This document shows positions 1-64,000 of a stretch of 64,000 nt of DNA, piece after piece. A model generated the notes under the pieces. That model did not search any database, was not told the DNA's origin, and saw nothing but the letters and a program-made list of their open reading frames with translations. Positions within the stretch are counted from its first letter, which is position 1, and each line of letters starts with the position of its first letter. Made by a program: the position numbers and the translations under genes. Source of the DNA: a virus; the IMG/VR virus record IMGVR_UViG_3300045283_000116, positions 20,693 through 84,692 of that record. One strand, given 5' to 3'.

Positions 1-1
1 G

Positions 2-220
2 CTCATCAAGCCGGACGCGGCCTACGTGCCGGGGGACCTGATCGGCTGGGACCCGGCCGGTGCGCGGCCACAGGGCAAGGGGCAGACGAACGGGACGGGT
101 TCGTGGATGCGCGGCGTTGCCGCGGCGAACGCGCTGTTCACCGTCCAGGAGTTCCGGCCGTACAACACGGCGGGGACCGAGGGCGTTCTCACCGTCAGGA
201 GTCTCCGCGGCCAGTTCTAG
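2..220 (+). CDS. C-terminal part of a head (decoration-like) protein
   Basis: This reading frame is open from the first base of the window and ends at the TAG at 218-220, so only about the last 72 residues are seen. The tail of the protein is rich in Gly, Pro and Thr and ends in LRGQF. It sits 33 bases before the major capsid gene. In many siphoviruses that slot holds a scaffold or a head decoration protein. The role is inferred from position only; no family motif was recognised. Confidence 0.55.
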   Translation, partial: LIKPDAAYVPGDLIGWDPAGARPQGKGQTNGTGSWMRGVAAANALFTVQEFRPYNTAGTEGVLTVRSLRGQF

Positions 221-253
221 GCGTCCGCGGCAAATCACGAGTAAGGAGCACAC

Positions 254-1192
254 ATGGACGCCGTCATCTTCAACACGCTGGCGAAGGTCGCCGCGGAGAC
301 GGACAAGGTCAAGCGGGCACAGCTCAAGGCCGAGACGAACATCGAACTCGCGTCGCACTTCGCGCGTCACGGCATGGACATGGAGGAGCTCGCGTACGAC
401 CTCCTGAACCAGGCGTGGGGCGACGCGATGCAGGGCAACATCGTCGGCTCGGTTATCGAGGTCAAGACGGTCGGCCTCGGCGATGTCGATTTCGTGGAGG
501 AGAACCTCCGCGGGATGCGCGCGTACTGGCAGGGCAAGGGCGGCCAGATCCGCTCGGACATCCTGCGCTACGAGCGTTCCCAGATGCCGCGTGAGGAGAT
601 CGTCGCGGCGATCGACATGCACCAGGACGAGCTCGCGCTCAACTTCTGGGGCTCGCTCGACAAGCTGTCCAGCCACGCGCAGGACAAGATGGAGATCCTC
701 CCGGCGCAGCGGCTCATCGAGCTCATCCAGGCCGCGATCACGACGGGCACGTACTTCGGTTCGTTCGCCGCCGCGACGCTGACCGACACGCAGATCGACA
801 CGATCCTCGACGCCGTGGCGCTGCGGTCCGGCGGCAAGGTCTCGATCCTCGGAACCTCCGTGGCGATCCGCAAGCTCGCCAACGTGGGTCTCGACTTCGG
901 TCCCAACATCCAGGAGCGGGTGTTCGAGACCGGCCAGATCGCGACCTACAAGGGCTACCCCGTCGTGCAGGTGGAGAACTTCGAGAACTTCGAGGGCAAC
1001 TTCGTCCTGCCGAACAACGAGCTCTGGTTCGTCGGGCGCAACGCCGGTCGGCTGACCTACTACGGCAGCACCGCCAAGGTCCAGCAGTTGAAGCTCCCGA
1101 GCTTCTACTTCCGCTGGGAGACCGCGCGCGATGCCGGGATGCTGCTCTACGGCGTGGCGAAGGGGCGTCTGGGCCGCGTCGTTCTGACCTAG
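254..1192 (+). CDS. Major capsid protein (HK97-fold type, probable)
   Basis: A 312-residue protein with an AAGGAG ribosome site just before its ATG. Size, position before the connector genes and the C-terminal half (substrate-like loops, then a run of beta-strand-like segments ending RLGRVVLT) fit a phage major capsid protein. The N-terminus is helical and charged and could be an E-loop/N-arm; no separate scaffold or protease is visible. It is followed by a hairpin terminator, as is usual for this highly expressed gene. The assignment rests on context and general sequence character, not on an identified motif. Confidence 0.7.
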   Translation: MDAVIFNTLAKVAAETDKVKRAQLKAETNIELASHFARHGMDMEELAYDLLNQAWGDAMQGNIVGSVIEVKTVGLGDVDFVEENLRGMRAYWQGKGGQIRSDILRYERSQMPREEIVAAIDMHQDELALNFWGSLDKLSSHAQDKMEILPAQRLIELIQAAITTGTYFGSFAAATLTDTQIDTILDAVALRSGGKVSILGTSVAIRKLANVGLDFGPNIQERVFETGQIATYKGYPVVQVENFENFEGNFVLPNNELWFVGRNAGRLTYYGSTAKVQQLKLPSFYFRWETARDAGMLLYGVAKGRLGRVVLT

Positions 1193-1214
1193 TCCCTGCC
1201 GGGGCGTGGGATTG

Positions 1215-1240
1215 AGCGGGCGGTTGAAAAGCCGCCCGTT
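1215..1240 (+). terminator. Hairpin terminator after the capsid gene
   Basis: GCGGGCGG and CCGCCCGT form an 8-9 bp stem around a short A-rich loop (TTGAAAAG), followed by TTCTGCTG. It lies 23 bases past the capsid stop and just upstream of a promoter-like element. The tail CGTTCTGC recurs after the terminator near 28.4 kb. Confidence 0.7.
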
Positions 1241-1245
1241 CTGCT

Positions 1246-1265
1246 GTCTGGAGTCGTAGATTAGG
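1246..1265 (+). promoter_or_regulatory. Promoter-like AGTCGTAGATTAGG element overlapping an operator-like site
   Basis: GTCTGGAGTC (one mismatch to the dispersed motif GACTGGAGTC) runs directly into GTAGATTAGG. TAGATT at 1257-1262 would serve as a -10 box. The same 14-mer AGTCGTAGATTAGG recurs exactly at 3899 and 27274. No convincing -35 box is seen. The next gene starts at 1298 with its own ribosome site (GTGGAGGA). Confidence 0.55.
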
Positions 1266-1297
1266 AACGGCAAACGGCTCCCTGTGGAGGACTGGCA

Positions 1298-1666
1298 ATG
1301 GCGAAGGTGAAGACAACGCGGTTCCGCAATACGAGCGCCGGATACGTCGGCGTGTCGAAGTACAAGCCCAACGGCGACGAGGACGCGATCGCCGTTGAGC
1401 CGCACGGCACCGTGGAGCTCACGGACGAGGAGATCGAACTCACCGCCCGCGCGCCGAGGGAGCTCAAGGACAACCCGTTCCTGCCGCAGCGCTTCGAGAT
1501 CCGCGACCAGAACACGGACGAGTTGATCGAGGAGGGCACCCGGCCGCTCCTGGTCGTCGACACGTCCGAGGTCTTCGTGCCGGATACCGGCAGCTTCGCC
1601 GAGGGCGAGGAGGTCGGCACTCCCGCCGCACGCAGGGTGCGCCGTCGTGCGAAGGCCGAGGCGTAG
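1298..1666 (+). CDS. Small structural-region protein of unknown function
   Basis: 122 residues, ATG preceded by GGAGGA. The first half looks like a small beta domain; the end is very basic (RRVRRRAKAEA). It overlaps the next gene by one base and lies between capsid and connector genes, so a head or head-completion role is likely by position. No family was recognised. Confidence 0.7.
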   Translation: MAKVKTTRFRNTSAGYVGVSKYKPNGDEDAIAVEPHGTVELTDEEIELTARAPRELKDNPFLPQRFEIRDQNTDELIEEGTRPLLVVDTSEVFVPDTGSFAEGEEVGTPAARRVRRRAKAEA

Positions 1667-2241
1667 TGGCCGTCACCGTCGACGAGACGCTGACCGACAT
1701 TCGGGTGCTCACCCCGCGGATCAGGCGCGCCCTCGAAGGTACGGGCGCGCCGGTCCTGACCGACGACCAGATCAAGGACATCACTGCCGACGCGATGGCG
1801 GACGTGACGCTGTATCTCGGCAGCGTCTTCGGCAAGCAGTTGGTCGTCACGGAGACGGACGCGAACGGCGCGCCGATCGAATACGCCACCACGGAGGAGC
1901 TCAGCCTCCAGGAGGGCTCGGTCATCGCGGCCCAGGCGGCGCTGGACTACTTCTTCTTCCAGTTCGCCGGGATGAAGGTCTCGGAGACGATCTCGGACGA
2001 GGCGTCGTCGTGGGAGTACGCGCTGTCGCCGTCGCTGCTCGCCAACCAGCTCAAGCTGTTGCAGCAGGAGCGCGACAAGGCGCTGGAGGCGCTGGCGGGC
2101 AACATGGACCCGCTGGAGCACTTCATGGACTTCGTCTACGCGCGCGACGCGGTAACGGCACGCATGATCGAGCCGTGGGTCCTCAACCAGGGCGTCGGCG
2201 GGCAGGCGGGCTTCTTCGACGAGCGCTTCGGGACGTACTAG
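1666..2241 (+). CDS. Head-tail connector-like protein
   Basis: 191 residues from a GTG start that overlaps the previous stop. The protein is mostly helical, acidic early, with a run of aromatic residues (DYFFFQF) and a long C-terminal helix. Position directly after the capsid block and a length close to gp6/gp15-type adaptors support a connector (head completion) role. This is inference from synteny. Confidence 0.55.
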   Translation: MAVTVDETLTDIRVLTPRIRRALEGTGAPVLTDDQIKDITADAMADVTLYLGSVFGKQLVVTETDANGAPIEYATTEELSLQEGSVIAAQAALDYFFFQFAGMKVSETISDEASSWEYALSPSLLANQLKLLQQERDKALEALAGNMDPLEHFMDFVYARDAVTARMIEPWVLNQGVGGQAGFFDERFGTY

Positions 2242-2699
2242 TGGTCGTCATCACGCCCGATCTGGCGGGCTACGAGGAGGCCCACAACCGGGCTCGCGAC
2301 TACATGGGCGTGCCGATCGTCCTGTTCGGCCCGGTGGAGAGCACCTGGCCGCCGGGCACACCGGTCGATCCTCTGACTGGAGTCCCGATGGACCCGACGC
2401 TCGAGCCCATCTCCTCGGCCGCGGCTTCGGCGCTCGTCCACGGCAAGGTCGGCTTCCGGGCGGTGATCCGCGGGTTTAGCGCAGGCTCGTCGGAGGACAA
2501 GTCGGCCGGAGTCATGGACCGCGCCGACGTGATGCTGATCCTGCCGTCTGCCGCTGCGTCCGCGGTCACCGCGATCGACGCCCAGAGCTTCGAGGCGCGC
2601 GACTGGACCTGCAAGATCGAGACCTACAAGTTCGACGGCGTCGCCGGGATCGACCGCTTCCTGATCTACGGTAGGCGCATCTCGGAGCCACGGCTGTGA
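2241..2699 (+). CDS. Head-tail stopper/neck protein (probable)
   Basis: 152 residues, GTG start overlapping the TAG of the connector gene. It is predicted mostly beta, with a Pro-rich loop around residues 32-45, and is tightly coupled to both neighbours (the next GTG overlaps its end). In siphovirus order this is the stopper or tail-terminator slot. An exact GACTGGAGTC copy lies inside it at 2375. Confidence 0.5.
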   Translation: MVVITPDLAGYEEAHNRARDYMGVPIVLFGPVESTWPPGTPVDPLTGVPMDPTLEPISSAAASALVHGKVGFRAVIRGFSAGSSEDKSAGVMDRADVMLILPSAAASAVTAIDAQSFEARDWTCKIETYKFDGVAGIDRFLIYGRRISEPRL

Positions 2700-3181
2700 T
2701 CTCCCGCGAAGACCTGATCGACAAGTCCGTCCGCGAGTTCGCCCGGCAGTATCTCGTCACGCGCGGCTACGGGCCGGACAAGCTGCGCTGGATCGAGAGC
2801 TTCCCGCACTCGCTGGAGTCGCTGGACGGCGTGTCACTCGCCGCGGTCGGCTTCAACTTCGACGACGAGGGTCGCGAGGCCGAGATGGGCTCGTCGCTCA
2901 CAGAGCGCAACTACACGATCGAGTTCTTCGTCTTCGGCGTCGACATGGAGATCGCGCGCAACGTCGCGAACTGGATGAAGTTCGCACTGGAGTCCGACGA
3001 ACAGGGCACGCTCCCGCTCATGGACTACGGCCAAGACCCGCCTGTCGAGATCGACCGGCTGCGCGTCGACGGCGTGTCGACGCATCACCAGGCGTTCCTT
3101 GACCCCGAGCCGTGGCAGGAGTTCACCTGGCTCACGACCGTCCGCGTGGAGGACATCTACTACGCCTCGACGCTGGCCTGA
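2696..3181 (+). CDS. Tail-completion-like neck protein
   Basis: 161 residues, GTG start overlapping the upstream stop. The protein mixes alpha and beta and contains a long acidic central strand region. Length and slot match tail terminator/minor tail proteins of siphoviruses. The next gene starts on its last base, so the neck genes form one translational unit. Confidence 0.5.
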   Translation: MISREDLIDKSVREFARQYLVTRGYGPDKLRWIESFPHSLESLDGVSLAAVGFNFDDEGREAEMGSSLTERNYTIEFFVFGVDMEIARNVANWMKFALESDEQGTLPLMDYGQDPPVEIDRLRVDGVSTHHQAFLDPEPWQEFTWLTTVRVEDIYYASTLA

Positions 3182-3876
3182 TGGCGCAGTGGTACGACAT
3201 CTTCGTCGTCGAGGATGTCGGGCCGATCTACGAGCACTTCGACCGCATCATCATCCAACTCAGGGAGCTTGAGGCCGCGGGCGTTGCGGGCATCGCGGGA
3301 GCGGGGTTCCTGGCGAGGGTCCAGAAGTCGCTCCTGAACTTCATGGACGGGCTGGAGTTGGCGGCTCGCACCGCGGCGGTCCAAGCCCAGCAGGAGATCG
3401 TCGGGAAGATCGCGGCAACCCAGGTCCGCCCCGACACCGGGCGACGCCCCGGCCTGGCTGCTGCGATACGCACGGCGGTGCTGGAGCCACGCGGGGGCCT
3501 GCCGACCGGGGCGGTCGGCGTCGGCAACATCAATACGCTCGATCGCCTCACGACACGGAGCGGCAGGATGGCGCGCTACGGCCCGTACTGGCGTTCCCAG
3601 GAGTACGGCTTCCGGCCGCGCGGTCGCCAGCTTTCGGGCATCCGCGGCTTCTTCACGGGACCGGGCTTCGGGAACGTCGCGCCGAGTCCCGGCGCGTTCC
3701 GCGATCAGCCCACATTCGAGGCCCGGCGCGGCGGACCTCTGATGCGTCCGAGCGGCTACCAGGGCCGGTTCTTCCTGCGTGACGGCTCCGCCGCCGCCTT
3801 CGCCGCCTACAAGCGGGAGCTCCTGGCGCTCCAGGACCGGATCGACGCCGAGCTCGCGCCGATCCTCCGCTACTGA
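3181..3876 (+). CDS. Minor tail/neck protein of unknown fold
   Basis: 231 residues, ATG at 3181. The N-terminal third is helical (EHFDRIIIQLRELEAAG), followed by a Gly/Arg/Pro-rich central part and a C-terminal helix. It is the last gene of the neck block; after it come a promoter-like element and the tail tube gene. No motif gives a biochemical function. Confidence 0.55.
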   Translation: MAQWYDIFVVEDVGPIYEHFDRIIIQLRELEAAGVAGIAGAGFLARVQKSLLNFMDGLELAARTAAVQAQQEIVGKIAATQVRPDTGRRPGLAAAIRTAVLEPRGGLPTGAVGVGNINTLDRLTTRSGRMARYGPYWRSQEYGFRPRGRQLSGIRGFFTGPGFGNVAPSPGAFRDQPTFEARRGGPLMRPSGYQGRFFLRDGSAAAFAAYKRELLALQDRIDAELAPILRY

Positions 3877-3892
3877 GCGTCTGTCAGAGAGC

Positions 3893-3912
3893 GCCTCCAG
3901 TCGTAGATTAGG
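3893..3912 (+). promoter_or_regulatory. Second AGTCGTAGATTAGG promoter-like element
   Basis: GCCTCCAGTC (one mismatch to GACTCCAGTC) fuses to GTAGATTAGG; TAGATT is at 3904-3909. The leader downstream resembles that of the first copy, ending AAGGACTGGCGTGG against GAGGACTGGCAATGG there. This suggests a duplicated promoter-leader cassette. Confidence 0.55.
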
Positions 3913-3942
3913 AGCGCAACGGCGACGTAGGCAAGGACTGGC

Positions 3943-4206
3943 GTGGACCGAGAGCAGTATCTCCACAGGCGGAAGGCGAAGTACATGGCTCAGACGCTTG
4001 AGGAGTTCGAGAACAAGATCGAGCCCCTCTTGCCGGACACGACAGAAGCACGCGAGGCGCGGGACCACTTCAAGGGCCTGTGCCGAGGGCGCTTCAACGG
4101 ACTGGCAGTCGACGGCTGTGAACTGCTCAAGCTGGATGGGATTTCCGAGATCAACGGCGTCGCGCAAGGCATTCGAGACCAACTTTCGCCCGTCGGCCGA
4201 CCCTGA
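3943..4206 (+). CDS. Small hypothetical protein before the tail tube gene
   Basis: 87 residues from a GTG start with AAGGA 9 bases upstream. It is helical and charged, with two Cys residues near the middle (GLCRG, DGCEL). It has its own promoter-like element and lies 21 bases before the tail tube gene. Function is unknown. Confidence 0.6.
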   Translation: MDREQYLHRRKAKYMAQTLEEFENKIEPLLPDTTEAREARDHFKGLCRGRFNGLAVDGCELLKLDGISEINGVAQGIRDQLSPVGRP

Positions 4207-4227
4207 CACCAGGAGCAACGAGACCAT

Positions 4228-5493
4228 ATGAGCGTCAACGCCGGTTCCATCATCCACGTCGCGGGCAACAGCGTCATCGACCGTCTCCAGTCGGCCGGTC
4301 TGAGCAACGTCAACGTCCCGCTGACGGTCGTCCAGGAGATCGGCAACGACTCGATCGTCGACAAGATCCCCGGCGACCCGCAGTTCACGTTCTCGATGGA
4401 GTCGTGGGATGTCTCCACCGAGCTCGAAGCCCTCCTCATGGGCGAGCACGCCACCAGCGGCAGCTTCGCATCCGGCCAGGCGCTCGACGTGACGGACGCG
4501 GACGGCACCGAGTACAAGTTCTCCAAGTGCCAGTACGTCACGATCGCCTCGCCGTGGAAGGACCCGCTGTCCTCCGGTGGCGTCGTCAACGCGGGCCATC
4601 TTGTTCCCGCCTACTGGCCGACCCGGATCAGCTACTCCTACGGTGTCAGCGACCAGGCCGCGGAGACCGTCGAGCTCTCGGGCGGGGCGTTCTACTACGC
4701 CAAGGGCGCGCCGGTCGAGCAGTTCGCCGCGGGCGGGTCCGCGAGCTACGTCACGTCGGACCCGGCGATCCCGTACCGCATCGGCGGCGCGGCGGGCACG
4801 ACGTTCAAGTCCGTCTTCGGCGTGATCGTCAACGGCGCGGTGATGATCGAGGGCGTCGACTACACGTCGACGCCGACCAACTCGCCGAACCCGGCCGTCG
4901 CCACCATCACGTTCACCACGGCGACCCCGGCCACGGACGTGAACGGCCAGCCGACCGTCGTCAAGTTCTCCTACTTCACGACCGCGGCCAAGTCGTTCCC
5001 GCAGCCGGTCCACGCGAGCGTCATCACGAAGCCGGGCGCGGTCCGCGGCCGCAACATCTGCGTCTACCTGACCGATGCGAAGCTCAAGCTGGCGAGCGTC
5101 CAGCAGTTCACGCTGGAGGGCACCGTCACCGGTCAGTTCGACTACGAGTTCTGCAACATGGACTCGATCGGCTACACGGTCACGCAGCGCGACGTGAACG
5201 GCACGATCACCGTGCGCTCGCGCGACGCGGCAGCGTTCTTCTCGATGCTGTCGGAGATGACCGGCGTCGCCCCGGCCGAGGTCCAGGGCTGGCTGAACCA
5301 GAACGCGATCAAGCTCGAGGTCCAGATCCAGAACCCGAAGAACCCGGCGGCGATCCTCAAGACGCTGTACGTGTCGGACGCGATCTTCCAGACCCCGGCG
5401 ACCCCGGCCCGCGTGAACACGCCGACCGATTTCGTCATCAACTACACGAGCCAGAGCGGTGAGTTCTCGGCGTTCAAGGGGTTGAGGCCCTGA
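4228..5493 (+). CDS. Major tail (tube) protein, probable
   Basis: 421 residues, beta-rich with many Thr/Val/Gly strands. The order neck genes, tube, two chaperone frames, tape measure is the standard siphovirus order, which makes this the tail tube subunit. It is longer than simple tube proteins, and the middle (residues about 165-260) may be an inserted Ig-like or carbohydrate-binding domain. AGGAGC precedes the ATG. The next gene overlaps at TGATGG. Confidence 0.7.
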   Translation: MSVNAGSIIHVAGNSVIDRLQSAGLSNVNVPLTVVQEIGNDSIVDKIPGDPQFTFSMESWDVSTELEALLMGEHATSGSFASGQALDVTDADGTEYKFSKCQYVTIASPWKDPLSSGGVVNAGHLVPAYWPTRISYSYGVSDQAAETVELSGGAFYYAKGAPVEQFAAGGSASYVTSDPAIPYRIGGAAGTTFKSVFGVIVNGAVMIEGVDYTSTPTNSPNPAVATITFTTATPATDVNGQPTVVKFSYFTTAAKSFPQPVHASVITKPGAVRGRNICVYLTDAKLKLASVQQFTLEGTVTGQFDYEFCNMDSIGYTVTQRDVNGTITVRSRDAAAFFSMLSEMTGVAPAEVQGWLNQNAIKLEVQIQNPKNPAAILKTLYVSDAIFQTPATPARVNTPTDFVINYTSQSGEFSAFKGLRP

Positions 5494-5783
5494 TGGCACA
5501 GGTCCACCAGTTCGGGGCGGGCGACAAGGGCGGCATCGTCGACCGGGTCAGCCTGCTCGCGATGGTCAATGGTCTCGGCGGGCGGGTTCCGACGCCGGTC
5601 AAGGCGAGCCGGGTCGCCCGGTTCCTGCACCCGCGGGGCACCATCACGACGGCGGAAGTTCGCGCCGTTGCGGCGTCGAACGCGACGCTCGTGACCGACG
5701 ACGGCTCCGGCAACCTCACGCTCACGGGCACGGGGCTCAGGCAGGCGCGCTCGCGCATGTCCCCGAGGTACTGCATCCGATAG
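5493..5783 (+). CDS. Small hypothetical tail-region protein
   Basis: 96 residues, start overlapping the tube stop. The first 30 residues are Gly-rich; the end is basic (RQARSRMSPRYCIR). It could be a minor capsid/tail accessory made in step with the tube. No family was recognised. Confidence 0.55.
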   Translation: MAQVHQFGAGDKGGIVDRVSLLAMVNGLGGRVPTPVKASRVARFLHPRGTITTAEVRAVAASNATLVTDDGSGNLTLTGTGLRQARSRMSPRYCIR

Positions 5784-5855
5784 CACCCCTCATAGGGCTG
5801 ACGGCCCGCTCGACGGCACAAGCGGCTCATGGAGCCAGGCAAGCAGGAAAGGCGC

Positions 5856-5865
5856 GACTCCGGTC
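5856..5865 (+). promoter_or_regulatory. Operator-like motif copy in a spacer
   Basis: GACTCCGGTC, one mismatch to GACTCCAGTC, extended to the symmetric GCGACTCCGGTCGC. It is one of the few copies in non-coding DNA, 20 bases before the start of the chaperone gene. The rest of the 5784-5884 spacer shows no clear terminator. Confidence 0.45.
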
Positions 5866-5884
5866 GCACGGCGAAAGGAACGAT

Positions 5885-6760
5885 ATGACCGACGTAGCTG
5901 TCGAGGAGATCGAGGAAGTCACCGTAGTGCCCGACGAGATGAGCCCGGAACTCCGGGCTCTGTTCACGTTCTCGACGTGGGTCCACGTCGGTCTGGGGGC
6001 GGAGGAGTGCGACGCCGTCGACACGGAGGCGGGGACGAACGGGTGCGTGGACCCGGCGCACATCCACGTCTGGTGCCGCCTGCCCAACGGCCTCCAGCTT
6101 CGCGTCATCGCGGAGAAGGCGCGGGCGGCCAAGGCCCGGCGCGCGCGCGAGCTTCGCGACGACCAGACCGACTCGCACGCCGTCCTCGAAGACGAGGTCG
6201 CCGACCTGATCGACGCGGGCGAGAAGGAGCCGCTCGTGGACGTGCTCGTCGGCCGCGAGTGGTTCAAGCACTACCTGCGCGCACGCAACGAGGTCGAAGC
6301 CACCGAGGCCGAGCCCGACGAGGACGACGGGCCATTCGCGCACATCGACGACGACCAGGAGCGCCTGCTGGCGATCAGCCGGATGCCCGAGGCCGATCAG
6401 CCGAAGGACGAACGGGAGTCGCTGGATAAGCACGTCCGCCGCTACCAGGATCTCGTCGAGGCCAAGCTGGAGGAGTACCTCGAGCCCGAGCGCGAGGGTC
6501 TGCGGCTACTGGAGATGGAGGCGCTGGTCGAGCGAGTCCGCCGCGACCTCATCCAGCAGGACGCGATGGCCGTCTTCCAGCACGAGTACGCCATCCATGA
6601 GTGGCTGCTGTGCACCACGGACGCGCCGCACGGCAAGCGGCGCTGGATGACCGCCGAGGACATGGAGAACGAGCCGCCGGAACTCATCGACACCGTCAAG
6701 GACGCCTACGAGCGTCTGGAGCGCGAGCAGAGGACGCTGACCCAGGGAAAAGCCTCCTGA
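5885..6760 (+). CDS. Tail assembly chaperone, short form (G-like)
   Basis: 291 residues, AAAGGA before the ATG. The protein is acidic and helical, and it ends six bases after a slippery heptamer. It lies between the tail tube gene and the tape measure gene, the fixed place of the lambda G/GT pair. It is longer than lambda gpG (140 residues); residues about 75-160 contain an extra acidic, Arg-rich coiled segment. The call rests on position plus the frameshift signal. Confidence 0.8.
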   Translation: MTDVAVEEIEEVTVVPDEMSPELRALFTFSTWVHVGLGAEECDAVDTEAGTNGCVDPAHIHVWCRLPNGLQLRVIAEKARAAKARRARELRDDQTDSHAVLEDEVADLIDAGEKEPLVDVLVGREWFKHYLRARNEVEATEAEPDEDDGPFAHIDDDQERLLAISRMPEADQPKDERESLDKHVRRYQDLVEAKLEEYLEPEREGLRLLEMEALVERVRRDLIQQDAMAVFQHEYAIHEWLLCTTDAPHGKRRWMTAEDMENEPPELIDTVKDAYERLEREQRTLTQGKAS

Positions 6761-7077
6761 CCTCGGACGAGTGGCTGAGCATCGTCAAGCTCGCCCGCGA
6801 CCTGGGGTCGATCGACCACCTACTGCCAGATCACGTTGAAAGCCTCATCGACATCCCGTACACGCTGGCCGCAGCCATCAGCCTTGCGACGACAGTCTGG
6901 AATTGGCGCGAGAACCTCGCGTCCGACGAGATCCCTCCGCGGCACATCTGGCTGGACGGTGAGCTTGTGACCGACTGGTTCGCCGAGGTCGACGCCGCCC
7001 GCGAGCGCAAGTACAAGGGCGAGCCGGACGGGGAGCAGAACGAGGCCGTGAACGCCCTGGTGGTCGGCGATGGCTGA
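5885..7077 (+). CDS. Tail assembly chaperone, frameshifted long form (GT-like)
   Basis: Product of the -1 shift at 6745-6751, about 397 residues. The part unique to this form (6752-7077, about 108 residues) starts SLLTSDEWLSIVKLA and is helical, ending in an acidic tail. It has no good start of its own, which supports expression only by frameshifting. It overlaps the first codons of the tape measure gene. By analogy with lambda GT, this form would recruit tube subunits to the tape measure. Confidence 0.82.
6745..6751 (+). other. -1 ribosomal frameshift site GGGAAAA
   Basis: The heptamer is in the right phase (caG GGA AAA, codons at 6746 and 6749). Slipping back one base reads GGG AAA AGC CTC and enters a long open frame that continues to 7077. 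The zero-frame stop follows at 6758. Lambda uses GGGAAAG at the same place. Confidence 0.88.
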
Positions 7078-10000
7078 TCGCAGCATCAACCCCGAGACCA
7101 ACGTCAAGCTCGACAAGCTCGAGTCGACCGTCTCGCGTTTGGACACCCGCCTCGGGCAGGAGGCGCAGATCGCACGGGAGAACGCGGCGAAAGTCGAACG
7201 CGCCGCTACGCGCCGCGCTGCCGCCGCGGAGCGAGGGACTGCACCCGCGGCGGGACCGACCGAGAAGGCGACGATCGACGAGGCCACGCTGAGCACCGAG
7301 CGCCTCGTCAAGGCGCAGGCGGATGCGCTGGCCGCGGCGCGGCAACGGCTGGCGGTCGAGCAGGAGGAGGGCCGAGTCCTCGCCGCGAACGCGGCCACGA
7401 TCAGCGCGCAAGCTGAACGGGTCCGCGCGGCCGCGCGCCAAGAGAGCCCGCTGCTCCAAGCTGCGACTCGAGTCCAGCGTCTCAACGATCCGGCGCTGAT
7501 CCAGGCCCGTGCCGAGCAGGAGGCGGCGATCGCGGCCCGCGGCCGGGCGTACTCGTCGCAGAAACTTCTCGGCCCCGGCCCGCAGCCGACACCGCAGCTC
7601 CTCCTCGGCGCGGGTCCACAGCCACCGCCGCAACGCCTGCTCACGGCGGGCGAAGACCTGTCGAAGGTCGCCAAGGGCTACGGCGACATGGAGCACGCCC
7701 AGGCCGCCGCGGAAACCCAGACGGCTCGCTCGACCCAGACGACCAGCCTGTTCTCCCGCGAGCTACGAGAGCTCGACGCCCAGCTTGAGTACGAGGCGCG
7801 CGCCTACAACCTCGCGGCCGACGCTGCGGCCCGGCATGGCCTGCTGACCAGCGAGACGATCGGCTACATGGCGCGCGGTCAGGTGACGGCCCGCCAGTTC
7901 GGCGCGGAGATCCTCGGCACGATTGGCAAGTTCGCGGGCTGGACGGCCGCGGCGTCCCTGACCTTCGGCGCGGTTCGCGCGCTCGGCCTGCTGGGCAAGG
8001 GCGCGGTCGACGCGGCGTCCGGTGTCGGGCTCGTCTCGCGCGTCCTGAACAACGTCGACTCGTCGAAGCTCCAGCAGAGCTTCCGGGACCTCAGCGCGCA
8101 GTTCAACGTCCCGATCGAAGACACGGTGCAGGCGGTCTACGGCTCGGCCAAGGTCTTCAACGACCAGGCCGACGCGGTGCAGGGGGCCACGGTCGCGTTG
8201 TACGCGATGAAGGTCGGCGAGCTCACCGCCGCTCAGTCGACGCAGTACCTCAACGCGATCGTCAACGGCTTCAAGCTCACTGCCGCCGACCTGCTGCCCG
8301 TTCTCGACTCGGTCAACAACGTGCAGAACCGTTTTGGCGGCAACCAGGGCCAGCTCATCGCGGGCGTCGCCAAGGCTGCGGGCGCGTTCCGGCTGGCGGG
8401 CGGCAACTTCCGCGACCTGATCGCCCTGATCGAGACCGGCACGAAGCTGACCGGCGCGTCCGGGGAGAACGTTGGTACGGCGATCTCGCGCGCCGCGTCG
8501 AGACAGCTCACACCGCAGGGCGCTGCGGCCCTGCGGTCGGTCGGGATCACGCCGGGCGGCGGGTTCATGGACACCCTGACGCAGGCGGTCAAGCTCGCCA
8601 AGGACGCGTCGCCGGAGCAGGTCAACGCCCTCGCGCGAGCCCTGGTCCCTTCGGGTGGTCAATTCGCCCGGTTCTTCATCCCGATCATCCAGAACCCGCA
8701 GCTCTTGCGGCGGATTCAGGGCGCGGCCGGGGAGGACCAGGCTCAGGGTTCCGCCGCTCGCGAGTTGCGCCACGCCCTCGGGCAGGTCAACGAGCAGATC
8801 AGCGCCATCGGCCACGGGATCGAGCGACTCGGGTCGGCGTTTGCGTCGGCCGGTGGCCTCGGCGGCGTCGGACTGCTGGTTCGCGTCCTGAACCAGGGCC
8901 TCACGATGACGACGAGCCTGGTCGAGGAGATCAGCAAGATCCCCGGCATCAAGGTCGCCCTCCCGTTCCTTGAGCTGTACGGGATCGTCAGGGCGCTCAA
9001 GTTCTTCAACCTTGGCGGGTCGCTGCCGGGAGCCCAGCCGGGATCGCTTCGCGGCGGCATCCAGGGTCTCGTCACTGCGAGCCCGGAGCGGATTCAGAAC
9101 CGGGAGATCCTCAAGGACTTCGAGTCCGAGCGAAACCAGCTTTCCGGCGAGGCTCAGAACGCTGCGAGGGCAAGCCGCCTGGCCGCTTCGCGAGCGAAGA
9201 ACCTCGCGATCGCAGCAGAGCAGATGGCTGTCGGGACGGAGGAGCAGGAGGCGGCGGTAGAGCGCGCCAACGTCGCGTTCCGCAAGTCGACCGAGGCGGC
9301 GCTGCTCTCCGCGCAGAAGGCCGAGGAGTTCCAGGCGCTCAACGAGCGCGAGGGCATCTACCGCTCCCTCCAGAGGGGCGGGATGGCCCCCATCCCAGCG
9401 ATCACCGCCGCGGGCGGCAGGTTCGGGACCGGCACCCTGGAGCACGGGGCTGGTGGCGTACCGGTCGAGTACGCACGGTCGCTCGACGCGGCGGCCGTGG
9501 CCGACCACAGGGCCGCGGTGGAGGCGGAGGCGTCGGCGAGGACTCGGGCCACGGCGGCAGCCGATGTCGTGGCGGCCGAGGAGGTCGCAGGCGCGCGCCG
9601 GGTGGCGGTCGTGCGGGAGGGCGTCACCACCATCTCCGAGATCGAGGCGGTCGGGATGGCCGCAGTGGCGACCCGCTGGGAAGTCGGGATGGAGCGGATC
9701 ACCGCGGCCACCGTTGCCGGATTCGGCGTGATGGGAGCGGCGGTGAGGGTGGGACGCGCCGTCCCCGGTGCCGTTCGCACGGGGCTCGGAGCACGGATTG
9801 GCGGGCCGGTCGAAGCGCTGTTCGTCGCCGGGATCACCAGCAAGGCGATCTACGACCACTACGACAACTACGCCAAGCAGGAAAAGAGCTTCTCGGACGC
9901 GGCGAACGCCGGGACGGTGAACCTCGAGAAGACGGTTACGCAGGGCAAGGCGATCCAGAAGCAGAACGAGGTCACGGCGACAGGGCTGCTGAGCGACGTT

Positions 10001-12091
10001 GCGCAGGGCAAGGTCGGAGACCTCTACTTCAAGGTCACGACCGGAGTCGGGAATTGGGTCAGGGACCAGCTCGGGCTTTTCAACCAGGCCAAGCAGGACC
10101 GGGAGAACACGGAGGCGCTCGCGTCGGAGCTTGCGCATCAGAGGCTCGCTCAGGGCACCGGCATCACGCGCACCGACCGACAGTCGCTCATCGACGAGCA
10201 GTTGAGGAACCTCCCCGACTGGTATCGCAGCAACCCGGCGGTCCAGCGGCAGGCCGCTCAGGTGGCCGACCGGGAGATAGCGGCAGCCAAACGACGCGGG
10301 GCCGCGGGGCAGGGCACGCTCCTGACGACGAACCAGATCGACCGGGGGCTCAGGCAGCGACTCGCCGACGCCACGAGCGACAAGGAACGCTTCGACGCCT
10401 ACGACAAGGCGTCGAGCGACTTGAGCAACTCCTACGCCACGATCTTCGGCGGGAGGCAGGCCAAGGCGGCGTCGGCTGCCGAGCGGTCCAAGGTCGTCGC
10501 AGGCCGGGCGCTCCTGTCCGCCCAGACGGGCGACTGGACCGCGCTCCAGAAGGCACTTGCGGACGGCTCGATCTCCCTCGACGGCTACGCCCAGGCGATC
10601 ACCGACACGATCGCCCAGACGGGCGTCACGGGCGTCACGGTCAAGAGGGCGCAGTACGGGATCGAGCAGGCCCTCACGAACCTCGGCAAGGCGGCGTTGC
10701 TGGGTCCCGCGGGTCAGGGCGACGCGACGAAAGCGCTCAAGCAGATCAAGGACATCCAGGACTCGATCACCGGACCTGCCCAGCAGAACTTCCAGACCGC
10801 GTTGTCTCTCGCGCAGACCCCGCAGCAGGACGAGGCGGCTCGCCAGACCTACCTGGATCAGGCCCCCCGCTTCATCATGGGGGTCTTCAACAGGAGGATT
10901 CGCGCCGCGCTGGCCGACATCGCGCGACTCCAGCTTCTCCCTCGCACGACCGCCAATCTGCAAGCGCTCCGCGAGGACAGGTCGACCCTCGCGCAGACCC
11001 GCCAGCAGAGGGGCCTGTACCAGCCGACGTTCGACGCGACGGTCCTACAACAGAGCCAGCAGCATCTCGAGCAGAGCGTCTTCCCGCTGATCGACTCGAG
11101 GGCCGCGCTCGCCGAGGCCAGAACCTCAGACCCGACCGAGAAGATGCGGATCGCGCTGGAGGCAATCAACCACAAGATCCGCGACATGGTGAAGGCGCAC
11201 CTGACGCACACCAAGGAGTTCATCGACCTCCAGACCGCGGCCGCCACGGCGTTGCAGAACGTCGCCGACAACGCCGTGCAGCAGTACGACGACCAGGCCG
11301 CGGTCGCCGACTCGGCCGCGGGGATCGGAGCGACCCAGGCCCAGAAGCTCACGACGGCGCTCAACCGCTCGATCGACCGGCTCGCATTCCTGCGCAGCCA
11401 CCACGCCTCCGCACACGACATCTCCCAGCAGATCGTCGCGGTCAACAACAACCGCGCGGCGTGGCAGGACTACCTGACCGGCCAGGCCCAGGCGTACGTC
11501 CGGGCGTCGGCCAATCTCGCGGCGAGCGGCACCACAGACCCGGTGAAGCTCGCAGATATCAACTTGAGGCGCGACATCCAGTTGAGCAAGTACGCGCAGA
11601 CCCCGGCCGAGAAGATCGACGCGCTCGCCACGGTCCGTAGCGACCGGCAAGCTCGGCGTCAGGCGGGCTGGCAGGACCGGCTGGACACGATCAACTTCAA
11701 CCTCGACATGGGCCGGATCAGCAAGGACATCGCCGCCACGGAGATCGAGGCGCTGGCCCGGAGGGTCAAGAACAACAAGGCGTACAAGAACCAGCTCCTG
11801 CTGCAAGCGCACGAGCTCCGCGCGTCCCAGGCTGACGCCAGCAACTACGAGCTCAACGTCGGCAACATCAAGTTCCCGACCGCGTACGAGGTCATGCGCG
11901 GCATCGGGCAGGCCAACAAGGCTTCGTCGCGGACGCTGAGCACCGGCAACGTTCATGCGACTGCAAACGCAACTATCAACGTCAACGTGGCGAACAGGGG
12001 CGACGTGGGCGCGGTCTCCGACGCGATCGACACGGTTCTGTCGACTCACGTCCGATCCACGCTGCGGGCGAAGGGAGTGCTTGGCGGATGA
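7070..12091 (+). CDS. Tape measure protein
   Basis: 1673 residues, the second largest gene here. It has long Ala/Gln/Arg-rich coiled-coil stretches (residues about 10-140 and 1060-1550) and a hydrophobic region around residues 280-320. A second hydrophobic Ala/Val/Gly-rich stretch lies near 860-930. Such proteins set tail length and carry membrane-active segments. At about 1.5 angstroms per residue this predicts a tail of roughly 250 nm. A palindromic GACTCGAGTC lies at 7465. Confidence 0.93.
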   Translation: MADRSINPETNVKLDKLESTVSRLDTRLGQEAQIARENAAKVERAATRRAAAAERGTAPAAGPTEKATIDEATLSTERLVKAQADALAAARQRLAVEQEEGRVLAANAATISAQAERVRAAARQESPLLQAATRVQRLNDPALIQARAEQEAAIAARGRAYSSQKLLGPGPQPTPQLLLGAGPQPPPQRLLTAGEDLSKVAKGYGDMEHAQAAAETQTARSTQTTSLFSRELRELDAQLEYEARAYNLAADAAARHGLLTSETIGYMARGQVTARQFGAEILGTIGKFAGWTAAASLTFGAVRALGLLGKGAVDAASGVGLVSRVLNNVDSSKLQQSFRDLSAQFNVPIEDTVQAVYGSAKVFNDQADAVQGATVALYAMKVGELTAAQSTQYLNAIVNGFKLTAADLLPVLDSVNNVQNRFGGNQGQLIAGVAKAAGAFRLAGGNFRDLIALIETGTKLTGASGENVGTAISRAASRQLTPQGAAALRSVGITPGGGFMDTLTQAVKLAKDASPEQVNALARALVPSGGQFARFFIPIIQNPQLLRRIQGAAGEDQAQGSAARELRHALGQVNEQISAIGHGIERLGSAFASAGGLGGVGLLVRVLNQGLTMTTSLVEEISKIPGIKVALPFLELYGIVRALKFFNLGGSLPGAQPGSLRGGIQGLVTASPERIQNREILKDFESERNQLSGEAQNAARASRLAASRAKNLAIAAEQMAVGTEEQEAAVERANVAFRKSTEAALLSAQKAEEFQALNEREGIYRSLQRGGMAPIPAITAAGGRFGTGTLEHGAGGVPVEYARSLDAAAVADHRAAVEAEASARTRATAAADVVAAEEVAGARRVAVVREGVTTISEIEAVGMAAVATRWEVGMERITAATVAGFGVMGAAVRVGRAVPGAVRTGLGARIGGPVEALFVAGITSKAIYDHYDNYAKQEKSFSDAANAGTVNLEKTVTQGKAIQKQNEVTATGLLSDVAQGKVGDLYFKVTTGVGNWVRDQLGLFNQAKQDRENTEALASELAHQRLAQGTGITRTDRQSLIDEQLRNLPDWYRSNPAVQRQAAQVADREIAAAKRRGAAGQGTLLTTNQIDRGLRQRLADATSDKERFDAYDKASSDLSNSYATIFGGRQAKAASAAERSKVVAGRALLSAQTGDWTALQKALADGSISLDGYAQAITDTIAQTGVTGVTVKRAQYGIEQALTNLGKAALLGPAGQGDATKALKQIKDIQDSITGPAQQNFQTALSLAQTPQQDEAARQTYLDQAPRFIMGVFNRRIRAALADIARLQLLPRTTANLQALREDRSTLAQTRQQRGLYQPTFDATVLQQSQQHLEQSVFPLIDSRAALAEARTSDPTEKMRIALEAINHKIRDMVKAHLTHTKEFIDLQTAAATALQNVADNAVQQYDDQAAVADSAAGIGATQAQKLTTALNRSIDRLAFLRSHHASAHDISQQIVAVNNNRAAWQDYLTGQAQAYVRASANLAASGTTDPVKLADINLRRDIQLSKYAQTPAEKIDALATVRSDRQARRQAGWQDRLDTINFNLDMGRISKDIAATEIEALARRVKNNKAYKNQLLLQAHELRASQADASNYELNVGNIKFPTAYEVMRGIGQANKASSRTLSTGNVHATANATINVNVANRGDVGAVSDAIDTVLSTHVRSTLRAKGVLGG

Positions 12092-12531
12092 CCGTGGTGC
12101 ACAACGTCTTCACGAACCCGGCGACCGGCGACCAGTTCACGTGGCCGATCAACCACGACACCGAGGACATGGGCGGGCGCTCGCGGCAGATCACCTACAG
12201 CGGCAACACGAAGCAGGTCGGCCTGGTCCGCCAGCAGGGCGACAGTATCCCGATGCAGTTCAAGTACAGCGGAACGTTTTTCGATCAGGCGTCAATCCAG
12301 CGCATGTTCGACTTCTACAACCTCGGCCGCAGCCAGACGATCTACTTCACGGACTTCTCCGGGGCGATGTACGAAGTGCTCATCACGGAGTTCACGCCGG
12401 TCCGCAAGCGCACGGTGCGCAACAGCCGGGACTTCGCGCACGCCCCGACGTGGTACTGGACCTACACGATCACGATGGACGTGGTCACCGTTCTCGCTGG
12501 CTACCTGCTGGGCCACGTCGTCGACGCATGA
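12088..12531 (+). CDS. Distal tail-like minor tail protein
   Basis: 147 residues, ATGA overlap with the tape measure. It is beta-rich with aromatic strands (FKYSGTFFDQ, YWTYTITMDV). The gene directly after the tape measure normally encodes the distal tail protein that joins tube to baseplate. The N-terminal domain of Dit proteins is of similar size, and the galectin-like C-terminal domain would be missing. Confidence 0.65.
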   Translation: MTVVHNVFTNPATGDQFTWPINHDTEDMGGRSRQITYSGNTKQVGLVRQQGDSIPMQFKYSGTFFDQASIQRMFDFYNLGRSQTIYFTDFSGAMYEVLITEFTPVRKRTVRNSRDFAHAPTWYWTYTITMDVVTVLAGYLLGHVVDA

Positions 12532-14924
12532 GCCCTCGTCCACTCGGCGCACGCGGTGTCAAGGACGTACCGAAGCTCCGCGCCGCGCAGTTCCTCCAGC
12601 CGCCGAGCGCGGAGGCGGGTCCGGAGGGCAGCACCGGCTCTCGCGGCACAGCACCGATCGACACGATCAACCACTTCGCCGGGATCGGCTTCGACACGGT
12701 CAGCAACCAGGTCTACGGGACCTGCTGCCCCACGGGTATCGGCAACTTGATCCGCCTGACCTCGGGCTACTACACCGACCGGCAGATCCAGCCGTCGTCC
12801 GATGATGTCTACGACCTGTACCGGCGCGCGGGCAATCCGGGCTTCGTGCCGGGCGTGTCGGTCCAGGACGGCCCGGACGACCAGGGGTGCTATATCCAGG
12901 ACGCCCTCGACGAGGTCCGCATCAACGGGATGGGGGCGGGCAAGTACGGCCGGGTCTACGCCCTCGCGCACGCCACGGTCGACCACACGAATGAGGCGGA
13001 GCTCAAGCAGGCCATGCAGATTTTCGGCGGCCTGCTCTACCAGACGGAGATTTCGGCGGCCCAGGACGCGGCCTACGAGGTCGTCTACGCGGAGGCCACG
13101 GCCGGAATCCCGGTCGACCTCAAGGACCCTGACACGTGGTGGGACGGGTTCTCGGGGGAGGACCGTGGCGCTCATGTGACGGTGGCCGGAGCCTACGAGC
13201 CGACCGAGATGCAGGACATCATCACCTGGGGCTATCGCATCCCGACGACCCGCAACTACCGGCAGGTCAATGCGGGGCGTCTCCAGGAGGTCTGGATCGT
13301 CATCTGGCCGTGGACGCTGGAGCACCCGAACTTCCAGGAGGGCGTCGACTACGACGCGCTCCAGACCGCCTACCACGCCCTGACGGGCGGCAACCTGCCG
13401 CCGCAGCCGACCCCGACCTCGATCGCGGGGCGCTGGAAGTCCGGCAAGCACGTCGGGGCTGCCAAGCCGCGCGCGAATGTGATGGTCCGCCGCGGCCATT
13501 ACCACCGCCGCTACTCGGCCGACGGCGTGTGGCAGGCCGTCTGGGTCGCGGACTCCGACTGGATGGTCATCCCGAACATCACGCAGATCACGCTCGAGTC
13601 GAGCTTCGACAGCAACGGCGTGACGGTGGCGACCGTCCAGATGGACAACGTCGGCTACATCAATGCCGTGGGCGCTCTCGGCGATCCGTTCCACAAGATC
13701 GAGCGCGGCTGGTTCTCGCCGCTGCGGGCGTACAAGGCTCCGGGCCGTCCGAGCCTCTTTCACGAGCCGAACGAGTGGGACCGGCTGCTCACCGACTCGG
13801 TGGAGATCCACATCTCGCAGGGCTACGGGGACCAGATCGTCCCGACCTTCTCCGGGCTCATCGACTCGGCCACCGTCGGCGACCTGCCCGACCAGATCAC
13901 GCTGTCATGTCGCGACTTCGGTCTGAACCTCGTCGACAGCAAGCTGTTCGGCTGGAACATCGACCCCGACAAGCGTGATCCGGTGACGTTCTACGACCGC
14001 GGTCAGGTCCAGCAGCGCCTCGACTCCAAGGTCAAGGCCACGCGGGACGAGGGGGCTCTCCAGCAGAAGAAGGGCGTCCTCATCGACGACCTGTCCGACA
14101 TGGTGAAGATCGCCTGCCGATGGGGCGGCTGGAACGTCAACAACATGCGCATCGACCCGACCGGAAACCTCGGGCCGCACGGACTCAAGGCACAGGGAAT
14201 CGTGTTCGACGTGCAGAGCACGCTCATGGACATCATCAAGAAGGCGTGCGATCTGACCGGCTTCATCTTCTACATCGAGCCCGCGAGCGGCGCGCATCCC
14301 AACGGCCGCCCGGTGTTCAAGCAGTCCGAGGCCGCGGGCCAGAACCCGCCGATCTTCACGGAGATCCGCGACGACCAACTCCTGACTGGAGTCCAGTACC
14401 AGACGGACAACACGCAGAAGGCGAGCATCATCCGGGTCCGCGGCAAGCTCCCGAAGAACGGTCGCGGGGGTCTCAAGCTCGGCGGCGACCAGACCCTCGG
14501 GATCACCGGGCTCTACCGCCCGCCGTGGCACAAGACCATCTACCTGACGGGGACCGACCGCGACGCGCGCGTCCTGCGCCACGAGATCCACCAGGAGCCG
14601 CTGTTCACCACGCAGCACGAATGCGACCTGGCCGCTCAGTTGATCGCCTTCCGGCAGGCCCTCGCTGCCACCACGGCCACCGTCGAGATCCCGGCCTACC
14701 CGTACTTCTACCTCGACCGGGTCCTGACGCTCATGGATCGTCCGTCCGGGATCAATTCCCGCATGTGGCTGGCGCACATCACGAGCACGCAGACGTTGGG
14801 TCAGAACGGCACCTACAAGATGTCGCTCGGCGTGGCGCTGCTCGACAACCCGGACGTGTCGGAGGTCGTCAAGGATCTGATCGTCACGTGGGCCGAGCCG
14901 AACCTCGGGATTACGGGGTGGTGA
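12528..14924 (+). CDS. Tail hub protein with papain-like N-terminal domain
   Basis: 798 residues, ATGA overlap. The N-terminal 280 residues look like a papain-fold domain common in actinophage tail proteins. A Cys pair (YGTCCPTG, residues 66-67) is followed by a helix, and a later His sits in GAHVTVAG (about residue 215). From about residue 330 the protein resembles a tail hub/tail-associated lysin scaffold with beta-sheet domains. It probably forms the tail tip and may cleave a surface peptide during entry. Peptidase activity is inferred from the Cys/His pair. Confidence 0.65.
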   Translation: MSPRPLGARGVKDVPKLRAAQFLQPPSAEAGPEGSTGSRGTAPIDTINHFAGIGFDTVSNQVYGTCCPTGIGNLIRLTSGYYTDRQIQPSSDDVYDLYRRAGNPGFVPGVSVQDGPDDQGCYIQDALDEVRINGMGAGKYGRVYALAHATVDHTNEAELKQAMQIFGGLLYQTEISAAQDAAYEVVYAEATAGIPVDLKDPDTWWDGFSGEDRGAHVTVAGAYEPTEMQDIITWGYRIPTTRNYRQVNAGRLQEVWIVIWPWTLEHPNFQEGVDYDALQTAYHALTGGNLPPQPTPTSIAGRWKSGKHVGAAKPRANVMVRRGHYHRRYSADGVWQAVWVADSDWMVIPNITQITLESSFDSNGVTVATVQMDNVGYINAVGALGDPFHKIERGWFSPLRAYKAPGRPSLFHEPNEWDRLLTDSVEIHISQGYGDQIVPTFSGLIDSATVGDLPDQITLSCRDFGLNLVDSKLFGWNIDPDKRDPVTFYDRGQVQQRLDSKVKATRDEGALQQKKGVLIDDLSDMVKIACRWGGWNVNNMRIDPTGNLGPHGLKAQGIVFDVQSTLMDIIKKACDLTGFIFYIEPASGAHPNGRPVFKQSEAAGQNPPIFTEIRDDQLLTGVQYQTDNTQKASIIRVRGKLPKNGRGGLKLGGDQTLGITGLYRPPWHKTIYLTGTDRDARVLRHEIHQEPLFTTQHECDLAAQLIAFRQALAATTATVEIPAYPYFYLDRVLTLMDRPSGINSRMWLAHITSTQTLGQNGTYKMSLGVALLDNPDVSEVVKDLIVTWAEPNLGITGW

Positions 14925-15451
14925 TGAGCGACCAGGCCACATCCGTCCCGACCCATGCGCTTCACCGTTCGATCGGGACGCTGGCGCACGGTATCGCCCA
15001 GGAGATCCTCAATACCGAGCGCAGTCGGCAGTGGGGCGCGCTGCGCGAGTGCGTGGAGCAATTCCAGATTTCAGTCTCGGGAACCGCCTCGGACTACCCC
15101 GGCTGGCTGGAGCTCGAGCTCAAGTTCACGCAGCACTTCGTGACGGTGACCGGCAACCGGATGTCCGATCTCGAGCGGCCGCACTTCTACTACGGCTTCG
15201 AGCTTGTCACCGGCCAGTCCCAGAACGCGATCGTGATCGAGAACACGCCGGGCGGCGTGACCCGCTCGGACCCGGTGATGTTCTGCGCCGTCGTCACCGA
15301 ATGGGTCATCAGCGACGCCTCGATGGTGACCGGAGCCAAGCTCAAGCTCGGTGCCATCGCGCCGGGGGACACGGTCGTCTTCGACGGCTTCGTGCACGTC
15401 TCGTTCCAGGGGCTCGGGGCGACCTACCAAGACGAGGACACCCAGGAGTAG
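14924..15451 (+). CDS. Minor tail/baseplate protein
   Basis: 175 residues, start overlapping the hub stop (TGATG). After a helical N-terminus of about 45 residues it is beta-rich, with a jelly-roll-like spread of aromatic strands (FYYGFEL, FDGFVHVSFQG). It lies between hub and fibre genes, so it is probably a baseplate or fibre attachment protein. No family was recognised. Confidence 0.6.
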   Translation: MSDQATSVPTHALHRSIGTLAHGIAQEILNTERSRQWGALRECVEQFQISVSGTASDYPGWLELELKFTQHFVTVTGNRMSDLERPHFYYGFELVTGQSQNAIVIENTPGGVTRSDPVMFCAVVTEWVISDASMVTGAKLKLGAIAPGDTVVFDGFVHVSFQGLGATYQDEDTQE

Positions 15452-15453
15452 AC

Positions 15454-16677
15454 ATGGAGCAGACGATCTTCGCCGGACTGTCGACGCTGGAACCGGGCGA
15501 CGCCCTGTACGACAACGGCGCGGCGTTCACGGACCGCAACATCCGCACGATCGACAGCCTGCTCCAGCTCGGGACGGTCACGCACGTCCACGACGCCCAC
15601 GCACCGCTTCCTGCGCCTACCGTCGCACCTTCGGTCGTGGCGAACGCGACGGGCGGCCAGATCCCGGCGAACACCACGGTCTACTTCGGGCTGACCGCGG
15701 TGGATGCCTACGGCGGCGAGACGAACATCGGGCCGCTCGGCAGCGCTGCGACGCCGGGGGGCTTCGGGACGCCGACGATCGCCCCGTCCGCGGTTGCGAG
15801 CTACAGCGGCGGCAACCTGCCGATCGCGCAGTATTACTACGCCGTCACGCTCGCCGACGGGATGGGCGGCGAGACGGAGACCGGGCCGTACACGAGCCTG
15901 TCGCGCGACCCCGGCTACGCCAGCGGCCAGATCATCCTCAGCGGCCTGACGACGATTCTGCACTCGGAGGCGCTGGCGACCGGCTGGCGCGTCTACCGGT
16001 CCGTCAACGGCGGGCAGTTCGCCTTCCTCGCCTCGGGTGCGGCGGGGCAGGACACGGTCACCGACGACGGGAACCTGTGCGCCGACTGCACGCAAGCGCC
16101 GCCCACGGTGAGCACCACCGCCTCGACGGCGTCGATCGCGGTCACCGTGCCTCCGCTGGGCTCCGGGGCGTCCTCGTGGAGGCTGTACGGCGGGGTGTCG
16201 CCACCGTTCGGCTCGCCGTCGCTGGTCGGCACGGGCCTGGGCTCGGGTGGTGTCGGGTTCACCGTGACCACGTTGGGATTCCAGTCGGGATCTCCGCCGC
16301 CGGTCAGCCTGTCGAAGCCGGGCGCGAACAAGATCAACCCGGCGACCGACATGCTCCCCGCGGCGTCGGGTGCGATCACGCTGGGCGCTGGCTGCTCGGC
16401 GTATGGCACCGGCTATGCCGCGCCTCGAGTCTCACGAATGGCGCAGGATCTCCGGGTTCTGGAGGGCGTCGTCGCCGGACCGGGGACGGCCGGGAGCACG
16501 CTGGTGACCCTTGCCCCCGCGGATCGCCCGACTGCAATCCACGCTTTCAGCGTCGCGTCGCTCACTACGCCACGCAGCCAGGTCGGTGTCGACGTGATGC
16601 CGGACGGCCGAGTGGTGCTCGTCAACGCTGCGACCGCGGCCGTGTCCCTCGACGGGATCGCGTTCAGGGTGACGTAG
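15454..16677 (+). CDS. Tail fibre/baseplate protein, paralogue of the collagen fibre N-terminus
   Basis: 407 residues. Its first 45 residues (MEQTIFAGLSTL, then a GDAL...FTDRN pattern and HVHDAH) match the start of the next protein ([23 protein letters not shown]). Both then carry two fibronectin-like repeats of the YYY(A/T)VTL...GGET type. The shared N-terminal block is probably the particle attachment module, so this looks like a short partner fibre arising by duplication. It lies directly against the next start codon. Confidence 0.7.
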   Translation: MEQTIFAGLSTLEPGDALYDNGAAFTDRNIRTIDSLLQLGTVTHVHDAHAPLPAPTVAPSVVANATGGQIPANTTVYFGLTAVDAYGGETNIGPLGSAATPGGFGTPTIAPSAVASYSGGNLPIAQYYYAVTLADGMGGETETGPYTSLSRDPGYASGQIILSGLTTILHSEALATGWRVYRSVNGGQFAFLASGAAGQDTVTDDGNLCADCTQAPPTVSTTASTASIAVTVPPLGSGASSWRLYGGVSPPFGSPSLVGTGLGSGGVGFTVTTLGFQSGSPPPVSLSKPGANKINPATDMLPAASGAITLGAGCSAYGTGYAAPRVSRMAQDLRVLEGVVAGPGTAGSTLVTLAPADRPTAIHAFSVASLTTPRSQVGVDVMPDGRVVLVNAATAAVSLDGIAFRVT

Positions 16678-19600
16678 ATGGATCAGACGCCGTTCGCGGG
16701 CCTGACTGTTCTCCAGCGCGGGGATGCGCTGGCAGTCGGCACTCCGTTCACGGACCGCGACGTGCGTACCGTCGACCACTACCTGCGCGTTGGCGCGATC
16801 GACCATCGCCACGACGCGCACCCGGCGCTCGCCAACCCGCAGGTCGCGCCGGGCGTGACCGTCGACCCGAGCGCGGGCCAGCTCACCCCGGACACGACGT
16901 ACTACGTGGGCTTCACGCTGCTGGACAGCTTCCAGGGTGAGACCGCAGTCTCCCCTTTGGGGTCGGGGGCCACGCCGCCCGGCCTGACGGACCCGACCGA
17001 GGCTCCGGTGGCGTCCGCTGTCTACACGGGCGGGACGCTCACGCCCGCCACGTACTACTACACGGTCACGCTCATGGACGAGTTCGGCGGCGAGACGCTG
17101 CCGAGCCCTGTCGCGCAGGTGAGCGTCGACTACGGCCACGCCTCGGCGACGGTGCTCATCAGCGGCTTGCTCGCCGTCAACGACGGCAACCCGGTGCGCC
17201 TGTATCGCTCGACGAACGGCGGCACCTACGACTACGTGGACTCGATCGCCTCGGATGTCGACTCGTACGTCGACGACGGCGCGGAGTGCATCGACTGCGG
17301 AATCGGGACTCCAGTCGTGAACAACACCATGAGCATCTCGAGGCTCCTGGTGACCGTGCCGTCGGCGGCGGTGGCAAGCGCGGCGGGGTTCGGGCTGTAC
17401 TGCTCGGACGCGCCGGATCTGGCGACCCCCGCGTTCATTGGCTTCCTCCCGGCCGCGAGCGCGGGGGTCCCGATCCAGATCGACAGCCCGTTGTTCGCCC
17501 CCGGCGAGCCGCCTCCTGTGTCGATGTCGACGCCGGGGGCGAACAAGATCGACCCGGACACGGAGTTGATCGACTGGCACTGGCTGCGGCCGGTGGACAC
17601 GTGGGCGTCGCTTGGCGAGGGCGTCAACGGCGATGTGCGCATGGCGATGGACACGAAGTTCATCTGGACGCCGAGCGGCTCGGGTGCCGTGGTGGCCGAC
17701 GACTGGATGCGCGTGCCGGGGACCACCGGCATGAACGGCGTCGGCGTCATCGACGGCAACGGCCACGCTGCATCCGGCTCGGCGATCGAGTTCACCGCCT
17801 CCGGCAACGTCCACGTCGCGGTGTCGCAGGGCGTCGGCGGCTCGGCACAGGTGCTCATCGGCAGCGCGGACCCGACGCTGTACGACGGCGACGAGCTCGA
17901 CTGGCTGTACGGCACCCCGAGCGCTCCGGGCACTGAGCTCGCGCACATCAAGGCGACCTCGTCCGGCGCGGAGTGGACCCAGGTCACCGAGCTCACCGGG
18001 GTCAGCCAGGACACGTCGGGATTCCAGTCGTTCGCTCTGGACGCGGCGCACACCAGCGACTACGCGATCGCCGAGTACGACGCCTCGGCGCGGCCGGGCT
18101 CCGTCCACGGCATCGGCTTCCAGGACCCGTCCGGCAACGTGCTGTGCCTCACCTACTACAGCGGCTACGCCCTGTTCGACGGCCCGCCGTTCGTCGGCGG
18201 AAGCCAGATCCACGCGTTCTCGTCGCCGCCGTCGACGACCGGATGGATTGTCCTCTCGCGGCTCGGCAGCACGATCCGCCTCGAGCATTGGACCGGCGAT
18301 CCGGCCGGGGGCGGAACCGTCGACTACAGCCAGGACTACGTCCTTACCGGCACGCTGGCGACGCACTTCGGCGGGGGCGCATCCTGCTTCCCGATCTATT
18401 GGGGCACGGGCGCGACGTACACCGCGGACATCCTGCGCGCGAGCCGCGGCGTGACGCTGAAGGCGCTGCTCGCAAGCGTCGACGGGAGTCCCGAGAAGGC
18501 CCTGATGCGCGACGACGGGACCTCGGACTTCCAGATCACGCTCGGCGGCTACGACCGCATCCAGTCGCTCGAGATCGTCGGCGCGGGCGGCACCACCGTG
18601 GACACGGTTGCCACGGTTGGCGGCAGCGCACGGGTGACGGTGACCGGTGCGATGGGCGGCAGCGGTGCGTCCGGCGCTCCGGGTCCTCCCGGTCCGACCG
18701 GCGCTACCGGCCCTGTTGGTCCGACCGGCGCGACCGGTGACCCCGGCGCTACCGGTCCGCCCGGCGCGACCGGCCCGACTGGCGCGACGGGTCCGGTCGG
18801 TCCCGCTGGCCCAACGGGTCCCGCTGGCGTGACCGGGCCGGTCGGGGCTACCGGGCCGCAAGGCATACAGGGCGTGCAAGGCGTCATCGGACCTACCGGT
18901 GCGACCGGGCCTGCCGGAACAGCGGGCGTCGTCGGCGCGACCGGCCCGACCGGAGCCACGGGTCCGACCGGTGCGACCGGACCTACCGGGGCCACCGGAC
19001 CTGCGGGTACCGCGGGCGCGATCGGCGCGACCGGGCCGGTCGGCGCAACTGGACCGACTGGAGTCACAGGTCCGGCCGGGGTCGCCGGTCCGACCGGCGC
19101 GACAGGTCCGGCTGGCACGGCTGGCGCTGTTGGCGCGACGGGACCGACCGGCCCGCAAGGCACCGCGGGCACCACTGGCGCGACCGGCGCGACAGGACCG
19201 ACCGGCGCGACCGGACCGACCGGCGCGACCGGACCGACCGGCGCGACCGGACCGACCGGCGCGACCGGACCGACCGGCGCGACCGGACCCATTGGGGCCA
19301 CCGGACCCACTGGACCCATTGGCACCAGTGGCGGCCGGACGTTCTGGCTTGACTATCAGGACAAGTCGGCCGTAACCCCGACCTACGGAACGGTGGTGGA
19401 GGCCCCGAGTCTGAAGACGCAGACCGCGCTCAGCCTGACCCTGTCGGGAACCTCCAACACTTTCGCCGCGGGCTTCATCTCACCCGATGGAGTTCCTGGG
19501 ACCGCGGTGTATCCACCCGAAACCGGAATCCTCCGGGACATCTACGGCATCGTGACGACTCCCGGTGCCTTCGCGACGATCACGGTCTACGTCGCCGTGC

Positions 19601-22600
19601 TTGATCCGGCGACTTCGGCCGAGAGCGGCGTCAGTCAGGTCACGAGCGCGCCGTTCGGCTACTCCGCAGCCCCGCAGCTCATTCAGATACCCAGCACCAC
19701 CACGGTGGGCGTGCCGATGAAGCCGGGGGATCGCATAACGGTCAAGATTTGGATGGCGCGCGTTAGCGGTCCCGCCAGCATCGGTGCCGCGGTCTACTTC
19801 GACGGCTACGACTATGCGTCGTACGTCCAGACCTCGCTCAGCGGCGGGCAGGGCGACGTGGGTGCCGCGGGGTTGCCGGGAACCGTGGGGTTGCCGGGAG
19901 CTACCGGGGCGACCGGGCCAACGGGAGCTACCGGGCCGACCGGGGCTACGGGTCCGACTGGAGTCACGGGTCCGGCCGGGGTAGTCGGTCCGACCGGCGC
20001 AACCGGGCCACAGGGCATCGCGGGTACCACTGGCGCGGTCGGTGCGACCGGGCCGATTGGAGCGACCGGGCCGATCGGCGCAACGGGTCCGACCGGAGTC
20101 GCAGGTCCGATCGGCGCGACTGGCCCACAGGGCGTCATCGGCCCGACGGGAGTGACCGGCCCGGCCGGAACGACCGGAGCCGTGGGCGCAACGGGACCGA
20201 CGGGTGCAACGGGGCCGATCGGTGCAACGGGTCCAGTCGGGATCAACGACCGCGGGGCATTCACGAACCCAACGGCGTATGCGGTCGGGGATGCCGTTAC
20301 GTCGGCGGGTGGCTACTACCGCTGCATCCTCGGTTACACGTCGAGCGCCACGTTGCCCGCTGCCGATCCGACCCACTGGGCACAGCTCGCCGCGCCTGGC
20401 GTCACCGGACCTACCGGAGCGACCGGGCCTACCGGGGCGACGGGACCTACCGGCGCGACGGGACCCATCGGCGCGACCGGACCCACGGGCTCGACCGGCG
20501 CGATCGGCGCGACCGGCCCCGGTGGAACGCCTGGCGCTGTCGGAGCGACCGGACCTGTCGGAGCGACCGGACCCGTCGGCGTAACGGGTCCGACTGGAGT
20601 CACAGGCCCAACCGGCGCTACGGGACCCATCGGGGCGACGGGGCCACAGGGTGCGACGAGCTACGACACCGACCAGATCGGTGCCGTCAAGGCGTGGTCG
20701 GCCAGCCTCGCTTCGATCCCCGCGGGCTACGTGGTGTGCAACGGCGCGACCTATACGCAGGTTGCGTACCCACAGGCTTATGACTTCGCCGTGACGAACG
20801 CCACAGGCTCGAACGGCCTCTGGGCGGCGGATACGTCAGCCCACACGTTCAGGGTGCCGAACCTCGCCGACCGCTTCATCTACGGCGTCGGCAGCCGGGC
20901 TGTCGGTACGAGTTCGATTACCTCGCCGCCCGGCGCGGCGAACCTGGGCGAGGAGACGCACGTCCTGACTCCGGCCGAGACGGCGATGATCGCCCACGGC
21001 CACACGATCACCGGCAACACGGGCAACCAGGGTGCACCCGACCACCTTCACCAGACTCCGGTCGCGGGCTACCAGTACCTCCTCTGGCTCGGGGAGGCGT
21101 GCCTCATCAACGCCGGGGCCGGGAGCGCGTACCCGCACGGCGCGGCCGCGAACACGGGCGCGTCGGACCGCAGCCTCGCCCACACGCACGACCAGGGCAC
21201 GCTCGCCAACTCCCTCACCACGGCGGCGAGCGGGGCGGCGCACAACAACATGCCGCCGTACGTGGTGCTGTTCTGGATCGTCAAGGTCGCCGGGGCGACG
21301 ATCAGCGCGTCGGTCATCACCGGCCCACCGGGACCGACCGGCGCGACAGGTCCGACCGGTGCGACCGGGCCGACAGGCGCGACAGGTCCGATAGGCGCGA
21401 CAGGTCCACCGGTCTCTGAGACCTCCATCCTGGCCGCTGTTCCCGTTCTCGACGTAGGCGTGCTCAACCAGATCCGCGCCGGACGAACGCTCACGGCAGC
21501 CGACTTCACAAGCATGGGCCTGTCGGCTCCGGTTGGCCTGTGGAATCTCTCCGACCTCACCGACGCGAGCGGTAACGGACGAGCCCTGACCAACAAGGGC
21601 TCAGTCACGTTCGACGTAGGCATCAACGGTTCCGCCAGCACCGCGGCGAGGTTTACCAGCACCGCGGCACAAAACCTGTATATCGCCGATACCGGTGCCG
21701 CCGATCCGTTCAGAATCAGGAACGGCTCGTGGGGTTGCTGGGTGCGTACGGCAAAACGCGGCGCTTCGCAGTATCTCGTGGCAAAATCCACTGCCGCTGG
21801 CGGGGGATACGGGTACTTCATATCCGTACTGACCAGTAATGTCGTTTATGCGCAGGTGTCCGGTGACGGGAGCGGCACAGCCAATATCGCTGGAACGACC
21901 GATATCGCCGACGATCGCTGGCATTTCGTTGTTGCCACATTCGACTCGATGTTCCTCCGCGCGTATGTAGATGGAGCCCTCGAGGCCCTTGTTCCGACCG
22001 CGAATGTCCCGATCTTTGGGACCTCGGGTGCATTGAACGTCGGTGCCTACGGTGGGGATGCTGCCACCGCCAACAACGGGCCTCATGGCGGTCGTATTGA
22101 CGAGGCGTTCGTCACCACCGACGTACTGAGCGACGAGCAGGTTCGCTTGCTCTACTGCGCACGGATTCCGCACAGCCTCGGCGTCACACCGGGTCACGCT
22201 TCGGTCAACGTTCATCGCCGTCGCAAGGGCGCAACAGCGATATCCGCCGACTTCGTGACCGCACCACAGCGCTGGTACAACTTCACGAACGGGTCGATCG
22301 CCGACAGTGGCTCGCAGGGCGTCTCAGTGGCCCCGGTGAATACCGCTCCCGTGCCTATCTCCGGAGCGGACGGCACAAAGGACAACGCCGTCATGTTCGG
22401 CGGGGCCGGATACCTGGCGTCAACGGATGCGCTCCTGCCCGCGGGCCTCGCTGCACGCAGCTACGGATGCTGGTTCAAGGTCAACAACGTCACCACGGGC
22501 TCAAATCAAACCATGATCGCCTGGGGCACGTACAGCACGGCGGATCTCAGGCTCGTTATGAACAACGCGGGAATACTCCAAACCATTGAGGCGGGCAACA

Positions 22601-23010
22601 TCATCAGCGGCCCATTCGTCGCCGACGGACAATGGCATCACGTGGTTGGAGTCGAAGATAACTCAGCGGTCGACGGCCTGAAGCGCAAGCTGTATCTCGA
22701 CGGTCGAGTGGTCGGTTCAGACACCACCATGTTCACGATCACCCTGGCCGGAGCCAACAAGTTCGCCATTGGCAACAACGGCAACTCGCCAGCTAGCGCT
22801 CCGTATCAGGGCATCATCGACTCCGTCTTCGTATGCGATTTCGCGATGCCATTCGAGACCGTTGCCAAGCTCTACACGAAGGGAGCCCAGGATCTCGGAG
22901 CCAGCCCCAAGAACTCCGGTGACCATGTCGAGCGCATGGACGCGACGAGCATTCTTGCGATCTTCGACAGCATCGACATGCAGAACACCGTGGACATGGT
23001 GATCGCATGA
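16678..23010 (+). CDS. Giant collagen-like tail fibre with binding domains
   Basis: 2110 residues. Residues 1-45 are the attachment module, followed by fibronectin-like repeats to about 290 and a beta region to about 655. Collagen Gly-X-Y tracts (mostly GAT-GPT) occupy about 660-882, 1057-1188, 1239-1326 and 1549-1579. Between them lie a jelly-roll-like domain (about 885-1055), a carbohydrate-binding-like domain (about 1189-1238) and a phage collar domain with His-rich loop (about 1328-1541). Two LamG/concanavalin-like domains follow (about 1619-1834 and 1858-2067). This is the likely receptor-binding fibre. Confidence 0.85.
19183..19290 (+). repeat. 18-bp tandem repeat inside the collagen tract
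   Basis: Six tandem units of accggcgcgaccggaccg; units 2-5 are identical and the outer two have one mismatch. Each unit encodes six collagen residues (GATGPT in register). Perfect identity suggests recent copy-number change by slippage, so fibre length may vary between isolates. Confidence 0.85.
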
Positions 23011-23423
23011 GGTCAACCCGTACGCCGATCCGGGGGATCTTCTCGCATACGATGACGGCCACCGGCGCTGCCGGATTCATAGTCGCGACTCTCGCGCCCG
23101 TGGGCGGTAATCAGATGGTGGCGTCGGGTGTGATGAACACCATCGTCATCCCTCGCGATGGCTGGTACAAGTTTTCGTTGGACGCGCAGTATCAGAACTC
23201 CGCTGGTAGTGCCTTTTACTCGTATGTTCAGCAGAACGGGACTAACATCATCATCGTGTCGGGCAATCAGAACGCTGTGGCATCCGCCCCTACGGCGGCC
23301 TACAGTCGTGTGGCCTGGTGCAAGGCGGGGGATAGGATTGTCGTTCAATCGAGCCACAACGAGGGCGGAGCGACAGTTCGCCAGATCAATGGCGTTCTGA
23401 CGATTGAGGAGATCGTGTCATGA
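23007..23423 (+). CDS. C1q/TNF-like jelly-roll protein
   Basis: 138 residues, ATGA overlap with the fibre. The pattern ([18 protein letters not shown], later [15 protein letters not shown]) is typical of small C1q-like trimeric jelly-roll heads found at fibre ends or as fibre-associated proteins. It may be a separate tip or a chaperone for the collagen fibre. Confidence 0.55.
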
Positions 23424-24493
23424 GGCTCCACGTCGTCAGCCTGCCCCACACGCAGACGACCGGCGAGTACAACCAGTGCGCCTACACGGCCAAGGCCACC
23501 CGGTTCTGCACGATGATGACCGACCTCGGTCACGACGTGATCCTGTACGCCTCCGAGGAGAACGAGGCGCGCTGCGCCGAGCTGGTGACGTGCATCACGA
23601 AGAACCAGCAGGAGAACATGATCCCGGAGGGCGAGGTCTACGAGGTCGACTTCGACCCGACGCTGCCGTTCTGGCGGCACTTCAACGCCAAGGTGATCGA
23701 GAAGCTGCGCCCGCGGCTCGAGCCTCACGACTTCATCTGCCTGACGGTCGGCGACCCGCACCGCGAGATCGTCGAGGCGTACCCGAACCACATCGTTGTC
23801 GAGACTGGAGTCGGATACGAAGGCATCCTGCCGTCGACGTGGAAGGTGTACGAGAGCTACGCATGGATGCACGCCATGTACGGGAAGAACGGCCCGACCG
23901 CCGCTGACGGCCGCGCGTTCGACGCGGTGATCCCGAACTTCTACGACGTGGATGACTTCCCGGCCGGGGACGGGGACGGCGGCTACTACGCCTTCCTGTC
24001 GCGGATGACGCCGCGCAAGGGGCCGACGATCGCGATCGACGCCGCGGCCGAAGTTGGCGCGGAACTGTGGGTCGGCGGGTCGGGCGGCGACCGGATCGAG
24101 GCCGACCACGTGAAGTACCTCGGGTTTCTGGACGCAGAGGGGCGCGCGAAGGCGCTGGGCGGCGCGATCGCGACGTTCGTCCCAACGCAGTACATCGAGC
24201 CGTTCGGCGGGGTCGCGGTCGAGTCGATGCTTTGCGGGACTCCGGTCATCACTTCGGACTTCGGCGCGTTCACCGAGACGGTGCACCACGGCGTTGACGG
24301 CTACCGCTGTCACGTGATGGGCGAGTACGTCATCGCCGCACTGGCCGCCCACGAGCTCGACCGCGACGCGATCCGCGAGTCGGCGATCTCGCGATTCTCG
24401 ACGGAGGTTGCGGGTCGCAGATACGAGCTGCACTTCGGCCGGTTGCTGACGCTGTGGGGCGCAGGGTTCTACGAAGGGGTGACCGTCCGGTGA
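23420..24493 (+). CDS. Glycosyltransferase, GT-B fold (family 4-like)
   Basis: 357 residues, ATGA overlap with the jelly-roll gene. The C-terminal half has the family-4 donor site pattern: AFLSRMTPRKG near residue 195, then EPFGGVAVESMLCGTPVITS with the conserved E-x7-E. The N-terminal half starts LHVVSLPHTQTTGEY. It is co-transcribed with the fibre, so the likely acceptor is a fibre or virion protein. The sugar cannot be told from sequence. Confidence 0.85.
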   Translation: MRLHVVSLPHTQTTGEYNQCAYTAKATRFCTMMTDLGHDVILYASEENEARCAELVTCITKNQQENMIPEGEVYEVDFDPTLPFWRHFNAKVIEKLRPRLEPHDFICLTVGDPHREIVEAYPNHIVVETGVGYEGILPSTWKVYESYAWMHAMYGKNGPTAADGRAFDAVIPNFYDVDDFPAGDGDGGYYAFLSRMTPRKGPTIAIDAAAEVGAELWVGGSGGDRIEADHVKYLGFLDAEGRAKALGGAIATFVPTQYIEPFGGVAVESMLCGTPVITSDFGAFTETVHHGVDGYRCHVMGEYVIAALAAHELDRDAIRESAISRFSTEVAGRRYELHFGRLLTLWGAGFYEGVTVR

Positions 24494-26241
24494 CGATCAC
24501 TTCGATCGCGCCGGACCGTACGACGGCGACGATCGACCACACGATCATCGTCGACATCGTCGGCGGCGTGAACGTGATGCCCGCCATCCAGCGCCAGTGG
24601 TGCTTCGAGGCGATCGACACCTGCGCGTTCGACTGGATGCGTCTCGCCGCCGCGGTAGGTGTGAACACGCACGACTCGACCCTCGGGCAGGCCGGAGTCA
24701 CGCCCGCCAACATCCGCATCGTCTGCGAGGTCGTGCCGAAGGGGAGCATCTCGCGCTTCGACCAAGGCGAATACGGCTACGGCGTGTGGGGCGACCCGCG
24801 GCTTCCGGAGAACCACGTCTACATCTGGGATGGCCTCGGGGCCAACCCGCCGCCGTTCGGTGGCCGCATGTTCTTCAAGGAGACCGTCATCCATGCGCTC
24901 GGGGACATCGCCACCGTGGCGCTCGCGCCGCAGAAGGACCCGTGGAAGATGGCGGAGCTCGGGATGGCGATGGGTCTCGGCACCGTCACCACCGAGAGCT
25001 TCGACACGCCGAACACGCCTCCGGACCTGCTCATGCCTCCGGACTCCCGTCCGAAGCAGACCGACCTCAACAACATGAAGAAGCCCAGCATCAACGAGGC
25101 GTACAACGCCTGGCTCGGCGTCGGAAAGCACATCAAGCAGCTACACCGCGACGACTTCTTCGAGCCGATCCCCGGCTTCCCGGACGAAACGGACAACTTC
25201 TACTACCTGTATTGGGGCAAGACGGTCGGGCTCGACGGCGTGCCCGGCATGTACAACCCCGACAATCCGGAGGTCGTCGGCGGGGGCGGGATGTTCCAGG
25301 AGACGTACATCACCGTCGACGCGCCGCCGTGGGACGAGGACCCGCGCGAGTTCATGGCCGAAGCGTTCAAGGACATCTACGCCGCCAACGGCGCGTACCG
25401 CTTCGCCAACAGGACGAAACTCAAGGCGGACTATCGGGTCGTCGACAAGCACTTCTCGATCCTGCTGCCCCTGGGTGGCACCGGCTACACGGGGGCGGCG
25501 TCCGACATCGGCTCGGCGCTGCTGGGGGTCAATCAGGACACGGGTGCCCTGACCCAGAACGAGCTGTCGATCCGCACCGGCCTGCCGCACTCGAAGATCA
25601 CGCAGCACTCCTCGATCCAGACGCGGCCGTGGGGAATGGAGGACGAGCCTCACGTGGTGGGCACGACCTACGAGGTCTCGGTTCAGACGACGATCGAACA
25701 GCAGGACGAACGGCAGACGGTCACCGCGCACGAGGGCTACAAGCGTGGGCTCACGATCGCGCTCAAGATCGACGAGCCCCACGGCGGAGTGTCCGAGGAG
25801 GACTGGTTGGCCGGGGTCGGGCTCGGGATCATCGGCAGCCAGATCAACATGCAGATCCTCGTCAATATCGCGACGTTGCCCGACCACAGCCCGCCGAACC
25901 CCTTGATCCGGCCGGGCATCGACTTCGGCAACACCATCGACGGCGTGACTGAAGTCTCACCCTTCCTGGCCGGGGTAGCGGTCATCAACCGCCACGCGCC
26001 GAACGGCTCCCCCGCTACGTTCCCGCTGAACATCCACGCCGAGTGGCACGCGCACTCGAGACGGGGGCCGGGGCGACTTGCGACTGGAGTCGTGAAGGTC
26101 AAGGGCTGGGACAACGGTGTGATGGTCCCGGCCGATCGGCACATGGGGCGCGGTGTGACGGCGGCCGACCAACACGAGCCCGCCGTATTGGACTCCGGTG
26201 GCACCGGATACGCGCAGCCCTTGACGGTCAACGGCATCTGA
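24490..26241 (+). CDS. Large tail-region protein, possible degenerate zinc metallopeptidase
   Basis: 583 residues from a GTG overlapping the previous stop. Two short patterns recall zincin peptidases of the lethal-factor type: TVIHALGDIATVAL, where HExxH would be expected, and EFMAEAFKDIY (about residue 293), like the third-ligand helix. The glutamate and second histidine of HExxH are absent, so activity is doubtful. The C-terminal 180 residues are beta-rich. The role is unknown; it is a virion protein by position. Confidence 0.5.
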   Translation: MTITSIAPDRTTATIDHTIIVDIVGGVNVMPAIQRQWCFEAIDTCAFDWMRLAAAVGVNTHDSTLGQAGVTPANIRIVCEVVPKGSISRFDQGEYGYGVWGDPRLPENHVYIWDGLGANPPPFGGRMFFKETVIHALGDIATVALAPQKDPWKMAELGMAMGLGTVTTESFDTPNTPPDLLMPPDSRPKQTDLNNMKKPSINEAYNAWLGVGKHIKQLHRDDFFEPIPGFPDETDNFYYLYWGKTVGLDGVPGMYNPDNPEVVGGGGMFQETYITVDAPPWDEDPREFMAEAFKDIYAANGAYRFANRTKLKADYRVVDKHFSILLPLGGTGYTGAASDIGSALLGVNQDTGALTQNELSIRTGLPHSKITQHSSIQTRPWGMEDEPHVVGTTYEVSVQTTIEQQDERQTVTAHEGYKRGLTIALKIDEPHGGVSEEDWLAGVGLGIIGSQINMQILVNIATLPDHSPPNPLIRPGIDFGNTIDGVTEVSPFLAGVAVINRHAPNGSPATFPLNIHAEWHAHSRRGPGRLATGVVKVKGWDNGVMVPADRHMGRGVTAADQHEPAVLDSGGTGYAQPLTVNGI

Positions 26242-26269
26242 CGGTAGGGTTTTCCGCTGCGACAAAAAA

Positions 26270-26336
26270 TGCGACGCCGCTGGACGGAGTTGTCCTAGAC
26301 CGAGGACCATTCCCGCGCTGAACCAGCGGCGTCGCA
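26270..26336 (+). terminator. Long nested hairpin after the tail operon
   Basis: A perfect 14-bp stem (26270-26283 with 26323-26336, GCGACGCCGCTGG paired with its complement) encloses a second hairpin (GTCCT/AGGAC at 26292-26307). It is followed by GTCGTTCTACC. The tail matches that of the 28.4 kb terminator (GTCGTTCTGC). It probably ends the tail operon, though the T tract is weak. A TAGGGTTTT sequence at 26245 precedes it. Confidence 0.6.
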
Positions 26337-26367
26337 GTCGTTCTACCACCTACCCGTAGGAGGAGAC

Positions 26368-26880
26368 ATGACGACGGACAAGGGTCCGCAGCATTTCATG
26401 GTCGGATTCGTCGGAGGTCTGACGATCGGCCTGTTGGTCGGCTGGCTCTATCTCAGCGGCGGCTCTGCTGGTGCGAAGCCGCGGCCGCACTGCTCCCCCG
26501 CGTGCGTCGAGCGCGTGAAGGGCAAGATCAGGAAGCGCCTGCACCACCGGCACGTACTGGAGGCGCGCCACGCTCGGTATCGGGCGGCGAAGGAACGTGC
26601 GGGCATGGCGACCGCCGTCGCGTCGTGGTACGAGGACGCCGGAGGAACGGCGTGCGGAACGCACTACAGGGACGGAGTGGCCCACAAGACGTTGCCGTGC
26701 GGCACGTTCGTCCGGATGTGCGCGGTGCGTTGCGTGACCGCGACCGTTCAAGACCGAGGGCCGTTCATCGCAGGACGCGAGTTCGATCTCAATCCTGGCC
26801 TCAAGGCCGACATCGGGTGCGGCGACATCTGCACGGTCCGTTGGGCCGTCGTCACCGAGCACCCTCCGACCGGAAGGTAG
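26368..26880 (+). CDS. Membrane-anchored RlpA-like double-psi barrel protein
   Basis: 170 residues, strong GGAGGAGA ribosome site. Residues 10-33 form one membrane segment, then comes a CSPACVERVKGKIR module shared with the next gene. The RlpA-like domain follows: ASWYEDAGG, AHKTLPCGTFV and QDRGPFIAGREFDLN, with the Asp-Arg-Gly-Pro core intact. RlpA proteins cleave or bind peptidoglycan glycan strands. Six extra Cys residues suggest disulphides outside the cell. It is probably a wall-remodelling enzyme used at entry or lysis. Confidence 0.82.
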   Translation: MTTDKGPQHFMVGFVGGLTIGLLVGWLYLSGGSAGAKPRPHCSPACVERVKGKIRKRLHHRHVLEARHARYRAAKERAGMATAVASWYEDAGGTACGTHYRDGVAHKTLPCGTFVRMCAVRCVTATVQDRGPFIAGREFDLNPGLKADIGCGDICTVRWAVVTEHPPTGR

Positions 26881-26882
26881 AC

Positions 26883-27275
26883 ATGACCGTCCTACTGGCC
26901 TCACTGGCGCTCGTCGCCGCCCCGCATCCCATCCACCACCCCCGGCCCAGCCACTCGCCCTGTTCGATCGCGTGTATCGAGCGGGTGAAGACCAAGATCC
27001 GGCACGACATCCGGGTGCGCCATCGCAAGGAATGGCGGGCCTTCATCGCCCCGTACGTCGGCTGGCTCAGATCGACGCGCTCGTGCGAGTCGGGCGGCGA
27101 CTACAAGATCAACACGGGCAACGGGTTCTACGGTGCGTACCAGTTCGTCCTGACCACCTGGCAGTCGATGGGTGGCCGCGGGTTGCCCAACGACGCTTCG
27201 CCATTGGAGCAGGACTACCGGGCGGTGAAGCTGCTCAAGGCGGCTGGCACCGGGCCGTGGCCCGTCTGCGGGTAG
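26883..27275 (+). CDS. Resuscitation-promoting-factor-like wall hydrolase
   Basis: 130 residues with a short signal-like N-terminus (MTVLLASLALVAA). A CSIACIERVKTKIR module is shared with the preceding protein. The C-terminal 75 residues are an Rpf domain: CESGGDYKINTGNGFYGAYQF, then TWQSMGG, a LEQDYRA helix and PWPVCG. The Glu after the first Cys is the predicted catalytic acid of this lysozyme-like fold. Rpf domains are typical of Actinobacteria and their phages. Confidence 0.9.
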   Translation: MTVLLASLALVAAPHPIHHPRPSHSPCSIACIERVKTKIRHDIRVRHRKEWRAFIAPYVGWLRSTRSCESGGDYKINTGNGFYGAYQFVLTTWQSMGGRGLPNDASPLEQDYRAVKLLKAAGTGPWPVCG

Positions 27276-27287
27276 TCGTAGATTAGG
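27274..27287 (+). promoter_or_regulatory. Third AGTCGTAGATTAGG element
   Basis: Exact 14-base copy of the elements at 1252 and 3899, overlapping the stop codon of the Rpf gene. TAGATT would be the -10 box. Here the following AGGGGG also looks like the ribosome site for the GTG at 27299, so the promoter reading is less secure than at the other copies. Confidence 0.45.
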
Positions 27288-27298
27288 GGGCGAGCAAT

Positions 27299-27514
27299 GT
27301 GCTCGCCCTCGCCGCTGAAACCCTGTTTGGTGCAGTCGCCGCGCTGTGCTCCATCATCGGCATAGCGATGGCGATCCTCAGCCATATCGCTGGGCGCAGG
27401 AACGCGGCCGAGCAGGCTGCCGATGAGCTGCACGAGAAGCTGCTGGCTGAGCAGCGCCGCTCCGAGGAGCTCTCAGCCGAGCTCCACAGGCTGAGGATGG
27501 AGGAGCTGTCGTGA
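27299..27514 (+). CDS. Small membrane protein with coiled coil (holin/spanin candidate)
   Basis: 71 residues from GTG (an ATG in another frame lies 3 bases upstream). One membrane helix at about residues 5-30 is followed by a charged coiled coil ([21 protein letters not shown]). It lies in the wall-hydrolase cluster and overlaps the next gene at ATGA-type spacing. A holin-accessory or spanin-like role is possible but not shown. Confidence 0.6.
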
Positions 27515-27924
27515 GACTCGGGTCTACAGCGACCGCTGTGCTGCTGGCCGGTGGCCTGGGCATGACTGGAGTCGCAGGCTTCTTCACGGCCAAGGCCGTC
27601 ACCGCCAGCGCACAGTCGGCGGGGACAACCCGGACGGTCACCGTCGACGTGGGCACGGGCGTGATCGGGCCGCCCGGACCGCCTGGTCCGAAGGGTGACA
27701 CCGGAGCGAAGGGTGCGACGGGCGACACTGGCCCCACCGGACCTGCCGGACCTGCTGGCGACACCGGCCCGGCCGGACCCGCTGGTCCGAAGGGCGACAA
27801 GGGCGACACGGGTCCCGCGGGCGGCATCATCTGCCCTGCCGGGTTCAGCGAAGGGTTCGTGCAGATCAACGGAGCGGGTGGGCACGTCGTCATCTACACC
27901 TGCGTGGAGGACACAGCACCATGA
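27511..27924 (+). CDS. Secreted or membrane-anchored collagen-like protein
   Basis: 137 residues. There is a signal/anchor segment (residues 5-35), a Thr/Val linker, then about 55 residues of Gly-X-Y repeats ([13 protein letters not shown] type) and a C-terminal cap with two Cys. The triplets are richer in Pro/Lys/Asp than those of the tail fibre, so this is a separate collagen gene. It is embedded between small membrane proteins; an adhesive or lysis-timing role is speculation. Confidence 0.8.
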
Positions 27925-28151
27925 GCGAAATCATCAAGCGTGCGTGGAAGGAACCCGCCGTCGGCATCGGCCTACTGGTCACCGTGGCCCTGGCGATCGG
28001 GGCCGCTGCGACAAGCTCTGACTGGAGTTGGGAGACGATCGTGGCGGTGCTGTCCCCGCTGCTGGCCGGGCTCGGCATCCGGCCGCTGGTGACCCCGGTC
28101 AAGAAGCCTGCGGATGTTGTACCATCGCCGCAAGGCGATACTGCGGTCTGA
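27921..28151 (+). CDS. Holin-like protein with two membrane segments
   Basis: 76 residues, ATGA overlap. Two hydrophobic helices (about 15-32 and 38-58) are separated by a short polar turn and followed by a charged tail ([12 protein letters not shown]). Size, topology and position before the endolysin region fit a class II-type holin. Confidence 0.6.
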
Positions 28152-28260
28152 GGCTCGATCTGGCTACCTTTCGGCTGCCGCGTCCGCCACAGACGAGTGA
28201 GCCTTTGGCTTAGCGAGTCGCTCCGGTCCGGGGCGGCTCGCGGCCTTTCTGGACGGATGT

Positions 28261-28274
28261 TCGGTACATCTTCG
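28261..28274 (-). promoter_or_regulatory. CGGTACATC-type operator-like box (left copy)
   Basis: TCGGTACATCTTCG is one base from the CGGTACATCATC boxes at 33822, 33842 and 34069. A weaker related sequence (GATGTTGTACCA) lies at 28113. It may be a distant binding site for the regulator encoded near 33 kb. Confidence 0.4.
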
Positions 28275-28295
28275 ACGCGCGATGGCCGATCATCG

Positions 28296-28420
28296 GGTCG
28301 TAGGGTTGAACATCGTCTTGGCCGGTCCCACGGCGGCATACCACCGGGACCGGAGGGGCCACAGGCGACGATCCCCTTCGACCGCGACCCGCCACCTACC
28401 CCGGCGGGTCGCGGTCGTTC
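28296..28420 (+). ncRNA. Candidate small structured RNA with its own promoter and terminator
   Basis: GGTCGTAGGGTTG at 28296-28308 resembles the phage promoter element (TAGGGT as -10). Downstream, 28312-28372 folds as three stacked stems (ATCGTC/GACGAT, TGGCC/GGCCA, GGTCCC/GGGACC). A 15-bp terminator hairpin follows at 28380-28415. The 321-base stretch 28152-28472 has no plausible gene. It could equally be a structured leader or double terminator. Confidence 0.4.
28380..28415 (+). terminator. Strong intrinsic-type terminator
   Basis: CGACCGCGACCCGCC and its perfect complement enclose a short loop (ACCTACC); the tail is GTTCTGCG. It ends transcription from the lysis gene cluster before the gene at 28473. 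A shorter imperfect hairpin (GCGAGTCGCTCCG / GGGCGGCTCGC) at about 28213-28241 may be an additional one. Confidence 0.75.
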
Positions 28421-28472
28421 TGCGTCCGGTTCGGTTTGTATCCTGGGCTGAAATCACGACCCACGGAGCGAA

Positions 28473-29447
28473 ATGCCTGACACCCCGCAAGAAGTCGAAC
28501 TCGCCGCCGAACAGCACGGGTCCCGGTGGTTCCACGCCCCGCCAGCCGGAGAGGACTTCGCCGCCTGGTTCGCCGCCAACGTGAAGATCCACGAGGGCAT
28601 GGAGCACGCGCCGTACGTCACCGGCTGCGTGATGATCGGCAGCCAGGAGACCTACAAGCGCACGATCCAGAAGGCCAACGGCGAGCTCGTGTTCCTGGAC
28701 TCCAAGCGCCGGGTCTACACGCCGTACGCCAAAGTCGAGACTCGAGTCGCGTACTTCTGGGACCTGATGGACACCGACGGCTTCGACGACGTGGTCGGCA
28801 TGATCGAGCCGGTCCCGATGGCGAGCCTCAACGACCCCGGCTACGTCAACTACAACCTGCCGCCCGGCTTCTTCCGCATCCCGATCGGCCTCGGCGGCAA
28901 CATCGTCAGCTACATCGGCTGCTCGATGAAGGTCAGCATGTGGGACAAGGGCTCGATCATGTGGGTCGAGCGCGAGGAGGTCACCCGGCTCCCGGACGGC
29001 ACGGAGACCACGCGGCCCTTCCACGAGTTGCAGGGCACGCCCGTTCGCGTGTTCCCCTCGGCGACCAAGATGGTGCCCGTCCTGAGCCGCAGCGACGAGG
29101 AGGACCCGTTCGCGGTGATGAAGGCAGAGACCGGCGCGGTCGGCCGCGCGCTCGGTATGGCCGGGATGCTCGTGATCCCCGGCTCCGGTGTCGCCACTGC
29201 CGACGACATGCTCGAGGTCGACTCGATCACCCGCGGCGTAACTTCCGACCCGAGTCTCCCGGCAGCACCCCAGGCGGCCGCGGAGGGCGTCGACGAGGTC
29301 GAGGAGCTCAAGGTGCGATTCGAGGCGCTGGATAAGGGCCAGCAGACGATCGTCGAGGAGTGGGCGGAGGGCCGCAAGATCGACCTGAGCAACCCGAAGT
29401 CGACGCAGCTCCGGGCGATCCGCGCGCAGATCGACCGCCTGTCGTGA
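28473..29447 (+). CDS. ERF-like single-strand annealing protein (tentative)
   Basis: 324 residues, GGAG ribosome site. The segment KAETGAVGRALGMAGM (about residues 227-242) is the pattern seen in ERF/annealing proteins (KAETxAxGRALxxAG). The C-terminal tail (from 275) is an acidic, helical protein-interaction-like region. A RusA-like resolvase gene lies two genes on, which supports a recombination role. The N-terminal 200 residues were not recognised. Confidence 0.5.
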   Translation: MPDTPQEVELAAEQHGSRWFHAPPAGEDFAAWFAANVKIHEGMEHAPYVTGCVMIGSQETYKRTIQKANGELVFLDSKRRVYTPYAKVETRVAYFWDLMDTDGFDDVVGMIEPVPMASLNDPGYVNYNLPPGFFRIPIGLGGNIVSYIGCSMKVSMWDKGSIMWVEREEVTRLPDGTETTRPFHELQGTPVRVFPSATKMVPVLSRSDEEDPFAVMKAETGAVGRALGMAGMLVIPGSGVATADDMLEVDSITRGVTSDPSLPAAPQAAAEGVDEVEELKVRFEALDKGQQTIVEEWAEGRKIDLSNPKSTQLRAIRAQIDRLS

Positions 29448-29650
29448 AAGAGGTCGAGCACCACGAAGCGTCGGACGGCCGGACGTTTAGGACATTCACC
29501 GTCCCGTGTTTCCATATGGACCCGTGCTGGCAGGGGCGCTGCCAGTGCGGCGAGGCGCTGACGAAGCACGACGACACCCGCGAGATGTCCATTCGCTGCT
29601 CCCTGGAGGCGCTCAGGAAGGACCACCCGACGTGCAGACGACGGAAGTAG
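29444..29650 (+). CDS. Small Cys-rich protein
   Basis: 68 residues, GTG overlapping the upstream stop. Four Cys in the middle (CFHMDPCWQGRCQCG) and a later SIRCSLEAL suggest a zinc-binding fold. It overlaps the RusA-like gene by 19 bases. The function is unknown; co-translation points to recombination or repair. Confidence 0.6.
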   Translation: MKEVEHHEASDGRTFRTFTVPCFHMDPCWQGRCQCGEALTKHDDTREMSIRCSLEALRKDHPTCRRRK

Positions 29651-30006
29651 CGCTGGAGTACCTGCCGCCGTCCTACAACGTCCTGATGCGGAGCCACTGG
29701 CGCAAGCAGGCCAAGCTCAAGGCCGACCTCCAGCAGGACATCACGATCATGCTGCTCGCGGTCAAGCTGCCACGGCTCCTGTCGTTCGTCAGGGCCACGG
29801 CGGTCCTGATCGTCCCGGACCGGCGCAAGCGTGACGAGGGCAACTACCGCACACCGCTGGAGAAGGCCCTCGGCGATGCCCTCGCGCCGAGTGGCGGGCA
29901 TGGGTGGCTCCCCGACGACACGCCGCAGCACTACCGGTTCGAGCGACTGGAGTTCGAGCACGTTCCAAGGAGCTCGAGGACGCTCCTCTCCTTGGAGTAC
30001 CGATGA
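29632..30006 (+). CDS. RusA-like Holliday-junction resolvase
   Basis: 124 residues from GTG at 29632. The RusA pattern is clear: small basic N-terminal part with HWRKQAKLK, then VPDRRKRDEGNYRTPLEKAL, GDAL and GWLPDD with the clustered acidic residues that bind Mg. Length matches RusA (about 120). It would cut junctions or branched concatemers made during recombination-dependent replication. Confidence 0.85.
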   Translation: MQTTEVALEYLPPSYNVLMRSHWRKQAKLKADLQQDITIMLLAVKLPRLLSFVRATAVLIVPDRRKRDEGNYRTPLEKALGDALAPSGGHGWLPDDTPQHYRFERLEFEHVPRSSRTLLSLEYR

Positions 30007-30009
30007 TCC

Positions 30010-30026
30010 GACCGAAGTCGTAGCAT
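30010..30026 (+). promoter_or_regulatory. Promoter-like element for a possibly leaderless endolysin transcript
   Basis: GACCGAAGTCGTAGCAT: a weak copy of the dispersed motif followed by GTAGCAT. TAGCAT at 30021-30026 ends 7 bases before the ATG at 30034 and there is no ribosome site between them. This is the spacing expected for a leaderless actinobacterial mRNA. Confidence 0.5.
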
Positions 30027-30033
30027 CATCGAC

Positions 30034-31107
30034 ATGGCCGACAACTACGGGAAGCTCACCACCACCGAGCAGGGCTACTGGAACGTCTACACCCGACTTC
30101 GCCAGCTCTCGGATTGGGCAGGCTTCACGGACGGCCAGGACGACGCCAAGACCAAGTCGCGCAACTGGCTGGAGCAGCAGCGCAAGGAAATCTGGCGGCA
30201 GGCCCAGCCGAAATCCGACGGCGGTGACGGCAAGGGCTGGGACGTGAACAACCGCCGCGAGCGCTACGCGCAGTTGGCTGACGACTCCTTGAACGGCGGC
30301 TCGCCGCGGAACCTGTGCCAGCTTCCGACTGGAGGCGGAACTGCGACCGAGAAGGCCAAGATCGCCGAGCGCGAGATGTGGTGGAACCAGTCGAGCGTCG
30401 ACGACGCCACGAAGCAGTGGCGGACGAACAACTCGTCGTGGCTGACGGAGCGCCGCAAGCAGCTTTGGCATCTCATCAACGACGAGGGCGGCTCCCCGGC
30501 CTACAACCGCCAGTCGCGCTACGACGCGATGTGCGTCGCCACGAAGACCGGCGAGCCGTACGACTCGTGGGCCAAGACCCACGACGTGAACACGGGCGGC
30601 ACGAAACCGAAGCCCGCTCCGGCCCCCACGCCGCCGTCGAGCCGCGAGAAGGCGGTCGAGCAGGCCCGCTCCTACCTCGGCGTTCACGAGAGCCCCGCTG
30701 GCTCCAACCGCGGCAACCCGCAGCCGTCCGGCTGGCAGCGCCGCCTGCTCGGCTCGGACGGGTTCGCGTGGTGCGCGTGCTTTACGACCTGCATGGCCTG
30801 GGACGCGGGGGTGAAGGGCGGAAGCTCGGCCGGGGTCATCGTCATCATGTCGATGGCGCAGAGGGGCCAGGGCATGTTCAAGGGCTGGACTACCGACCCG
30901 AGTCGCGTTTTGCGGGGCGACATGGCGGTCATCGGCTGCGCGTCCTGCCACATTGGCCTGGTCGCGGACTCCAACGATCCCTATCACCTGATCGAAGGCA
31001 ACACGTCCCCCGGCAGCGAAGGCAGCCAGTACGCCGGGGGCTGCGTGGCCGAGAAGCGCCGCCCGCGCGGGGCGATCATCGGCTGGGCGCTCGTCGACTA
31101 CCCGTAG
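30034..31107 (+). CDS. Endolysin with C-terminal CHAP-like domain
   Basis: 357 residues. Residues 1-185 contain two related helical repeats (YWNVYTRLRQ / MWWNQSS with LEQQRKEIW and TERRKQLWH), probably wall-binding. A Pro/Lys linker (KPKPAPAPTPP) follows. The catalytic part begins ARSYLGVHESP; WCACFTTCMAWDAG carries the likely nucleophile Cys and ASCHIGLV the His. This is a CHAP/NlpC-type amidase or endopeptidase. No signal peptide is seen, so release should need a holin. Confidence 0.82.
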   Translation: MADNYGKLTTTEQGYWNVYTRLRQLSDWAGFTDGQDDAKTKSRNWLEQQRKEIWRQAQPKSDGGDGKGWDVNNRRERYAQLADDSLNGGSPRNLCQLPTGGGTATEKAKIAEREMWWNQSSVDDATKQWRTNNSSWLTERRKQLWHLINDEGGSPAYNRQSRYDAMCVATKTGEPYDSWAKTHDVNTGGTKPKPAPAPTPPSSREKAVEQARSYLGVHESPAGSNRGNPQPSGWQRRLLGSDGFAWCACFTTCMAWDAGVKGGSSAGVIVIMSMAQRGQGMFKGWTTDPSRVLRGDMAVIGCASCHIGLVADSNDPYHLIEGNTSPGSEGSQYAGGCVAEKRRPRGAIIGWALVDYP

Positions 31108-31116
31108 GAGAGACCG

Positions 31117-31377
31117 ATGACCGTAACGATGAGCGTAGCCATCTCGTTCGACGCCGACACCCCCGAGGAGGGTCAGGCGATGGTGCACGCGATGAACATC
31201 CCCGAGGGCGCGCAGGTGAACGTCAACGCGAACGTGCATCTCGTGGCGGGCGTCGTGGATGCCCGTGGCGTCGTGGCCCCCCCCGGCCCGCCCGAGCAAG
31301 TTCTCGCCGAGGCCGCGGAGGAGGCAGCAGCAGCGCTTCCTCTCGGCGAGCCAGTGCCCGTAGAGTCCGACTCATGA
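31117..31377 (+). CDS. Small acidic hypothetical protein
   Basis: 86 residues, GGAGAG ribosome site 10 bases after the endolysin stop. It has an alternating beta-like N-terminus and an Ala/Glu-rich helical tail. It overlaps the next gene by four bases. No family was recognised. Confidence 0.6.
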   Translation: MTVTMSVAISFDADTPEEGQAMVHAMNIPEGAQVNVNANVHLVAGVVDARGVVAPPGPPEQVLAEAAEEAAAALPLGEPVPVESDS

Positions 31378-31634
31378 CCGAGCTTCCCGAGACCCCCGTC
31401 ATCCAGTACCGCGACGCGAAGACCGGCGAGTACGTTACCGCCGAGTACGCGGAGGCGAACCCCGACACGACGGTCAGCGAGACCGAGACCGGCAGCGACG
31501 ACCTGCTCATCGAGACCGGCGTCATGGAGCAAGTGCAGGCCGCGCAGGACAAGTTCGAGCACGACGAGGCCAACGAGGAAGCGATCGTCAGCAACACCGA
31601 GCCCGAGGACGACGGGCTGCCGGACGCCGAGTAA
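31374..31634 (+). CDS. Small acidic phage protein
   Basis: 86 residues, ATGA overlap. The N-terminal motif YRDAKTGEYVTAEYAEANPD resembles short proteins seen beside lysis genes in several phages. The remainder is an acidic helix. Function is unknown. Confidence 0.65.
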   Translation: MTELPETPVIQYRDAKTGEYVTAEYAEANPDTTVSETETGSDDLLIETGVMEQVQAAQDKFEHDEANEEAIVSNTEPEDDGLPDAE

Positions 31635-31650
31635 CGGATCAACAACTCGC

Positions 31651-31667
31651 GACTGCGGTCGTAGCGT
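31651..31667 (+). promoter_or_regulatory. Promoter-like element with GACTGCGGTC
   Basis: GACTGCGGTC followed by GTAGCGTAGTG, the fifth example of an operator-like half site fused to GTAG. TAGCGT (31662-31667) or TAGTGT (31667-31672) could be the -10 box. The next gene starts within 20 bases without a ribosome site. Confidence 0.4.
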
Positions 31668-31670
31668 AGT

Positions 31671-32198
31671 GTGGCTGGCGGGATGCTCACCTTCTGGCAG
31701 CGGCTCGTCTACAACAACGCGCAGTTCCTCGCAGGGCAGTTCCGGCGCTGGGCCGACCAGCTTGACGCCGCTGCTCCGGGGCCTCCGGTGGTGGCATTCC
31801 CGATCCTGTTCATCACCGGAAAGGAAATCTCCGTGGGCCACATCACCGTGCGCGACTCGACCGCGCCGATCAAGGCGTCCGTCACGTTCAAGGACGCTGC
31901 CGGACACGACACCGCACCCGAAGGTCTGCCGACCTGGACCTCATCCGACGAGGCGGTAGCGACCGTCGTCGCATCCGAGGACGGCCTGTCGGCCGAGGTC
32001 ACCGCGGGCTCGCCGGGTGCCGCCGTCATCGAGGTCAAGGAAGTGGACAACGCCGGGCAGGAGATCGTGTCTCAGGGCACCGTCACCGTGCAGCCGGGCG
32101 ACGCCGTGATCGGCGAGATCCACTTCGAGGGCGAGGACGCTCCCGCCGTCCCGGATCAGAGCCTTCCCGGCGACCAGCCGGAGATCAACCCGCTCTAG
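31671..32198 (+). CDS. Protein with bacterial Ig-like (BIG2-type) domain
   Basis: 175 residues from GTG (an in-frame ATG at 31683 is an alternative). Residues 1-25 are amphipathic. Residues about 65-130 match the BIG2 pattern: VTFKDAAG, WTSSDEAVATV, VTAGSPGAAVIEV. Such domains often decorate phage virions or adhesins. It ends 20 bases before a terminator. Confidence 0.7.
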   Translation: MAGGMLTFWQRLVYNNAQFLAGQFRRWADQLDAAAPGPPVVAFPILFITGKEISVGHITVRDSTAPIKASVTFKDAAGHDTAPEGLPTWTSSDEAVATVVASEDGLSAEVTAGSPGAAVIEVKEVDNAGQEIVSQGTVTVQPGDAVIGEIHFEGEDAPAVPDQSLPGDQPEINPL

Positions 32199-32219
32199 GG
32201 CGGGCTACGCTGACGCAGC

Positions 32220-32250
32220 AGCGGCCCGGTAGATCATCCGCCGGGCCGCT
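32220..32250 (+). terminator. Intrinsic-type terminator between converging operons
   Basis: AGCGGCCCGG and CCGGGCCGCT (10-11 bp, perfect) around the loop TAGATCATCCG, followed by GTCCTGTG. It ends the rightward lysis-region transcript just before the leftward cassette. Confidence 0.75.
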
Positions 32251-32255
32251 GTCCT

Positions 32256-32348
32256 GTGATCGCCACCACGAACATCGCCGCGATCGCGGGACTAATCGCC
32301 GTCCTGATCTTCGCGATCCTCGTCGCGCTCTACGCCTCCAACAAGTAG
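32256..32348 (+). CDS. Possible 30-residue single-span membrane peptide
   Basis: GTG start at 32256, product MIATTNIAAIAGLIAVLIFA plus ten more residues (ILVALYASNK). It is one hydrophobic helix with a short polar end. It starts immediately after the terminator and ends 2 bases before the convergent gene stop. The sequence is convincingly membrane-like but no ribosome site is seen. Confidence 0.35.
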   Translation: MIATTNIAAIAGLIAVLIFAILVALYASNK

Positions 32349-32349
32349 C

Positions 32350-32637
32350 TCAGGCGGCGTGGAGTTCCTCGAGGTTGCGCATCCACACGTCGAACAGCGG
32401 CTCGGTCTCCGGGTCGATCCCCCAAACACGGTGCTGGCGGCGGCGGTTCTCCCACGACGCGCGCCACATGACGTGGAACGCCTCGCGGGGAAACTCCTCG
32501 TCGGTCGGCCACGGTGCCTCCGGCGCGAGCGCCTCGGCCAATCGGCCGAGGCGCATGTTCACCTGCTGGGCCGCACCGACGCTGTCGTCGGTCGGCCAGC
32601 TTGGCGGGCTAACCCACTCAGAATCCGTGGCGGGCAT
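32350..32637 (-). CDS. Hypothetical protein, last gene of leftward cassette
   Basis: 95 residues, overlapping the upstream gene by 20 bases. It is Trp-rich and acidic (HVMWRASWENRRRQHRVWG) and helical. No family was recognised. Co-transcription with the HTH gene suggests a regulatory or lysogeny-linked role. Confidence 0.6.
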   Translation of the reverse strand: MPATDSEWVSPPSWPTDDSVGAAQQVNMRLGRLAEALAPEAPWPTDEEFPREAFHVMWRASWENRRRQHRVWGIDPETEPLFDVWMRNLEELHAA

Positions 32638-33064
32638 AGATGTTGTCGATCTCGGCCTCGAACTCGCCCATCGTCACCGGGCGACCGAGGCGAAGCGCCT
32701 GCTTGTCGAGGAACTTCCCGACGGCCACGTCCGCGGCGAGCCGACGCTGGACGGAGACGATGTGCGCGCCCTTGATCCGCAGCGTCACCTTGAACTCCTG
32801 GTCCGTGATGTCCGTGTCGACCTTGCGATCCCACGTCGAGTCGCTGGAGAGCATCATGCCCCTCGCCTTGAGACGGGCACGGACCCGGCCGGTGACGAGC
32901 CGAGCGAACTCGGTGAACATCAGCGCGGCAGGGACCGTCGACACCAGATCCCCGGCGACATCCCCGGTCGTGACCGGATGCCCCGCGGCCTCGCGGGCGT
33001 CGATGGACGTGTCGATGGCCTGGGTCAACGGATGACCGGAACGGCGGTAGCGCTTCGACTTCAT
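32618..33064 (-). CDS. Hypothetical protein of leftward cassette
   Basis: 148 residues, ATGA overlap with the upstream HTH gene. It has a basic N-terminus (MKSKRYRRSGHP) and a mixed alpha/beta core (RLKARG, DQEFKVTLRIKGAHIV). No catalytic motif is visible. It might be a partner of the HTH protein. Confidence 0.6.
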   Translation of the reverse strand: MKSKRYRRSGHPLTQAIDTSIDAREAAGHPVTTGDVAGDLVSTVPAALMFTEFARLVTGRVRARLKARGMMLSSDSTWDRKVDTDITDQEFKVTLRIKGAHIVSVQRRLAADVAVGKFLDKQALRLGRPVTMGEFEAEIDNIYARHGF

Positions 33065-33804
33065 GATGCGATCCCTTCGGCTTCGTTCGACGCCTTGGCA
33101 GCCTCGGCGGCATCAAGCTGCTCGAGAAAGAACGAGATCCGCTGACCGCACTGGATCAGCCGCTCGCGTTCCCTGTCGAACTCGCCGAGTTCGGTCAACG
33201 CCATGCGGAACCCGTGGCGCTCGTAGCGCCCGTACGCCTTCTCGATCATGTTGTAGACCGAGTCCAGCGCGGGCTCCATCGTCTCGTTGTGGATCTTGTC
33301 CGCCATCGCGCCCGGACCCATCCCGCCAAGCTGGTGGCTGGCGGCGTCGGGCGGCGGCGGCTTCTCGTTCGCCTTCCTGCGCAGATACGACTCGGTCGAC
33401 GAGGCGATACCCACGTTGTCGAGCGCCTTCTGGCTGGATTCGGCGGTGACCGCCTGCGCGATCTCCGGGTCCTCCATCGCCTGCGCGATTTCAGTCGCAA
33501 CTTCGGCGGGCTTCTCCGCGATCAGCTTCCGGGCTCCGGCCTCGATCTCAGCGGTCGTGGCATGCGACCCGCGGTCCCACGGGATCTTCAAGTCCCCCTG
33601 CGGCACCGGCTCCGCACTTGTGCGTGCGCGCACAAGCTGCTCCACCCATCGTGCGCTCCTATCGAGCCTCCGGGCAATCTCTCGCGTGCTCAGTCCCGGA
33701 TCGTCCTTCTGCGCGGCGACGATCTCGTCCGCCGCCTTGAGGTAGAAGCCGTCGCCCTTGGCGATGTACCCCCTCGCCTTCTCGATGTGATCGACCTTCG
33801 TCAT
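33061..33804 (-). CDS. Helix-turn-helix DNA-binding regulator (ParB/KorB-type HTH)
   Basis: 247 residues; the start at 33804 was chosen for its AGGAGG site. Residues about 39-62 form an HTH: GLSTREIARRLDRSARWVEQL. A long helical region follows, with a Pro-rich break (KPPPPDA) near residue 150. Two CGGTACATCATC boxes lie just upstream, consistent with autoregulation. It is the best candidate in the window for a phage repressor or maintenance factor, but no immunity-repressor family is recognised. Confidence 0.65.
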   Translation of the reverse strand: MTKVDHIEKARGYIAKGDGFYLKAADEIVAAQKDDPGLSTREIARRLDRSARWVEQLVRARTSAEPVPQGDLKIPWDRGSHATTAEIEAGARKLIAEKPAEVATEIAQAMEDPEIAQAVTAESSQKALDNVGIASSTESYLRRKANEKPPPPDAASHQLGGMGPGAMADKIHNETMEPALDSVYNMIEKAYGRYERHGFRMALTELGEFDRERERLIQCGQRISFFLEQLDAAEAAKASNEAEGIAS

Positions 33805-33821
33805 ACGACCTCCTGGTTCGG

Positions 33822-33855
33822 TTCGGTACATCATCCCACGAATCGGTACATCATC
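33822..33855 (-). promoter_or_regulatory. Pair of direct-repeat operator boxes before the HTH gene
   Basis: TTCGGTACATCATC (33822-33835) and ATCGGTACATCATC (33842-33855), 20 bases apart (about two helical turns). They lie 18 bases before the HTH start codon. On the gene's strand they read GATGATGTACCGA. The position suggests operator control of the leftward cassette. Confidence 0.6.
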
Positions 33856-33863
33856 AACGTTCG

Positions 33864-34061
33864 TTACGAGCCCGCTCTCGCGAGGTCGATTAGGTTCTGG
33901 GCGACCTCGTCCAGGGCTGGCTTGCGGTAGGCCGGTGCGTGCCAGCCCTCCGGCGTCGGCTCTGGGGCGATCCCGAGTAGGAAGCGCATCCGTGCGAGTA
34001 CGTAGGTCGCCTCAATCGCCTGGCTTCCGACCAGGCGATTGCCGTAGTAGGTGTCTGTCAT
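33864..34061 (-). CDS. Small hypothetical protein at the head of the cassette
   Basis: 65 residues. The start at 34061 was chosen because GTGGGG and an operator-like box lie just upstream; the longer open frame upstream overlaps the rightward nuclease gene and is unlikely. The stretch ARMRFLLGIAPEPT resembles QQMRFLVGIYPRT in the protein at 47068-47487, hinting at a shared small domain. Confidence 0.55.
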   Translation of the reverse strand: MTDTYYGNRLVGSQAIEATYVLARMRFLLGIAPEPTPEGWHAPAYRKPALDEVAQNLIDLARAGS

Positions 34062-34068
34062 GGCCCCA

Positions 34069-34124
34069 CGGTACATCATCCGCAGACGTTCGGTCAAGAT
34101 GTTCATACTGATGGTATACCGATT
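34069..34124 (-). promoter_or_regulatory. Operator-like boxes in the divergent control region
   Basis: CGGTACATCATC at 34069-34080 and a variant (AATCGGTATACCATC on the minus strand, 34110-34124) lie between the leftward small gene and the rightward nuclease gene. The region 34062-34205 is the only divergent intergenic region on the left side and probably holds both promoters. CCGACTGTAAATC at 34167 could be the rightward -10. Confidence 0.45.
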
Positions 34125-34205
34125 GCCTCGTTCGTCGCCGGCGACTTCCGTCCGACCGGCAGGCTTTACTCCCGACTGTAAATCGAACTTCGGGAGGATG
34201 GGCTC

Positions 34206-35390
34206 GTGGAGCTCCCAGACAGCAGCATCGGCATCTCGGACATCATCGGCTGGCGCGACTGCCCGAGGCGGATGAGCTACTCCATGCGCCGCCACACCGG
34301 CAACGGAGCCCAGAGCGACGAGCGCACGCCCGAGGCTGGCTCGTGGGCCACGTGGTACGGCTCGGCGATCCACGAGGCCATCCACGCCTCGGACCAGGGG
34401 TTCGACGACGAGGCTGCGCTACAGGCCGCGTGGGATCTGTTCGGCCGCTACCTGCGCCCGTCCGATGTCGACGCCCTGCGCGAGGATCTGGAGACCTACC
34501 ATCAGCGCGACTTCCGCAACGTGCGGACCGTCATGAACGAGGAGGAGTTCCGGGTCCCACTACTAGATCACGACGGTCGTCGCATCTTCTTCCGCGGCCG
34601 CATCGACCGGCTGTACGAACGCCTGGATGCGCCGGGGCACTTCATACACATCGACTACAAGTCGAGCCGGTGGCCCAAGACGCAGGCCGACATCAACGAG
34701 GACGAGCAGCTCTGGGCCTACAACTTCGCCCTGCACGAGTGGCTGCCCGAGATGACCAGCCTGCTCCAGTTCCACGAGCAGTTGAAGTTCGGCCAGCTAC
34801 ACACGCGCAAGACCCCCGACCAGCGTCGCCAGATGGGCGACTGGCTGCGGCTCAACGTCGAGGCGATCCTCAACGACGACGACGTTCGCCCGGACGGGCT
34901 GCTCAAGCACAGCAAGAACCAATGGTGCGCCTGGTGTCCCATCTTGGAGTCGTGCCCGATCGTCCCCGAGCTCACCGACTTCGCGCTGATGGAGCTCGAG
35001 CTCCTGGCCCCGACCCAGAAGATCGGACGCAAGTCTGTGCCTTTCCTGGAGCCGGACCGCATCGAGGAGTACATGGTCGAGCTTGCCCAGGCCAAGGACG
35101 CGCAGGCAATCCTCGGCCGGTTCACCGACGCGATGAGGGATCTGATCCTCAGGATGGACGAGGTCGAGCGCGTGACCTACGGCTACAAGCTCCAGCCCCG
35201 CAAGAAGACCACGTTCACCGGCTCGGCGATGGAGCAGCTACACGACATGCTCGGACCCGAGTTCTACGAGGTCGCCTCGGTCACGAAAACTGCACTCGAG
35301 GCCCACTTTGAGGGCGACGAGTCGGGACTCCAGTCGGCCCTGGATCTCGCCGTCGAGGAAGCCGGGGCCTCCGCCGTCGTCAAGGCGTAG
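34206..35390 (+). CDS. RecB/Cas4-like PD-(D/E)XK nuclease
   Basis: 394 residues, GTG after GGGAGGA. The core motifs are YGSAIHEAIH (about 58), GRIDRLYE (about 135), HIDYKSS (about 150, the D-x-K catalytic pair) and QLWAYNFAL. A C-terminal Cys group (CAWCPILESC with an early DCPRRMS) fits the iron-sulphur cluster of Cas4/AddB-like exonucleases. With the annealing protein it would form an exonuclease-annealase recombination pair. Confidence 0.82.
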   Translation: MELPDSSIGISDIIGWRDCPRRMSYSMRRHTGNGAQSDERTPEAGSWATWYGSAIHEAIHASDQGFDDEAALQAAWDLFGRYLRPSDVDALREDLETYHQRDFRNVRTVMNEEEFRVPLLDHDGRRIFFRGRIDRLYERLDAPGHFIHIDYKSSRWPKTQADINEDEQLWAYNFALHEWLPEMTSLLQFHEQLKFGQLHTRKTPDQRRQMGDWLRLNVEAILNDDDVRPDGLLKHSKNQWCAWCPILESCPIVPELTDFALMELELLAPTQKIGRKSVPFLEPDRIEEYMVELAQAKDAQAILGRFTDAMRDLILRMDEVERVTYGYKLQPRKKTTFTGSAMEQLHDMLGPEFYEVASVTKTALEAHFEGDESGLQSALDLAVEEAGASAVVKA

Positions 35391-35417
35391 GAAAGAAAGC
35401 TCCCGATCGCTTTCCTA
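35388..35417 (+). terminator. Hairpin after the nuclease gene
   Basis: TAGGAAAG and CTTTCCTA form an 8-bp stem overlapping the TAG stop codon. It lacks a T tract; weak terminator candidate. Confidence 0.4.
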
Positions 35418-35440
35418 GCGCAAGATGCGAGGACTCGTTG

Positions 35441-35468
35441 TTGACGTGCGCGAACGCTGCGCTAGAAC
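35441..35468 (+). promoter_or_regulatory. Sigma-70-like promoter for the replication operon
   Basis: TTGACG, 16 bases, TAGAAC. This is the best match to a housekeeping promoter in the left two thirds of the window. The predicted transcript starts near 35475, exactly at a strong hairpin, and leads to the genes at 35590 and 35701. Confidence 0.6.
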
Positions 35469-35474
35469 GGGAGA

Positions 35475-35515
35475 CGCGCCCGGTCCCCTTGCTGGCTGGC
35501 GTGGGACCGGGCGCG
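35475..35515 (+). other. Strong hairpin at the predicted 5' end of the replication transcript
   Basis: A perfect 13-bp stem (CGCGCCCGGTCCC with its complement at 35503-35515) and a 15-base loop. Placed at the start of the mRNA it could protect the 5' end or act as an attenuator. The following AT-richer leader (about 35545-35590) is unlike the surrounding DNA. Confidence 0.55.
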
Positions 35516-35589
35516 CGCTGGAGCACTCCTCCATCCTCCGTCGTCGAACTTTACGGGCTAACGGAAATATTCGCAACGGAGAAGAAGAC

Positions 35590-35697
35590 GTGACGAAACG
35601 CCAAGATTTTACCCCGAACCACGCTCGCTACACGCACCACGCTGCGAGCAGACCTCCACGACGCTCGTCATCCACTTCTCCCTCAGAGAGGTTGTAG
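35590..35697 (+). CDS. Possible 35-residue leader peptide
   Basis: GTG start after a good GGAGAAGAAG site; the product is basic and Ser/Arg/His-rich (MTKRQDFTPNHARYTHH...). It ends 3 bases before the replication gene start. It has no recognisable domain; it may be a leader peptide that couples translation to the next gene. Confidence 0.35.
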   Translation: MTKRQDFTPNHARYTHHAASRPPRRSSSTSPSERL

Positions 35698-35700
35698 ACG

Positions 35701-36435
35701 ATGAAGGTCACGCTAGGTTCTGATCGGTACTTGCGGGATGTTTCTGGCCGGATCGTAGGCAAGGCCCTTGACAAGCCCGGAACGTTTGAGCTCAAGATTG
35801 GGGAAGGAATAGAGGATGGGGTAGAGGAGGATGGGGCTCAGCTAGGGCTCGGGCTTAGCTCCGGTAGCGATGGTGCTGTAGACGTAGGTCTTACCAGCGA
35901 CGTTGGTCGCGCGCGCGAGGACCGCTCAGAAAAACTTACGGCGGTCAACCGTGTCTGGGAGAGCTACTGCATCACCATGCACCCGCGGTCGACGCTGCTG
36001 GGCGAGCAGGAGCGCAAGATCATCGGCGCGGCGCTCAAGGTCGCAAGCTGGGAGGAGTGCATCCGGGCGATCATGGCCTGCGAGCGGTCCGACTTCCACA
36101 TGGCGCGCGGCGAGTACCAGGGCGGCAAGCGTTACAACCGCCTGTCGCAAATCCTGAAAGGCAAGCCCGCTTCTCCGCGTGGCCCAGGGAAAACGATTCG
36201 CGAGCAAATCGACATGTTCCTGGACCTCGCGGAAAAAGACGGACAGGAGTCAGGGGTTCCGTCCGTAGGAAATGACAACATCCGCAGGGCCAAGCGCGAG
36301 GTAATCGACGCGACCGAGTTCCCCGGTGACGAACGGATTGTCGAACGGGGTCAGCGGGCGCGAGCGCTTCTCGCCGAAGTCGGAATCACCGTCGTGGACG
36401 TAGTCGGCGGACTCCCGACCTTCATCAACTCATGA
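35701..36435 (+). CDS. Replisome organiser-like replication protein
   Basis: 244 residues. Residues about 85-165 fit the C-terminal domain of phage replication initiators/helicase loaders: VWESYCITMHPRSTLL, then LKVASWEECIRAIMACERS and YNRLSQILK. The N-terminal 80 residues are acidic and low-complexity instead of the usual winged helix. It lies directly before HNH and DnaB genes, as loaders do. Loading of DnaB is inferred. Confidence 0.6.
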   Translation: MKVTLGSDRYLRDVSGRIVGKALDKPGTFELKIGEGIEDGVEEDGAQLGLGLSSGSDGAVDVGLTSDVGRAREDRSEKLTAVNRVWESYCITMHPRSTLLGEQERKIIGAALKVASWEECIRAIMACERSDFHMARGEYQGGKRYNRLSQILKGKPASPRGPGKTIREQIDMFLDLAEKDGQESGVPSVGNDNIRRAKREVIDATEFPGDERIVERGQRARALLAEVGITVVDVVGGLPTFINS

Positions 36436-36839
36436 GCCTCCCAGATCGCATCGAAGCCAAGATTGACCGCAGCGGCGACTGCCATCTCTGGACGGGCTAC
36501 GTCGAGAAGAACGGCTACGGAAGGGCGAAGTTCAGGGGCGAAATGTGGCTCGTTCACCGCTTGGTCTACGCCCTTGAGGTCGGCCCCATCCCGCCGGGGA
36601 TGCAGATCGACCACGTCAGGACTCGAGGCTGCACTTCGCGCGCGTGCGTGAACGTCGCCCACCTGGAGGCCGTGACGCTCACGGAGAACGCCCTTCGCGC
36701 GCGAAAGACCCACTGTCTCCGCGGCCACCCGTACGACGAGGCCAACACGTACGTCGATCCGTCGACCGGATACCGCCGCTGTCGACGCTGCCACGCCGAT
36801 GCTGAGCGCGCACGCTGGACGGCACGGAGGGCGGCATGA
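36432..36839 (+). CDS. HNH homing-type endonuclease
   Basis: 135 residues, ATGA overlaps on both sides. Pattern CHLWTGYVEKNGYGRAKF, VHRLVYAL, then PGMQIDHV and the HLEAVTLTENALR end, typical of phage HNH nucleases. Extra Cys pairs (CLRGHPYD, CRRCHAD) suggest zinc binding. It is wedged between loader and helicase genes, a common site for such selfish or accessory nucleases. Confidence 0.88.
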   Translation: MSLPDRIEAKIDRSGDCHLWTGYVEKNGYGRAKFRGEMWLVHRLVYALEVGPIPPGMQIDHVRTRGCTSRACVNVAHLEAVTLTENALRARKTHCLRGHPYDEANTYVDPSTGYRRCRRCHADAERARWTARRAA

Positions 36840-38215
36840 CCGTTTCACGTGAAACCCTCCCGTACTCCCCCGCCGCCGAGGAATCGGTCGTGGGGGGCGT
36901 GCTGGCACGTCCGGCGATCGTGCAGGACATCATCGCCACCGGCCTTGAGCCGATCCACTTCTACGGCGCGCCGATGCGAGCGCTGTTCCACGAGGCCGTC
37001 CAGTGCTACTACGCCGACCAGCCGATCGACCCGCTGACGTTCGCGGAGATTCTCGCCAAGCCGCTCTCGAGGTCATGGGCCTGCGACGACGACGAAGTCG
37101 TGACTCGGGTCCGGGCCTTGGCTGGGGCCGCTCGTGGCGCTCCGCCGCGCCAGCCTGTCGACCACGCCCAACTCGTCAAGCGCCACGCCGACTACCGTGC
37201 CCTGCTCGAAACCGCGGCGATGATCGTGACCGAGGTCGAGCGCGAGAACCAGAGCCCCGAGGAGATTGCCGGGCTGGTCTCGGTGGGCGCGATGGAAGTC
37301 GCAACATCGTCCAGCCTCATGTCGACGATCGTGTCGTTCGACGACCTGGGCCGGAACTTCATCCACACCCAGCGCACGCTGATGGCTGCTCGAGCCGCCG
37401 GAGTCGAGTTGGGCGTCTACTTCGGACTGCCGTTCCTGGATGCGTTCACGCGCGGCCTGCGTCCCTCGGAGCTCCTGTTCATCGCCGGGGAGCCGGGGGT
37501 GGGCAAGTCGGCGGTGACGTGGGCCGCGGCGCTGTCGTTCGCCACGAAGCAGATGCAGCGCCCGGAGGACAAGCGGATCGCCACGCTCGTCCTGTCGCTG
37601 GAGATGGCCGAGGAGCCGTCGTCGGGCCGCCTGGCGCAGGGGGTGACCGGGTTGGACGGTGGCAAGCTGCGCGAGGGCCGTGCGACCCAGGAGGATCTGC
37701 GCCGGGTGGCGGCCGAGTGGCGTAACCGCAAGGGCCTGCCCCTGTACTTCAGCTTCGGGTCGAACCTTCGCGCCTCGCAGGTCCGGGCGATCGTCGCCGA
37801 CGCGATCCGCCGCCACAACGTCGGGCTGGTCATCATCGACCACTTCAAGTACCTCGACATGGATGGCCGCTGGCGCTCTCAGATCGAGGAGGACGGGGCC
37901 AAGGCCCGCTTTCTCAAGCAGGACATTGCCACGCAGTTGAACGTGGCCTGCATCTGCTTGGCGCACACGACGAAGGCGATGGAAAACAAGGACCGCCGTC
38001 CGAGGTTGGAGCACCTGCGCGGCAGCCAGGAGATCAGCGCTCATGCGGACTTCGTGTCGTTCATCTACCGGCCGTACAACCACGCGACTGAGTCGGAGAT
38101 CGACGCCGGGAAGGTGCTGCGCACGGATGCGGAGATGATCTTCGCGAAGAATCGGCACGCGCTGGAGGGCAGCGCGCAGTTCTTCTTCGACCCGAGCAGG
38201 ATGGAGATTCACTGA
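36836..38215 (+). CDS. dnaB: Replicative DnaB-type helicase
   Basis: 459 residues. The N-terminal domain (to about 110) starts with the AAEESVVGGVLARP pattern of DnaB. The RecA-like core has Walker A GEPGVGKS at about 218-225, the LSLEMAEEPSSGR motif and VIIDHFKYLD as Walker B. DnaB motif 4 follows (LEHLRGSQEISAHADFVSFIYR). It unwinds the phage fork. Codons 3-7 (VSRET) contain a perfect parS core. Confidence 0.93.
   Translation: MTVSRETLPYSPAAEESVVGGVLARPAIVQDIIATGLEPIHFYGAPMRALFHEAVQCYYADQPIDPLTFAEILAKPLSRSWACDDDEVVTRVRALAGAARGAPPRQPVDHAQLVKRHADYRALLETAAMIVTEVERENQSPEEIAGLVSVGAMEVATSSSLMSTIVSFDDLGRNFIHTQRTLMAARAAGVELGVYFGLPFLDAFTRGLRPSELLFIAGEPGVGKSAVTWAAALSFATKQMQRPEDKRIATLVLSLEMAEEPSSGRLAQGVTGLDGGKLREGRATQEDLRRVAAEWRNRKGLPLYFSFGSNLRASQVRAIVADAIRRHNVGLVIIDHFKYLDMDGRWRSQIEEDGAKARFLKQDIATQLNVACICLAHTTKAMENKDRRPRLEHLRGSQEISAHADFVSFIYRPYNHATESEIDAGKVLRTDAEMIFAKNRHALEGSAQFFFDPSRMEIH
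36842..36855. promoter_or_regulatory. parS-like site (ParB binding)
   Basis: GTTTCACGTGAAAC, a perfect 14-bp palindrome. The bacterial consensus is TGTTTCACGTGAAACA; this copy matches all 14 central bases. It lies in the first codons of dnaB (encoding VSRET). No phage ParB with a classical sequence was recognised, so host ParB is the likely ligand. Confidence 0.75.
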
Positions 38216-38637
38216 TGGCTGCGAACGTGACGTGCGCGAACTGCGGGGTCGAGTTCTGGATGACCGACGGGCTTGAGCGTGCGCGTCGCCGTGACGGGTC
38301 CAGCTTCTACTGCCCCAACGGCCACTCGCTGTCCTACGCGCCGACCGAGGACCAGAAGCAGATCAAGGAACTCGAGGGGCAACTGGAGTCCCAGCGTCGC
38401 CAGCATCGGCGGCTCATCAACGACTACAACGAGCTCTGGGCGCAGCGCGAGGAACTCGTCGCCGACCTCAAGGTCTGTCCGCTGGGCTGCGGCTATCGCT
38501 CGCGCCGCCAGGTGCCGCGCGACCCGGTGGCGATGGGCCGGGGCCTTGAGCGGGTGCGCACCGACATGGTCGACCACCTGCGCGTCGTCCACGGCGCGCG
38601 CATCCCCGCGACGAAGCTGCTGAAGGCCGGAGCGTGA
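38215..38637 (+). CDS. Zinc-ribbon coiled-coil protein
   Basis: 140 residues, start overlapping the helicase stop. CANCGVEF and CPNGH near the start form a zinc ribbon. A coiled coil follows (residues 43-83), then CPLGC and a distal H-x3-H pair. It may bind nucleic acid beside the helicase. Confidence 0.65.
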   Translation: MAANVTCANCGVEFWMTDGLERARRRDGSSFYCPNGHSLSYAPTEDQKQIKELEGQLESQRRQHRRLINDYNELWAQREELVADLKVCPLGCGYRSRRQVPRDPVAMGRGLERVRTDMVDHLRVVHGARIPATKLLKAGA

Positions 38638-38762
38638 TGTGCATCCGCTGCCGTGGTACCGGCAAGATCACCTACCCGCCCGCGCTCACCCCGCAGTTCC
38701 CTACGTCCCAGACCTGCCCCGACTGTGCGGGCACGGGCCAGAACAAACCACAGGAGAGATGA
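38637..38762 (+). CDS. Tiny DnaJ-type zinc-finger protein
   Basis: 41 residues, ATG overlapping the previous stop. CIRCRGTGKI near the start and CPDCAGTGQ near the end are two CxxCxGTG half-sites of the DnaJ central zinc domain, enough for one zinc. It ends one base before the next ATG, preceded by GGAGAG. Standalone mini versions are frequent in actinophages; function is unknown. Confidence 0.75.
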   Translation: MCIRCRGTGKITYPPALTPQFPTSQTCPDCAGTGQNKPQER

Positions 38763-38972
38763 ATGCCACGCACGAACTCAGTGCCGATCGGCGAGATCAA
38801 GACTCGCGTCGAGAAAAGGCTGCGCGTCAAGGCCAAGACCGCGGCTGAGCTCGGAGACGAGATCGGCATGTCTGGCCGCGGCGTCGGTCGCGCCCTGGGC
38901 CAGCTCGTGCGGGAGGGCCGCGCCGTCAAGGTCGCGACCCGAGTTCCTGGATACACGAAGCCGAGGCCCTGA
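38763..38972 (+). CDS. Small winged-helix-like protein
   Basis: 69 residues. KTAAELGDEIGMSGRGVGRAL reads as HTH helices and LVREGRAVKVATR as a wing. It starts right after the zinc-finger gene and overlaps the next one. It is probably a small DNA-binding regulator. Confidence 0.6.
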   Translation: MPRTNSVPIGEIKTRVEKRLRVKAKTAAELGDEIGMSGRGVGRALGQLVREGRAVKVATRVPGYTKPRP

Positions 38973-39532
38973 TGCTGACCACCAACCAGACCCTTCTGCT
39001 GCGCCGGATCGCCAACGCGCCCGAGCCAATCTCGGTCGAGGCGCTGTCGTCCGTTCGCAATGAGCACGACGACGAGATGGGGGAGAACGCCGTTCGCTCG
39101 TCGACGAAGCGCATGGAGAAGAACGGCTGGGTCACGGGCTCAGGCATCGGGAGACTGCGCTCCTACGCGATCACGGCCGTCGGAGTGGCCGCCCTTCAGG
39201 ACCCGACAGCTTCGGACTCCAGTCTCGACAATGGGGACCAGGGTGCACCAGCTCCGCCTGGACTCGAGCTGGATGCTTCCCCGGCCTCCAGTCGCAACTA
39301 CGTGGTGCTGGAGGAGGTCATGGTCGGCGAGCTCGAGCTGGATGAGCAGGCCGCGGTGTACGTCGTGGTCGAAACCACCGCGGCCCGCAACGTCGAAGCC
39401 GCCCTGCGCCACGCCGCCAAGGCGAACTTCGAGGACGGCATCCCGAGACTGGTCGCCGTGTCCGAGAAGATGTGGCAGGTGACCCCGGTGGAGGTCAAGA
39501 CCGCGAGGTCGGTGAGCATCGGTGGAGGGTGA
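38972..39532 (+). CDS. Winged-helix protein with unknown C-terminal domain
   Basis: 186 residues. The first 75 residues look like a winged helix (LLLRRIANAPEPISVEAL, VRSSTKRMEKNGWVTGSG). A Pro/Ser linker holds an exact GACTCCAGTC in the DNA (39215). The C-terminal 75 residues form an alpha/beta domain. It could be a transcription regulator of the early operon. Confidence 0.55.
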   Translation: MLTTNQTLLLRRIANAPEPISVEALSSVRNEHDDEMGENAVRSSTKRMEKNGWVTGSGIGRLRSYAITAVGVAALQDPTASDSSLDNGDQGAPAPPGLELDASPASSRNYVVLEEVMVGELELDEQAAVYVVVETTAARNVEAALRHAAKANFEDGIPRLVAVSEKMWQVTPVEVKTARSVSIGGG

Positions 39533-39773
39533 CCTGTTCCGCGCGCACGACGACGCCGTGAGCCGAGCTCGCGAGTTCGACGGCGACTGGATCGGGCGAC
39601 TCAAGGCTTTCGGTCTGGACCCGGCCGAGGTCGAGGAGGTCATCGTGGCTCGCTGGGAGGACTTCAAGACGGTGCGGCAGGAGGGCGTCATCACGGAGGA
39701 CTTCGTGCTGTTCGCCGCGGGCTTTGCCGAGGGCCTCGTTGCTGGCGTGGCGTTCGGTGAACGTGAACACTGA
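39522..39773 (+). CDS. Small hypothetical helical protein
   Basis: 83 residues from GTG, overlapping both neighbours. It is acidic and helical, with a Gly-rich hydrophobic end (FAAGFAEGLVAGVAFG) that could be a membrane-associated helix. No family was recognised. Confidence 0.55.
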   Translation: MEGDLFRAHDDAVSRAREFDGDWIGRLKAFGLDPAEVEEVIVARWEDFKTVRQEGVITEDFVLFAAGFAEGLVAGVAFGEREH

Positions 39774-40431
39774 ACTGTTCGCCTACGAGGCGTGGCCTCC
39801 CCGTTCGATCTGGGGCGAGCACGCGGCGCAGGGTCAGAACCCGTACGACACCGTCGACTTCCACGTCGACCTGGGCTGCGGAACCTTGCCGAAGGGTCGG
39901 ATTGGAGTCGACCGCTACCGCGCGCCGGGCGTCAACGTCCTCGCCGACCTGGATGCGGTCCTGACGTACGCGGTTCCAGTGGTGCCTGGTGGCGAGGCGG
40001 GACCGGGGGCCGTGCCTGGCCCCGGACTCCCGTTCGCGGATAGCTCGATCCGGTCGATCATCTCCCACCACGCGCTCGAACACATCGGGGACGGGTTCCT
40101 CACGCTCATGGAGGAAATCCATCGGGTGCTGGTACCGGGCGGTTTGCTGCGGGTCATCACGCCCGCGTTCCCCTCCTGGGCAGCGGTCGGTGACCCCGAC
40201 CACCGTCGCTACTTCATGGCCGATCCGTCGACGGGCGCGTCGACGTGGGACGCTTTCTTCGTCGACGGCAACGGCCACTCGTGGCTTTCGGAGTTCTCCG
40301 TCCCCTACATCGGCACGGCGAAGTTCATGCGACTCGAGTTGGACGTGACCCCGACGCCCCCCCTGGAACTGCAATGGACGGCCGAGGACAGACGAGAGAT
40401 GCGTATCGCTATGGCGGCCTGGAAGCCCTGA
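39757..40431 (+). CDS. SAM-dependent methyltransferase (class I)
   Basis: 224 residues from GTG at 39757 (39763 is an alternative). VDLGCGTLPKGRIGVD is the SAM-binding loop, LPFADSSIRSIISHHALEH gives the post-motif region, and VLVPGGLLRVITP follows. The subtype resembles methyltransferases near polysaccharide genes. It lies just before the glycosyltransferase cluster and may methylate a sugar added by those enzymes. Confidence 0.8.
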   Translation: MNVNTELFAYEAWPPRSIWGEHAAQGQNPYDTVDFHVDLGCGTLPKGRIGVDRYRAPGVNVLADLDAVLTYAVPVVPGGEAGPGAVPGPGLPFADSSIRSIISHHALEHIGDGFLTLMEEIHRVLVPGGLLRVITPAFPSWAAVGDPDHRRYFMADPSTGASTWDAFFVDGNGHSWLSEFSVPYIGTAKFMRLELDVTPTPPLELQWTAEDRREMRIAMAAWKP

Positions 40432-40515
40432 GCCATCACTTCGATCCGTCCTACGCTTGGCCGGTCGGTTCTCGCGTCTGCGTTTGCGGTCGCCATGAAG
40501 ATCATTCGATCCACC

Positions 40516-40521
40516 TAAAAT
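40516..40521 (+). promoter_or_regulatory. TAAAAT -10 box, possibly leaderless
   Basis: TAAAAT ends six bases before the ATG at 40528, with no ribosome site between. The 96-base gap 40432-40527 contains nothing else recognisable. This may start the glycosyltransferase operon as a leaderless mRNA. Confidence 0.45.
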
Positions 40522-40527
40522 CACTGC

Positions 40528-40953
40528 ATGGCACCACTACCGACACGCCGAATCACAGCCACGTCCTGCGAGGTCATCACGACCGGGCTGGGCAAGAACA
40601 ACAGGGAGTACACGATCTACGAGATCGCGGCCCGCGGTGAGGACGGGCTCGAGATCACCGAGAACCTGCGGTCGTTCGAGAAACTGCCGTTGGACGTACT
40701 CATCGAGGTCGAGGTCGAGTCGTTCAGCAGCGACCGCCACGGGCACTCGTACACGCTCAAGCTGCCGCGCAACTCGGAACACAAGGCCGAGAATCAGTCG
40801 GGCTCCGGGCTGTTGGAGCTCATCCGCACCCAGCTCACCGAGCTCCGCACCGAGCTCGAGCTCCTGAAGCCCCAGGTCCGCCAACTCAGGACTCAAGTCG
40901 CAGAGTTACGGGGCGAAGAAGCGCCCCGAGACGAGACCGAGGTCATCCTGTGA
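40528..40953 (+). CDS. OB-like/coiled-coil protein of unknown function
   Basis: 141 residues. The first 90 residues are beta-rich (TSCEVITTGLGKNNREYTIYEIAA), compatible with a small OB fold. The rest is a coiled coil of heptads (LLELIRTQLTELRTELELL). Similar small phage proteins can bind ssDNA, but this is a guess. Confidence 0.55.
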   Translation: MAPLPTRRITATSCEVITTGLGKNNREYTIYEIAARGEDGLEITENLRSFEKLPLDVLIEVEVESFSSDRHGHSYTLKLPRNSEHKAENQSGSGLLELIRTQLTELRTELELLKPQVRQLRTQVAELRGEEAPRDETEVIL

Positions 40954-41654
40954 GCCACGCGACGTGCTGCGTGCTCTCCTACAACCGACCGGAGTTCCTG
41001 TCTCGCAGCGTCCTGTCGATGATCCAGAACGCCGACGAGCCTTTCGAGTTGATCGTCCACGACGACGGCAGCAAGGACGCGGTCGACATGCGCGTCGTGC
41101 TCGACTGGTTGCAGTACGTCGTGGGGGCGACCGTCATCCGCAACGCTCCCGGCCACAATCAGGGGCAGGGTGTGGCGCTGAACCGCATGTTCGGGATGGC
41201 GACCGGCGACCCGATCTACAAGCTCGACCACGACCTGACGTACAAGCCGGGGTGGCTGAGCCGATCGAAGCGGCTGATCCTCGGCAACCCGAAGATCGGC
41301 CTCCTGGGCCTGTTCCACTACTACTACGAGCCGTGCGACTCCCGTCGCACGTTGATCGAGGATCACGAGGAGTGGAGCTCACGCACCCACATCCTCGGTT
41401 CGGCGTTCGGGGTTCGCCGCCACTGCTGGGACTGGCTCGGCCCGTTCGATGAGCACCGCGCCGACTTCGGTGAGGACTGGTGGTTCCAGAAGCGGGTCAC
41501 GGCAAGCCGCGACTACTGTTGCGCGTTGCCGAGGAGGGATCTCGTCGAGAACTTCGGCTTCGGGATCGGGCCGTCGACCGTGAACGTTGCGGCCAACACG
41601 CTCCAGGAGATTTACACCCAGCCGTACCTCATCGTTCCGCCTGGAGTCCCATGA
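40950..41654 (+). CDS. Glycosyltransferase family 2-like (GT-A)
   Basis: 234 residues, GTG overlap. VLSYNRPEFLSRSVLSM and IVHDDGSKDA are the nucleotide-sugar site of GT-A enzymes; KLDHDLTYKPGW carries the D-x-D metal motif. FDEHRADFGEDWWF supplies the usual ED catalytic pair. It is the first of four consecutive glycosyltransferases. Confidence 0.85.
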   Translation: MSHATCCVLSYNRPEFLSRSVLSMIQNADEPFELIVHDDGSKDAVDMRVVLDWLQYVVGATVIRNAPGHNQGQGVALNRMFGMATGDPIYKLDHDLTYKPGWLSRSKRLILGNPKIGLLGLFHYYYEPCDSRRTLIEDHEEWSSRTHILGSAFGVRRHCWDWLGPFDEHRADFGEDWWFQKRVTASRDYCCALPRRDLVENFGFGIGPSTVNVAANTLQEIYTQPYLIVPPGVP

Positions 41655-42541
41655 TCGGCATCGTCATCCCCGTGGGGCCGGGCCGCGAGAAGAACCTGAC
41701 CCAATGCCTGTTGGCGATCCGCAGCCTCGGTCGCGACCTGCCGCCCGTCGTGCTCGTCGGTGACGGCGTGGGTCCCGACGATCTGTGGGCCACGGTGCCA
41801 TTCGGACTGCCGGAGGTCGGCGTGATCGAGCTACCCAAGCATGTCCCCGGCATGGAGCAGCCGCGCAATCAGGGCGTTCGCTATCTCGCTGGGCGCTGGC
41901 CCGAGGTCACGTACGTGTGGTTCGTGGATTCCGACGTGGTGCTGGAGCCGTGGGCGCTGGACGCCATGCGCGATGCGATCGCCGACGGCAATGCCGGGAC
42001 GGAACCTCGGATTCTCGTCGGACCCTACGACTGGCTGCCGGAGGGTTGGCGGCCCGAGAGCGGGGTGGGCTGGTCGAGTAGAGGCGGCCTCCGCAACGAC
42101 CCCCGCTGGCCCGCCTTCGATACCAACGACCCGAGTCACGTGTTCAAGGGCGACCTCATGGCTGGGCTGGCCTGCTTCTCCGGCAACCTGGTGTGGCCGA
42201 TCGAGGAGTTCCAGAGGACCGGCGGATTCTGGTCGGAGCTTCACCACGGCCGCTGCGAGGACGGGGAGCTGGGCTTGCGGGCCGTGGCGATGGGCGTCGG
42301 AATCTCGATGGTGCGCGAGGCGCGCGGCTACCACCTGTGGCACCCGGTCGACACGCAGTTGGCCCTCGCGCGTAACCTGCGCGACGTGCCCATGCTCAAC
42401 ACGCGCCACCCCTGGGCCGAGGGTGCGGGCGTGGTGATGGTGGATCGGGACGGCAAGGCGTTCGACGTGCGCTGTTCGGGGTGCGGGAGGCTGGTCCCGA
42501 CGATCGGCTGGTGGGAGCACGCCGCCGCCTGTCATGAGTGA
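41651..42541 (+). CDS. Glycosyltransferase family 2-like with C-terminal zinc knuckle
   Basis: 296 residues. IVIPVGPGREKNLTQCLL starts the GT-A fold, WFVDSDVVLEP holds D-x-D, and HHGRCEDGELGLRA is the catalytic acidic stretch. The last 35 residues add CSGCGRLVPTIGWWEHAAAC, a C2HC zinc knuckle not usual for this family. Start overlaps the previous stop. Confidence 0.82.
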   Translation: MIGIVIPVGPGREKNLTQCLLAIRSLGRDLPPVVLVGDGVGPDDLWATVPFGLPEVGVIELPKHVPGMEQPRNQGVRYLAGRWPEVTYVWFVDSDVVLEPWALDAMRDAIADGNAGTEPRILVGPYDWLPEGWRPESGVGWSSRGGLRNDPRWPAFDTNDPSHVFKGDLMAGLACFSGNLVWPIEEFQRTGGFWSELHHGRCEDGELGLRAVAMGVGISMVREARGYHLWHPVDTQLALARNLRDVPMLNTRHPWAEGAGVVMVDRDGKAFDVRCSGCGRLVPTIGWWEHAAACHE

Positions 42542-43325
42542 AATCCTGGTTGTAGTCCCGACCTACCTGACCGAGCCCGCGGACCTCGAGGTCACGCTGA
42601 AGATGCTCGAGTCCCTACGGGCCACGGAACCCGAAGTCGGAGTCGTGGTCGTCGACGACGGATCGCCCGCCGGGCAGCTCGTCGACGAGATCGAAGCCGC
42701 CAAGTCACGACTGGAGTTTGCCCTTATCCGCCGCCCCGTGAACGAGGGATTCGCCCGTACCGTGAACGTTGGACTGGAGATGGCACGCAACTCGGACCGC
42801 GACGCGATCCTGGTCAACGCCGACATCGAGTTCATCGACCAGAATTGGGCGCAGAAGATGCAGCAATGCCAGCGCTTCGACGGCCAAGGTCCGGCTGCCG
42901 TCGTCGGCGGACTGCTGCTCTACCCCACCGGCCTGATCCAGCACGCCGGGATCTTCTTCAGCCTCCTGCACCGATGTTTCGACCACCGTTACAAGTACGC
43001 GCCGCTCGATCTCCCCGAGGCGCTGGTGGCCGAGTCGTGCCCGGTCACCGGAGCGTTGCAGTTCATCCGCAACGACTGCCTCCAGATCGTCGGCCTCTAC
43101 GACGAGGAGTTCCGGCTCGGCTGGGAGGATGTGGACTATTGCTTGCGCGTGTTCATGGCCGGGGGCGAGTGCGTGTACGACCCGACCGTCCGCGCATTCC
43201 ACTACGAGTCGATGTTCCGCAGCAAGCCGTCCCCGAAGATCCAAGATTGGCAGGCTCGCTCATGGCTGTACCTAGTCCAGAAGTACAAGACCACGAGCTT
43301 CGCCCTGTGGGTGCCCGGCCTGTAA
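42534..43325 (+). CDS. Glycosyltransferase family 2 (rhamnosyltransferase-like)
   Basis: 263 residues, start 8 bases inside the previous gene. VVVPTYLTEPADLE and VVVDDGSPAG form the donor site, VNADIEFID the D-x-D motif, and GWEDVDYCLRVFMAG the conserved ED motif. This is the closest to textbook GT2 enzymes of the cluster. Acceptor unknown. Confidence 0.88.
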   Translation: MSEILVVVPTYLTEPADLEVTLKMLESLRATEPEVGVVVVDDGSPAGQLVDEIEAAKSRLEFALIRRPVNEGFARTVNVGLEMARNSDRDAILVNADIEFIDQNWAQKMQQCQRFDGQGPAAVVGGLLLYPTGLIQHAGIFFSLLHRCFDHRYKYAPLDLPEALVAESCPVTGALQFIRNDCLQIVGLYDEEFRLGWEDVDYCLRVFMAGGECVYDPTVRAFHYESMFRSKPSPKIQDWQARSWLYLVQKYKTTSFALWVPGL

Positions 43326-43333
43326 GGAAGGCC

Positions 43334-43347
43334 GCGACTCCAGTCGC
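43334..43347. promoter_or_regulatory. Perfect dispersed-motif copy in a spacer
   Basis: GCGACTCCAGTCGC: an exact GACTCCAGTC (43336-43345) flanked symmetrically by GC. It lies in the 38-base gap between two glycosyltransferase genes, 16 bases before the next start, a good position for transcription control. Confidence 0.6.
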
Positions 43348-43363
43348 ACTGACGGACGACGTG

Positions 43364-44392
43364 ATGACGGATCAGGTGGCCTTCGTCGGCCTGGGTGCGA
43401 ACGCCGTCTGCTGGTATCGGTGCGTCCTACCGGCAATGGCGATGGCGTCGGACTGGCTGGGCGTCGTCGGCCATCCACCGGAGATGCGCTTCGTCACTGG
43501 CCTCGTCAAGGGGGCCACGGTGCGGCCCGAGTGGGACGACTACAAGCTGGTCGTCGTGCAGCAACCGCGGGGTCGGGGCTGGGCGCGCTGGATTCAGGGC
43601 GCTCGCGAGCGCGGGATCAAGGTGGTCTACGAGATCGACGACTACGTGCACGGCATCGCCCGGATGCAAGACCACGACTACCGTCAGCACTTCGACAAGA
43701 AGGGGCTCGCCGAGATGGAGCTCTGCATGGCGCTGTCCGACGCCATGATCTGCTCGACGGAGTACGTCGCTCGTCGCTACCGCAAGTACAACAAGCACGT
43801 CTACGTCTGCGAGAACGGGATCGACATGTCCCGCTACCAGCTAACGCGGCCCACGCGCAGGACCGTGAACGTCGGCTGGGCCGGGGCGACGGGCCATCAG
43901 CGCTCAGTGCTGGGCTGGCTGGAGGCGGTGGGGCACGTCATGGAGCGCCACGATGACGTGTGCTTCATCAGCATCGGGCAGGCGTTCGCGGACTACTTCG
44001 TGCCGCAGTTCCCGAAGCGGGCGCTCAGCGTGCCGTTCACGCTCGTGGATATCTACCCGGCTGCGATGACCATGTTCGATATCGCCCTGGCTCCGGCCGG
44101 GCCTGGCAATTTCTTCCGGGGAAAGAGCGATTTGCGTTGGCTGGAGGCGGGGGCGCTGGGCATCCCGACCATCGGGTCGCCGATCGTGTACCCCCGCATC
44201 GAGCACGGCATCACCGGATTCAAGGCGGAGTCTCCGGGCGATGTCGAGGGGCTCCTCGAGCTGCTGGTGACCGACCGGGAACTTGCGACTACGGTCGGGG
44301 AGAACGCTCGCCGCTACGTCGTCGAGGAGCGCACCATCGAGGCGATGTCGGCGTCCTGGATCGAGGCGTTCCGGGACATCCTCGACACGTAA
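43364..44392 (+). CDS. Glycosyltransferase family 4-like (GT-B)
   Basis: 342 residues. An N-terminal domain (VAFVGLGANAVCWYRCV) is followed by VYEIDDYVHGI, VCENGIDMSRY and VGWAGATGHQRSV. The C-terminal donor domain ends SDLRWLEAGALGIPTIGSP with the family E. Start ATG chosen over the GTG one codon before. No clear ribosome site; the operator-like motif is directly upstream. Confidence 0.85.
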   Translation: MTDQVAFVGLGANAVCWYRCVLPAMAMASDWLGVVGHPPEMRFVTGLVKGATVRPEWDDYKLVVVQQPRGRGWARWIQGARERGIKVVYEIDDYVHGIARMQDHDYRQHFDKKGLAEMELCMALSDAMICSTEYVARRYRKYNKHVYVCENGIDMSRYQLTRPTRRTVNVGWAGATGHQRSVLGWLEAVGHVMERHDDVCFISIGQAFADYFVPQFPKRALSVPFTLVDIYPAAMTMFDIALAPAGPGNFFRGKSDLRWLEAGALGIPTIGSPIVYPRIEHGITGFKAESPGDVEGLLELLVTDRELATTVGENARRYVVEERTIEAMSASWIEAFRDILDT

Positions 44393-44409
44393 GACCGGAC
44401 TCCCGTCGG

Positions 44410-44504
44410 AGCCTGCGCTACGCTCCGCGCAGGCTGGCTGTGCAACTTGGACCGGAACCCTTCCCGCGAAGTGCGGTGCCGGGGTCGCCGGTCCTTCGCC
44501 TTTT
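44410..44504 (+). terminator. Two hairpins with T tract directly before the sigma-like gene
   Basis: Stem 1 is AGCCTGCGC/GCGCAGGCT (44410-44435). Stem 2 is GGACCGG...CCGGTCC (44449-44494), followed by TTCGCCTTTT. The T tract runs into the ATG at 44505. It looks like an intrinsic terminator ending the glycosyltransferase operon, or an attenuator of the next gene. GACTCCCGTC at 44398 is a one-mismatch dispersed motif. Confidence 0.6.
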
Positions 44505-45104
44505 ATGGCACCCCTACCGGAGCACATAGACGCTGTGATTGGCCGCTACGAAGGGCTGATCTTCCGTCACGCGACACGCATCGAGCACATCGTGGAGATA
44601 GAGCTTGACGACATTCGCGCGATCTACAGGGTCAAGACGTGGTACGCGCTGGAGCGCTTCGACAGCGGGCGCGGTGGCGGACCGGGATGCGCCCGGTCCA
44701 ACGGAGGATGCCGCTGCGCCCGGTGCCGTTTCGTGTTCATGTGCCTCAAGAACATGGAGAAGGATCTGCTCAAACGGGTCCGGCGTCGCGAGGTGTTGCT
44801 GGAGGACGCGGCCCCCAGCTCGCAACCGCAGTCGCGCGATCGTTTCGAGCAGCGCCACGGACTCTCGGTGTCGCACGACGAGGTCTACGGCGAGGTCGAA
44901 GACGACCTGCTGCTGCCGTCGACGCTCTCGCGCGGGGAGCGTGCGACCGTCCTCGCACTCATCGACGGCGCAACGCAGGCGGACATTCGCCGAGCGGCAG
45001 GCTTGTCCCGCGGCGAGATGGACCGGGTGATGATGGGTATTCGGTTGAAGATGGCTGATTGGAAGCCGTCGAGCACCTACGCGCCCGCCCTCGTCGCCGC
45101 CTGA
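44505..45104 (+). CDS. Sigma-like transcription factor
   Basis: 199 residues. The N-terminal part is helical, like sigma region 2, and is interrupted by a Cys/Gly insert (GCARSNGGCRCARC, about residues 62-75) that may bind metal. The C-terminal 70 residues read as region 4: LPSTLSRGERATVLALIDG, QADIRRAAGLSRGEMDRVM. No ribosome site precedes the ATG. It could direct polymerase to the recurring AGTCGTAG elements, which is a hypothesis only. Confidence 0.6.
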   Translation: MAPLPEHIDAVIGRYEGLIFRHATRIEHIVEIELDDIRAIYRVKTWYALERFDSGRGGGPGCARSNGGCRCARCRFVFMCLKNMEKDLLKRVRRREVLLEDAAPSSQPQSRDRFEQRHGLSVSHDEVYGEVEDDLLLPSTLSRGERATVLALIDGATQADIRRAAGLSRGEMDRVMMGIRLKMADWKPSSTYAPALVAA

Positions 45105-45106
45105 AC

Positions 45107-45161
45107 TTCCTTCCACGGTCCTTCCATTCCTTTCCACGGTCCTTCCACGACCTTTCCACGG
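45107..45161. repeat. Five helically phased TTCCAC repeats
   Basis: TTCCA starts at 45111, 45122, 45132, 45143 and 45154, spacing 11, 10, 11, 11 bases; four of five continue as TTCCACG. All lie on one face of the helix, between the sigma-like gene and the 3' end of the integrase. Possible integrase arm sites, attP region or iterons. Confidence 0.7.
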
Positions 45162-45186
45162 CTGGAAACCCTCTCGGCTAAGCTCC

Positions 45187-45202
45187 GACTGGAGTCTAAA
45201 CT
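45187..45202 (+). promoter_or_regulatory. Exact dispersed motif fused to a -10-like TAAACT
   Basis: GACTGGAGTC followed at once by TAAACT, in the short gap between the sigma-like gene and the integrase stop. No rightward gene follows, so if it is a promoter its product would be antisense to the integrase. It may instead be a repressor site near attP. Confidence 0.45.
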
Positions 45203-45226
45203 TCGTGGCGAAAGAGAGAGAGGCGG

Positions 45227-46225
45227 TCATGCCGCCCGCTCCCACTCCGGGACCAGCGCGGCGGAGAACTTGGCCCTGCTGCCGCGCGATGCGTCCTGGA
45301 GGTCTGTGCCCGCAATGCGAGCGTAGGCGAGGGTCTGGTGGACGTTGGTGTGGCCGAGGATGCGGGACACCTTCTCCAGCGGCATCCCGGCGCGCAGTAG
45401 CTCGGTCGCCGCCGTGTGCCGCAGTCGCCGGAAGGACCAGCGCTTGCCGTCCACGTTGTCGAGGAAGTGCCGGAACGAGTCGCGGAGCATCGGCTCGCCC
45501 TTGCGAAAGCGATGGACCCACATCAGGTCGTGATCGCAGTCGAGCGTTGCGCGGAACTCCCACCAGCGCGTCACCGCCGTGTGCATGTGCTCGGTCGTCC
45601 ACGGAACGTTGCGAACGCGGGTGTAGCCGCCCTCGTTCTTCGCCGCGCTGCTGACGCCGAGGAAGTCGTTGAGCGGATGGGCCTGGCGGACGGTGAGCCG
45701 CCCGATTTCCTCCATGCGCAGTCCGCCGTACAGCGCGATCGCGACGACAGCCTCCAACTGGAGTCGGGTGACGTGGCCGTGAAAGTGGCGGTACTGGATG
45801 GTGCCGTTGGCCCAGCGCTTGAGTCGCTGTGGTCCGGCGAACGGGTAGGTGCCCACGCCGCGCCACAGCTCGGCCACTTCCTCCACGGAGTACGGGTTCG
45901 GATTCATCTCACCGCGCGAGCCGCGCGGCAGGGGAACGCGGCGCATCGCTTCCACGGTCGCCGGGTCGACGCGTCCGGTCTCCGCCGCCCATCGCATGAA
46001 CGTCATCAGCATGTTGCGGTGCTTGCGCACCGTGGTCACCGCGAGCCCGCCCGCGACTTGAGTCGCAAGGAAGCCGCGCAGGATGTCGGCGTCGAGGAGA
46101 AGCGGGTCCGCGATCCCGGCGAACTCCATCGCGCCCACGATCACGCGGCGCGTGTCGATGATGCGCCGCGGGCTGATCCCGTTGTAGCGCTGGTACTCCC
46201 TGTCGAAGGTCGCGAGCGCGTTCAT
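45227..46225 (-). CDS. int: Tyrosine recombinase (integrase)
   Basis: 332 residues; the start at 46225 was chosen for its GGAGAA site. A SAM-like core-binding domain (residues 1-100) precedes the catalytic domain. Box I Arg170 is in YGGLRMEEIG, Arg269 in RRLRHTAATEL, His292 in LGHTNVHQ and the nucleophile Tyr301 in TLAYARI. The usual first His of the HxxR box is Arg here (position 266). It presumably integrates the phage; phased repeats beside its 3' end may belong to attP. Confidence 0.9.
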   Translation of the reverse strand: MNALATFDREYQRYNGISPRRIIDTRRVIVGAMEFAGIADPLLLDADILRGFLATQVAGGLAVTTVRKHRNMLMTFMRWAAETGRVDPATVEAMRRVPLPRGSRGEMNPNPYSVEEVAELWRGVGTYPFAGPQRLKRWANGTIQYRHFHGHVTRLQLEAVVAIALYGGLRMEEIGRLTVRQAHPLNDFLGVSSAAKNEGGYTRVRNVPWTTEHMHTAVTRWWEFRATLDCDHDLMWVHRFRKGEPMLRDSFRHFLDNVDGKRWSFRRLRHTAATELLRAGMPLEKVSRILGHTNVHQTLAYARIAGTDLQDASRGSRAKFSAALVPEWERAA

Positions 46226-46377
46226 TTCTCCACGTCCTTGGCGCGCGGGTAGTCGCGTAGGTCGCGGCCCTCGCACTCCGGGCACCCCTCGCGCGGAATC
46301 TCGGGCGGCGAATGCAGGCCCTCGGCGTGCGCGTCGACCATGTCCTCCGCCTCCTCGCGCGTGATGATGTTCCTCAT
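46222..46377 (-). CDS. Small CxxC protein upstream of the integrase
   Basis: 51 residues, GAGGCGG site, ATGA overlap with the integrase start. EGCPECEGRDL forms a single CxxC knuckle. Tight coupling suggests it is made with the integrase and could be an excisionase-like helper, but it lacks an HTH. Confidence 0.55.
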   Translation of the reverse strand: MRNIITREEAEDMVDAHAEGLHSPPEIPREGCPECEGRDLRDYPRAKDVEK

Positions 46378-46538
46378 GCCGCCTCCTCGCTGACTGTCGC
46401 CCGATGCCACTTGCCGCACATCGTGCACTGGTAGGCGCACTGGTCCCTTGCGATTCCAGTCTCGGCCTTGATCTTGGTCGGCCACGCGCGCTTTGGCGCG
46501 CCGTCGCTGCGGAAGTGCTCTCCGAGAATCCGCGTCAT
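46374..46538 (-). CDS. Small CxxC protein
   Basis: 54 residues, ATGA overlap on both sides. It is basic, with a QCAYQCTMCGKWHRA knuckle near the end. It would be easy to miss by length, yet the exact four-base overlaps make it convincing. Function unknown. Confidence 0.6.
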   Translation of the reverse strand: MTRILGEHFRSDGAPKRAWPTKIKAETGIARDQCAYQCTMCGKWHRATVSEEAA

Positions 46539-46786
46539 GCCATCACGTCCACGGGGACCTTGCCGACGAAGGCGTCGGTCAGCGCTTCGCGCGCCGCCTC
46601 GCTGTCGAGGCTGTAGAGCGCGTCGAGCGCCCGCGCGGCCGCGACGATGACGCTGCGGGTCAGCGCCGGGTCGGCGAGCACGCGCGCCACCCGGTTGTAC
46701 GTGTCGTCACCGGGCGGCCCTTCGCTCGGTGGTGTCCACGTCGGGTAGCGATCGGTTCCTCGGTACTGCCGGGTCCATCTAGGCAT
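46535..46786 (-). CDS. Small hypothetical protein
   Basis: 83 residues, four-base overlap downstream. The N-terminus RQYRGTDRYPTWTPP recalls IGTDRYPATVP in the small protein at 63646. The remainder is helical (SVIVAAARALDALYS). No family was recognised. Confidence 0.6.
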   Translation of the reverse strand: MPRWTRQYRGTDRYPTWTPPSEGPPGDDTYNRVARVLADPALTRSVIVAAARALDALYSLDSEAAREALTDAFVGKVPVDVMA

Positions 46787-47090
46787 CCTTGCCCTCCTCG
46801 TGACTCAAATCGAGTGTTTTCTCATCCCAGCCGACCATCGAGATCGTCAGGGTCGCGCCGTCGTCCAGCGTGAGGACCAGCTTGTGCCAGACGGTTCCGT
46901 CCAGTTCGCCGCCGACCGCAGTGATCGTGCGGCCGACGAGCTTGGCCCGCGCGGCATCGCGACCCTCCGCCTCTAGTTCCTCCATCCGCGTGCGGTAGGC
47001 GCGGTGCGCGCGGGTGTTCTGCTCGGCACGCCACGCTTCGACGCGCGTAATCTCGTCGTCGCTCGGCCTAGGGACGGTCGCCATCGTCAT
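46779..47090 (-). CDS. Hypothetical protein
   Basis: 103 residues. A helical Arg/Glu-rich N-terminal half is followed by a beta hairpin region (WHKLVLTLDDGATLTISMVGWD). It overlaps both neighbours. Function unknown. Confidence 0.6.
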   Translation of the reverse strand: MTMATVPRPSDDEITRVEAWRAEQNTRAHRAYRTRMEELEAEGRDAARAKLVGRTITAVGGELDGTVWHKLVLTLDDGATLTISMVGWDEKTLDLSHEEGKDA

Positions 47091-47487
47091 CCTCCTCGTG
47101 CATCGTCTGACTCAAGTCGTGCTCTGCGAGCACCGCGGCCTGGGCCTCCTCGTCGCGCACCGCCTCGTTGAGCTTCTGCTCCACCGCTGCGTGGGCGGCG
47201 AGCGCCGAGGCGTACTCGACGTTGAGCTCCGCCTCGGGCACGTCGGGGAACTCGTGCGCCACGGTCGCGATGACCTGCGTGCGCGGGTAGATCCCGACTA
47301 GGAATCGCATCTGCTGTCCAACGGTGGCTAGCGCCATGAGTGTCTCCGGTACGTCGTCGTAGTTGTCGCCCACCGCGCCGGTCCATCCGGGCGGGGTTAC
47401 GCGCAGTAGGAATGCTGCGGCGAGCAGCGGGGTTGAGAAGCCCTCGCTGACCAGCCGGTCGTCGTAGTTCACGTGCAGGACCATCAT
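47068..47487 (-). CDS. Hypothetical protein
   Basis: 139 residues (Met 1 or Met 2 may be the start). It contains QQMRFLVGIYPRT, similar to a stretch in the protein at 33864-34061, and a long acidic helical end. It overlaps both neighbours, so it is part of the small-gene operon. Confidence 0.6.
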   Translation of the reverse strand: MMVLHVNYDDRLVSEGFSTPLLAAAFLLRVTPPGWTGAVGDNYDDVPETLMALATVGQQMRFLVGIYPRTQVIATVAHEFPDVPEAELNVEYASALAAHAAVEQKLNEAVRDEEAQAAVLAEHDLSQTMHEEDDDGDRP

Positions 47488-47834
47488 CGGCCTCGCCTCT
47501 TTCGTGGTCGGCGGTTTGCTGACGGGCGTGCGCCTACGCGTTTCGGCTTTGCAAAGTCCTCGGTGGCGATGGCCTCGGCGAGCGACTCGAGGTCGATCAT
47601 TCCGACTTCAATCCCAACCTCTTTGCAAAGCACGCGCATCGCGTTCATCGCCATCATGGCCGCGACTTCGGGTCCAACGTCGCCCATGAGTACGCCGCCG
47701 CTGTTGACTTCGAGAACGTCGTCTGCGAACTCGACGCTGATGAGGTAGCGCATGTCCGCGTCGTCTATGCCCAGCGCCTCGGGCAGGGTTTCGCACACGG
47801 CGCGAACGATGCGCGCGGCTTCTTCCTTGGTCAT
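47484..47834 (-). CDS. Hypothetical protein with basic tail
   Basis: 116 residues, ATGA overlap. Mostly helical and acidic, then a very basic C-terminus (RRPRKRRGR) that could bind nucleic acid. No family was recognised. Confidence 0.6.
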   Translation of the reverse strand: MTKEEAARIVRAVCETLPEALGIDDADMRYLISVEFADDVLEVNSGGVLMGDVGPEVAAMMAMNAMRVLCKEVGIEVGMIDLESLAEAIATEDFAKPKRVGARPSANRRPRKRRGR

Positions 47835-48268
47835 CTCAGGTGCTCCTGGATCGGGTTGATGAGCGGGCCGATGGCCTCACCTTCGGGCCATGCGCGCCAC
47901 GCTCCGTGCGAAGCGACTCCGTCGTGGCGTACGAGCCGGGCTTGCCAGACCTCGGCGCGCTCGCGGTCGATCACGCACGCGACGACCATCTCGTGCTCGT
48001 ACATGCCGCCCTCGCCGTGGTTCCACGCTGCGAACGTCCAAGCCACAGACTCGGGTCGCATGATCTCGACGTACGGGAGGATCGCGTGCTCGAGCAGGAT
48101 CATGCGATCCACGCCGGGGTCGAAGAACGCTGGGTCGAGTCCGACGCCGTGAACCCGTCCGTCCACGTTGAAGTGGATCATCGGCAGGATGCCCTTCTCG
48201 TCACGGATCTGCGAGACGAGCATGGACGCTAGGCCCCTCACGGCGTCGGCGAACTCGCGGTAGTTCAC
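47831..48268 (-). CDS. Hypothetical protein
   Basis: 145 residues, ATGA overlap with the downstream gene. Mixed alpha/beta with many Trp/His/Met (WTFAAWNHGEGGMYEHEMV). No motif was recognised. It is the first gene of an overlapping run that leads to the integrase. Confidence 0.6.
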   Translation of the reverse strand: MNYREFADAVRGLASMLVSQIRDEKGILPMIHFNVDGRVHGVGLDPAFFDPGVDRMILLEHAILPYVEIMRPESVAWTFAAWNHGEGGMYEHEMVVACVIDRERAEVWQARLVRHDGVASHGAWRAWPEGEAIGPLINPIQEHLR

Positions 48269-48293
48269 GACTAATTCTTCCGTCCGGGGGCGC

Positions 48294-48806
48294 TCATGGC
48301 GTGTCGCCGGGGTGCCAGCAGCGCAGCGACGCGGAATGAGTGACCGGGCCGCACGCGATGCTCGGCGTGGTCGGCGGCGGTGGCGGCGGCGCGGGCGTCG
48401 TGTCGATTCGACCGTGCGGGTGGGATGGCGTATCCGCGCCTACAGTCGCGAGATAGCGGAACTCCGCGAGCGGGCCACCCGCGGGGCCAAAGCAATACCA
48501 CTGGCTGCTGTAGTGGGCGACCTTGTAAAAGCAGTCCCACCTTCGGCCGACCGCGTACGGATGGAACTCGTCGATGTAGCCCGCGTAGATCGTGTCGCCC
48601 CTGAGCTGCATGGCGTGCAGATGCGACGAGAACTTGTGGAGCAGCGCGCCGGTCTGCGAGCAGTAGATGTGCCCTCGGGCTTGGGTCTTGCCGAACTCGC
48701 CGTGGATGCACGTGCTCCAGCCATACAGGCTCGCGTGCGCCGTTCCTGCAACTGCAAACGCGCCCACTAGCGCGACGATCATCGTGATCTTCTTCGTGTT
48801 CTTCAT
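48294..48806 (-). CDS. Secreted Cys-rich protein
   Basis: 170 residues. A clear signal peptide (MKNTKKITMIVALVGAFAVA then GTAHA). The mature part has six Cys and many aromatics, then a Pro-rich linker (TPAPPPPPPTTP) and a short tail. It shares its leader (AAAGGCAAGGAAG before ATG) with the next upstream gene. It is probably exported from the lysogen or infected cell; target unknown. Confidence 0.7.
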   Translation of the reverse strand: MKNTKKITMIVALVGAFAVAGTAHASLYGWSTCIHGEFGKTQARGHIYCSQTGALLHKFSSHLHAMQLRGDTIYAGYIDEFHPYAVGRRWDCFYKVAHYSSQWYCFGPAGGPLAEFRYLATVGADTPSHPHGRIDTTPAPPPPPPTTPSIACGPVTHSASLRCWHPGDTP

Positions 48807-48831
48807 GCTTCCTTGCCTTTCGTTGGACCGG

Positions 48832-49191
48832 TCAGCCGCCGAGATCGGTCTTCGTCACGTCGATGACGCGACCGTTGCTGTAGGTGATCGTCACGGACTT
48901 GCCGAACAGCCTGCCGCCGTCCTTGACGTTGTAGGACTCGATCGCGGACGAGCCGAGCCCGTCGCTCGCCGAGTCGCTGACGATGTCGGGCTTCGTCGGA
49001 CTCAACGTGTGATGCACGGCACCGCGCGTCATGCCGGTGCGAATGCGGGCGACCTGCGCCGCCGTCGCCGCGCTGCGCTCCTGATCGTGAGCGACCTTTG
49101 CGGCACCCGCGCCGATCAGCGCGGCGCAACCGACGATCAGTAGCACGGCGCCGAGCATAAGCCCGACTGCAATCTTGAAAACAGTTTTCAT
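48832..49191 (-). CDS. Lipoprotein-like BamE/SmpA-type protein
   Basis: 119 residues. The hydrophobic N-terminus ends LLIVGCAAL, a possible lipobox or membrane anchor. IRTGMTRGAVHHTL and VTITYSNGRVIDV fit the small SmpA/BamE-like fold. It is paired with the secreted protein at 48294 through the same ribosome-site leader. It may be a lysogenic conversion or superinfection-exclusion factor (inference). Confidence 0.6.
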   Translation of the reverse strand: MKTVFKIAVGLMLGAVLLIVGCAALIGAGAAKVAHDQERSAATAAQVARIRTGMTRGAVHHTLSPTKPDIVSDSASDGLGSSAIESYNVKDGGRLFGKSVTITYSNGRVIDVTKTDLGG

Positions 49192-49250
49192 TGACTTCCT
49201 TGCCTTTGCTTGCGTCGACGCTCGTGCGCCGACTGGTTGATGGAGAGGCA

Positions 49251-50363
49251 TCAGCGCGTGAACTCAAAAACGCGCTTGGTGAGCTTGAGCGGCAGGTGCT
49301 CGGGACCTTTTACGTAGGGCGCGATCCACACCTGTCGGTGTTCTTTGATCGAGGGGTACCATTGCCGCCTCCAATGCCCGCGCACGAGCCACTTGTGCTT
49401 CCACTCGGGCGACTCGCCCTCCTCGTCGTAGTGACGTTCGCCCTCGCGCCGTAGCGTGATGACGGTCACGTCCTCGGCCGCTTTGACACCGTGGCGCTTG
49501 GCATCGCGCCGGTACGCTCGAGGTAGCCGCTGCTTGGCGTGCATTACCTGCGACCCGAGTCGCCACATTGACTGGACGAGCGCGACCTGAGCCTTCGCGC
49601 GGATTCGCGCCTCGCCCTCGAAGTCGGGCCACGGGTTCGTGCCCCACGTCCACTGGAACGTGTGCACACACGTGAGCTCGGCGAGCGGGCCGAACGCTGT
49701 GCGCGTGTCGAGTCCGCGGCCGTTCGGCAGCTTCATGTCGTCGTCGGCATGGACGTAGAACGTGACCCAGAAGCAGCCCTTGTCCGGGTCCTCGCCGTGG
49801 ATCGGAATCCACGAGATCGCGCGCACGTAGACGACCCACTCGCCGTCGTGCGTCGGGTGGTCGTCGAGTGCGATCGGCCGCGGGAGCCACGCGAAGCCGC
49901 AGAACGTGAACGGGTCGGTCGGCAGCACCGGCTCGGGATCGAAGCTCTCGCGGGCGTAGTCGATCATGTCCGTCACGTCCGCCGAGATGTAGACCGGGTC
50001 GGCCTGCTCGAGCGTGGACTTTTGGATGTAGTACAGGTAGCCCTCCGTGACCTGCGAGATGCCGTGCGACTCGGCGATCAGGCGTATGCCCTCGCGCGTG
50101 CCAAGCGTCTCGATATCCGGGTCAATCGGCGGCGCGTCTTTCGGCCACTGGCCGAGGCCGATCAGGCGATTGAGCGACTCGCGTCCGGTCTCCTCGCCGA
50201 GTTGGCTCGGCGGGTCCTCGCCCTCGACGCTCGCGACGATGTGCCGGAGGTTCATGTCCTCCTCGAACTTGAGCGTGTAGTACATCCCGCGCGGGGTGTT
50301 GAGGAAGCGAAGCTGCTGGACCTGCTGGTGCATCGCATCTTCGTATCGGTGAACTCCAGTCAC
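49251..50363 (-). CDS. Large uncharacterised phage protein
   Basis: 370 residues; its GTG start overlaps the RuvB-like stop. The C-terminal part (VRGHWRRQWYPSIKEHRQVW, then IAPYVKGPEHLPL) is a pattern I associate with unknown proteins of actinobacterial phages and plasmids. The N-terminal part is acidic with several Trp. No catalytic motif was recognised. The codons at its start carry a one-mismatch dispersed motif (50352). Confidence 0.65.
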   Translation of the reverse strand: MTGVHRYEDAMHQQVQQLRFLNTPRGMYYTLKFEEDMNLRHIVASVEGEDPPSQLGEETGRESLNRLIGLGQWPKDAPPIDPDIETLGTREGIRLIAESHGISQVTEGYLYYIQKSTLEQADPVYISADVTDMIDYARESFDPEPVLPTDPFTFCGFAWLPRPIALDDHPTHDGEWVVYVRAISWIPIHGEDPDKGCFWVTFYVHADDDMKLPNGRGLDTRTAFGPLAELTCVHTFQWTWGTNPWPDFEGEARIRAKAQVALVQSMWRLGSQVMHAKQRLPRAYRRDAKRHGVKAAEDVTVITLRREGERHYDEEGESPEWKHKWLVRGHWRRQWYPSIKEHRQVWIAPYVKGPEHLPLKLTKRVFEFTR

Positions 50364-51439
50364 GGCTTCGCTCCTTCCATCTCGGCGACGCGGGCGATCC
50401 CGGCGTCGGTCAGGACCCGGCCGCCGCTCGCGACTTGCACGTAGCCGAGTTCGATGAGGTACGGCTCGACTCGCAGCGCGATTGCCTTCGAGTCCCTCGA
50501 TTTACCAATAGCCGTTGCGATGGCGTTGACGCTGGCCTGATAGCGCGTCTCGCCGCGCACGGTTCGCTTGCATCGCAGGAACATGAACTTGAGCATCGCC
50601 TGCATGTCCGGCGTCAGGCCGTCGCGCGCGATGCCGCCCACGTCGAGCACCTTCTGCGCCTCGGCCTTGCCGATCGTGTCCGTGGTCGCCCACAGCGCCG
50701 CGTTCTTGATGAGGTTGTTCATCTCGCGCGGTACGCCCCGACAGGCATGGGCAAACATCCGCGCGGCGTTGCGCCGTATCTGGAGGTTCAGCGTGTAGGC
50801 GTTGCGTGCCGCCATGAGGATCAAGTCGTCCTCGTCGTACGCGACCAGACGCGGCTTGAGCGCGAAGCGATTGACGAACGCGTCGGGCAACATGCCCTCG
50901 TCGGTGGTGGTGCCGATGACCGTGATCGCCGGGAAAGGCAGGACTCCAGTCTCGGTCGGCAGCACGCGGTCCTCCATCACCGCATACAGGACTTCGGGCT
51001 GAGTGGCCGCGGAACGTCCGCGCCGGTCGCCGATGCCCTGCTGGTGAATCTCCTCGATCTTGAGCACGTCGCCGTCCTTCATCGTCGTGCGCAAGGCGAG
51101 CAGCGTGTCGAAGCTGATCGGCGCTTCCACGTCGTATACCTCGACGCCGAGTTCGTTGGCGATGACGTGACTGAAGGTGGACTTTCCGGTGCCGCTCGCA
51201 GCCACGAGCAGCATGTGATCCATCGGCTTGCCGGTCGCCTTCGCGCGGTCGATGGCCGCGCGGGCTAGGGCCTTGGCCTGGCCCTGCCCGATGACGCCCG
51301 CCAGAGTTCGGGGGCGCATCGGGTTCTTGGTTCGGTCGTCGGTCGGGGTCGGGGCGAGCGCGTTGGCCGCGTGCTCGCCCTGCTTCTCGCGGGCGAAGGC
51401 GAGCAACGGTGGTTCTGCGGATCTGAAATCCCTCGTCAT
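50360..51439 (-). CDS. RuvB-like AAA+ branch-migration ATPase
   Basis: 359 residues. After a 40-residue extension, MRPRTLAGVIGQ matches the RuvB start, ASGTGKS (about 81-87) is Walker A, and LKIEEIHQ replaces the usual FIDEIH Walker B (first Asp to Glu). GTTTDEGMLPDAFVNRF is the sensor/arginine-finger region. The C-terminal winged helix is divergent. No RuvA or RuvC is visible; it may drive host RuvA or act in repair. Confidence 0.82.
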   Translation of the reverse strand: MTRDFRSAEPPLLAFAREKQGEHAANALAPTPTDDRTKNPMRPRTLAGVIGQGQAKALARAAIDRAKATGKPMDHMLLVAASGTGKSTFSHVIANELGVEVYDVEAPISFDTLLALRTTMKDGDVLKIEEIHQQGIGDRRGRSAATQPEVLYAVMEDRVLPTETGVLPFPAITVIGTTTDEGMLPDAFVNRFALKPRLVAYDEDDLILMAARNAYTLNLQIRRNAARMFAHACRGVPREMNNLIKNAALWATTDTIGKAEAQKVLDVGGIARDGLTPDMQAMLKFMFLRCKRTVRGETRYQASVNAIATAIGKSRDSKAIALRVEPYLIELGYVQVASGGRVLTDAGIARVAEMEGAKP

Positions 51440-51493
51440 GTGCGTACTCCTTTACGCTTGCGTGGAAAATCTACAGGAATGGGACTCGCCGTG

Positions 51494-52633
51494 TCACGGT
51501 GCCTGCGTGGCGGGAACCGGCCCGCTCCGCAGGCCCTTCGCCACCGCAGCCGCCCACGCCTCGTTGAGGTTGTCCTGCATGTCGCCGCCCTTCATCCGCA
51601 CGCGATCGGCGGCGTCGCCGTAGCCGAGTTCGAGCGAGTCCAGCGCGCCGAGCAGCTTGGCGTCGCCCATCGCGCGGTAGTTCCTACGCCAGCCTTTAGT
51701 CGCAGGCTTGGCCCTCGGAGGACCGGGCGAGCTCGCAGGGATTCGCGGCGCGTTGACCGGCACCACTCCGCCCGTCAGGCGGGGGTTGACGGCCGGACCC
51801 GCCATCAAGTCGTCGCGCCTGCGCAGGAACCGCGGGTTGCGCGGCTTGCCGCTCGCGGGGTGCAGGCCGTCGTGCTGAATCTCGATGACCGTGCCGACCC
51901 AATCCTGCGGGTTCGTCCAGATGTCCTCGCGCTGCTGGTCCGTGAAGCCGGTGCCGACCTTCGCGTACGCGCCGGAGCCTTCGATGGAGATCATCAGCGC
52001 GCCGAGTTGCGTTCCGTTGCGCCCGCTGCCGACCTCCATGTCGTAGACCTCGGCCTCGCACGTCTGGACGGGCTTGCACTTGATCCAGCTCGTTGAGCGT
52101 CCGGGTGAGTAGAGCGAGTCGACGCGCTTGAACATCGAGCCTTCGTAACCGGCCATGACCGCGGCCTGGTGCGCACGAGTCGTCGCCGGGCGGGCCGTCG
52201 AAAGCGAGACTTCAGTCCCGACGTTCAGGCCGGACTCGAGCATCGCGCGGCGCTCCGTCCACGGCAGGGTGCGTACGTCCACGCCGTCGCAGCGCAGGAT
52301 GTCGAAGACCACGTAGTGCAGGTCGTGCACGTGGCTGTGGCTCGTCATCTGCGACTGGACCGAACCCCAATCGTCGCCGTCGGGGTTCGCAACGATCTCG
52401 CCGTCGACGCACGTGTCGCGCGGGAGCAGGCCGACAACCCACTCGGCTTCCTTCAACCTCCCGGTGTAGTCGGAGCCGTTGCGGCCGCCGTACGTGTGCA
52501 CGCTGCCGTTCTCGTCGTTCCAGAGCAGTCCGCGCCAGCCGTCGAGCTTGTACTCGTGAATCCACTCGTCGGGGTTGTGGATCGGGTCGCCCGCCTGAGC
52601 GAGCATCGGTGACGCCCACGTGGGAGCAGCCAT
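51494..52633 (-). CDS. lig: ATP-dependent DNA ligase (LigD-ligase-like)
   Basis: 379 residues. Motif I KLDGWRG with adenylated Lys29, then DGEIV (motif III area), EGSMFKR (motif IV) and WIKCKP (motif V). An OB domain follows with FTDQQREDIW and IEIQHDGLHPAS. The last 80 residues are an extra helical tail. It lies in one operon with Ku and a zinc ribbon, suggesting end joining. Confidence 0.92.
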   Translation of the reverse strand: MAAPTWASPMLAQAGDPIHNPDEWIHEYKLDGWRGLLWNDENGSVHTYGGRNGSDYTGRLKEAEWVVGLLPRDTCVDGEIVANPDGDDWGSVQSQMTSHSHVHDLHYVVFDILRCDGVDVRTLPWTERRAMLESGLNVGTEVSLSTARPATTRAHQAAVMAGYEGSMFKRVDSLYSPGRSTSWIKCKPVQTCEAEVYDMEVGSGRNGTQLGALMISIEGSGAYAKVGTGFTDQQREDIWTNPQDWVGTVIEIQHDGLHPASGKPRNPRFLRRRDDLMAGPAVNPRLTGGVVPVNAPRIPASSPGPPRAKPATKGWRRNYRAMGDAKLLGALDSLELGYGDAADRVRMKGGDMQDNLNEAWAAAVAKGLRSGPVPATQAP

Positions 52634-52634
52634 G

Positions 52635-52931
52635 TCAGTCCTCCTCTACGAGTTCGGGCTGGCCCGCGACGAATCGCGCTTCCCAGCCGTCCTCGGTGTC
52701 GTCGTAGTCGCAGTTGCGGCAGTGCAGGCCGATCGTGTCGGACGTGTCCCAGAACATCTCGGTGCCGTCGTGGAAGTCGAAGACGAGTTCGGCTTTGCCC
52801 TCCGTGTTCGCGACCACGCCGATCGTCACGCCCAGGTGGCCGATGACCTGTTCGACGGACTTGAGTCCCTCGCTTTCGTGGCACTCCGGGCACACGAGGA
52901 TCTTCGGTTCGTTCGCGTCGGTGGCGCTCAT
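52635..52931 (-). CDS. Zinc-ribbon protein between Ku and ligase
   Basis: 98 residues, four-base overlap with Ku and a 1-base gap to the ligase. CPECHE near residue 14 and CRNCDYD near 73 form one zinc site split by a beta domain. Position in the middle of the Ku-ligase operon makes it a candidate third component of the repair system. Confidence 0.7.
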   Translation of the reverse strand: MSATDANEPKILVCPECHESEGLKSVEQVIGHLGVTIGVVANTEGKAELVFDFHDGTEMFWDTSDTIGLHCRNCDYDDTEDGWEARFVAGQPELVEED

Positions 52932-53764
52932 GACTTCGCCGCCTTACGCGCGGCGGGCTTCTTCGCGGCGGGCTTCGCCTTGTCCAGCGCGGCGCTCATC
53001 GCAGCCATGAGGTCAGGCACCGCGGCCGCCGCGCTCGGCGCGGAAGTCGCGACGGGAGTCTGGCCGGAGAGCACCTGCTGCACGAGTGCGTCACGCCGTT
53101 GTGCGTACGTGTCGACGAACGCGGTGTGCGAGAAGTCGTCCATGCTCAGACCGGCCGACTGCGCGAACGTCTCGAACGCCTGAGCGGCCTGCTCGTTCTC
53201 CTCAAACTTGTGCTCGCGCACGTCGTTGAGCTCGTTCGTGTACGGGAGCGCGTGGCCGGTGAGCCCGTGCTCGTCCGCCGTGATCGCCATCAGCGCCGGG
53301 CGGGTACCGGCGCGAGCCGAGAACTCCGTGATGACCGCGCGCCCGCTGGCGAGTAGGCCGTTCCACAGGATGTTCGCGGGCTGCTCAGAGCCGGGAACCT
53401 TGTCGTCGGGCACGATGCGGTACTTCGCGCTGGTGAGCGCGGACGGGATGCTGTCCTGCAACGGGAGTCCGAGGATCTCCATCGTGTCGGTTCGGTCCGC
53501 GTCGATGAGCGCCGCGTGCTGCTCGGGCGTGACCGGGCGCACGTCGTTCTTGCCGATGGCGATGCCCTTGTGCATCGCGGCCGTCTCGAGAATCGTGCCG
53601 TCGATCGCGCACGTGTTGTGCTGCTTGATCGGTTCGTCGTGGCACGGGCAGAGGTTCTTGAACCCGCTCGCGCTCGCGCTGGACGAGACGATCGAGTAGC
53701 CCTTCAAGTGGATCGGGAAGCCCGCGAAGTTGATCGCGGATGCCCATGCGGAACGTGCAGCCAT
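52928..53764 (-). CDS. ku: Ku-like DNA-end-binding protein
   Basis: 278 residues. SAWASAINFAGFPIHLKGYS matches the start of bacterial Ku (W-x-G-x-I-x-F-G-L...P-V-K-L). The ring region follows: a NLCPCHDEPIKQ segment, VTPEQHAALI, EILGLPLQDSIPS, and LLASGRAVITEFSARAG. A basic KPAAKKPAARKAAKS tail resembles the Lys-rich C-termini of bacterial Ku. It would thread DNA ends and recruit the ligase. Confidence 0.85.
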   Translation of the reverse strand: MAARSAWASAINFAGFPIHLKGYSIVSSSASASGFKNLCPCHDEPIKQHNTCAIDGTILETAAMHKGIAIGKNDVRPVTPEQHAALIDADRTDTMEILGLPLQDSIPSALTSAKYRIVPDDKVPGSEQPANILWNGLLASGRAVITEFSARAGTRPALMAITADEHGLTGHALPYTNELNDVREHKFEENEQAAQAFETFAQSAGLSMDDFSHTAFVDTYAQRRDALVQQVLSGQTPVATSAPSAAAAVPDLMAAMSAALDKAKPAAKKPAARKAAKS

Positions 53765-53787
53765 GTTGTGTCTCCAGTTGTTCGGTA

Positions 53788-54018
53788 CTAGAAGATTCGG
53801 TCGTGGTCGATGAGCCCGCAGCGCAGGCATTCCGCGCCCGCCATGTGGTCATCGTGGTAGTGCCAGACGTGGCCGACGAGCGCACACTTCGCCTGCGCTC
53901 GCTTGGCCTTCGCGACTTCCACCGAGTTGAGTTCGTTGGCGAATCGTTCGCGTGCGAGGAACTTGCGCACCTGCCGCTGGCGTGGCGTCTCGCTAGTTGG
54001 TGTCGGCGACGAGCACAC
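53788..54018 (-). CDS. Small zinc-finger protein
   Basis: 76 residues from GTG (a later GTG is possible), overlapping the upstream gene by 26 bases. CALVGHVWHYHDDH and ECLRCGL give a C/H-x..-CxxC zinc site. It ends 23 bases before the Ku start. Confidence 0.55.
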   Translation of the reverse strand: MCSSPTPTSETPRQRQVRKFLARERFANELNSVEVAKAKRAQAKCALVGHVWHYHDDHMAGAECLRCGLIDHDRIF

Positions 54019-54544
54019 GCGGGAGCCTCTTGAACAGGGTCATGATCGCCTCGTGGAGCGCGCCCTCGCTCTCCATGTGCTTGATGTCGATCGGGCCGAT
54101 CGGAACGTCGAGGTTGTTCGCCTCGTCGCGCACCCACACGGTGACTTCGCCCTCGCCCATGTTGATCTTCACGAGCGCGGCGACAATGTCCTCGGGCAGG
54201 TTCGCAAGCTCGTCCGCGAACATCTCGAGTGCCTGCTCGGGAGCCCTTCCCAGGACTGGAGTCGCAGCCATGAGCACGCGCGGGCACTTGAGGAAAACTT
54301 CCTCCAGCACGCGCGCCGGGTCGAACGTGACCTCGGGGATCGGCTGATCCATCGTGTCGGTCTTGTTCGCGTGCTTGCGCTCGACCTCGTAGCCGAGTTC
54401 GACCGCCATGTCCACGATCGCCGCGGACGTGGGCACTGCGCCCTCGTCGAACGCGAAGGCGATCTGCGAAGCGTCGCGCTGCGACAGGCCGGTGAGCGCG
54501 ACGATGCGCTCGACGAGCTCCTGAAAGTCATCCATGACGGGCAT
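53993..54544 (-). CDS. Hypothetical acidic protein
   Basis: 183 residues (start at 54544 or 54535). The N-terminal 60 residues look like a helical domain (LVERIVALTGLSQRDASQIA). The rest is alpha/beta. An exact dispersed motif lies inside at 54254. No family was recognised. Confidence 0.6.
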   Translation of the reverse strand: MPVMDDFQELVERIVALTGLSQRDASQIAFAFDEGAVPTSAAIVDMAVELGYEVERKHANKTDTMDQPIPEVTFDPARVLEEVFLKCPRVLMAATPVLGRAPEQALEMFADELANLPEDIVAALVKINMGEGEVTVWVRDEANNLDVPIGPIDIKHMESEGALHEAIMTLFKRLPRVLVADTN

Positions 54545-54815
54545 CCTTGATTCGTTGCAGCACGCGCTCGGGCGGCTCGCCGTAGTTGGCTTCGAGCGCC
54601 GCGTAGAGCGTGGCGTTCGGGTTGTTGAAGTAGTGCAGGCCCGCGTTCACGAGCAAGTTGAGCGCGTCGACCATGCCCTCGTCGGGCAGGTCGCATTCGA
54701 CGATGATCTCGTCGGCTGCGCGCGTGAATGCCGCGCGCAGCCGGTCGGTGATGGGCGGGAGGTATTCGGTCATGCCGGTCTCGCCGTTGTAGAAGGTGTC
54801 GCGATCGGTGCTCAT
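54528..54815 (-). CDS. Hypothetical helical protein
   Basis: 95 residues, ATGA overlap with the upstream gene. Helical, with repeated Ala/Leu/Asp (LRAAFTRAADEIIVE, ALNLLVNAGLHYF). Function unknown; part of the MoxR-VWA-Ku operon. Confidence 0.6.
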   Translation of the reverse strand: MSTDRDTFYNGETGMTEYLPPITDRLRAAFTRAADEIIVECDLPDEGMVDALNLLVNAGLHYFNNPNATLYAALEANYGEPPERVLQRIKDARHG

Positions 54816-55780
54816 GCGTCCGCGCCCATATCGCCGAGCTTCTCGAGCGCCTCGTCCAACTGCTCGAGGTTCTGGTCGATCTCGTCGCGCGAAATCCCGA
54901 CGAGAGTCTCGAACTGAGCAACCGCACCGGCCAGCTTGCGCCGTTCCAGGTGCAGGTTCGTGAGCAGGTCCGAGCGCACCTTGCCGCCGTTCGCGTTGCG
55001 CAGACGGTTCGTGGCCTTCTCCAGTAGCTCGCGGCTCGTCTCCTGCGCGTTCAGCGCGAAGTGCTTGGCGACCATCTTCTCCGCCTCCTCATCGCGCACG
55101 AGCGGGATGATGTGGAAGTCCGCGCGCTCGCCGTAAAGCTCCGCGAGCGCCGCCTGCATCCCGAGCAGGATCGGTTCGGTCGGCTCGTTCGTGCGCCCGA
55201 CGATGTGCGTGTCGGGCACGAAGTACAGACCGCCAGCCTTGCGTCGCACGTTCTGCGCGCCCAGGTCTTGCAGCATCTCGCGGATCGCGTTGCGGATCTT
55301 CGGACCCGGAACCGTCTTCTGGTTCTTGGCGAAGTGCGCGCGGATGGTGTCCTCGAGCCCGCGAAGCGAGGCGTAATCGCTGTCGAGATCCTTCACGGTG
55401 ATGTCGTCCTGCGCCTTGTCGTACACGAGCGTCATCGACTTCTCGTGTTCGATGAGGCGCGCCTGTTCGTCGCGCACCTTGCGCGTGATCTGGTAGACGA
55501 CCTCGGTCGCGCTCTCCATCACGCGATCGACCGCGACCTCGACGCCCGCGCCGCCGCGCCGCGTCTCCACGGAACGGCAGGCCGACATGAAGATTTCCGC
55601 GCCCTTGCGCGTCTTGGGCAGCACGTTCACGTCGAGTCCGTGGATGCCCCACACGCGCACGAGCTTCGTGGCGCTCTGCGGATCGTCCGGGAGCGTGTAC
55701 GTCGCGAGCCGCCCGAGCAGCTTCATGTCCTTCGCCGCCTTCGCGGATACAGCCTTCGCGCCGCTGAGGTTCGCAGCCAT
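54812..55780 (-). CDS. Conserved actinophage protein of unknown function
   Basis: 322 residues. VWGIHGLDVNVLPKTRKG and FMSACRSVETRRGG form a conserved-looking block I associate, from memory and unverified, with DUF6744 of actinophages. The second half is helical coiled coil. It follows the VWA gene by 13 bases, so it may be a client or partner of the MoxR-VWA machine. Confidence 0.65.
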   Translation of the reverse strand: MAANLSGAKAVSAKAAKDMKLLGRLATYTLPDDPQSATKLVRVWGIHGLDVNVLPKTRKGAEIFMSACRSVETRRGGAGVEVAVDRVMESATEVVYQITRKVRDEQARLIEHEKSMTLVYDKAQDDITVKDLDSDYASLRGLEDTIRAHFAKNQKTVPGPKIRNAIREMLQDLGAQNVRRKAGGLYFVPDTHIVGRTNEPTEPILLGMQAALAELYGERADFHIIPLVRDEEAEKMVAKHFALNAQETSRELLEKATNRLRNANGGKVRSDLLTNLHLERRKLAGAVAQFETLVGISRDEIDQNLEQLDEALEKLGDMGADA

Positions 55781-55793
55781 GTCTAGCCTCCAG

Positions 55794-57428
55794 TTAGGTG
55801 ATGTTCTGCGCGAGCTTCGTGCTCGCATCGTTTGACCCGGCGAGGTCTTGCACGTCGACGACGTACTCGCACATCTGGCCGAGATAGGCGTTGTTCGGGC
55901 ACAGGATCGAGATCCCGTGGATGCGCACGCCGAGTTCGTTCAGCGCGTGCTTGATCGTCTGGTCGGCCTCGCGGAAGTAGTCCTGACCGTCCCCGATGAG
56001 GATGATGTCCGCGGTCTTGAACGCGGGCACGTCGCGCATGATCCGCAACGCTGCGGTCATGCCCGTTCGCGTGCTCGTCCCGCCGCCGAAGAAGTGGCTC
56101 GCGTAGTCGAGCACGACGTTCGGGTCCGCGGGCACGCCCTTCGGGAAGAACCATTCCTTGCACTGGTTCTCGCTACCGAACTCGATGCCCGCGAACTCGC
56201 GCTTCTCGCGCTGCGCGATCGTGAGCAGGCACAGTGCGAGCGAGGACGCCCAGACGAACGGTTCGCCGCCCATCGAGCCCGAGCCGTCCGTCACGCAGAT
56301 GATCGGCCCGCGCCCGGCGGGCATCTTGCCGCTCATGTCGTATTGCAGGACCGCGTTGTCCGCGAAGTCCCTCATGAACGTGGTCTTGATGAGCCGGTTG
56401 TCCGAGAACGCCCGCGCGAGTTCGTGCGGGAGCATCCGACTGAAGTCTCGGCCCGTGGTGATGCCCACGGGCTCGATCGGGACGTTCTTCGTTCGAGCCT
56501 CGCGCTTGAAGCGCATGTCGCGATACAGCCGCCCGAGCATGGCCGCGATCTTCTTGAGGTCACGGTTCTCGCTCCACTTCTCCGCGAGCGCGATCTGCTG
56601 GTCGGGCGTGAGGTTGTGCGACTCGCCGCCGCCGATGCCCGGAATCGAGTGGAGAGCTTCGACTGCCTCCGCGCCCGCCTGAGCGGCGTCGCGCGCGGCT
56701 GCGCTGGCGTCGGCGACCACGCTGCTCGTTCGATGCGCGTGGTCGAGTTCGGCAAGAAGTTCGCTCGCGGTCTGGCGACGCTTGGCGACGCCCTTGATCT
56801 CGCGCTTGGTCTGGTCGGTGACCTGACCCGCGTGGTCGATCTCGGCGCGCGCGCGGTCGCGAAGGTTGTCCATCATGTCCTGCGCGTCGCGCATCTCCTG
56901 TTCGACCTGCTCGGCCTCGTCGGCGCGCGCGACGTGCTCGGCCAGCCGCGTCTGTGCGGACTCCTCGAGCGACTTGCGCATCGCCATCGCCCCAAACAGG
57001 GACTCAAGTTCGTTGTTGCGCGTGTACGGGCGCGACTCCTGAAAGCCCTCGCTGATGAGCGTCTCCGCGAGAATCTCACGGTTGAGCCGGTGGCTCAGGC
57101 GCACGTCGTCCGCGCGGCGAAGCTCGGGTTCGTCGAGCGAGAAGTTCGCACGCGCCACGTCACGCAGAAGCTCGGGGAACGTCGACCAGTGATGGTCGTG
57201 CTGCGTCTTGCGCTCGTTGCCGTGCTCGTCGGTCTCCGTGCGCTCGTAGTGCACGATCGGCGGGTTGCGCGTGGCAGCCTTGAACCGTTCGGTTCGCGCG
57301 GCCGACTCCGCGATGATGTTGTCACGCAGCGGGTCCGCGGTCAGGCCCGACTTGCTGAGTTCCTGCGGCTTGCGCGCCGCGATCAGGGAACGAACCCTGT
57401 TCGCGGCGCGCGTGAAGTCCATGCCCAT
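55794..57428 (-). CDS. VWA-domain protein (CobT/ViaA-like)
   Basis: 544 residues. A long helical, Arg/Glu-rich N-terminal 360 residues precedes a von Willebrand A domain. The MIDAS motif DGSGSM is at about 379, the second loop is GGGTSTRTG, and ILIGDGQDYF is the third metal loop. It is paired with the MoxR ATPase 10 bases upstream, as in RavA-ViaA and CobS-CobT. Together they probably form a chaperone or remodelling machine; the client is unknown. Confidence 0.85.
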   Translation of the reverse strand: MGMDFTRAANRVRSLIAARKPQELSKSGLTADPLRDNIIAESAARTERFKAATRNPPIVHYERTETDEHGNERKTQHDHHWSTFPELLRDVARANFSLDEPELRRADDVRLSHRLNREILAETLISEGFQESRPYTRNNELESLFGAMAMRKSLEESAQTRLAEHVARADEAEQVEQEMRDAQDMMDNLRDRARAEIDHAGQVTDQTKREIKGVAKRRQTASELLAELDHAHRTSSVVADASAAARDAAQAGAEAVEALHSIPGIGGGESHNLTPDQQIALAEKWSENRDLKKIAAMLGRLYRDMRFKREARTKNVPIEPVGITTGRDFSRMLPHELARAFSDNRLIKTTFMRDFADNAVLQYDMSGKMPAGRGPIICVTDGSGSMGGEPFVWASSLALCLLTIAQREKREFAGIEFGSENQCKEWFFPKGVPADPNVVLDYASHFFGGGTSTRTGMTAALRIMRDVPAFKTADIILIGDGQDYFREADQTIKHALNELGVRIHGISILCPNNAYLGQMCEYVVDVQDLAGSNDASTKLAQNIT

Positions 57429-57437
57429 GCGCGCCTC

Positions 57438-58739
57438 CTACGGCTTGTACTTGGTGGGAAGGTCGTTGTCGTAGAACCACTTGCGCACCGACAGCAGTTC
57501 GTTGGACAGTTCGCGCAACGCAGCCGCGTCGCGCTTCTCTGAGTCCGCCTCCGCGAGGATCGCGTCGACGCGCTTGTTCACTTCCTCGATCATGCGCGAG
57601 GCCGCGATCGCCTTCGACAGAACCTCGGAATCGAGATCCTCGTTCGGGGGCGTGCCCTCGATCGTCGGGCGCACTTCCTCGACGGACGCGAACGCCTTGG
57701 CCGCCTCTTGGCGCTTGGCCGTGGCCTCGCGCTCGAAGCGCCCGTGGTACTTGAGCACGAGCTTGTGCGCGAGCGGAATGTCGTCCTGGTCGCGCCACAT
57801 GCCGTGTTCGCAGATGGCGAGGTCTTCGGCGATCGTGTGGTCGCGCCCGCTCATCCATGCGTTCGCACGGCACACGAGCACGAGCTCGACCCAGCGCCGC
57901 GGCGAAACGATCAGGCCCTCGGCCTTGCTCTCGCTGCGCAGGGATGCGGCCGCGTCGAGAAACTCCGGCGACAGTTGGACGTTCGCCACAGCGTCGCGCG
58001 CGGCGACGTACTGGTCGAGCGTGACGGTCTCGCGTGGCGCGGCCGAGCCGGTGCGCACCATCGAACCGTTGTCGATCAGTTCGCCGTTGACGTTCGTCCC
58101 GGCCAGCCGCCGCGCGTGATCGCGCCGCAGCAGTTCCTTGAAACTGTCGTCGCTGCGAATGTCCTCGATCTTGAGCATCACGGTCACGCGATCGCTGATC
58201 GCCTGCGCCTGCGCGTTCTCCGGGTCAAACCACGTGTTCGAGCCGGACACGACGAATTGGATCGGCGTTTTCTTCATGCCGCCGTTGTGCTCGGCCATGC
58301 GCTCCTGCGTGTTCATGAACGACAGGCACGCATCGAGCAGCGGCCCGTTCGCACGCGGAAGCTCGTCGAGGAACACGATGTGCGCGTTCGGCGCGTAATG
58401 CGCGACGTTGCGCTCGAAGTCTCCGGTCTTGGCGAAGTTCGCCATGTCGTACGGGCCGATGACCGCATCCGCGCCGAGCGTGCCGTGCAGGATCTTGCCG
58501 AAGTAGCGCACGTCCGTGATCGACTTCGCGAACTCGGTGAGCGCGAGGGACTTCGCCACGCCCGACTCCCCGATCATGTGCGCGTTGACGCCCGCGAGCG
58601 CGGCGCGTAGGAGCACGCGCATCTCGAGGTCGCGCTCGACCAAGACTTCGGTCGTGATGTAGGTGATGATGCGATCGAAGTCTGCGGGTTCGACCGCGAC
58701 TTGCGCGGGGGCGACGGCCCCGGTGCGCGTGGCAGGCAT
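57438..58739 (-). CDS. MoxR/RavA-family AAA+ ATPase
   Basis: 433 residues. Walker A GESGVAKS (57-64) has the Ala typical of MoxR; Walker B IVFLDELPRAN is at 121-131; VSGSNTWFDPENAQ is sensor I. The C-terminal lid is followed by a helical extension. It is the first gene after a promoter of the right-arm family and heads the operon VWA, unknown, Ku, ligase, RuvB-like. Confidence 0.88.
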   Translation of the reverse strand: MPATRTGAVAPAQVAVEPADFDRIITYITTEVLVERDLEMRVLLRAALAGVNAHMIGESGVAKSLALTEFAKSITDVRYFGKILHGTLGADAVIGPYDMANFAKTGDFERNVAHYAPNAHIVFLDELPRANGPLLDACLSFMNTQERMAEHNGGMKKTPIQFVVSGSNTWFDPENAQAQAISDRVTVMLKIEDIRSDDSFKELLRRDHARRLAGTNVNGELIDNGSMVRTGSAAPRETVTLDQYVAARDAVANVQLSPEFLDAAASLRSESKAEGLIVSPRRWVELVLVCRANAWMSGRDHTIAEDLAICEHGMWRDQDDIPLAHKLVLKYHGRFEREATAKRQEAAKAFASVEEVRPTIEGTPPNEDLDSEVLSKAIAASRMIEEVNKRVDAILAEADSEKRDAAALRELSNELLSVRKWFYDNDLPTKYKP

Positions 58740-58792
58740 TGTTCGGTTCTCCAGACTCTAGTTTGACGTTCGGGTCGGGCGGCCTACAGACC

Positions 58793-58821
58793 AGTATGGG
58801 TCGTCGGCCGCCCCATTCTCA
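58793..58821 (-). promoter_or_regulatory. Right-arm promoter A (before the MoxR gene)
   Basis: On the minus strand TGAGAA, 17 bases, CATACT, with the spacer GC-rich and partly symmetric. Predicted start near 58785, giving a 45-base leader to the ATG at 58739 with GGAGA as ribosome site. The core matches two other copies near 61.9 and 63.3 kb in both boxes and exact spacing. Confidence 0.7.
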
Positions 58822-58863
58822 GTTCTAGGGGAAGGTTTTTCTCGCGCGTGTAAATCCTACGCG

Positions 58864-59094
58864 CTACGTGGTGGGCAGGTGCGGGTCGTCGAGCGCGAGT
58901 TCGCGGTCGCACACGAGGCAGATGAGCACCTGTTCGTCCACGTGCTCGACCGTGCGCGTGTCGTCGTCGTCGACGCCAACCCAGCGCGCCGACTTCATGT
59001 CCCACACGGGCGTTCGTTCGACTTGCGCGCGCGTGCTCACCACGAGTGAGGCTTCGCTCGCGCACGACGGGCAGATGAGGTTCGGTGGGCTCAT
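58864..59094 (-). CDS. Zinc-ribbon protein
   Basis: 76 residues, ATGA overlap with the upstream gene. CPSCASE near the start and CLVCDREL near the end form a rubredoxin-like zinc ribbon around a beta segment. It ends before promoter A. Confidence 0.7.
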   Translation of the reverse strand: MSPPNLICPSCASEASLVVSTRAQVERTPVWDMKSARWVGVDDDDTRTVEHVDEQVLICLVCDRELALDDPHLPTT

Positions 59095-59519
59095 ATGCGC
59101 ACCTTGTTCTCTCGCGTCTGGAACATCACGCGGGCGACCTGTAGCTCACGTGCGTTGCGCGGCTCGAGAAAGCGCCCGTTCGTTGCGGCGTGGAAGTCCG
59201 TGCGCCCGCGGTAGTCGTTGCAGCGCGCGTCCTCGTCGATATCGAACAGTCGCGCGAGCCACCACCCCCACTCCGTCCATGAGGCGGCGTTCGCGTTCGT
59301 GTAGAAGGTGAACCGATCGCTTTGCGTTCCGCCCGGATTGCGGTAGCGCGTGCTCGTTCGAGAGCACAGGCTCACGCGATCCCAGCGGCGCGTGCGCGGC
59401 CCTTCGTAAAGCTCCGCGCTCTCGGCCACGTACACGTCGCAGCCGGGGAAGTCCGCGTTCACGCGATACGCGGCGCGGTCGAGATCGTTGCGGTCGAGAA
59501 TGCGACTCCAGACTTTCAC
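59091..59519 (-). CDS. Hypothetical protein
   Basis: 142 residues. The start sequence encodes VWSRILDRNDLDRAAYRV; the middle is aromatic and Asn-rich (FTFYTNANAASWTEWGWW). No family was recognised. The first codons contain GACTCCAGAC, a partial dispersed motif. Confidence 0.6.
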   Translation of the reverse strand: MKVWSRILDRNDLDRAAYRVNADFPGCDVYVAESAELYEGPRTRRWDRVSLCSRTSTRYRNPGGTQSDRFTFYTNANAASWTEWGWWLARLFDIDEDARCNDYRGRTDFHAATNGRFLEPRNARELQVARVMFQTRENKVRI

Positions 59520-59944
59520 GAGTCCTCCTCGGGCATGTCTTCGATGTCACGCACCTGGCGGCCGGACGCGCGGATGAGGTTCGCAATCACGTCGAGCGTG
59601 TCCGGGGACCACTCCACGCCATCGAGCTCGCGCGCGATGGCATCGAGGCGCTGTTCGTCCGTGGCGTGCGTGTTGACGATCCGCGTTTCGGGCGCAGGCC
59701 AGCCGAGCGCGTCGACGAGTAGGTGCGCGAGCGCCTGCATCGTCGTGGGTGACATGTCGAACGTGAGCGTGAGCGCGGCCTTGCGTTCGCTGCGCCGTTC
59801 GAGATTGCGGAGTGACGCGCGCGAAATCTCGAGCTCGACGCCCGCGATGTCACCCGCCGTCGCCGCGTCCATGTGCGCGCCCTCGGGCACGCTCACGACC
59901 ACGACCGCGGAATCGTTGTTGTTCGCCTTGATGTTCACTTCCAT
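59516..59944 (-). CDS. Hypothetical protein
   Basis: 142 residues; the start at 59944 was chosen because of the upstream GGGAG and a hairpin boundary (the open frame continues further but through a hairpin cluster). The product MEVNIKANNNDSAVVVVSVP has a beta-rich first half and helical, acidic second half. Function unknown. Confidence 0.6.
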   Translation of the reverse strand: MEVNIKANNNDSAVVVVSVPEGAHMDAATAGDIAGVELEISRASLRNLERRSERKAALTLTFDMSPTTMQALAHLLVDALGWPAPETRIVNTHATDEQRLDAIARELDGVEWSPDTLDVIANLIRASGRQVRDIEDMPEEDS

Positions 59945-59983
59945 GATGCGACTCCCGTTCGTTGTTCGTGTGCGAAGACTTGG

Positions 59984-60296
59984 CCCTGCCCGCGCGCTCA
60001 ACGACAAAAGCGCGCGGGCAGGGTTTCGGGCGTGCGTCGCCCTGGCTGGGAAGGCCGTTCGCCACGCGCGCCGGGAGAGTTGCGCGCGTGGCGAGTGAGG
60101 CGAGCGCGGTGACGCGCTCAAGCCTGAAAGCAAAGACTCCCGGCGCACGTTCGTGACGTGCGCCGGGCGTGTTGGAGCGTTCGCTATGACGCGGGCATGT
60201 TCCAGCGCGCCCGCGGGTTCGCTAACGGTGCAATGCAGCCCTCCGTTCGTTGCAGGGTTTTCCCGCCCGCGCTAAGAGCGCGCGCGGGCGGGAAGT
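59984..60296 (-). repeat. Four consecutive perfect hairpins in a 355-base gap
   Basis: The gap 59945-60299 holds no convincing gene. It contains four perfect stems: 60062-60074/60084-60096 (13 bp), 60039-60050... listed by position as 60139-60150/60156-60167 (12 bp), 60059-60071/60082-60094 (13 bp), 59984-59998/60009-60023 (15 bp), and 60262-60274/60284-60296 (13 bp). The first range given above is superseded by the last: the four stems are at 59984, 60059, 60139 and 60262. None has a T tract on the minus strand. Confidence 0.7.
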
Positions 60297-60299
60297 TGG

Positions 60300-60575
60300 T
60301 CAAGCGTGTTCGAGCCTGTCGATGCAGCGCAAGCACTGCGTGTGATCGTGCCCGTACGGTGGCCGTTCGTGGCACGTTTCGCAGCGTGTGCCCGTTCGAC
60401 GGCAGGCGAGCTCGTCGTCGATGCGCGTGGCCTCGCGCTGGTACGCGAGCGCGTTCGCATTGGACCCGCGTTCGGTCCAGAGCGCGTCACGGCAGTTGAG
60501 CGCGGCGATGCGCTCGTAGTGCAGCCAGTCGTTCGACATGGCGCGCAGGTCGCACGGAAGCGAGACGCTCATCAC
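60300..60575 (-). CDS. Small zinc-binding protein
   Basis: 91 residues (Met 1, 2 or 13 may be the start). The C-terminal part CETCHERPPYGHDHTQCLRC is a compact Cys/His zinc site. The N-terminal part is helical. It overlaps the upstream gene by four bases. Confidence 0.6.
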   Translation of the reverse strand: MMSVSLPCDLRAMSNDWLHYERIAALNCRDALWTERGSNANALAYQREATRIDDELACRRTGTRCETCHERPPYGHDHTQCLRCIDRLEHA

Positions 60576-60808
60576 GCGGCCTCAAGCGCGATCTCGCGCG
60601 CGATCTCGGCGAGAACCTGAGACTCCCGTTCGTCGTACGCGTCGATGCATCCGTAGTGCACCGCGTGCACCCACGGGCGCTGTTCGATCGCAACGGACCA
60701 GAAGCCCTCGCGTTCGTTGATCGTCAGCCCGCACTCGGCGCAACCGAGCCCGCGCGAGCGGTACGTCACCTTCGGCGCATCCATCGGATCTCCCATCCGT
60801 TCGAGCAC
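60572..60808 (-). CDS. Small zinc-binding protein
   Basis: 78 residues (start may be at the fifth codon, MGDPMDAP). LGCAECGLTI and HAVHYGCIDAY supply Cys and His ligands; the end is an acidic helix. ATGA overlap downstream. The 214-base gap 60809-61022 beyond its start holds one CCCGCCC/GGGCGGG hairpin near 61000 and no convincing gene. Confidence 0.6.
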   Translation of the reverse strand: MLERMGDPMDAPKVTYRSRGLGCAECGLTINEREGFWSVAIEQRPWVHAVHYGCIDAYDERESQVLAEIAREIALEAA

Positions 60809-61022
60809 GCGTGATTGCGCGCAAGGGGTGAGAGACGACTTACGCGGAGCCTATGGGTCGCTGTTCTGGCACGCGCGCACCGACCGGTCCGTCCGGGTGC
60901 GCCGTTCGCCCGACTTGCGTCGGCACTTGGCTGCGGCTGCGTCTCACGTTCGTTCGCAGTCGCGCAAGCGCGGTCTGCGGAAGCTCGGTGCCCGCCCACG
61001 CTTTCGCGCGGGCGGGCGGGAA

Positions 61023-61196
61023 CTACAGGCGAATGCCTTTCGACCACGCCTCGGTCTCGTACATCGGTGCGGGCGGTGCCGCCTTGCGCGTGTCCGCCCA
61101 ACAGCGGAAGCACATGCCTTCGAGCGGCGCGTGGTTCGCACGCGCGGCGGGCATCAGCGCCGTGCACATGCGGCATGGCACGGTTCGATCGTCCAT
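61023..61196 (-). CDS. 57-residue zinc-knuckle protein
   Basis: ATG at 61196 with GGGAGGTAGGG just before it. CRMCTALMP and CFRCWADTR are two CxxC knuckles. It is a typical tiny phage zinc protein, related in style but not clearly in sequence to its neighbours. Confidence 0.65.
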   Translation of the reverse strand: MDDRTVPCRMCTALMPAARANHAPLEGMCFRCWADTRKAAPPAPMYETEAWSKGIRL

Positions 61197-61516
61197 CCCT
61201 ACCTCCCTGTTCGCCTACAAGTGGCGTTGGAGCGGGAGAGCGCGCGCGTCTCCGCGCCCGGCTCTCCACGCTCCAAGAGCGTTGGAGCGGGAAAGCTCGC
61301 GTGCCCGCTCGCCGTGGTATTGGCGGGCGTACGTGCGAGGCTTTCCAACGCTCCACGTTCGTTCGCAAGGTCGCGCGGTGCGCGGTTCGACTTGCGTAAG
61401 TTCGGTGTCCGTTCGGACACGTGCCGTTCGGACATGCGCCGGGGCGCGGTCGGCACGCGCGGGAGCGCGCCCCCGCCCGCCCGCGTGGGAGCGGGCGGGC
61501 GGGCGGCGCGCCCGTA
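61197..61516. other. Non-coding stretch with inverted repeats
   Basis: No convincing gene in 320 bases. TTGGAGCGGGAGAG (61229) and TTGGAGCGGGAAAG (61283) each have an inverted partner (CTCTCCACGCTCCAA at 61263, CTTTCCAACGCTCC at 61341), so two long imperfect hairpins can form. GTTGGAGCG also occurs at 60171. Confidence 0.5.
61472..61503 (-). terminator. GC hairpin after the leftward gene at 61517
   Basis: CCCGCCCGCCCGC (61472-61484) and GCGGGCGGGCGGG (61491-61503), perfect 13 bp, loop GTGGGA. It lies 13 bases past the stop codon on the minus strand. No T tract. Confidence 0.6.
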
Positions 61517-61846
61517 CTAGCTGGCGGCCGGGGCGGGCGCGGCGGCCGGTGCGGCCGGGGCGGCCGGGGCGGCGGCGGCGGGCTTGGCGGGCTTGGCGGG
61601 CGCGGTGACGATCAGACCGGCGGCGAGCGCGCGGGCGAAGTCAATCACGCGGCCGGTGGGCCGGTAGGACCCGCTCGTGCTCAGTCGGCAAAGCACCGGG
61701 TCGGTCTCGCCTTCCCGCGCGCACACCGCGAGCGTAACGCCGTCTGTCGTGACCGGCTCGCCGCCCGCGACCGGGACCCGCTTGGCGGCGGTGTCCGGGG
61801 CGGCGGTGCTGACTGCGCCGTCTGTCGTCGGCAGGGTGATGCTCAT
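61517..61846 (-). CDS. Small protein with Pro/Ala-rich tail
   Basis: 109 residues, GGAG site, driven by promoter B. The first 75 residues are a small beta domain with two Cys (LAVCAREGETDPVLCRL). The end is a low-complexity PAKPAKPAAAAPAAPAAPA tail like linkers of exported or DNA-binding proteins. Function unknown. Confidence 0.6.
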   Translation of the reverse strand: MSITLPTTDGAVSTAAPDTAAKRVPVAGGEPVTTDGVTLAVCAREGETDPVLCRLSTSGSYRPTGRVIDFARALAAGLIVTAPAKPAKPAAAAPAAPAAPAAAPAPAAS

Positions 61847-61884
61847 GTTGCGACTCCGTTCTGTCGTTGATGTACTTACACCGC

Positions 61885-61913
61885 AGTATGGGCCGACCGG
61901 CCCGCCGTTCTCA
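61885..61913 (-). promoter_or_regulatory. Right-arm promoter B
   Basis: Minus strand TGAGAA, 17 bases, CATACT; the spacer contains the palindrome GGGCCGGTCGGCCC. Start predicted near 61877, 31 bases before the leftward ATG at 61846. It lies in the 86-base divergent gap; the rightward gene at 61933 has AAAGGA but no clear promoter of its own. Confidence 0.75.
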
Positions 61914-61932
61914 CAATTCCAAAGGACCCGAC

Positions 61933-63291
61933 ATGAGCATCAATCTGACTGAAGTCCGCGCCGCCGCTTTCCGCCCGCCCGCCGAGCCGGACGACGTGCG
62001 CATCTTCCGGCCGGTGACGGAGTACCTGCCCGCGCCCCGGCCCGCGACCGGCCGCAGTGTCACCGCGTATCTGGCGGCGGCGGATCGGCACACCGACACC
62101 GACGCGGGAGCTTGGCTCTACCGGGAAGCTCGCGCCGCCGTCGTCGGCATCGCCGCGATGCGCGCCGCGACGGAAGATGAGCGGATGGCGCTCATCGGCG
62201 AAGTGTGCGCCGCCGTCGCCAAGCGCGGGAAGCTCGCGCAGGGTGACGCGGGCCGGTGGTACCTACGCCAGACGGCGCGGGCGATCATGCGCGACTCGCG
62301 GACGTGGCTTGACGCGGCATCCCTGCACCGGACCCGCGCCGCCCGCCGCGATGGCGTCGACGCGGTGACGGTCACGACCCACGGGACCGCGACGGACCTA
62401 GCCGAGTACACCGACCCGATGGCGCACCGCGCCGCCGTCAAGCTCGCGGATGCGGACATCGCGCTCGTGCCCGCGAGTCTGTCACCCGTTGCAGCGCTCG
62501 CGGCCGATGCGCTCGTGCCCGCCGCCGCGAAGTCCCGCGCCGCCAAGCACCGCAACGTAACGGCCCGGCTCGTGCAGTCGCTCGCGGGCATGAGCGGGCT
62601 TGATGTGACCGTCGCGCTAGTCGCGCACGGCGGCGAGTCCGGTCGGTCCCTGAAAGCGGTGCAGGCGATGGCCGACCGGGGCGCGGACCTACTCGCCAGC
62701 ACCGACCCGCTGGCGGTGCTCTACGCCGTCCGTAGCGCCATCCGCGAGCACGGCGGCGGCGATGGCGGGGCGCGCCGCGAGCCGGTGGGTATCGACGCCA
62801 TCCGGGCCGACTGCGCCGGGGCGATCCGGGACCTAATCCGGGAGCGCGGCGGGCGCGACGTGGAAAGCATCCGGACGGAACGGGCACTGCCCACGTGGGC
62901 CGACCGGAAAGTGCCCGCCGACGACATGCCCCGGCCCGCCACCGGCCGATCCGTCGTCGCGTACATCGCCGCCCGCTATGACGCACTGCACCGCGTGCCC
63001 GCCCCGGCTCGTGACCGGGGCATCACCGCCGCCCCGGTGGTCACCCTGCCCGCCAAGCGGGAGCGGGGCACTGCCGACTATCGGCCGGGTCGCTCGCCGC
63101 TACTGCCCGCCACTGCGGCCGGTGCCCCGGTGGGCGGCGAGCGGATGCCCGCGCCCCGCTCATGGCGCGATGGGTCGGCACTGCGCGGATGGGCCGGACC
63201 CGGCCCGGATGCCGCCGCCGTCGCGCTCGCCGCCAAGGTCGCGGCGCGCCGCGCCAAGGATGCCGCCATCGCCGCCGCCAACGGAAAGTGA
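61933..63291 (+). CDS. Large orphan protein with repeated ATGRSV motif
   Basis: 452 residues, ATG after AAAGGAC. Very Ala/Arg-rich and helical. PATGRSVTAYLAAADRH (about 36) and PATGRSVVAYIAARYDA (about 336) are near-repeats, suggesting two copies of a short functional element flanking a helical core. No family was recognised. GACTGAAGTC, a one-mismatch dispersed motif, lies in its first codons. Composition (GCC/CGG-rich codons) differs from the left arm. Confidence 0.75.
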   Translation: MSINLTEVRAAAFRPPAEPDDVRIFRPVTEYLPAPRPATGRSVTAYLAAADRHTDTDAGAWLYREARAAVVGIAAMRAATEDERMALIGEVCAAVAKRGKLAQGDAGRWYLRQTARAIMRDSRTWLDAASLHRTRAARRDGVDAVTVTTHGTATDLAEYTDPMAHRAAVKLADADIALVPASLSPVAALAADALVPAAAKSRAAKHRNVTARLVQSLAGMSGLDVTVALVAHGGESGRSLKAVQAMADRGADLLASTDPLAVLYAVRSAIREHGGGDGGARREPVGIDAIRADCAGAIRDLIRERGGRDVESIRTERALPTWADRKVPADDMPRPATGRSVVAYIAARYDALHRVPAPARDRGITAAPVVTLPAKRERGTADYRPGRSPLLPATAAGAPVGGERMPAPRSWRDGSALRGWAGPGPDAAAVALAAKVAARRAKDAAIAAANGK

Positions 63292-63317
63292 GAACGGGCC
63301 GGGGGACGGCCCATACT
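63289..63317 (+). promoter_or_regulatory. Right-arm promoter C
   Basis: TGAGAA (overlapping the TGA stop of the previous gene), 17 bases, CATACT, with GGGCCG...CGGCCC in the spacer. The downstream ACTGCGATGTAGAG closely matches promoter B. It reads rightward, opposite to A and B, into the small genes at the end of the window. Confidence 0.75.
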
Positions 63318-63347
63318 GCGATGTAGAGACGAGAACGGAACGGACCC

Positions 63348-63372
63348 GATGCCCCGCCAACGGCGGGGCATC
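63348..63372 (+). other. Short perfect hairpin downstream of promoter C
   Basis: GATGCCCCGCC, loop AAC, GGCGGGGCATC: an 11-bp perfect stem about 25 bases after the predicted start of transcript C. It could be a terminator making a very short RNA or a 5' stabiliser for the genes that follow. Confidence 0.55.
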
Positions 63373-63392
63373 GCCGCATCCGACCTAAGCGA

Positions 63393-63590
63393 TTGACACC
63401 TAGCACCGCCGCCCCGGACACCGGGCCGGACACCGGGAGCGACGGAGCATCAGCGACGGCGGGCACTGCGGCGATGCCCCCGGTGGGTCACCGGGTCCGA
63501 TGCCGTTCCGGCTCAGTCAGCACCGCCGCCGTCCGGCCCGGTGATGCCGACGACGGGACGGCGGAACGTATGCCGCACTGCCCCGGTTGA
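63393..63590 (+). CDS. Possible small Cys/Gly/Asp protein
   Basis: 65 residues from a TTG start; Asp/Gly/Thr-rich with two Cys (CRSGSV, PHCPG). No ribosome site is evident. Its TTGACACCT start region is repeated at 63587, so this sequence may instead be a -35-like or operator element. Low support. Confidence 0.25.
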   Translation: MTPSTAAPDTGPDTGSDGASATAGTAAMPPVGHRVRCRSGSVSTAAVRPGDADDGTAERMPHCPG

Positions 63591-63645
63591 CACCTGCCAA
63601 GCACCGACCGACTGCCCGCCGCACTGCGGCGGGCCGGGAGAGAAC

Positions 63646-63849
63646 ATGCCCACCGACGCATCAAACATCCGTCCGGCCCACCGACCCGGCTACATCGGGA
63701 CCGACCGGTACCCCGCGACCGTCCCGGCCGCGTACAACATCGGCCCGCCCACCGACCGGTGGCGCGACCCGGCCGCACCGCCACACATCACCGCCAGCAC
63801 CGCCGACGGACGCGACGCCATCCGCCGCATCCTGAACGGGCGGCGATGA
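63646..63849 (+). CDS. Small hypothetical protein
   Basis: 67 residues, ATG after GGGAGAG. N-terminus Pro/Arg/Tyr-rich (GYIGTDRYPATVPAAY), the end a short helix (GRDAIRRILNGRR). ATGA overlap with the next gene supports both. The GTDRYP motif also occurs in the protein at 46535-46786. Confidence 0.6.
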   Translation: MPTDASNIRPAHRPGYIGTDRYPATVPAAYNIGPPTDRWRDPAAPPHITASTADGRDAIRRILNGRR

Positions 63850-63992
63850 GCGGACACGCGCTCAACCGGGCGCGCCGATGCCGTGCCGACACGGGCCGGA
63901 ACCCGTGCCGACACGGCATCGGGGGGTCCCGCGTGGACCCACCAGACCCGCCCGCCCCCGTTCCCAACGGGCGGCGCGCGCGGCCATCCTGA
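63846..63992 (+). CDS. Small basic hypothetical protein
   Basis: 48 residues, ATGA overlap. Arg/Pro-rich with two Cys (ARRCRAD, NPCRHG). The underlying DNA repeats CCCGTGCCGACACGG, which is itself partly palindromic. It ends 8 bases before the window edge. Confidence 0.5.
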   Translation: MSGHALNRARRCRADTGRNPCRHGIGGSRVDPPDPPAPVPNGRRARPS

Positions 63993-64000
63993 CCCCCACC

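Follow-up and report, generated by a model that had tools for sequence, protein, structure and literature searches.

A tailed phage genome that carries both a Ku gene and an ATP-dependent DNA ligase gene

Can a phage that encodes Ku also supply the ligase needed to seal the ends? Omega and Corndog, two phages that express Ku, reportedly make use of the LigD of their hosts (PMC7719229), as is also stated in the preliminary description of the DNA studied here, and a whole-record search of Dylan and Baka (one from cluster J, one from cluster O) found Ku but no ligase of the family described below. The question is raised by a stretch of 64,000 nucleotides, hereafter the window, contained in a virus record of 84,692 bp (84.7 kb). 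Profile searches of this record gave matches to terminase, major head, tape measure, DnaB and integrase, and the record is therefore a tailed phage genome. It has its own Ku and its own ATP-dependent ligase, with matches to PF02735 and PF01068, in agreement with what had been proposed for it.

A Ku gene and a ligase gene in one transcription unit

The genes lie in a minus-strand transcription unit which comprises, in this order, Ku (278 aa, 52928..53764), a 98-aa protein with two CxxC pairs (52635..52931), the ligase (379 aa, 51494..52633), a RuvB-like AAA+ ATPase (50360..51439; PF05496, 4.5e-22) and a protein matching phrog_15934 (49251..50363), whose start shares 4 nt with the RuvB-like gene. 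The preliminary description had placed the first three in an overlapping operon. All three open reading frames are present in a single unit. Those of Ku and the CxxC protein have 4 nt in common, whereas a 1-nt gap, and no overlap, lies between the CxxC protein and the ligase.

The Pfam family PF02735 matches the window Ku with E=1e-14 and 55.3 bits, above the cutoff of 25, and phrog_4873 (Ku-like DNA end binding) matches it as well. The NCBIfam model of bacterial Ku (TIGR02772, Ku_bact) aligns over nearly its full length (E=3e-21), at 76 bits and thus below the trusted cutoff of 150 bits, so that, judged by its sequence, the protein is a divergent relative of bacterial Ku and not a TIGR02772 equivalog. 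A leave-one-out Ku HMM (E=2e-28) supports the presence of the Ku core. We modelled the protein as a monomer with AlphaFold2 (pLDDT 71), and the best PDB matches of the model were the Ku proteins of Mycobacterium tuberculosis (Mtb), Bacillus subtilis and human, with probability 1.00 and with Ku proteins in all the top places. The TM-scores against bacterial Ku are modest (0.38-0.46), which indicates that the model does not reproduce the orientation of the arm. The predicted structure of the monomer thus retrieves the Ku fold, and sequence and model together point to a genuine, very divergent bacterial-type Ku. Its divergence is also apparent in a Ku tree, where it forms a long branch with no firm placement, and in a tblastn search of the phage collection, which gave no match. 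Its best bacterial matches are from Actinomycetota. In a search for the host, the phage terminase matched none of 397 + 299 genomes sampled from that phylum and class.

The product of the ligase gene matches PF01068 (E=8.6e-22), PF14743 (OB_2, E=1e-10) and phrog_114 (E=5e-52), and also the NHEJ ligase model NHEJ_ligase_lig (TIGR02779; E=4e-34), with 118 bits against a trusted cutoff of 227.75. Since both Ku and the ligase fall below NCBI trusted cutoffs while matching their families, we take them for divergent members and not for doubtful ones. The ligase has a nucleotidyltransferase and OB core and no N-terminal DNA-binding domain. Its adenylation motif KxDGxR (K29, D31, G32, R34) and the downstream catalytic residues E79, E164, K169, K185 and K187 are invariant in the phage ligases compared, and all fold matches of its model in the PDB are ligases, the LIG domain of Mtb LigD being among the closest solved structures. 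Sequence and model thus identify it as an ATP-dependent DNA ligase whose catalytic motifs are intact. In the AlphaFold2 model a disordered linker is followed by a C-terminal three-helix domain (residues about 320-366, 51536..51676 on the minus strand, pLDDT about 75-91), and the C-terminal sequence, NYRAMGDAKLLGALDSLELGYG, is matched solely by one other ligase, that of the phage G010, among the phage ligases compared. The protein shares its core with phrog_114 proteins, Lig E and phage replication ligases and differs from them in adjoining Ku and in the extra helical domain.

The bacterial Ku-LigD systems of M. tuberculosis and B. subtilis likewise combine Ku with an ATP-dependent ligase; unlike bacterial LigD, the window ligase stands alone, with neither a polymerase nor a phosphoesterase domain. 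Profiles of the LigD polymerase (TIGR02778) and phosphoesterase (PF13298), each of which was positive in one control genome, found neither domain in the full record or in eight further phages. End processing in these nine phages would consequently need another source, and the pair is best described as seal-only, suited to ends that are ready to ligate. The locus had been described as a near-complete end-joining system, which holds for the presence of Ku and ligase and not for the processing activities that LigD-type domains provide.

Among known phages, Ku has been reported in mycobacteriophages of clusters J and O and in Streptomyces phage BillNye (PMC11936186), and a published survey in which about 3,000 actinobacteriophages were screened for components of NHEJ gave no matches (PMC7719229). 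The cluster J and O phages are, like the window phage, large tailed phages with a bacterial-type Ku of their own. Their Ku proteins (Omega gp206 for cluster J, Corndog gp87 for cluster O) share with the window Ku the core and the minimal C-terminal motif, at about 21% identity; the window phage differs from Dylan and Baka in having its own ligase. Our search of the open-licence literature brought up no account of a phage that combines Ku with a ligase of its own. PADLOC gave weak generic AAA matches only and none for Ku or ligase, and a reading of the locus as a defence system was discarded.

Conservation of the Ku C-terminus

We aligned ten Ku proteins, the members being 16-26% identical to the window Ku, and found that, of four columns without any variation, three are located within one eight-residue stretch near the C-terminus. 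This stretch, in which D251, A254 and A258 of the window Ku are invariant, is the best conserved part of the alignment and outlasts the core. It belongs to the minimal C-terminal motif VPDLMAAMSAAL (residues 249-260, 52985..53020 on the minus strand). In M. tuberculosis, whose Ku is among the closest solved structures to the window Ku, the minimal C-terminus reads D247 V S D250 L251 ... S258 (PMC9638933). D251 of the window Ku aligns with D250, and the Asp and Leu of the motif are kept; two residues deviate, A standing for S258 and M for L255. In the Ku of one further phage, G035, most of the motif is gone.

The function of this region has been studied in M. tuberculosis. Ku with only the minimal C-terminus doubled ligation by LigD, point mutants including D250A did not stimulate it, and it was this truncated Ku that best stimulated the isolated LIG domain in sealing nicks (PMC9638933). 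Because the best-kept stretch of the alignment matches this ligation-stimulating C-terminus, the comparison supports, by inference, ligase stimulation as the conserved task of these Ku proteins. Bacterial Ku also has a basic extended C-terminus (PMC9638933), the counterpart of which would be the Lys/Ala-rich tail at residues 263-278 (52931..52978, minus strand), a basic segment modelled by AlphaFold2 with low confidence.

Recurrence of the pair in related phages

Used directly as queries against viral contigs, neither the window Ku nor the window ligase brought up any relatives. The terminase does have relatives there, and the lineage was reached through it. We searched 30 records of the terminase family, that of the window included, with Ku and ligase profiles. 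Ku is present in seven (G000, which is the window record, G019, G020, G021, G022, G024 and G030), and every one of the seven also has a ligase; the Ku of G022 is very divergent (2e-28 with the leave-one-out HMM and 1e-4 with Pfam, just under the cutoff). An eighth ligase-bearing record, G010, has no full Ku and an open reading frame for a Ku C-terminal tail only. Neither gene was found in the other 22 records, many of which are fragments, and there was no case of Ku without ligase among the 30. G035 (two contigs, L327/L329, with identical fetched stretches), obtained from a scan with the ligase profile, has both genes too, so that the pair recurs in other phages; at the other viral ligase loci from that scan no Ku lay within the fetched flanks (up to 6 kb).

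If the records were independent, the probability that all seven Ku genes would fall among the eight ligase-bearers of 30 would be about 4e-6 by our own arithmetic. They are not independent, and independent pairs on the terminase tree are concordant in five of five cases (5 to 0, sign test p=0.0625), so that the co-occurrence, once corrected for phylogeny, falls short of p<0.05. The distribution of the pair on this tree is patchy and needs 6-7 gains or losses.

The distance between the two genes varies. In G030 and G035 they are direct neighbours; in the window they are separated by one small gene, in G019 by two small genes (0.45 kb), and in G020 and G024 by about 19 kb. The order is Ku-ligase-MoxR, two small genes and then VWA in G030, Ku-ligase-MoxR-VWA-DUF6744-like in G035, and Ku-tail, ligase, MoxR and VWA, with small genes between, in G010. 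In the window the corresponding lineage-core genes, on the minus strand, encode a DUF6744 protein (54812..55780; PF20529, 1.6e-17), a VWA-domain protein (55794..57428; phrog_24053, 4.8e-36; PF13519, weak) and a MoxR-type AAA+ ATPase (57438..58739; PF20030, 3e-20). These three are conserved in relatives with and without Ku, and the RuvB-like gene, another of the lineage core, which shares the transcription unit of Ku and ligase, is found also in the Ku-less G008, G009, G011 and G016. We therefore rejected all four as end-joining parts; they belong to the backbone of the lineage, and Ku and ligase recur next to them. Jumbo phages are known to have MoxR-vWA pairs (PMC7824862). The same pairing of MoxR AAA+ and VWA is seen here, beyond Ku and ligase in G030 and G035 and upstream of them in the window; its presence in Ku-less relatives sets it outside the end-joining module. 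Elsewhere in the window, on the plus strand (39757-44392), there is a cassette of a methyltransferase and several glycosyltransferases, found partly in the relatives G008 and G009.

The Ku-tail reading frame of G010 (56 aa, L193:4308-4478, plus strand) reads ASVPDLMTKLTNAIAAK...KPARKKRAPAKK. It lies upstream of the phage ligase, at a distance of about half a kilobase, with its start within the end of a GIY-YIG-like reading frame; its profile E-value ranged from 2e-5 to 0.02 in the different searches, and no remnant of a Ku core was found near it. We tentatively propose, holding it as somewhat less than an even prospect, that a host-independent minimal NHEJ has been gained and lost as a unit in this lineage of large soil phages, and that at least one member dropped the Ku ring and kept the ligase-stimulating tail near the ligase as a separate small protein.

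Possible roles of Ku and ligase

We consider it reasonably probable that Ku and the ligase form a two-protein, seal-only end-joining module serving accessory genome maintenance, with the rejoining of breaks likelier than an obligatory circularisation. Ku dimers would load on double-stranded DNA ends and hold them, and the C-terminal arm of Ku (the DLMAxLxAS motif and the basic tail) would promote sealing by the stand-alone ATP-dependent ligase of the phage. Such a module would join only blunt or compatible ends with a 5'-phosphate and a 3'-OH, for which restriction cuts or terminase-made ends are candidate substrates, and its favoured use would be to rejoin breaks such as host-inflicted cuts. 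Physical cooperation of the two proteins, like this use, is something we infer. Against the module speak the 19 kb or so between the genes in G020 and G024, the near loss of the tail motif in the G035 Ku, and the isolated LIG domain of Mtb LigD, which is poor at joining double-strand ends and was not assayable with Ku on long dsDNA (PMC9638933). If the proposal is right, viruses can carry self-contained end joining, in contrast to the phage Ku proteins examined to date, which rely on host LigD, and large soil phages may rejoin DNA ends with no ligase from the host. The pair would also offer a compact two-protein NHEJ for study, in which the undoing of restriction or CRISPR cuts by phages, or circularisation, becomes testable.

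Circularisation of the genome after injection, as in Omega and Corndog, with the phage ligase replacing host LigD, is a possible use that we regard as less likely. The genomes of cluster J and O phages end in 4-base 3' overhangs, and Ku and NHEJ are thought to recircularise their genomes (PMC3706429; PMC4351075); a seal-only ligase would suit ends made by terminase. On the other hand, both genes are absent from the sister phages G008, G009 and G011, whose terminases are 55-59% identical to that of the window. Among them G009 (58%) is apparently complete, with a 127-bp end repeat as expected of a circular assembly, which makes an essential role in circularisation less likely. The contigs of relatives end at differing map positions, so that no fixed ends are visible. 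No terminal repeats were found in the window record. The Ku-less sisters and the differing contig starts, taken together, argue against obligatory circularisation and favour accessory break repair. As a separate observation, the contig ends of G009, G020 and G022 carry repeats of 123-127 bp, in size like an assembler k-mer, which suggests that they are circular assemblies, complete genomes of about 85, 148 and 163 kb.

It is doubtful that Ku recruits host LigD, the ligase of the phage being no more than a common replication ligase in the same operon. Known phage Ku proteins do work with host LigD (PMC7719229), and in M. tuberculosis the polymerase domain of LigD, a domain that the window phage lacks, is the likely primary Ku-binding site (PMC9638933). 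Replication ligases are common in phages and many phages have them without Ku, so that the window ligase may serve replication. Yet in the terminase lineage Ku was not found without ligase and most relatives have neither, most of the phage ligases fetched are far from any Ku, and the core of Mtb Ku also binds the LIG domain (PMC9638933). More improbable, in our view, is that Ku only protects the ends of linear phage DNA from host exonucleases with no part in joining: Ku-like end binders can be protective, as Mu Gam is (PMC1378119), but protection predicts neither linkage to a ligase nor a retained ligation-stimulating tail.

The 98-aa protein had been put forward as a zinc protein and a possible new component of the system. 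Its two CxxC pairs (CPEC and CRNC) are the grounds for reading it as a putative zinc ribbon, and Pfam and NCBIfam profile searches gave no family above cutoff. Relatives were found neither with phmmer, run on every ORF of 16 phages and on the viral ligase loci, nor with tblastn over 50,697 phage records; thus the Ku/ligase pair of the proposed triplet recurs and the protein between them does not. That it is an essential third subunit is very improbable since, in spite of its position between the Ku and ligase genes and the 4-nt overlap of its start with the end of Ku, no homologue was found in the 15 other phages of the lineage or in any other phage with Ku and ligase, and Ku directly adjoins the ligase without it in G030 and G035. 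It is probably a co-transcribed passenger and not an end-joining component.

Ku genes were also observed in other settings. In the IMG/VR contigs L278 (5995-6882) and L279 (6007-6912), which share one isolate identifier, small genes surround a Ku with a long Lys-rich tail, and the part of each contig that was fetched contains no ligase. The 5.5-kb 'Bacteriophage sp.' record MT838252.1 from human faeces, which may be bacterial DNA, encodes a Ku 47% identical to that of M. tuberculosis.

Follow-up and report, generated by a model that had tools for sequence, protein, structure and literature searches.

A 37-bp block that occurs three times in the right arm of this phage genome probably represents three copies of one phage-specific promoter, judging by its sequence and placement, and is distinct from the TCGTAGATTAGG family of the left arm. 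The window analysed here comprises bases 20693–84692 of an 84,692-base virus record, that is, the last 64 kb of a tailed-phage contig, both sharing the same right end. Its genes include those for a DnaB-like helicase, an integrase, a clamp-loader/RuvB-like protein and a ligase, among others; capsid and collagen-like tail fibre genes, named from their sequences by eye, are also present.

The first-pass annotation had described TGAGAA, 17 bases and CATACT at three places, and the motif TGAGAA-N17-CATACT is indeed found at 58793–58821 and 61885–61913 on the minus strand and at 63289–63317 on the plus strand, exactly three times in the window. Similar sequence past the second hexamer had likewise been noted, and consists in all three copies of a G, three free bases and TGTA. 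The shared block extends further than described at that time (TGAGAAyGG...CGrCCCATACTGnnnTGTA) and occupies 58785–58821 (site A, minus strand), 61877–61913 (site B, minus strand) and 63289–63325 (site C, plus strand). Invariant columns amount to 25 of 37 within the block, to only five of 60 upstream and to six of 52 downstream; the flanking values are close to what base composition predicts, which by our own arithmetic is about 8% per column. Thus, the block has been kept while its surroundings have not. Since site A lies in DNA of about 65% GC, and sites B and C in DNA of about 75% GC, composition does not account for the match.

A search for further copies over the entire 84,692-base record, as suggested along with the original description, returned none beyond the three. 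When up to three mismatches were allowed, six extra places appeared, giving nine in total in the window versus a chance mean of 13, so the family has three sharp members and no grey zone. A weight matrix built from the three sites assigned scores of 56–62 to its members and 6.7 to the next place in the record, which is site A read on the opposite strand.

Every copy of the block faces a start codon located 31–53 nt away. As had been claimed, sites A and B face left ahead of genes, with ATGs 53 nt and 38 nt downstream, respectively. The first gene after site A (57438–58739, minus strand) encodes a MoxR/RavA-like AAA ATPase (Pfam bpMoxR, 3e-20; PHROG 19600, 3e-37; NCBIfam RavA, 1e-24, which is below the RavA cut-off). 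It is followed on the same strand by genes for a VWA/ViaA-like protein (55794–57428; PHROG 24053, 5e-36; NCBIfam ViaA, 1.5e-14, below the ViaA cut-off) and a DUF6744 protein (54812–55828; Pfam PF20529, 1e-17). According to a crude gene map, site A stands at the head of a leftward gene run that extends from 58.7 down to 46.4 kb and in which no gap exceeds 54 nt. The gap that harbours the site measures 124 nt and, from 45.2 to 59.5 kb, is larger than any other of the leftward run, whose genes mostly overlap or abut. Site B is located between divergent genes. To its left lies a gene for a 109-aa protein (61517–61846, minus strand; codon-position GC 0.73/0.70/0.91) which matched no family in PHROG, Pfam or NCBIfam; to its right, at a distance of 19 nt, is the ATG of a 452-aa ORF (61933–63291, plus strand) for which the same three collections yielded no match either, transposases and recombinases included. 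No promoter of the 452-aa ORF itself was identified.

Site C had been described as facing right after a gene. Its orientation was confirmed, but 'after' is only part of the picture: the first three bases of the site double as the stop codon (TGA, 63289–63291) of the 452-aa ORF, and the site at the same time precedes, by 31 nt, an ATG at 63349. That ATG opens a frame of 15 codons only. The first coding-like frame after site C, a 67-aa ORF about 320 nt further on (63646–63849, plus strand; codon-position GC 0.66/0.66/0.87), had no match in PHROG or Pfam, and the genes to which site C points are weakly supported small ORFs. One point against the promoter reading is that there is no convincing gene close to site C. 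Outside the block, the DNA downstream of site B and that downstream of site C share little convincing likeness apart from two inverted repeats of 22 nt, one 100% and the other 95% identical, which tie 61789–61820, at the start of the gene next to site B, to 63402–63423 and 63509–63530 beyond site C.

Read as a promoter, the block would present TGAGAAyGG as a −35-like box, CATACTG 17 nt further on as a −10-like box, and TGTA where transcription would be expected to begin. Site A would then drive the leftward MoxR–VWA–DUF6744 run and site B the leftward run of small genes that begins with the 109-aa gene, and site C would drive transcription rightward off the end of the contig. The interpretation of the sites as a promoter family, already put forward in the first-pass annotation, is favoured by their intergenic position, by their facing of start codons, by the sharp boundaries of the block and by the low stability of the −10-like box, which ranks among the least stable positions of the window (0.4% for A, 3.1% for B and 1.1% for C). 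As in a phage-specific promoter family, a single asymmetric block recurs ahead of starts and faces them, the target gene of site C being weak. By contrast, the boxes do not correspond to a standard σ70 promoter. In CATACT, a C occupies a position at which T is preferred; TGAGAA makes a poor −35 box. A scan of 54–64 kb for σ70 promoters, defined by at least four of six matches in each hexamer, at least nine of 12 overall and a spacing of 16–18, returned none. We infer that RNA polymerase starts at the blocks and that one factor reads all three, which would be either a host σ factor assisted by a phage activator or a σ-like protein of the phage itself. Co-regulation would follow from this common factor, and the 'co-regulated regulon' proposed earlier, drawn from the sequence identity of the sites, is plausible. 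If the blocks are promoters, they provide a concrete and testable mark of where transcription starts in a phage lineage that is uncultured, and place the MoxR–VWA operon and the small genes at the right end under one control.

Between the two boxes, the palindrome GGGCCG...CGGCCC had been taken for an operator. This did not hold up: the arms are 2 nt apart in site B and 5 nt apart in site C, so that the axes of the two sites are offset by 1.5 nt, and the palindrome is absent from site A. A single in-register operator in the spacer is ruled out by this mismatch of register together with the absence from site A. One further occurrence of the two arms is at 63191, within the 452-aa ORF. It is possible, however, that the three sites share a weaker, imperfect 27-bp dyad (AG.A.GG...CC.T.CT), which underlies the rather unlikely alternative that the blocks are operator- or stoperator-like sites at which a dimeric phage regulator controls or blocks nearby promoters that went unrecognised. 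The dyad is centred alike in all three sites, with ten (A), seven (B) and nine (C) of 13 pairs complementary, whereas random places in the 54–64 kb region peak at three, and 627 of 20,000 permutations of the invariant letters (about 0.03) attained as good a dyad. Moreover, the orientation of the sites tracks transcription, as is described for L5 repressor sites (PMC9283540). On the other hand, this dyad is weak and of marginal significance once the axis has been chosen, it leaves out the TGTA and the leading TG, which are found on one side only, there are just three copies, and no repressor gene was identified.

Other explanations of the repeated block fare less well. That the three dyad-like sites, which are crowded into 4.5 kb in mixed orientation near the right end of the contig, serve as a centromere or in replication is highly improbable. 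An HTH protein encoded at 33061–33834 might be imagined as their ligand given its weak ParB-like PHROG match (E 0.06), which stands alongside a weak match to a late activator (PHROG 836, E 1.6e-4); yet all three sites are located at gene starts and face them, which partition sites need not do, and their conservation is asymmetric. Over 38 nt, sites B and C match each other at 82% as an inverted repeat flanking 61915–63287, and could accordingly be viewed as the outward-facing ends of a segment around the 452-aa ORF that moves or inverts. We regard this as barely credible, considering that the third copy lies outside the segment, that spacers vary from copy to copy, that the enclosed ORF had no transposase or recombinase match in PHROG, Pfam or NCBIfam, that no matching short duplication was seen by eye beside the arms and that the rise in GC content begins near 61.4 kb, outside the B/C pair. 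Least credible of all is that the match arose by chance or through the composition of GC-rich DNA. In favour of this one could point to pairwise similarity, which on its own scores close to the maximum of the shuffles (24 for the best real pair, equalled by one of 40 shuffles), and to a scan of all 6-N(10..25)-6 words occurring at least three times in the window minus the tail-fibre gene, which was dropped because its coding repeats otherwise head the list. In this unbiased scan the words of the block came out on top with a score of 10.09, tied with one unrelated word, and the best of 60 shuffles reached 9.95. The margin is slim for two hexamers alone; 13 more invariant columns add to it. Against chance stand the three-way conservation of the block between flanks that are at chance level and the complete lack of exact matches in the shuffled sequences (0 expected in 100 shuffles).

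The left-arm family, from which the right-arm sites had been said to be separate, is real in the form of TCGTAGATTAGG, which the record contains five times without mismatch, always on the plus strand (window positions 1254, 3901 and 27276; record positions 16361 and 18959). Of the seven AGTCGTAG octamers in the window, four do not belong to it. The separation itself stands, as the two families have no boxes in common. With at most two mismatches, TCGTAGATTAGG was found in five of six relative records that had been retrieved via the capsid, one of these being the same virus. In relatives with 64–65% capsid identity a match directly follows the capsid gene. TCGTAGATTAGG is likely to be a late-gene signal. 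Like the right-arm block it is short and repeated and includes a −10-like hexamer (TAGATT); unlike it, it has another sequence, occurs on the plus strand throughout, shows no −35-like partner and recurs in relatives. Because a separate left-arm motif with such a −10-like hexamer exists, family-specific start signals suit the style of this phage.

The motif is of a familiar kind, and control of phage genes by promoters of their own is fairly ordinary. Middle and late promoters of T4-like phages are examples of phage-specific promoter families. The right-arm sites resemble them in that several near-identical boxes deviating from the host consensus precede gene groups in one arm; they differ in sequence, in being only three in number and in that no cognate activator or σ factor was identified. 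The nearest printed repeats among the literature compared are the stoperators of Cluster A mycobacteriophages and the SAS/ESAS elements of Cluster K, and the sequences of neither are enriched here. Cluster A operators and stoperators are asymmetric, 13 bp long and present in more than 20 copies and, like the sites described here, are repeated, intergenic and oriented with transcription (PMC9283540); the present sites, however, are 37 bp long, partly dyadic and three in number. Their orientation agrees with transcription when A, B and C are compared with the gene strands, but a 13-bp consensus in some 20 or more copies was not found, and the L5 13-mer matched the window twice at up to two mismatches versus 2.4 expected by chance. 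Cluster K SAS and ESAS are right-arm repeats tied to gene starts, the ESAS having inverted repeats that are imperfect and separated by a variable spacer (PMC3203893). The likeness lies in the occurrence of right-arm repeats at gene starts; SAS are placed next to start codons, whereas the sites here are 31–53 nt from the ATG, and the SAS sequence GGGATAGGAGCCC had no match at up to two mismatches.

The searches turned up no relative that carries the right arm. No phage record was close to the last 24 kb of the window, and none of the viral contigs emerged as a right-arm relative via the MoxR, VWA, RuvB-like and σ-like proteins or via a two-sequence VWA alignment. Among phage records, the MoxR and VWA proteins had matches of 22–32% identity only, and the σ-like ORF and the DUF6744 protein had none; the 452-aa ORF had no relative among phage and plasmid records. 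A distant MoxR–VWA pair, corresponding to the one that is accompanied here by DUF6744 (54812–58739), is adjacent in Moorella phage MTATph1. Left-arm relatives do exist, one being the same virus (99.99% identity over 15.3 kb) and another about 84% identical. None of their compared stretches matches the right arm, and the exact right-arm motif is absent from all six left-arm relative records, which are without the right arm as far as compared (for one record, 14,300 of 28,751 bases were compared and matrix-scored). The best matrix score among them, 10.9 in the 84% relative, does not mark a convincing site.

Exact-motif scans of viral contigs returned three and two places. The three were rejected as AT-richer, unrelated DNA, presumably coding for NifU-like and resolvase-like proteins; the other two, which were scored only, reached at best 3.6 with a 46-nt matrix. 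In genome contigs, 18 scattered places in unrelated phyla compare with about 15 expected by chance, according to our estimate for 257 Gb. The exact-motif places in these collections are at chance level and, as far as they were read, unrelated. A literature search on the boxes as a promoter brought up no phage paper by title.

By eye, a 199-aa ORF at 44505–45104 is σ-factor-like, with stretches resembling regions 2 and 4. Its Pfam Sigma70_r2 match (E 0.1) is below the cut-off, it had no match in the PDB or NCBIfam, and a single-sequence AlphaFold model has a pLDDT of 53, with a more confident helical stretch at 143–183. Sequence and model together provide support that is too weak to name it. 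In one picture, very unlikely to be correct in full, this ORF would be a divergent phage σ-like factor which reads the three promoters, a regulator acting as a dimer would occupy the 27-bp dyad that extends across the boxes, and both together would constitute a self-contained right-arm switch for the MoxR–VWA chaperone operon.

The right end of the window also stands out in composition. GC content climbs from 0.66 to about 0.75 over 61400–64000. CGTTCG is clustered and strand-biased in 58700–61450, where 26 of its 86 copies in the window fall within 2.75 kb, compared with a single CGAACG. The hexamer ends at the GC boundary; the site block nonetheless occurs on both sides of it. The long gaps between the small leftward genes, for which Rfam gave no match, are rich in hairpins: on the minus strand, 59945–60299 and 61197–61516 fold as strong hairpin runs (z −8.5 and −8.8) and 60809–61022 less strongly (z −2.0), and CGTTCG in 58700–61450 is often located between hairpins or in hairpin loops.
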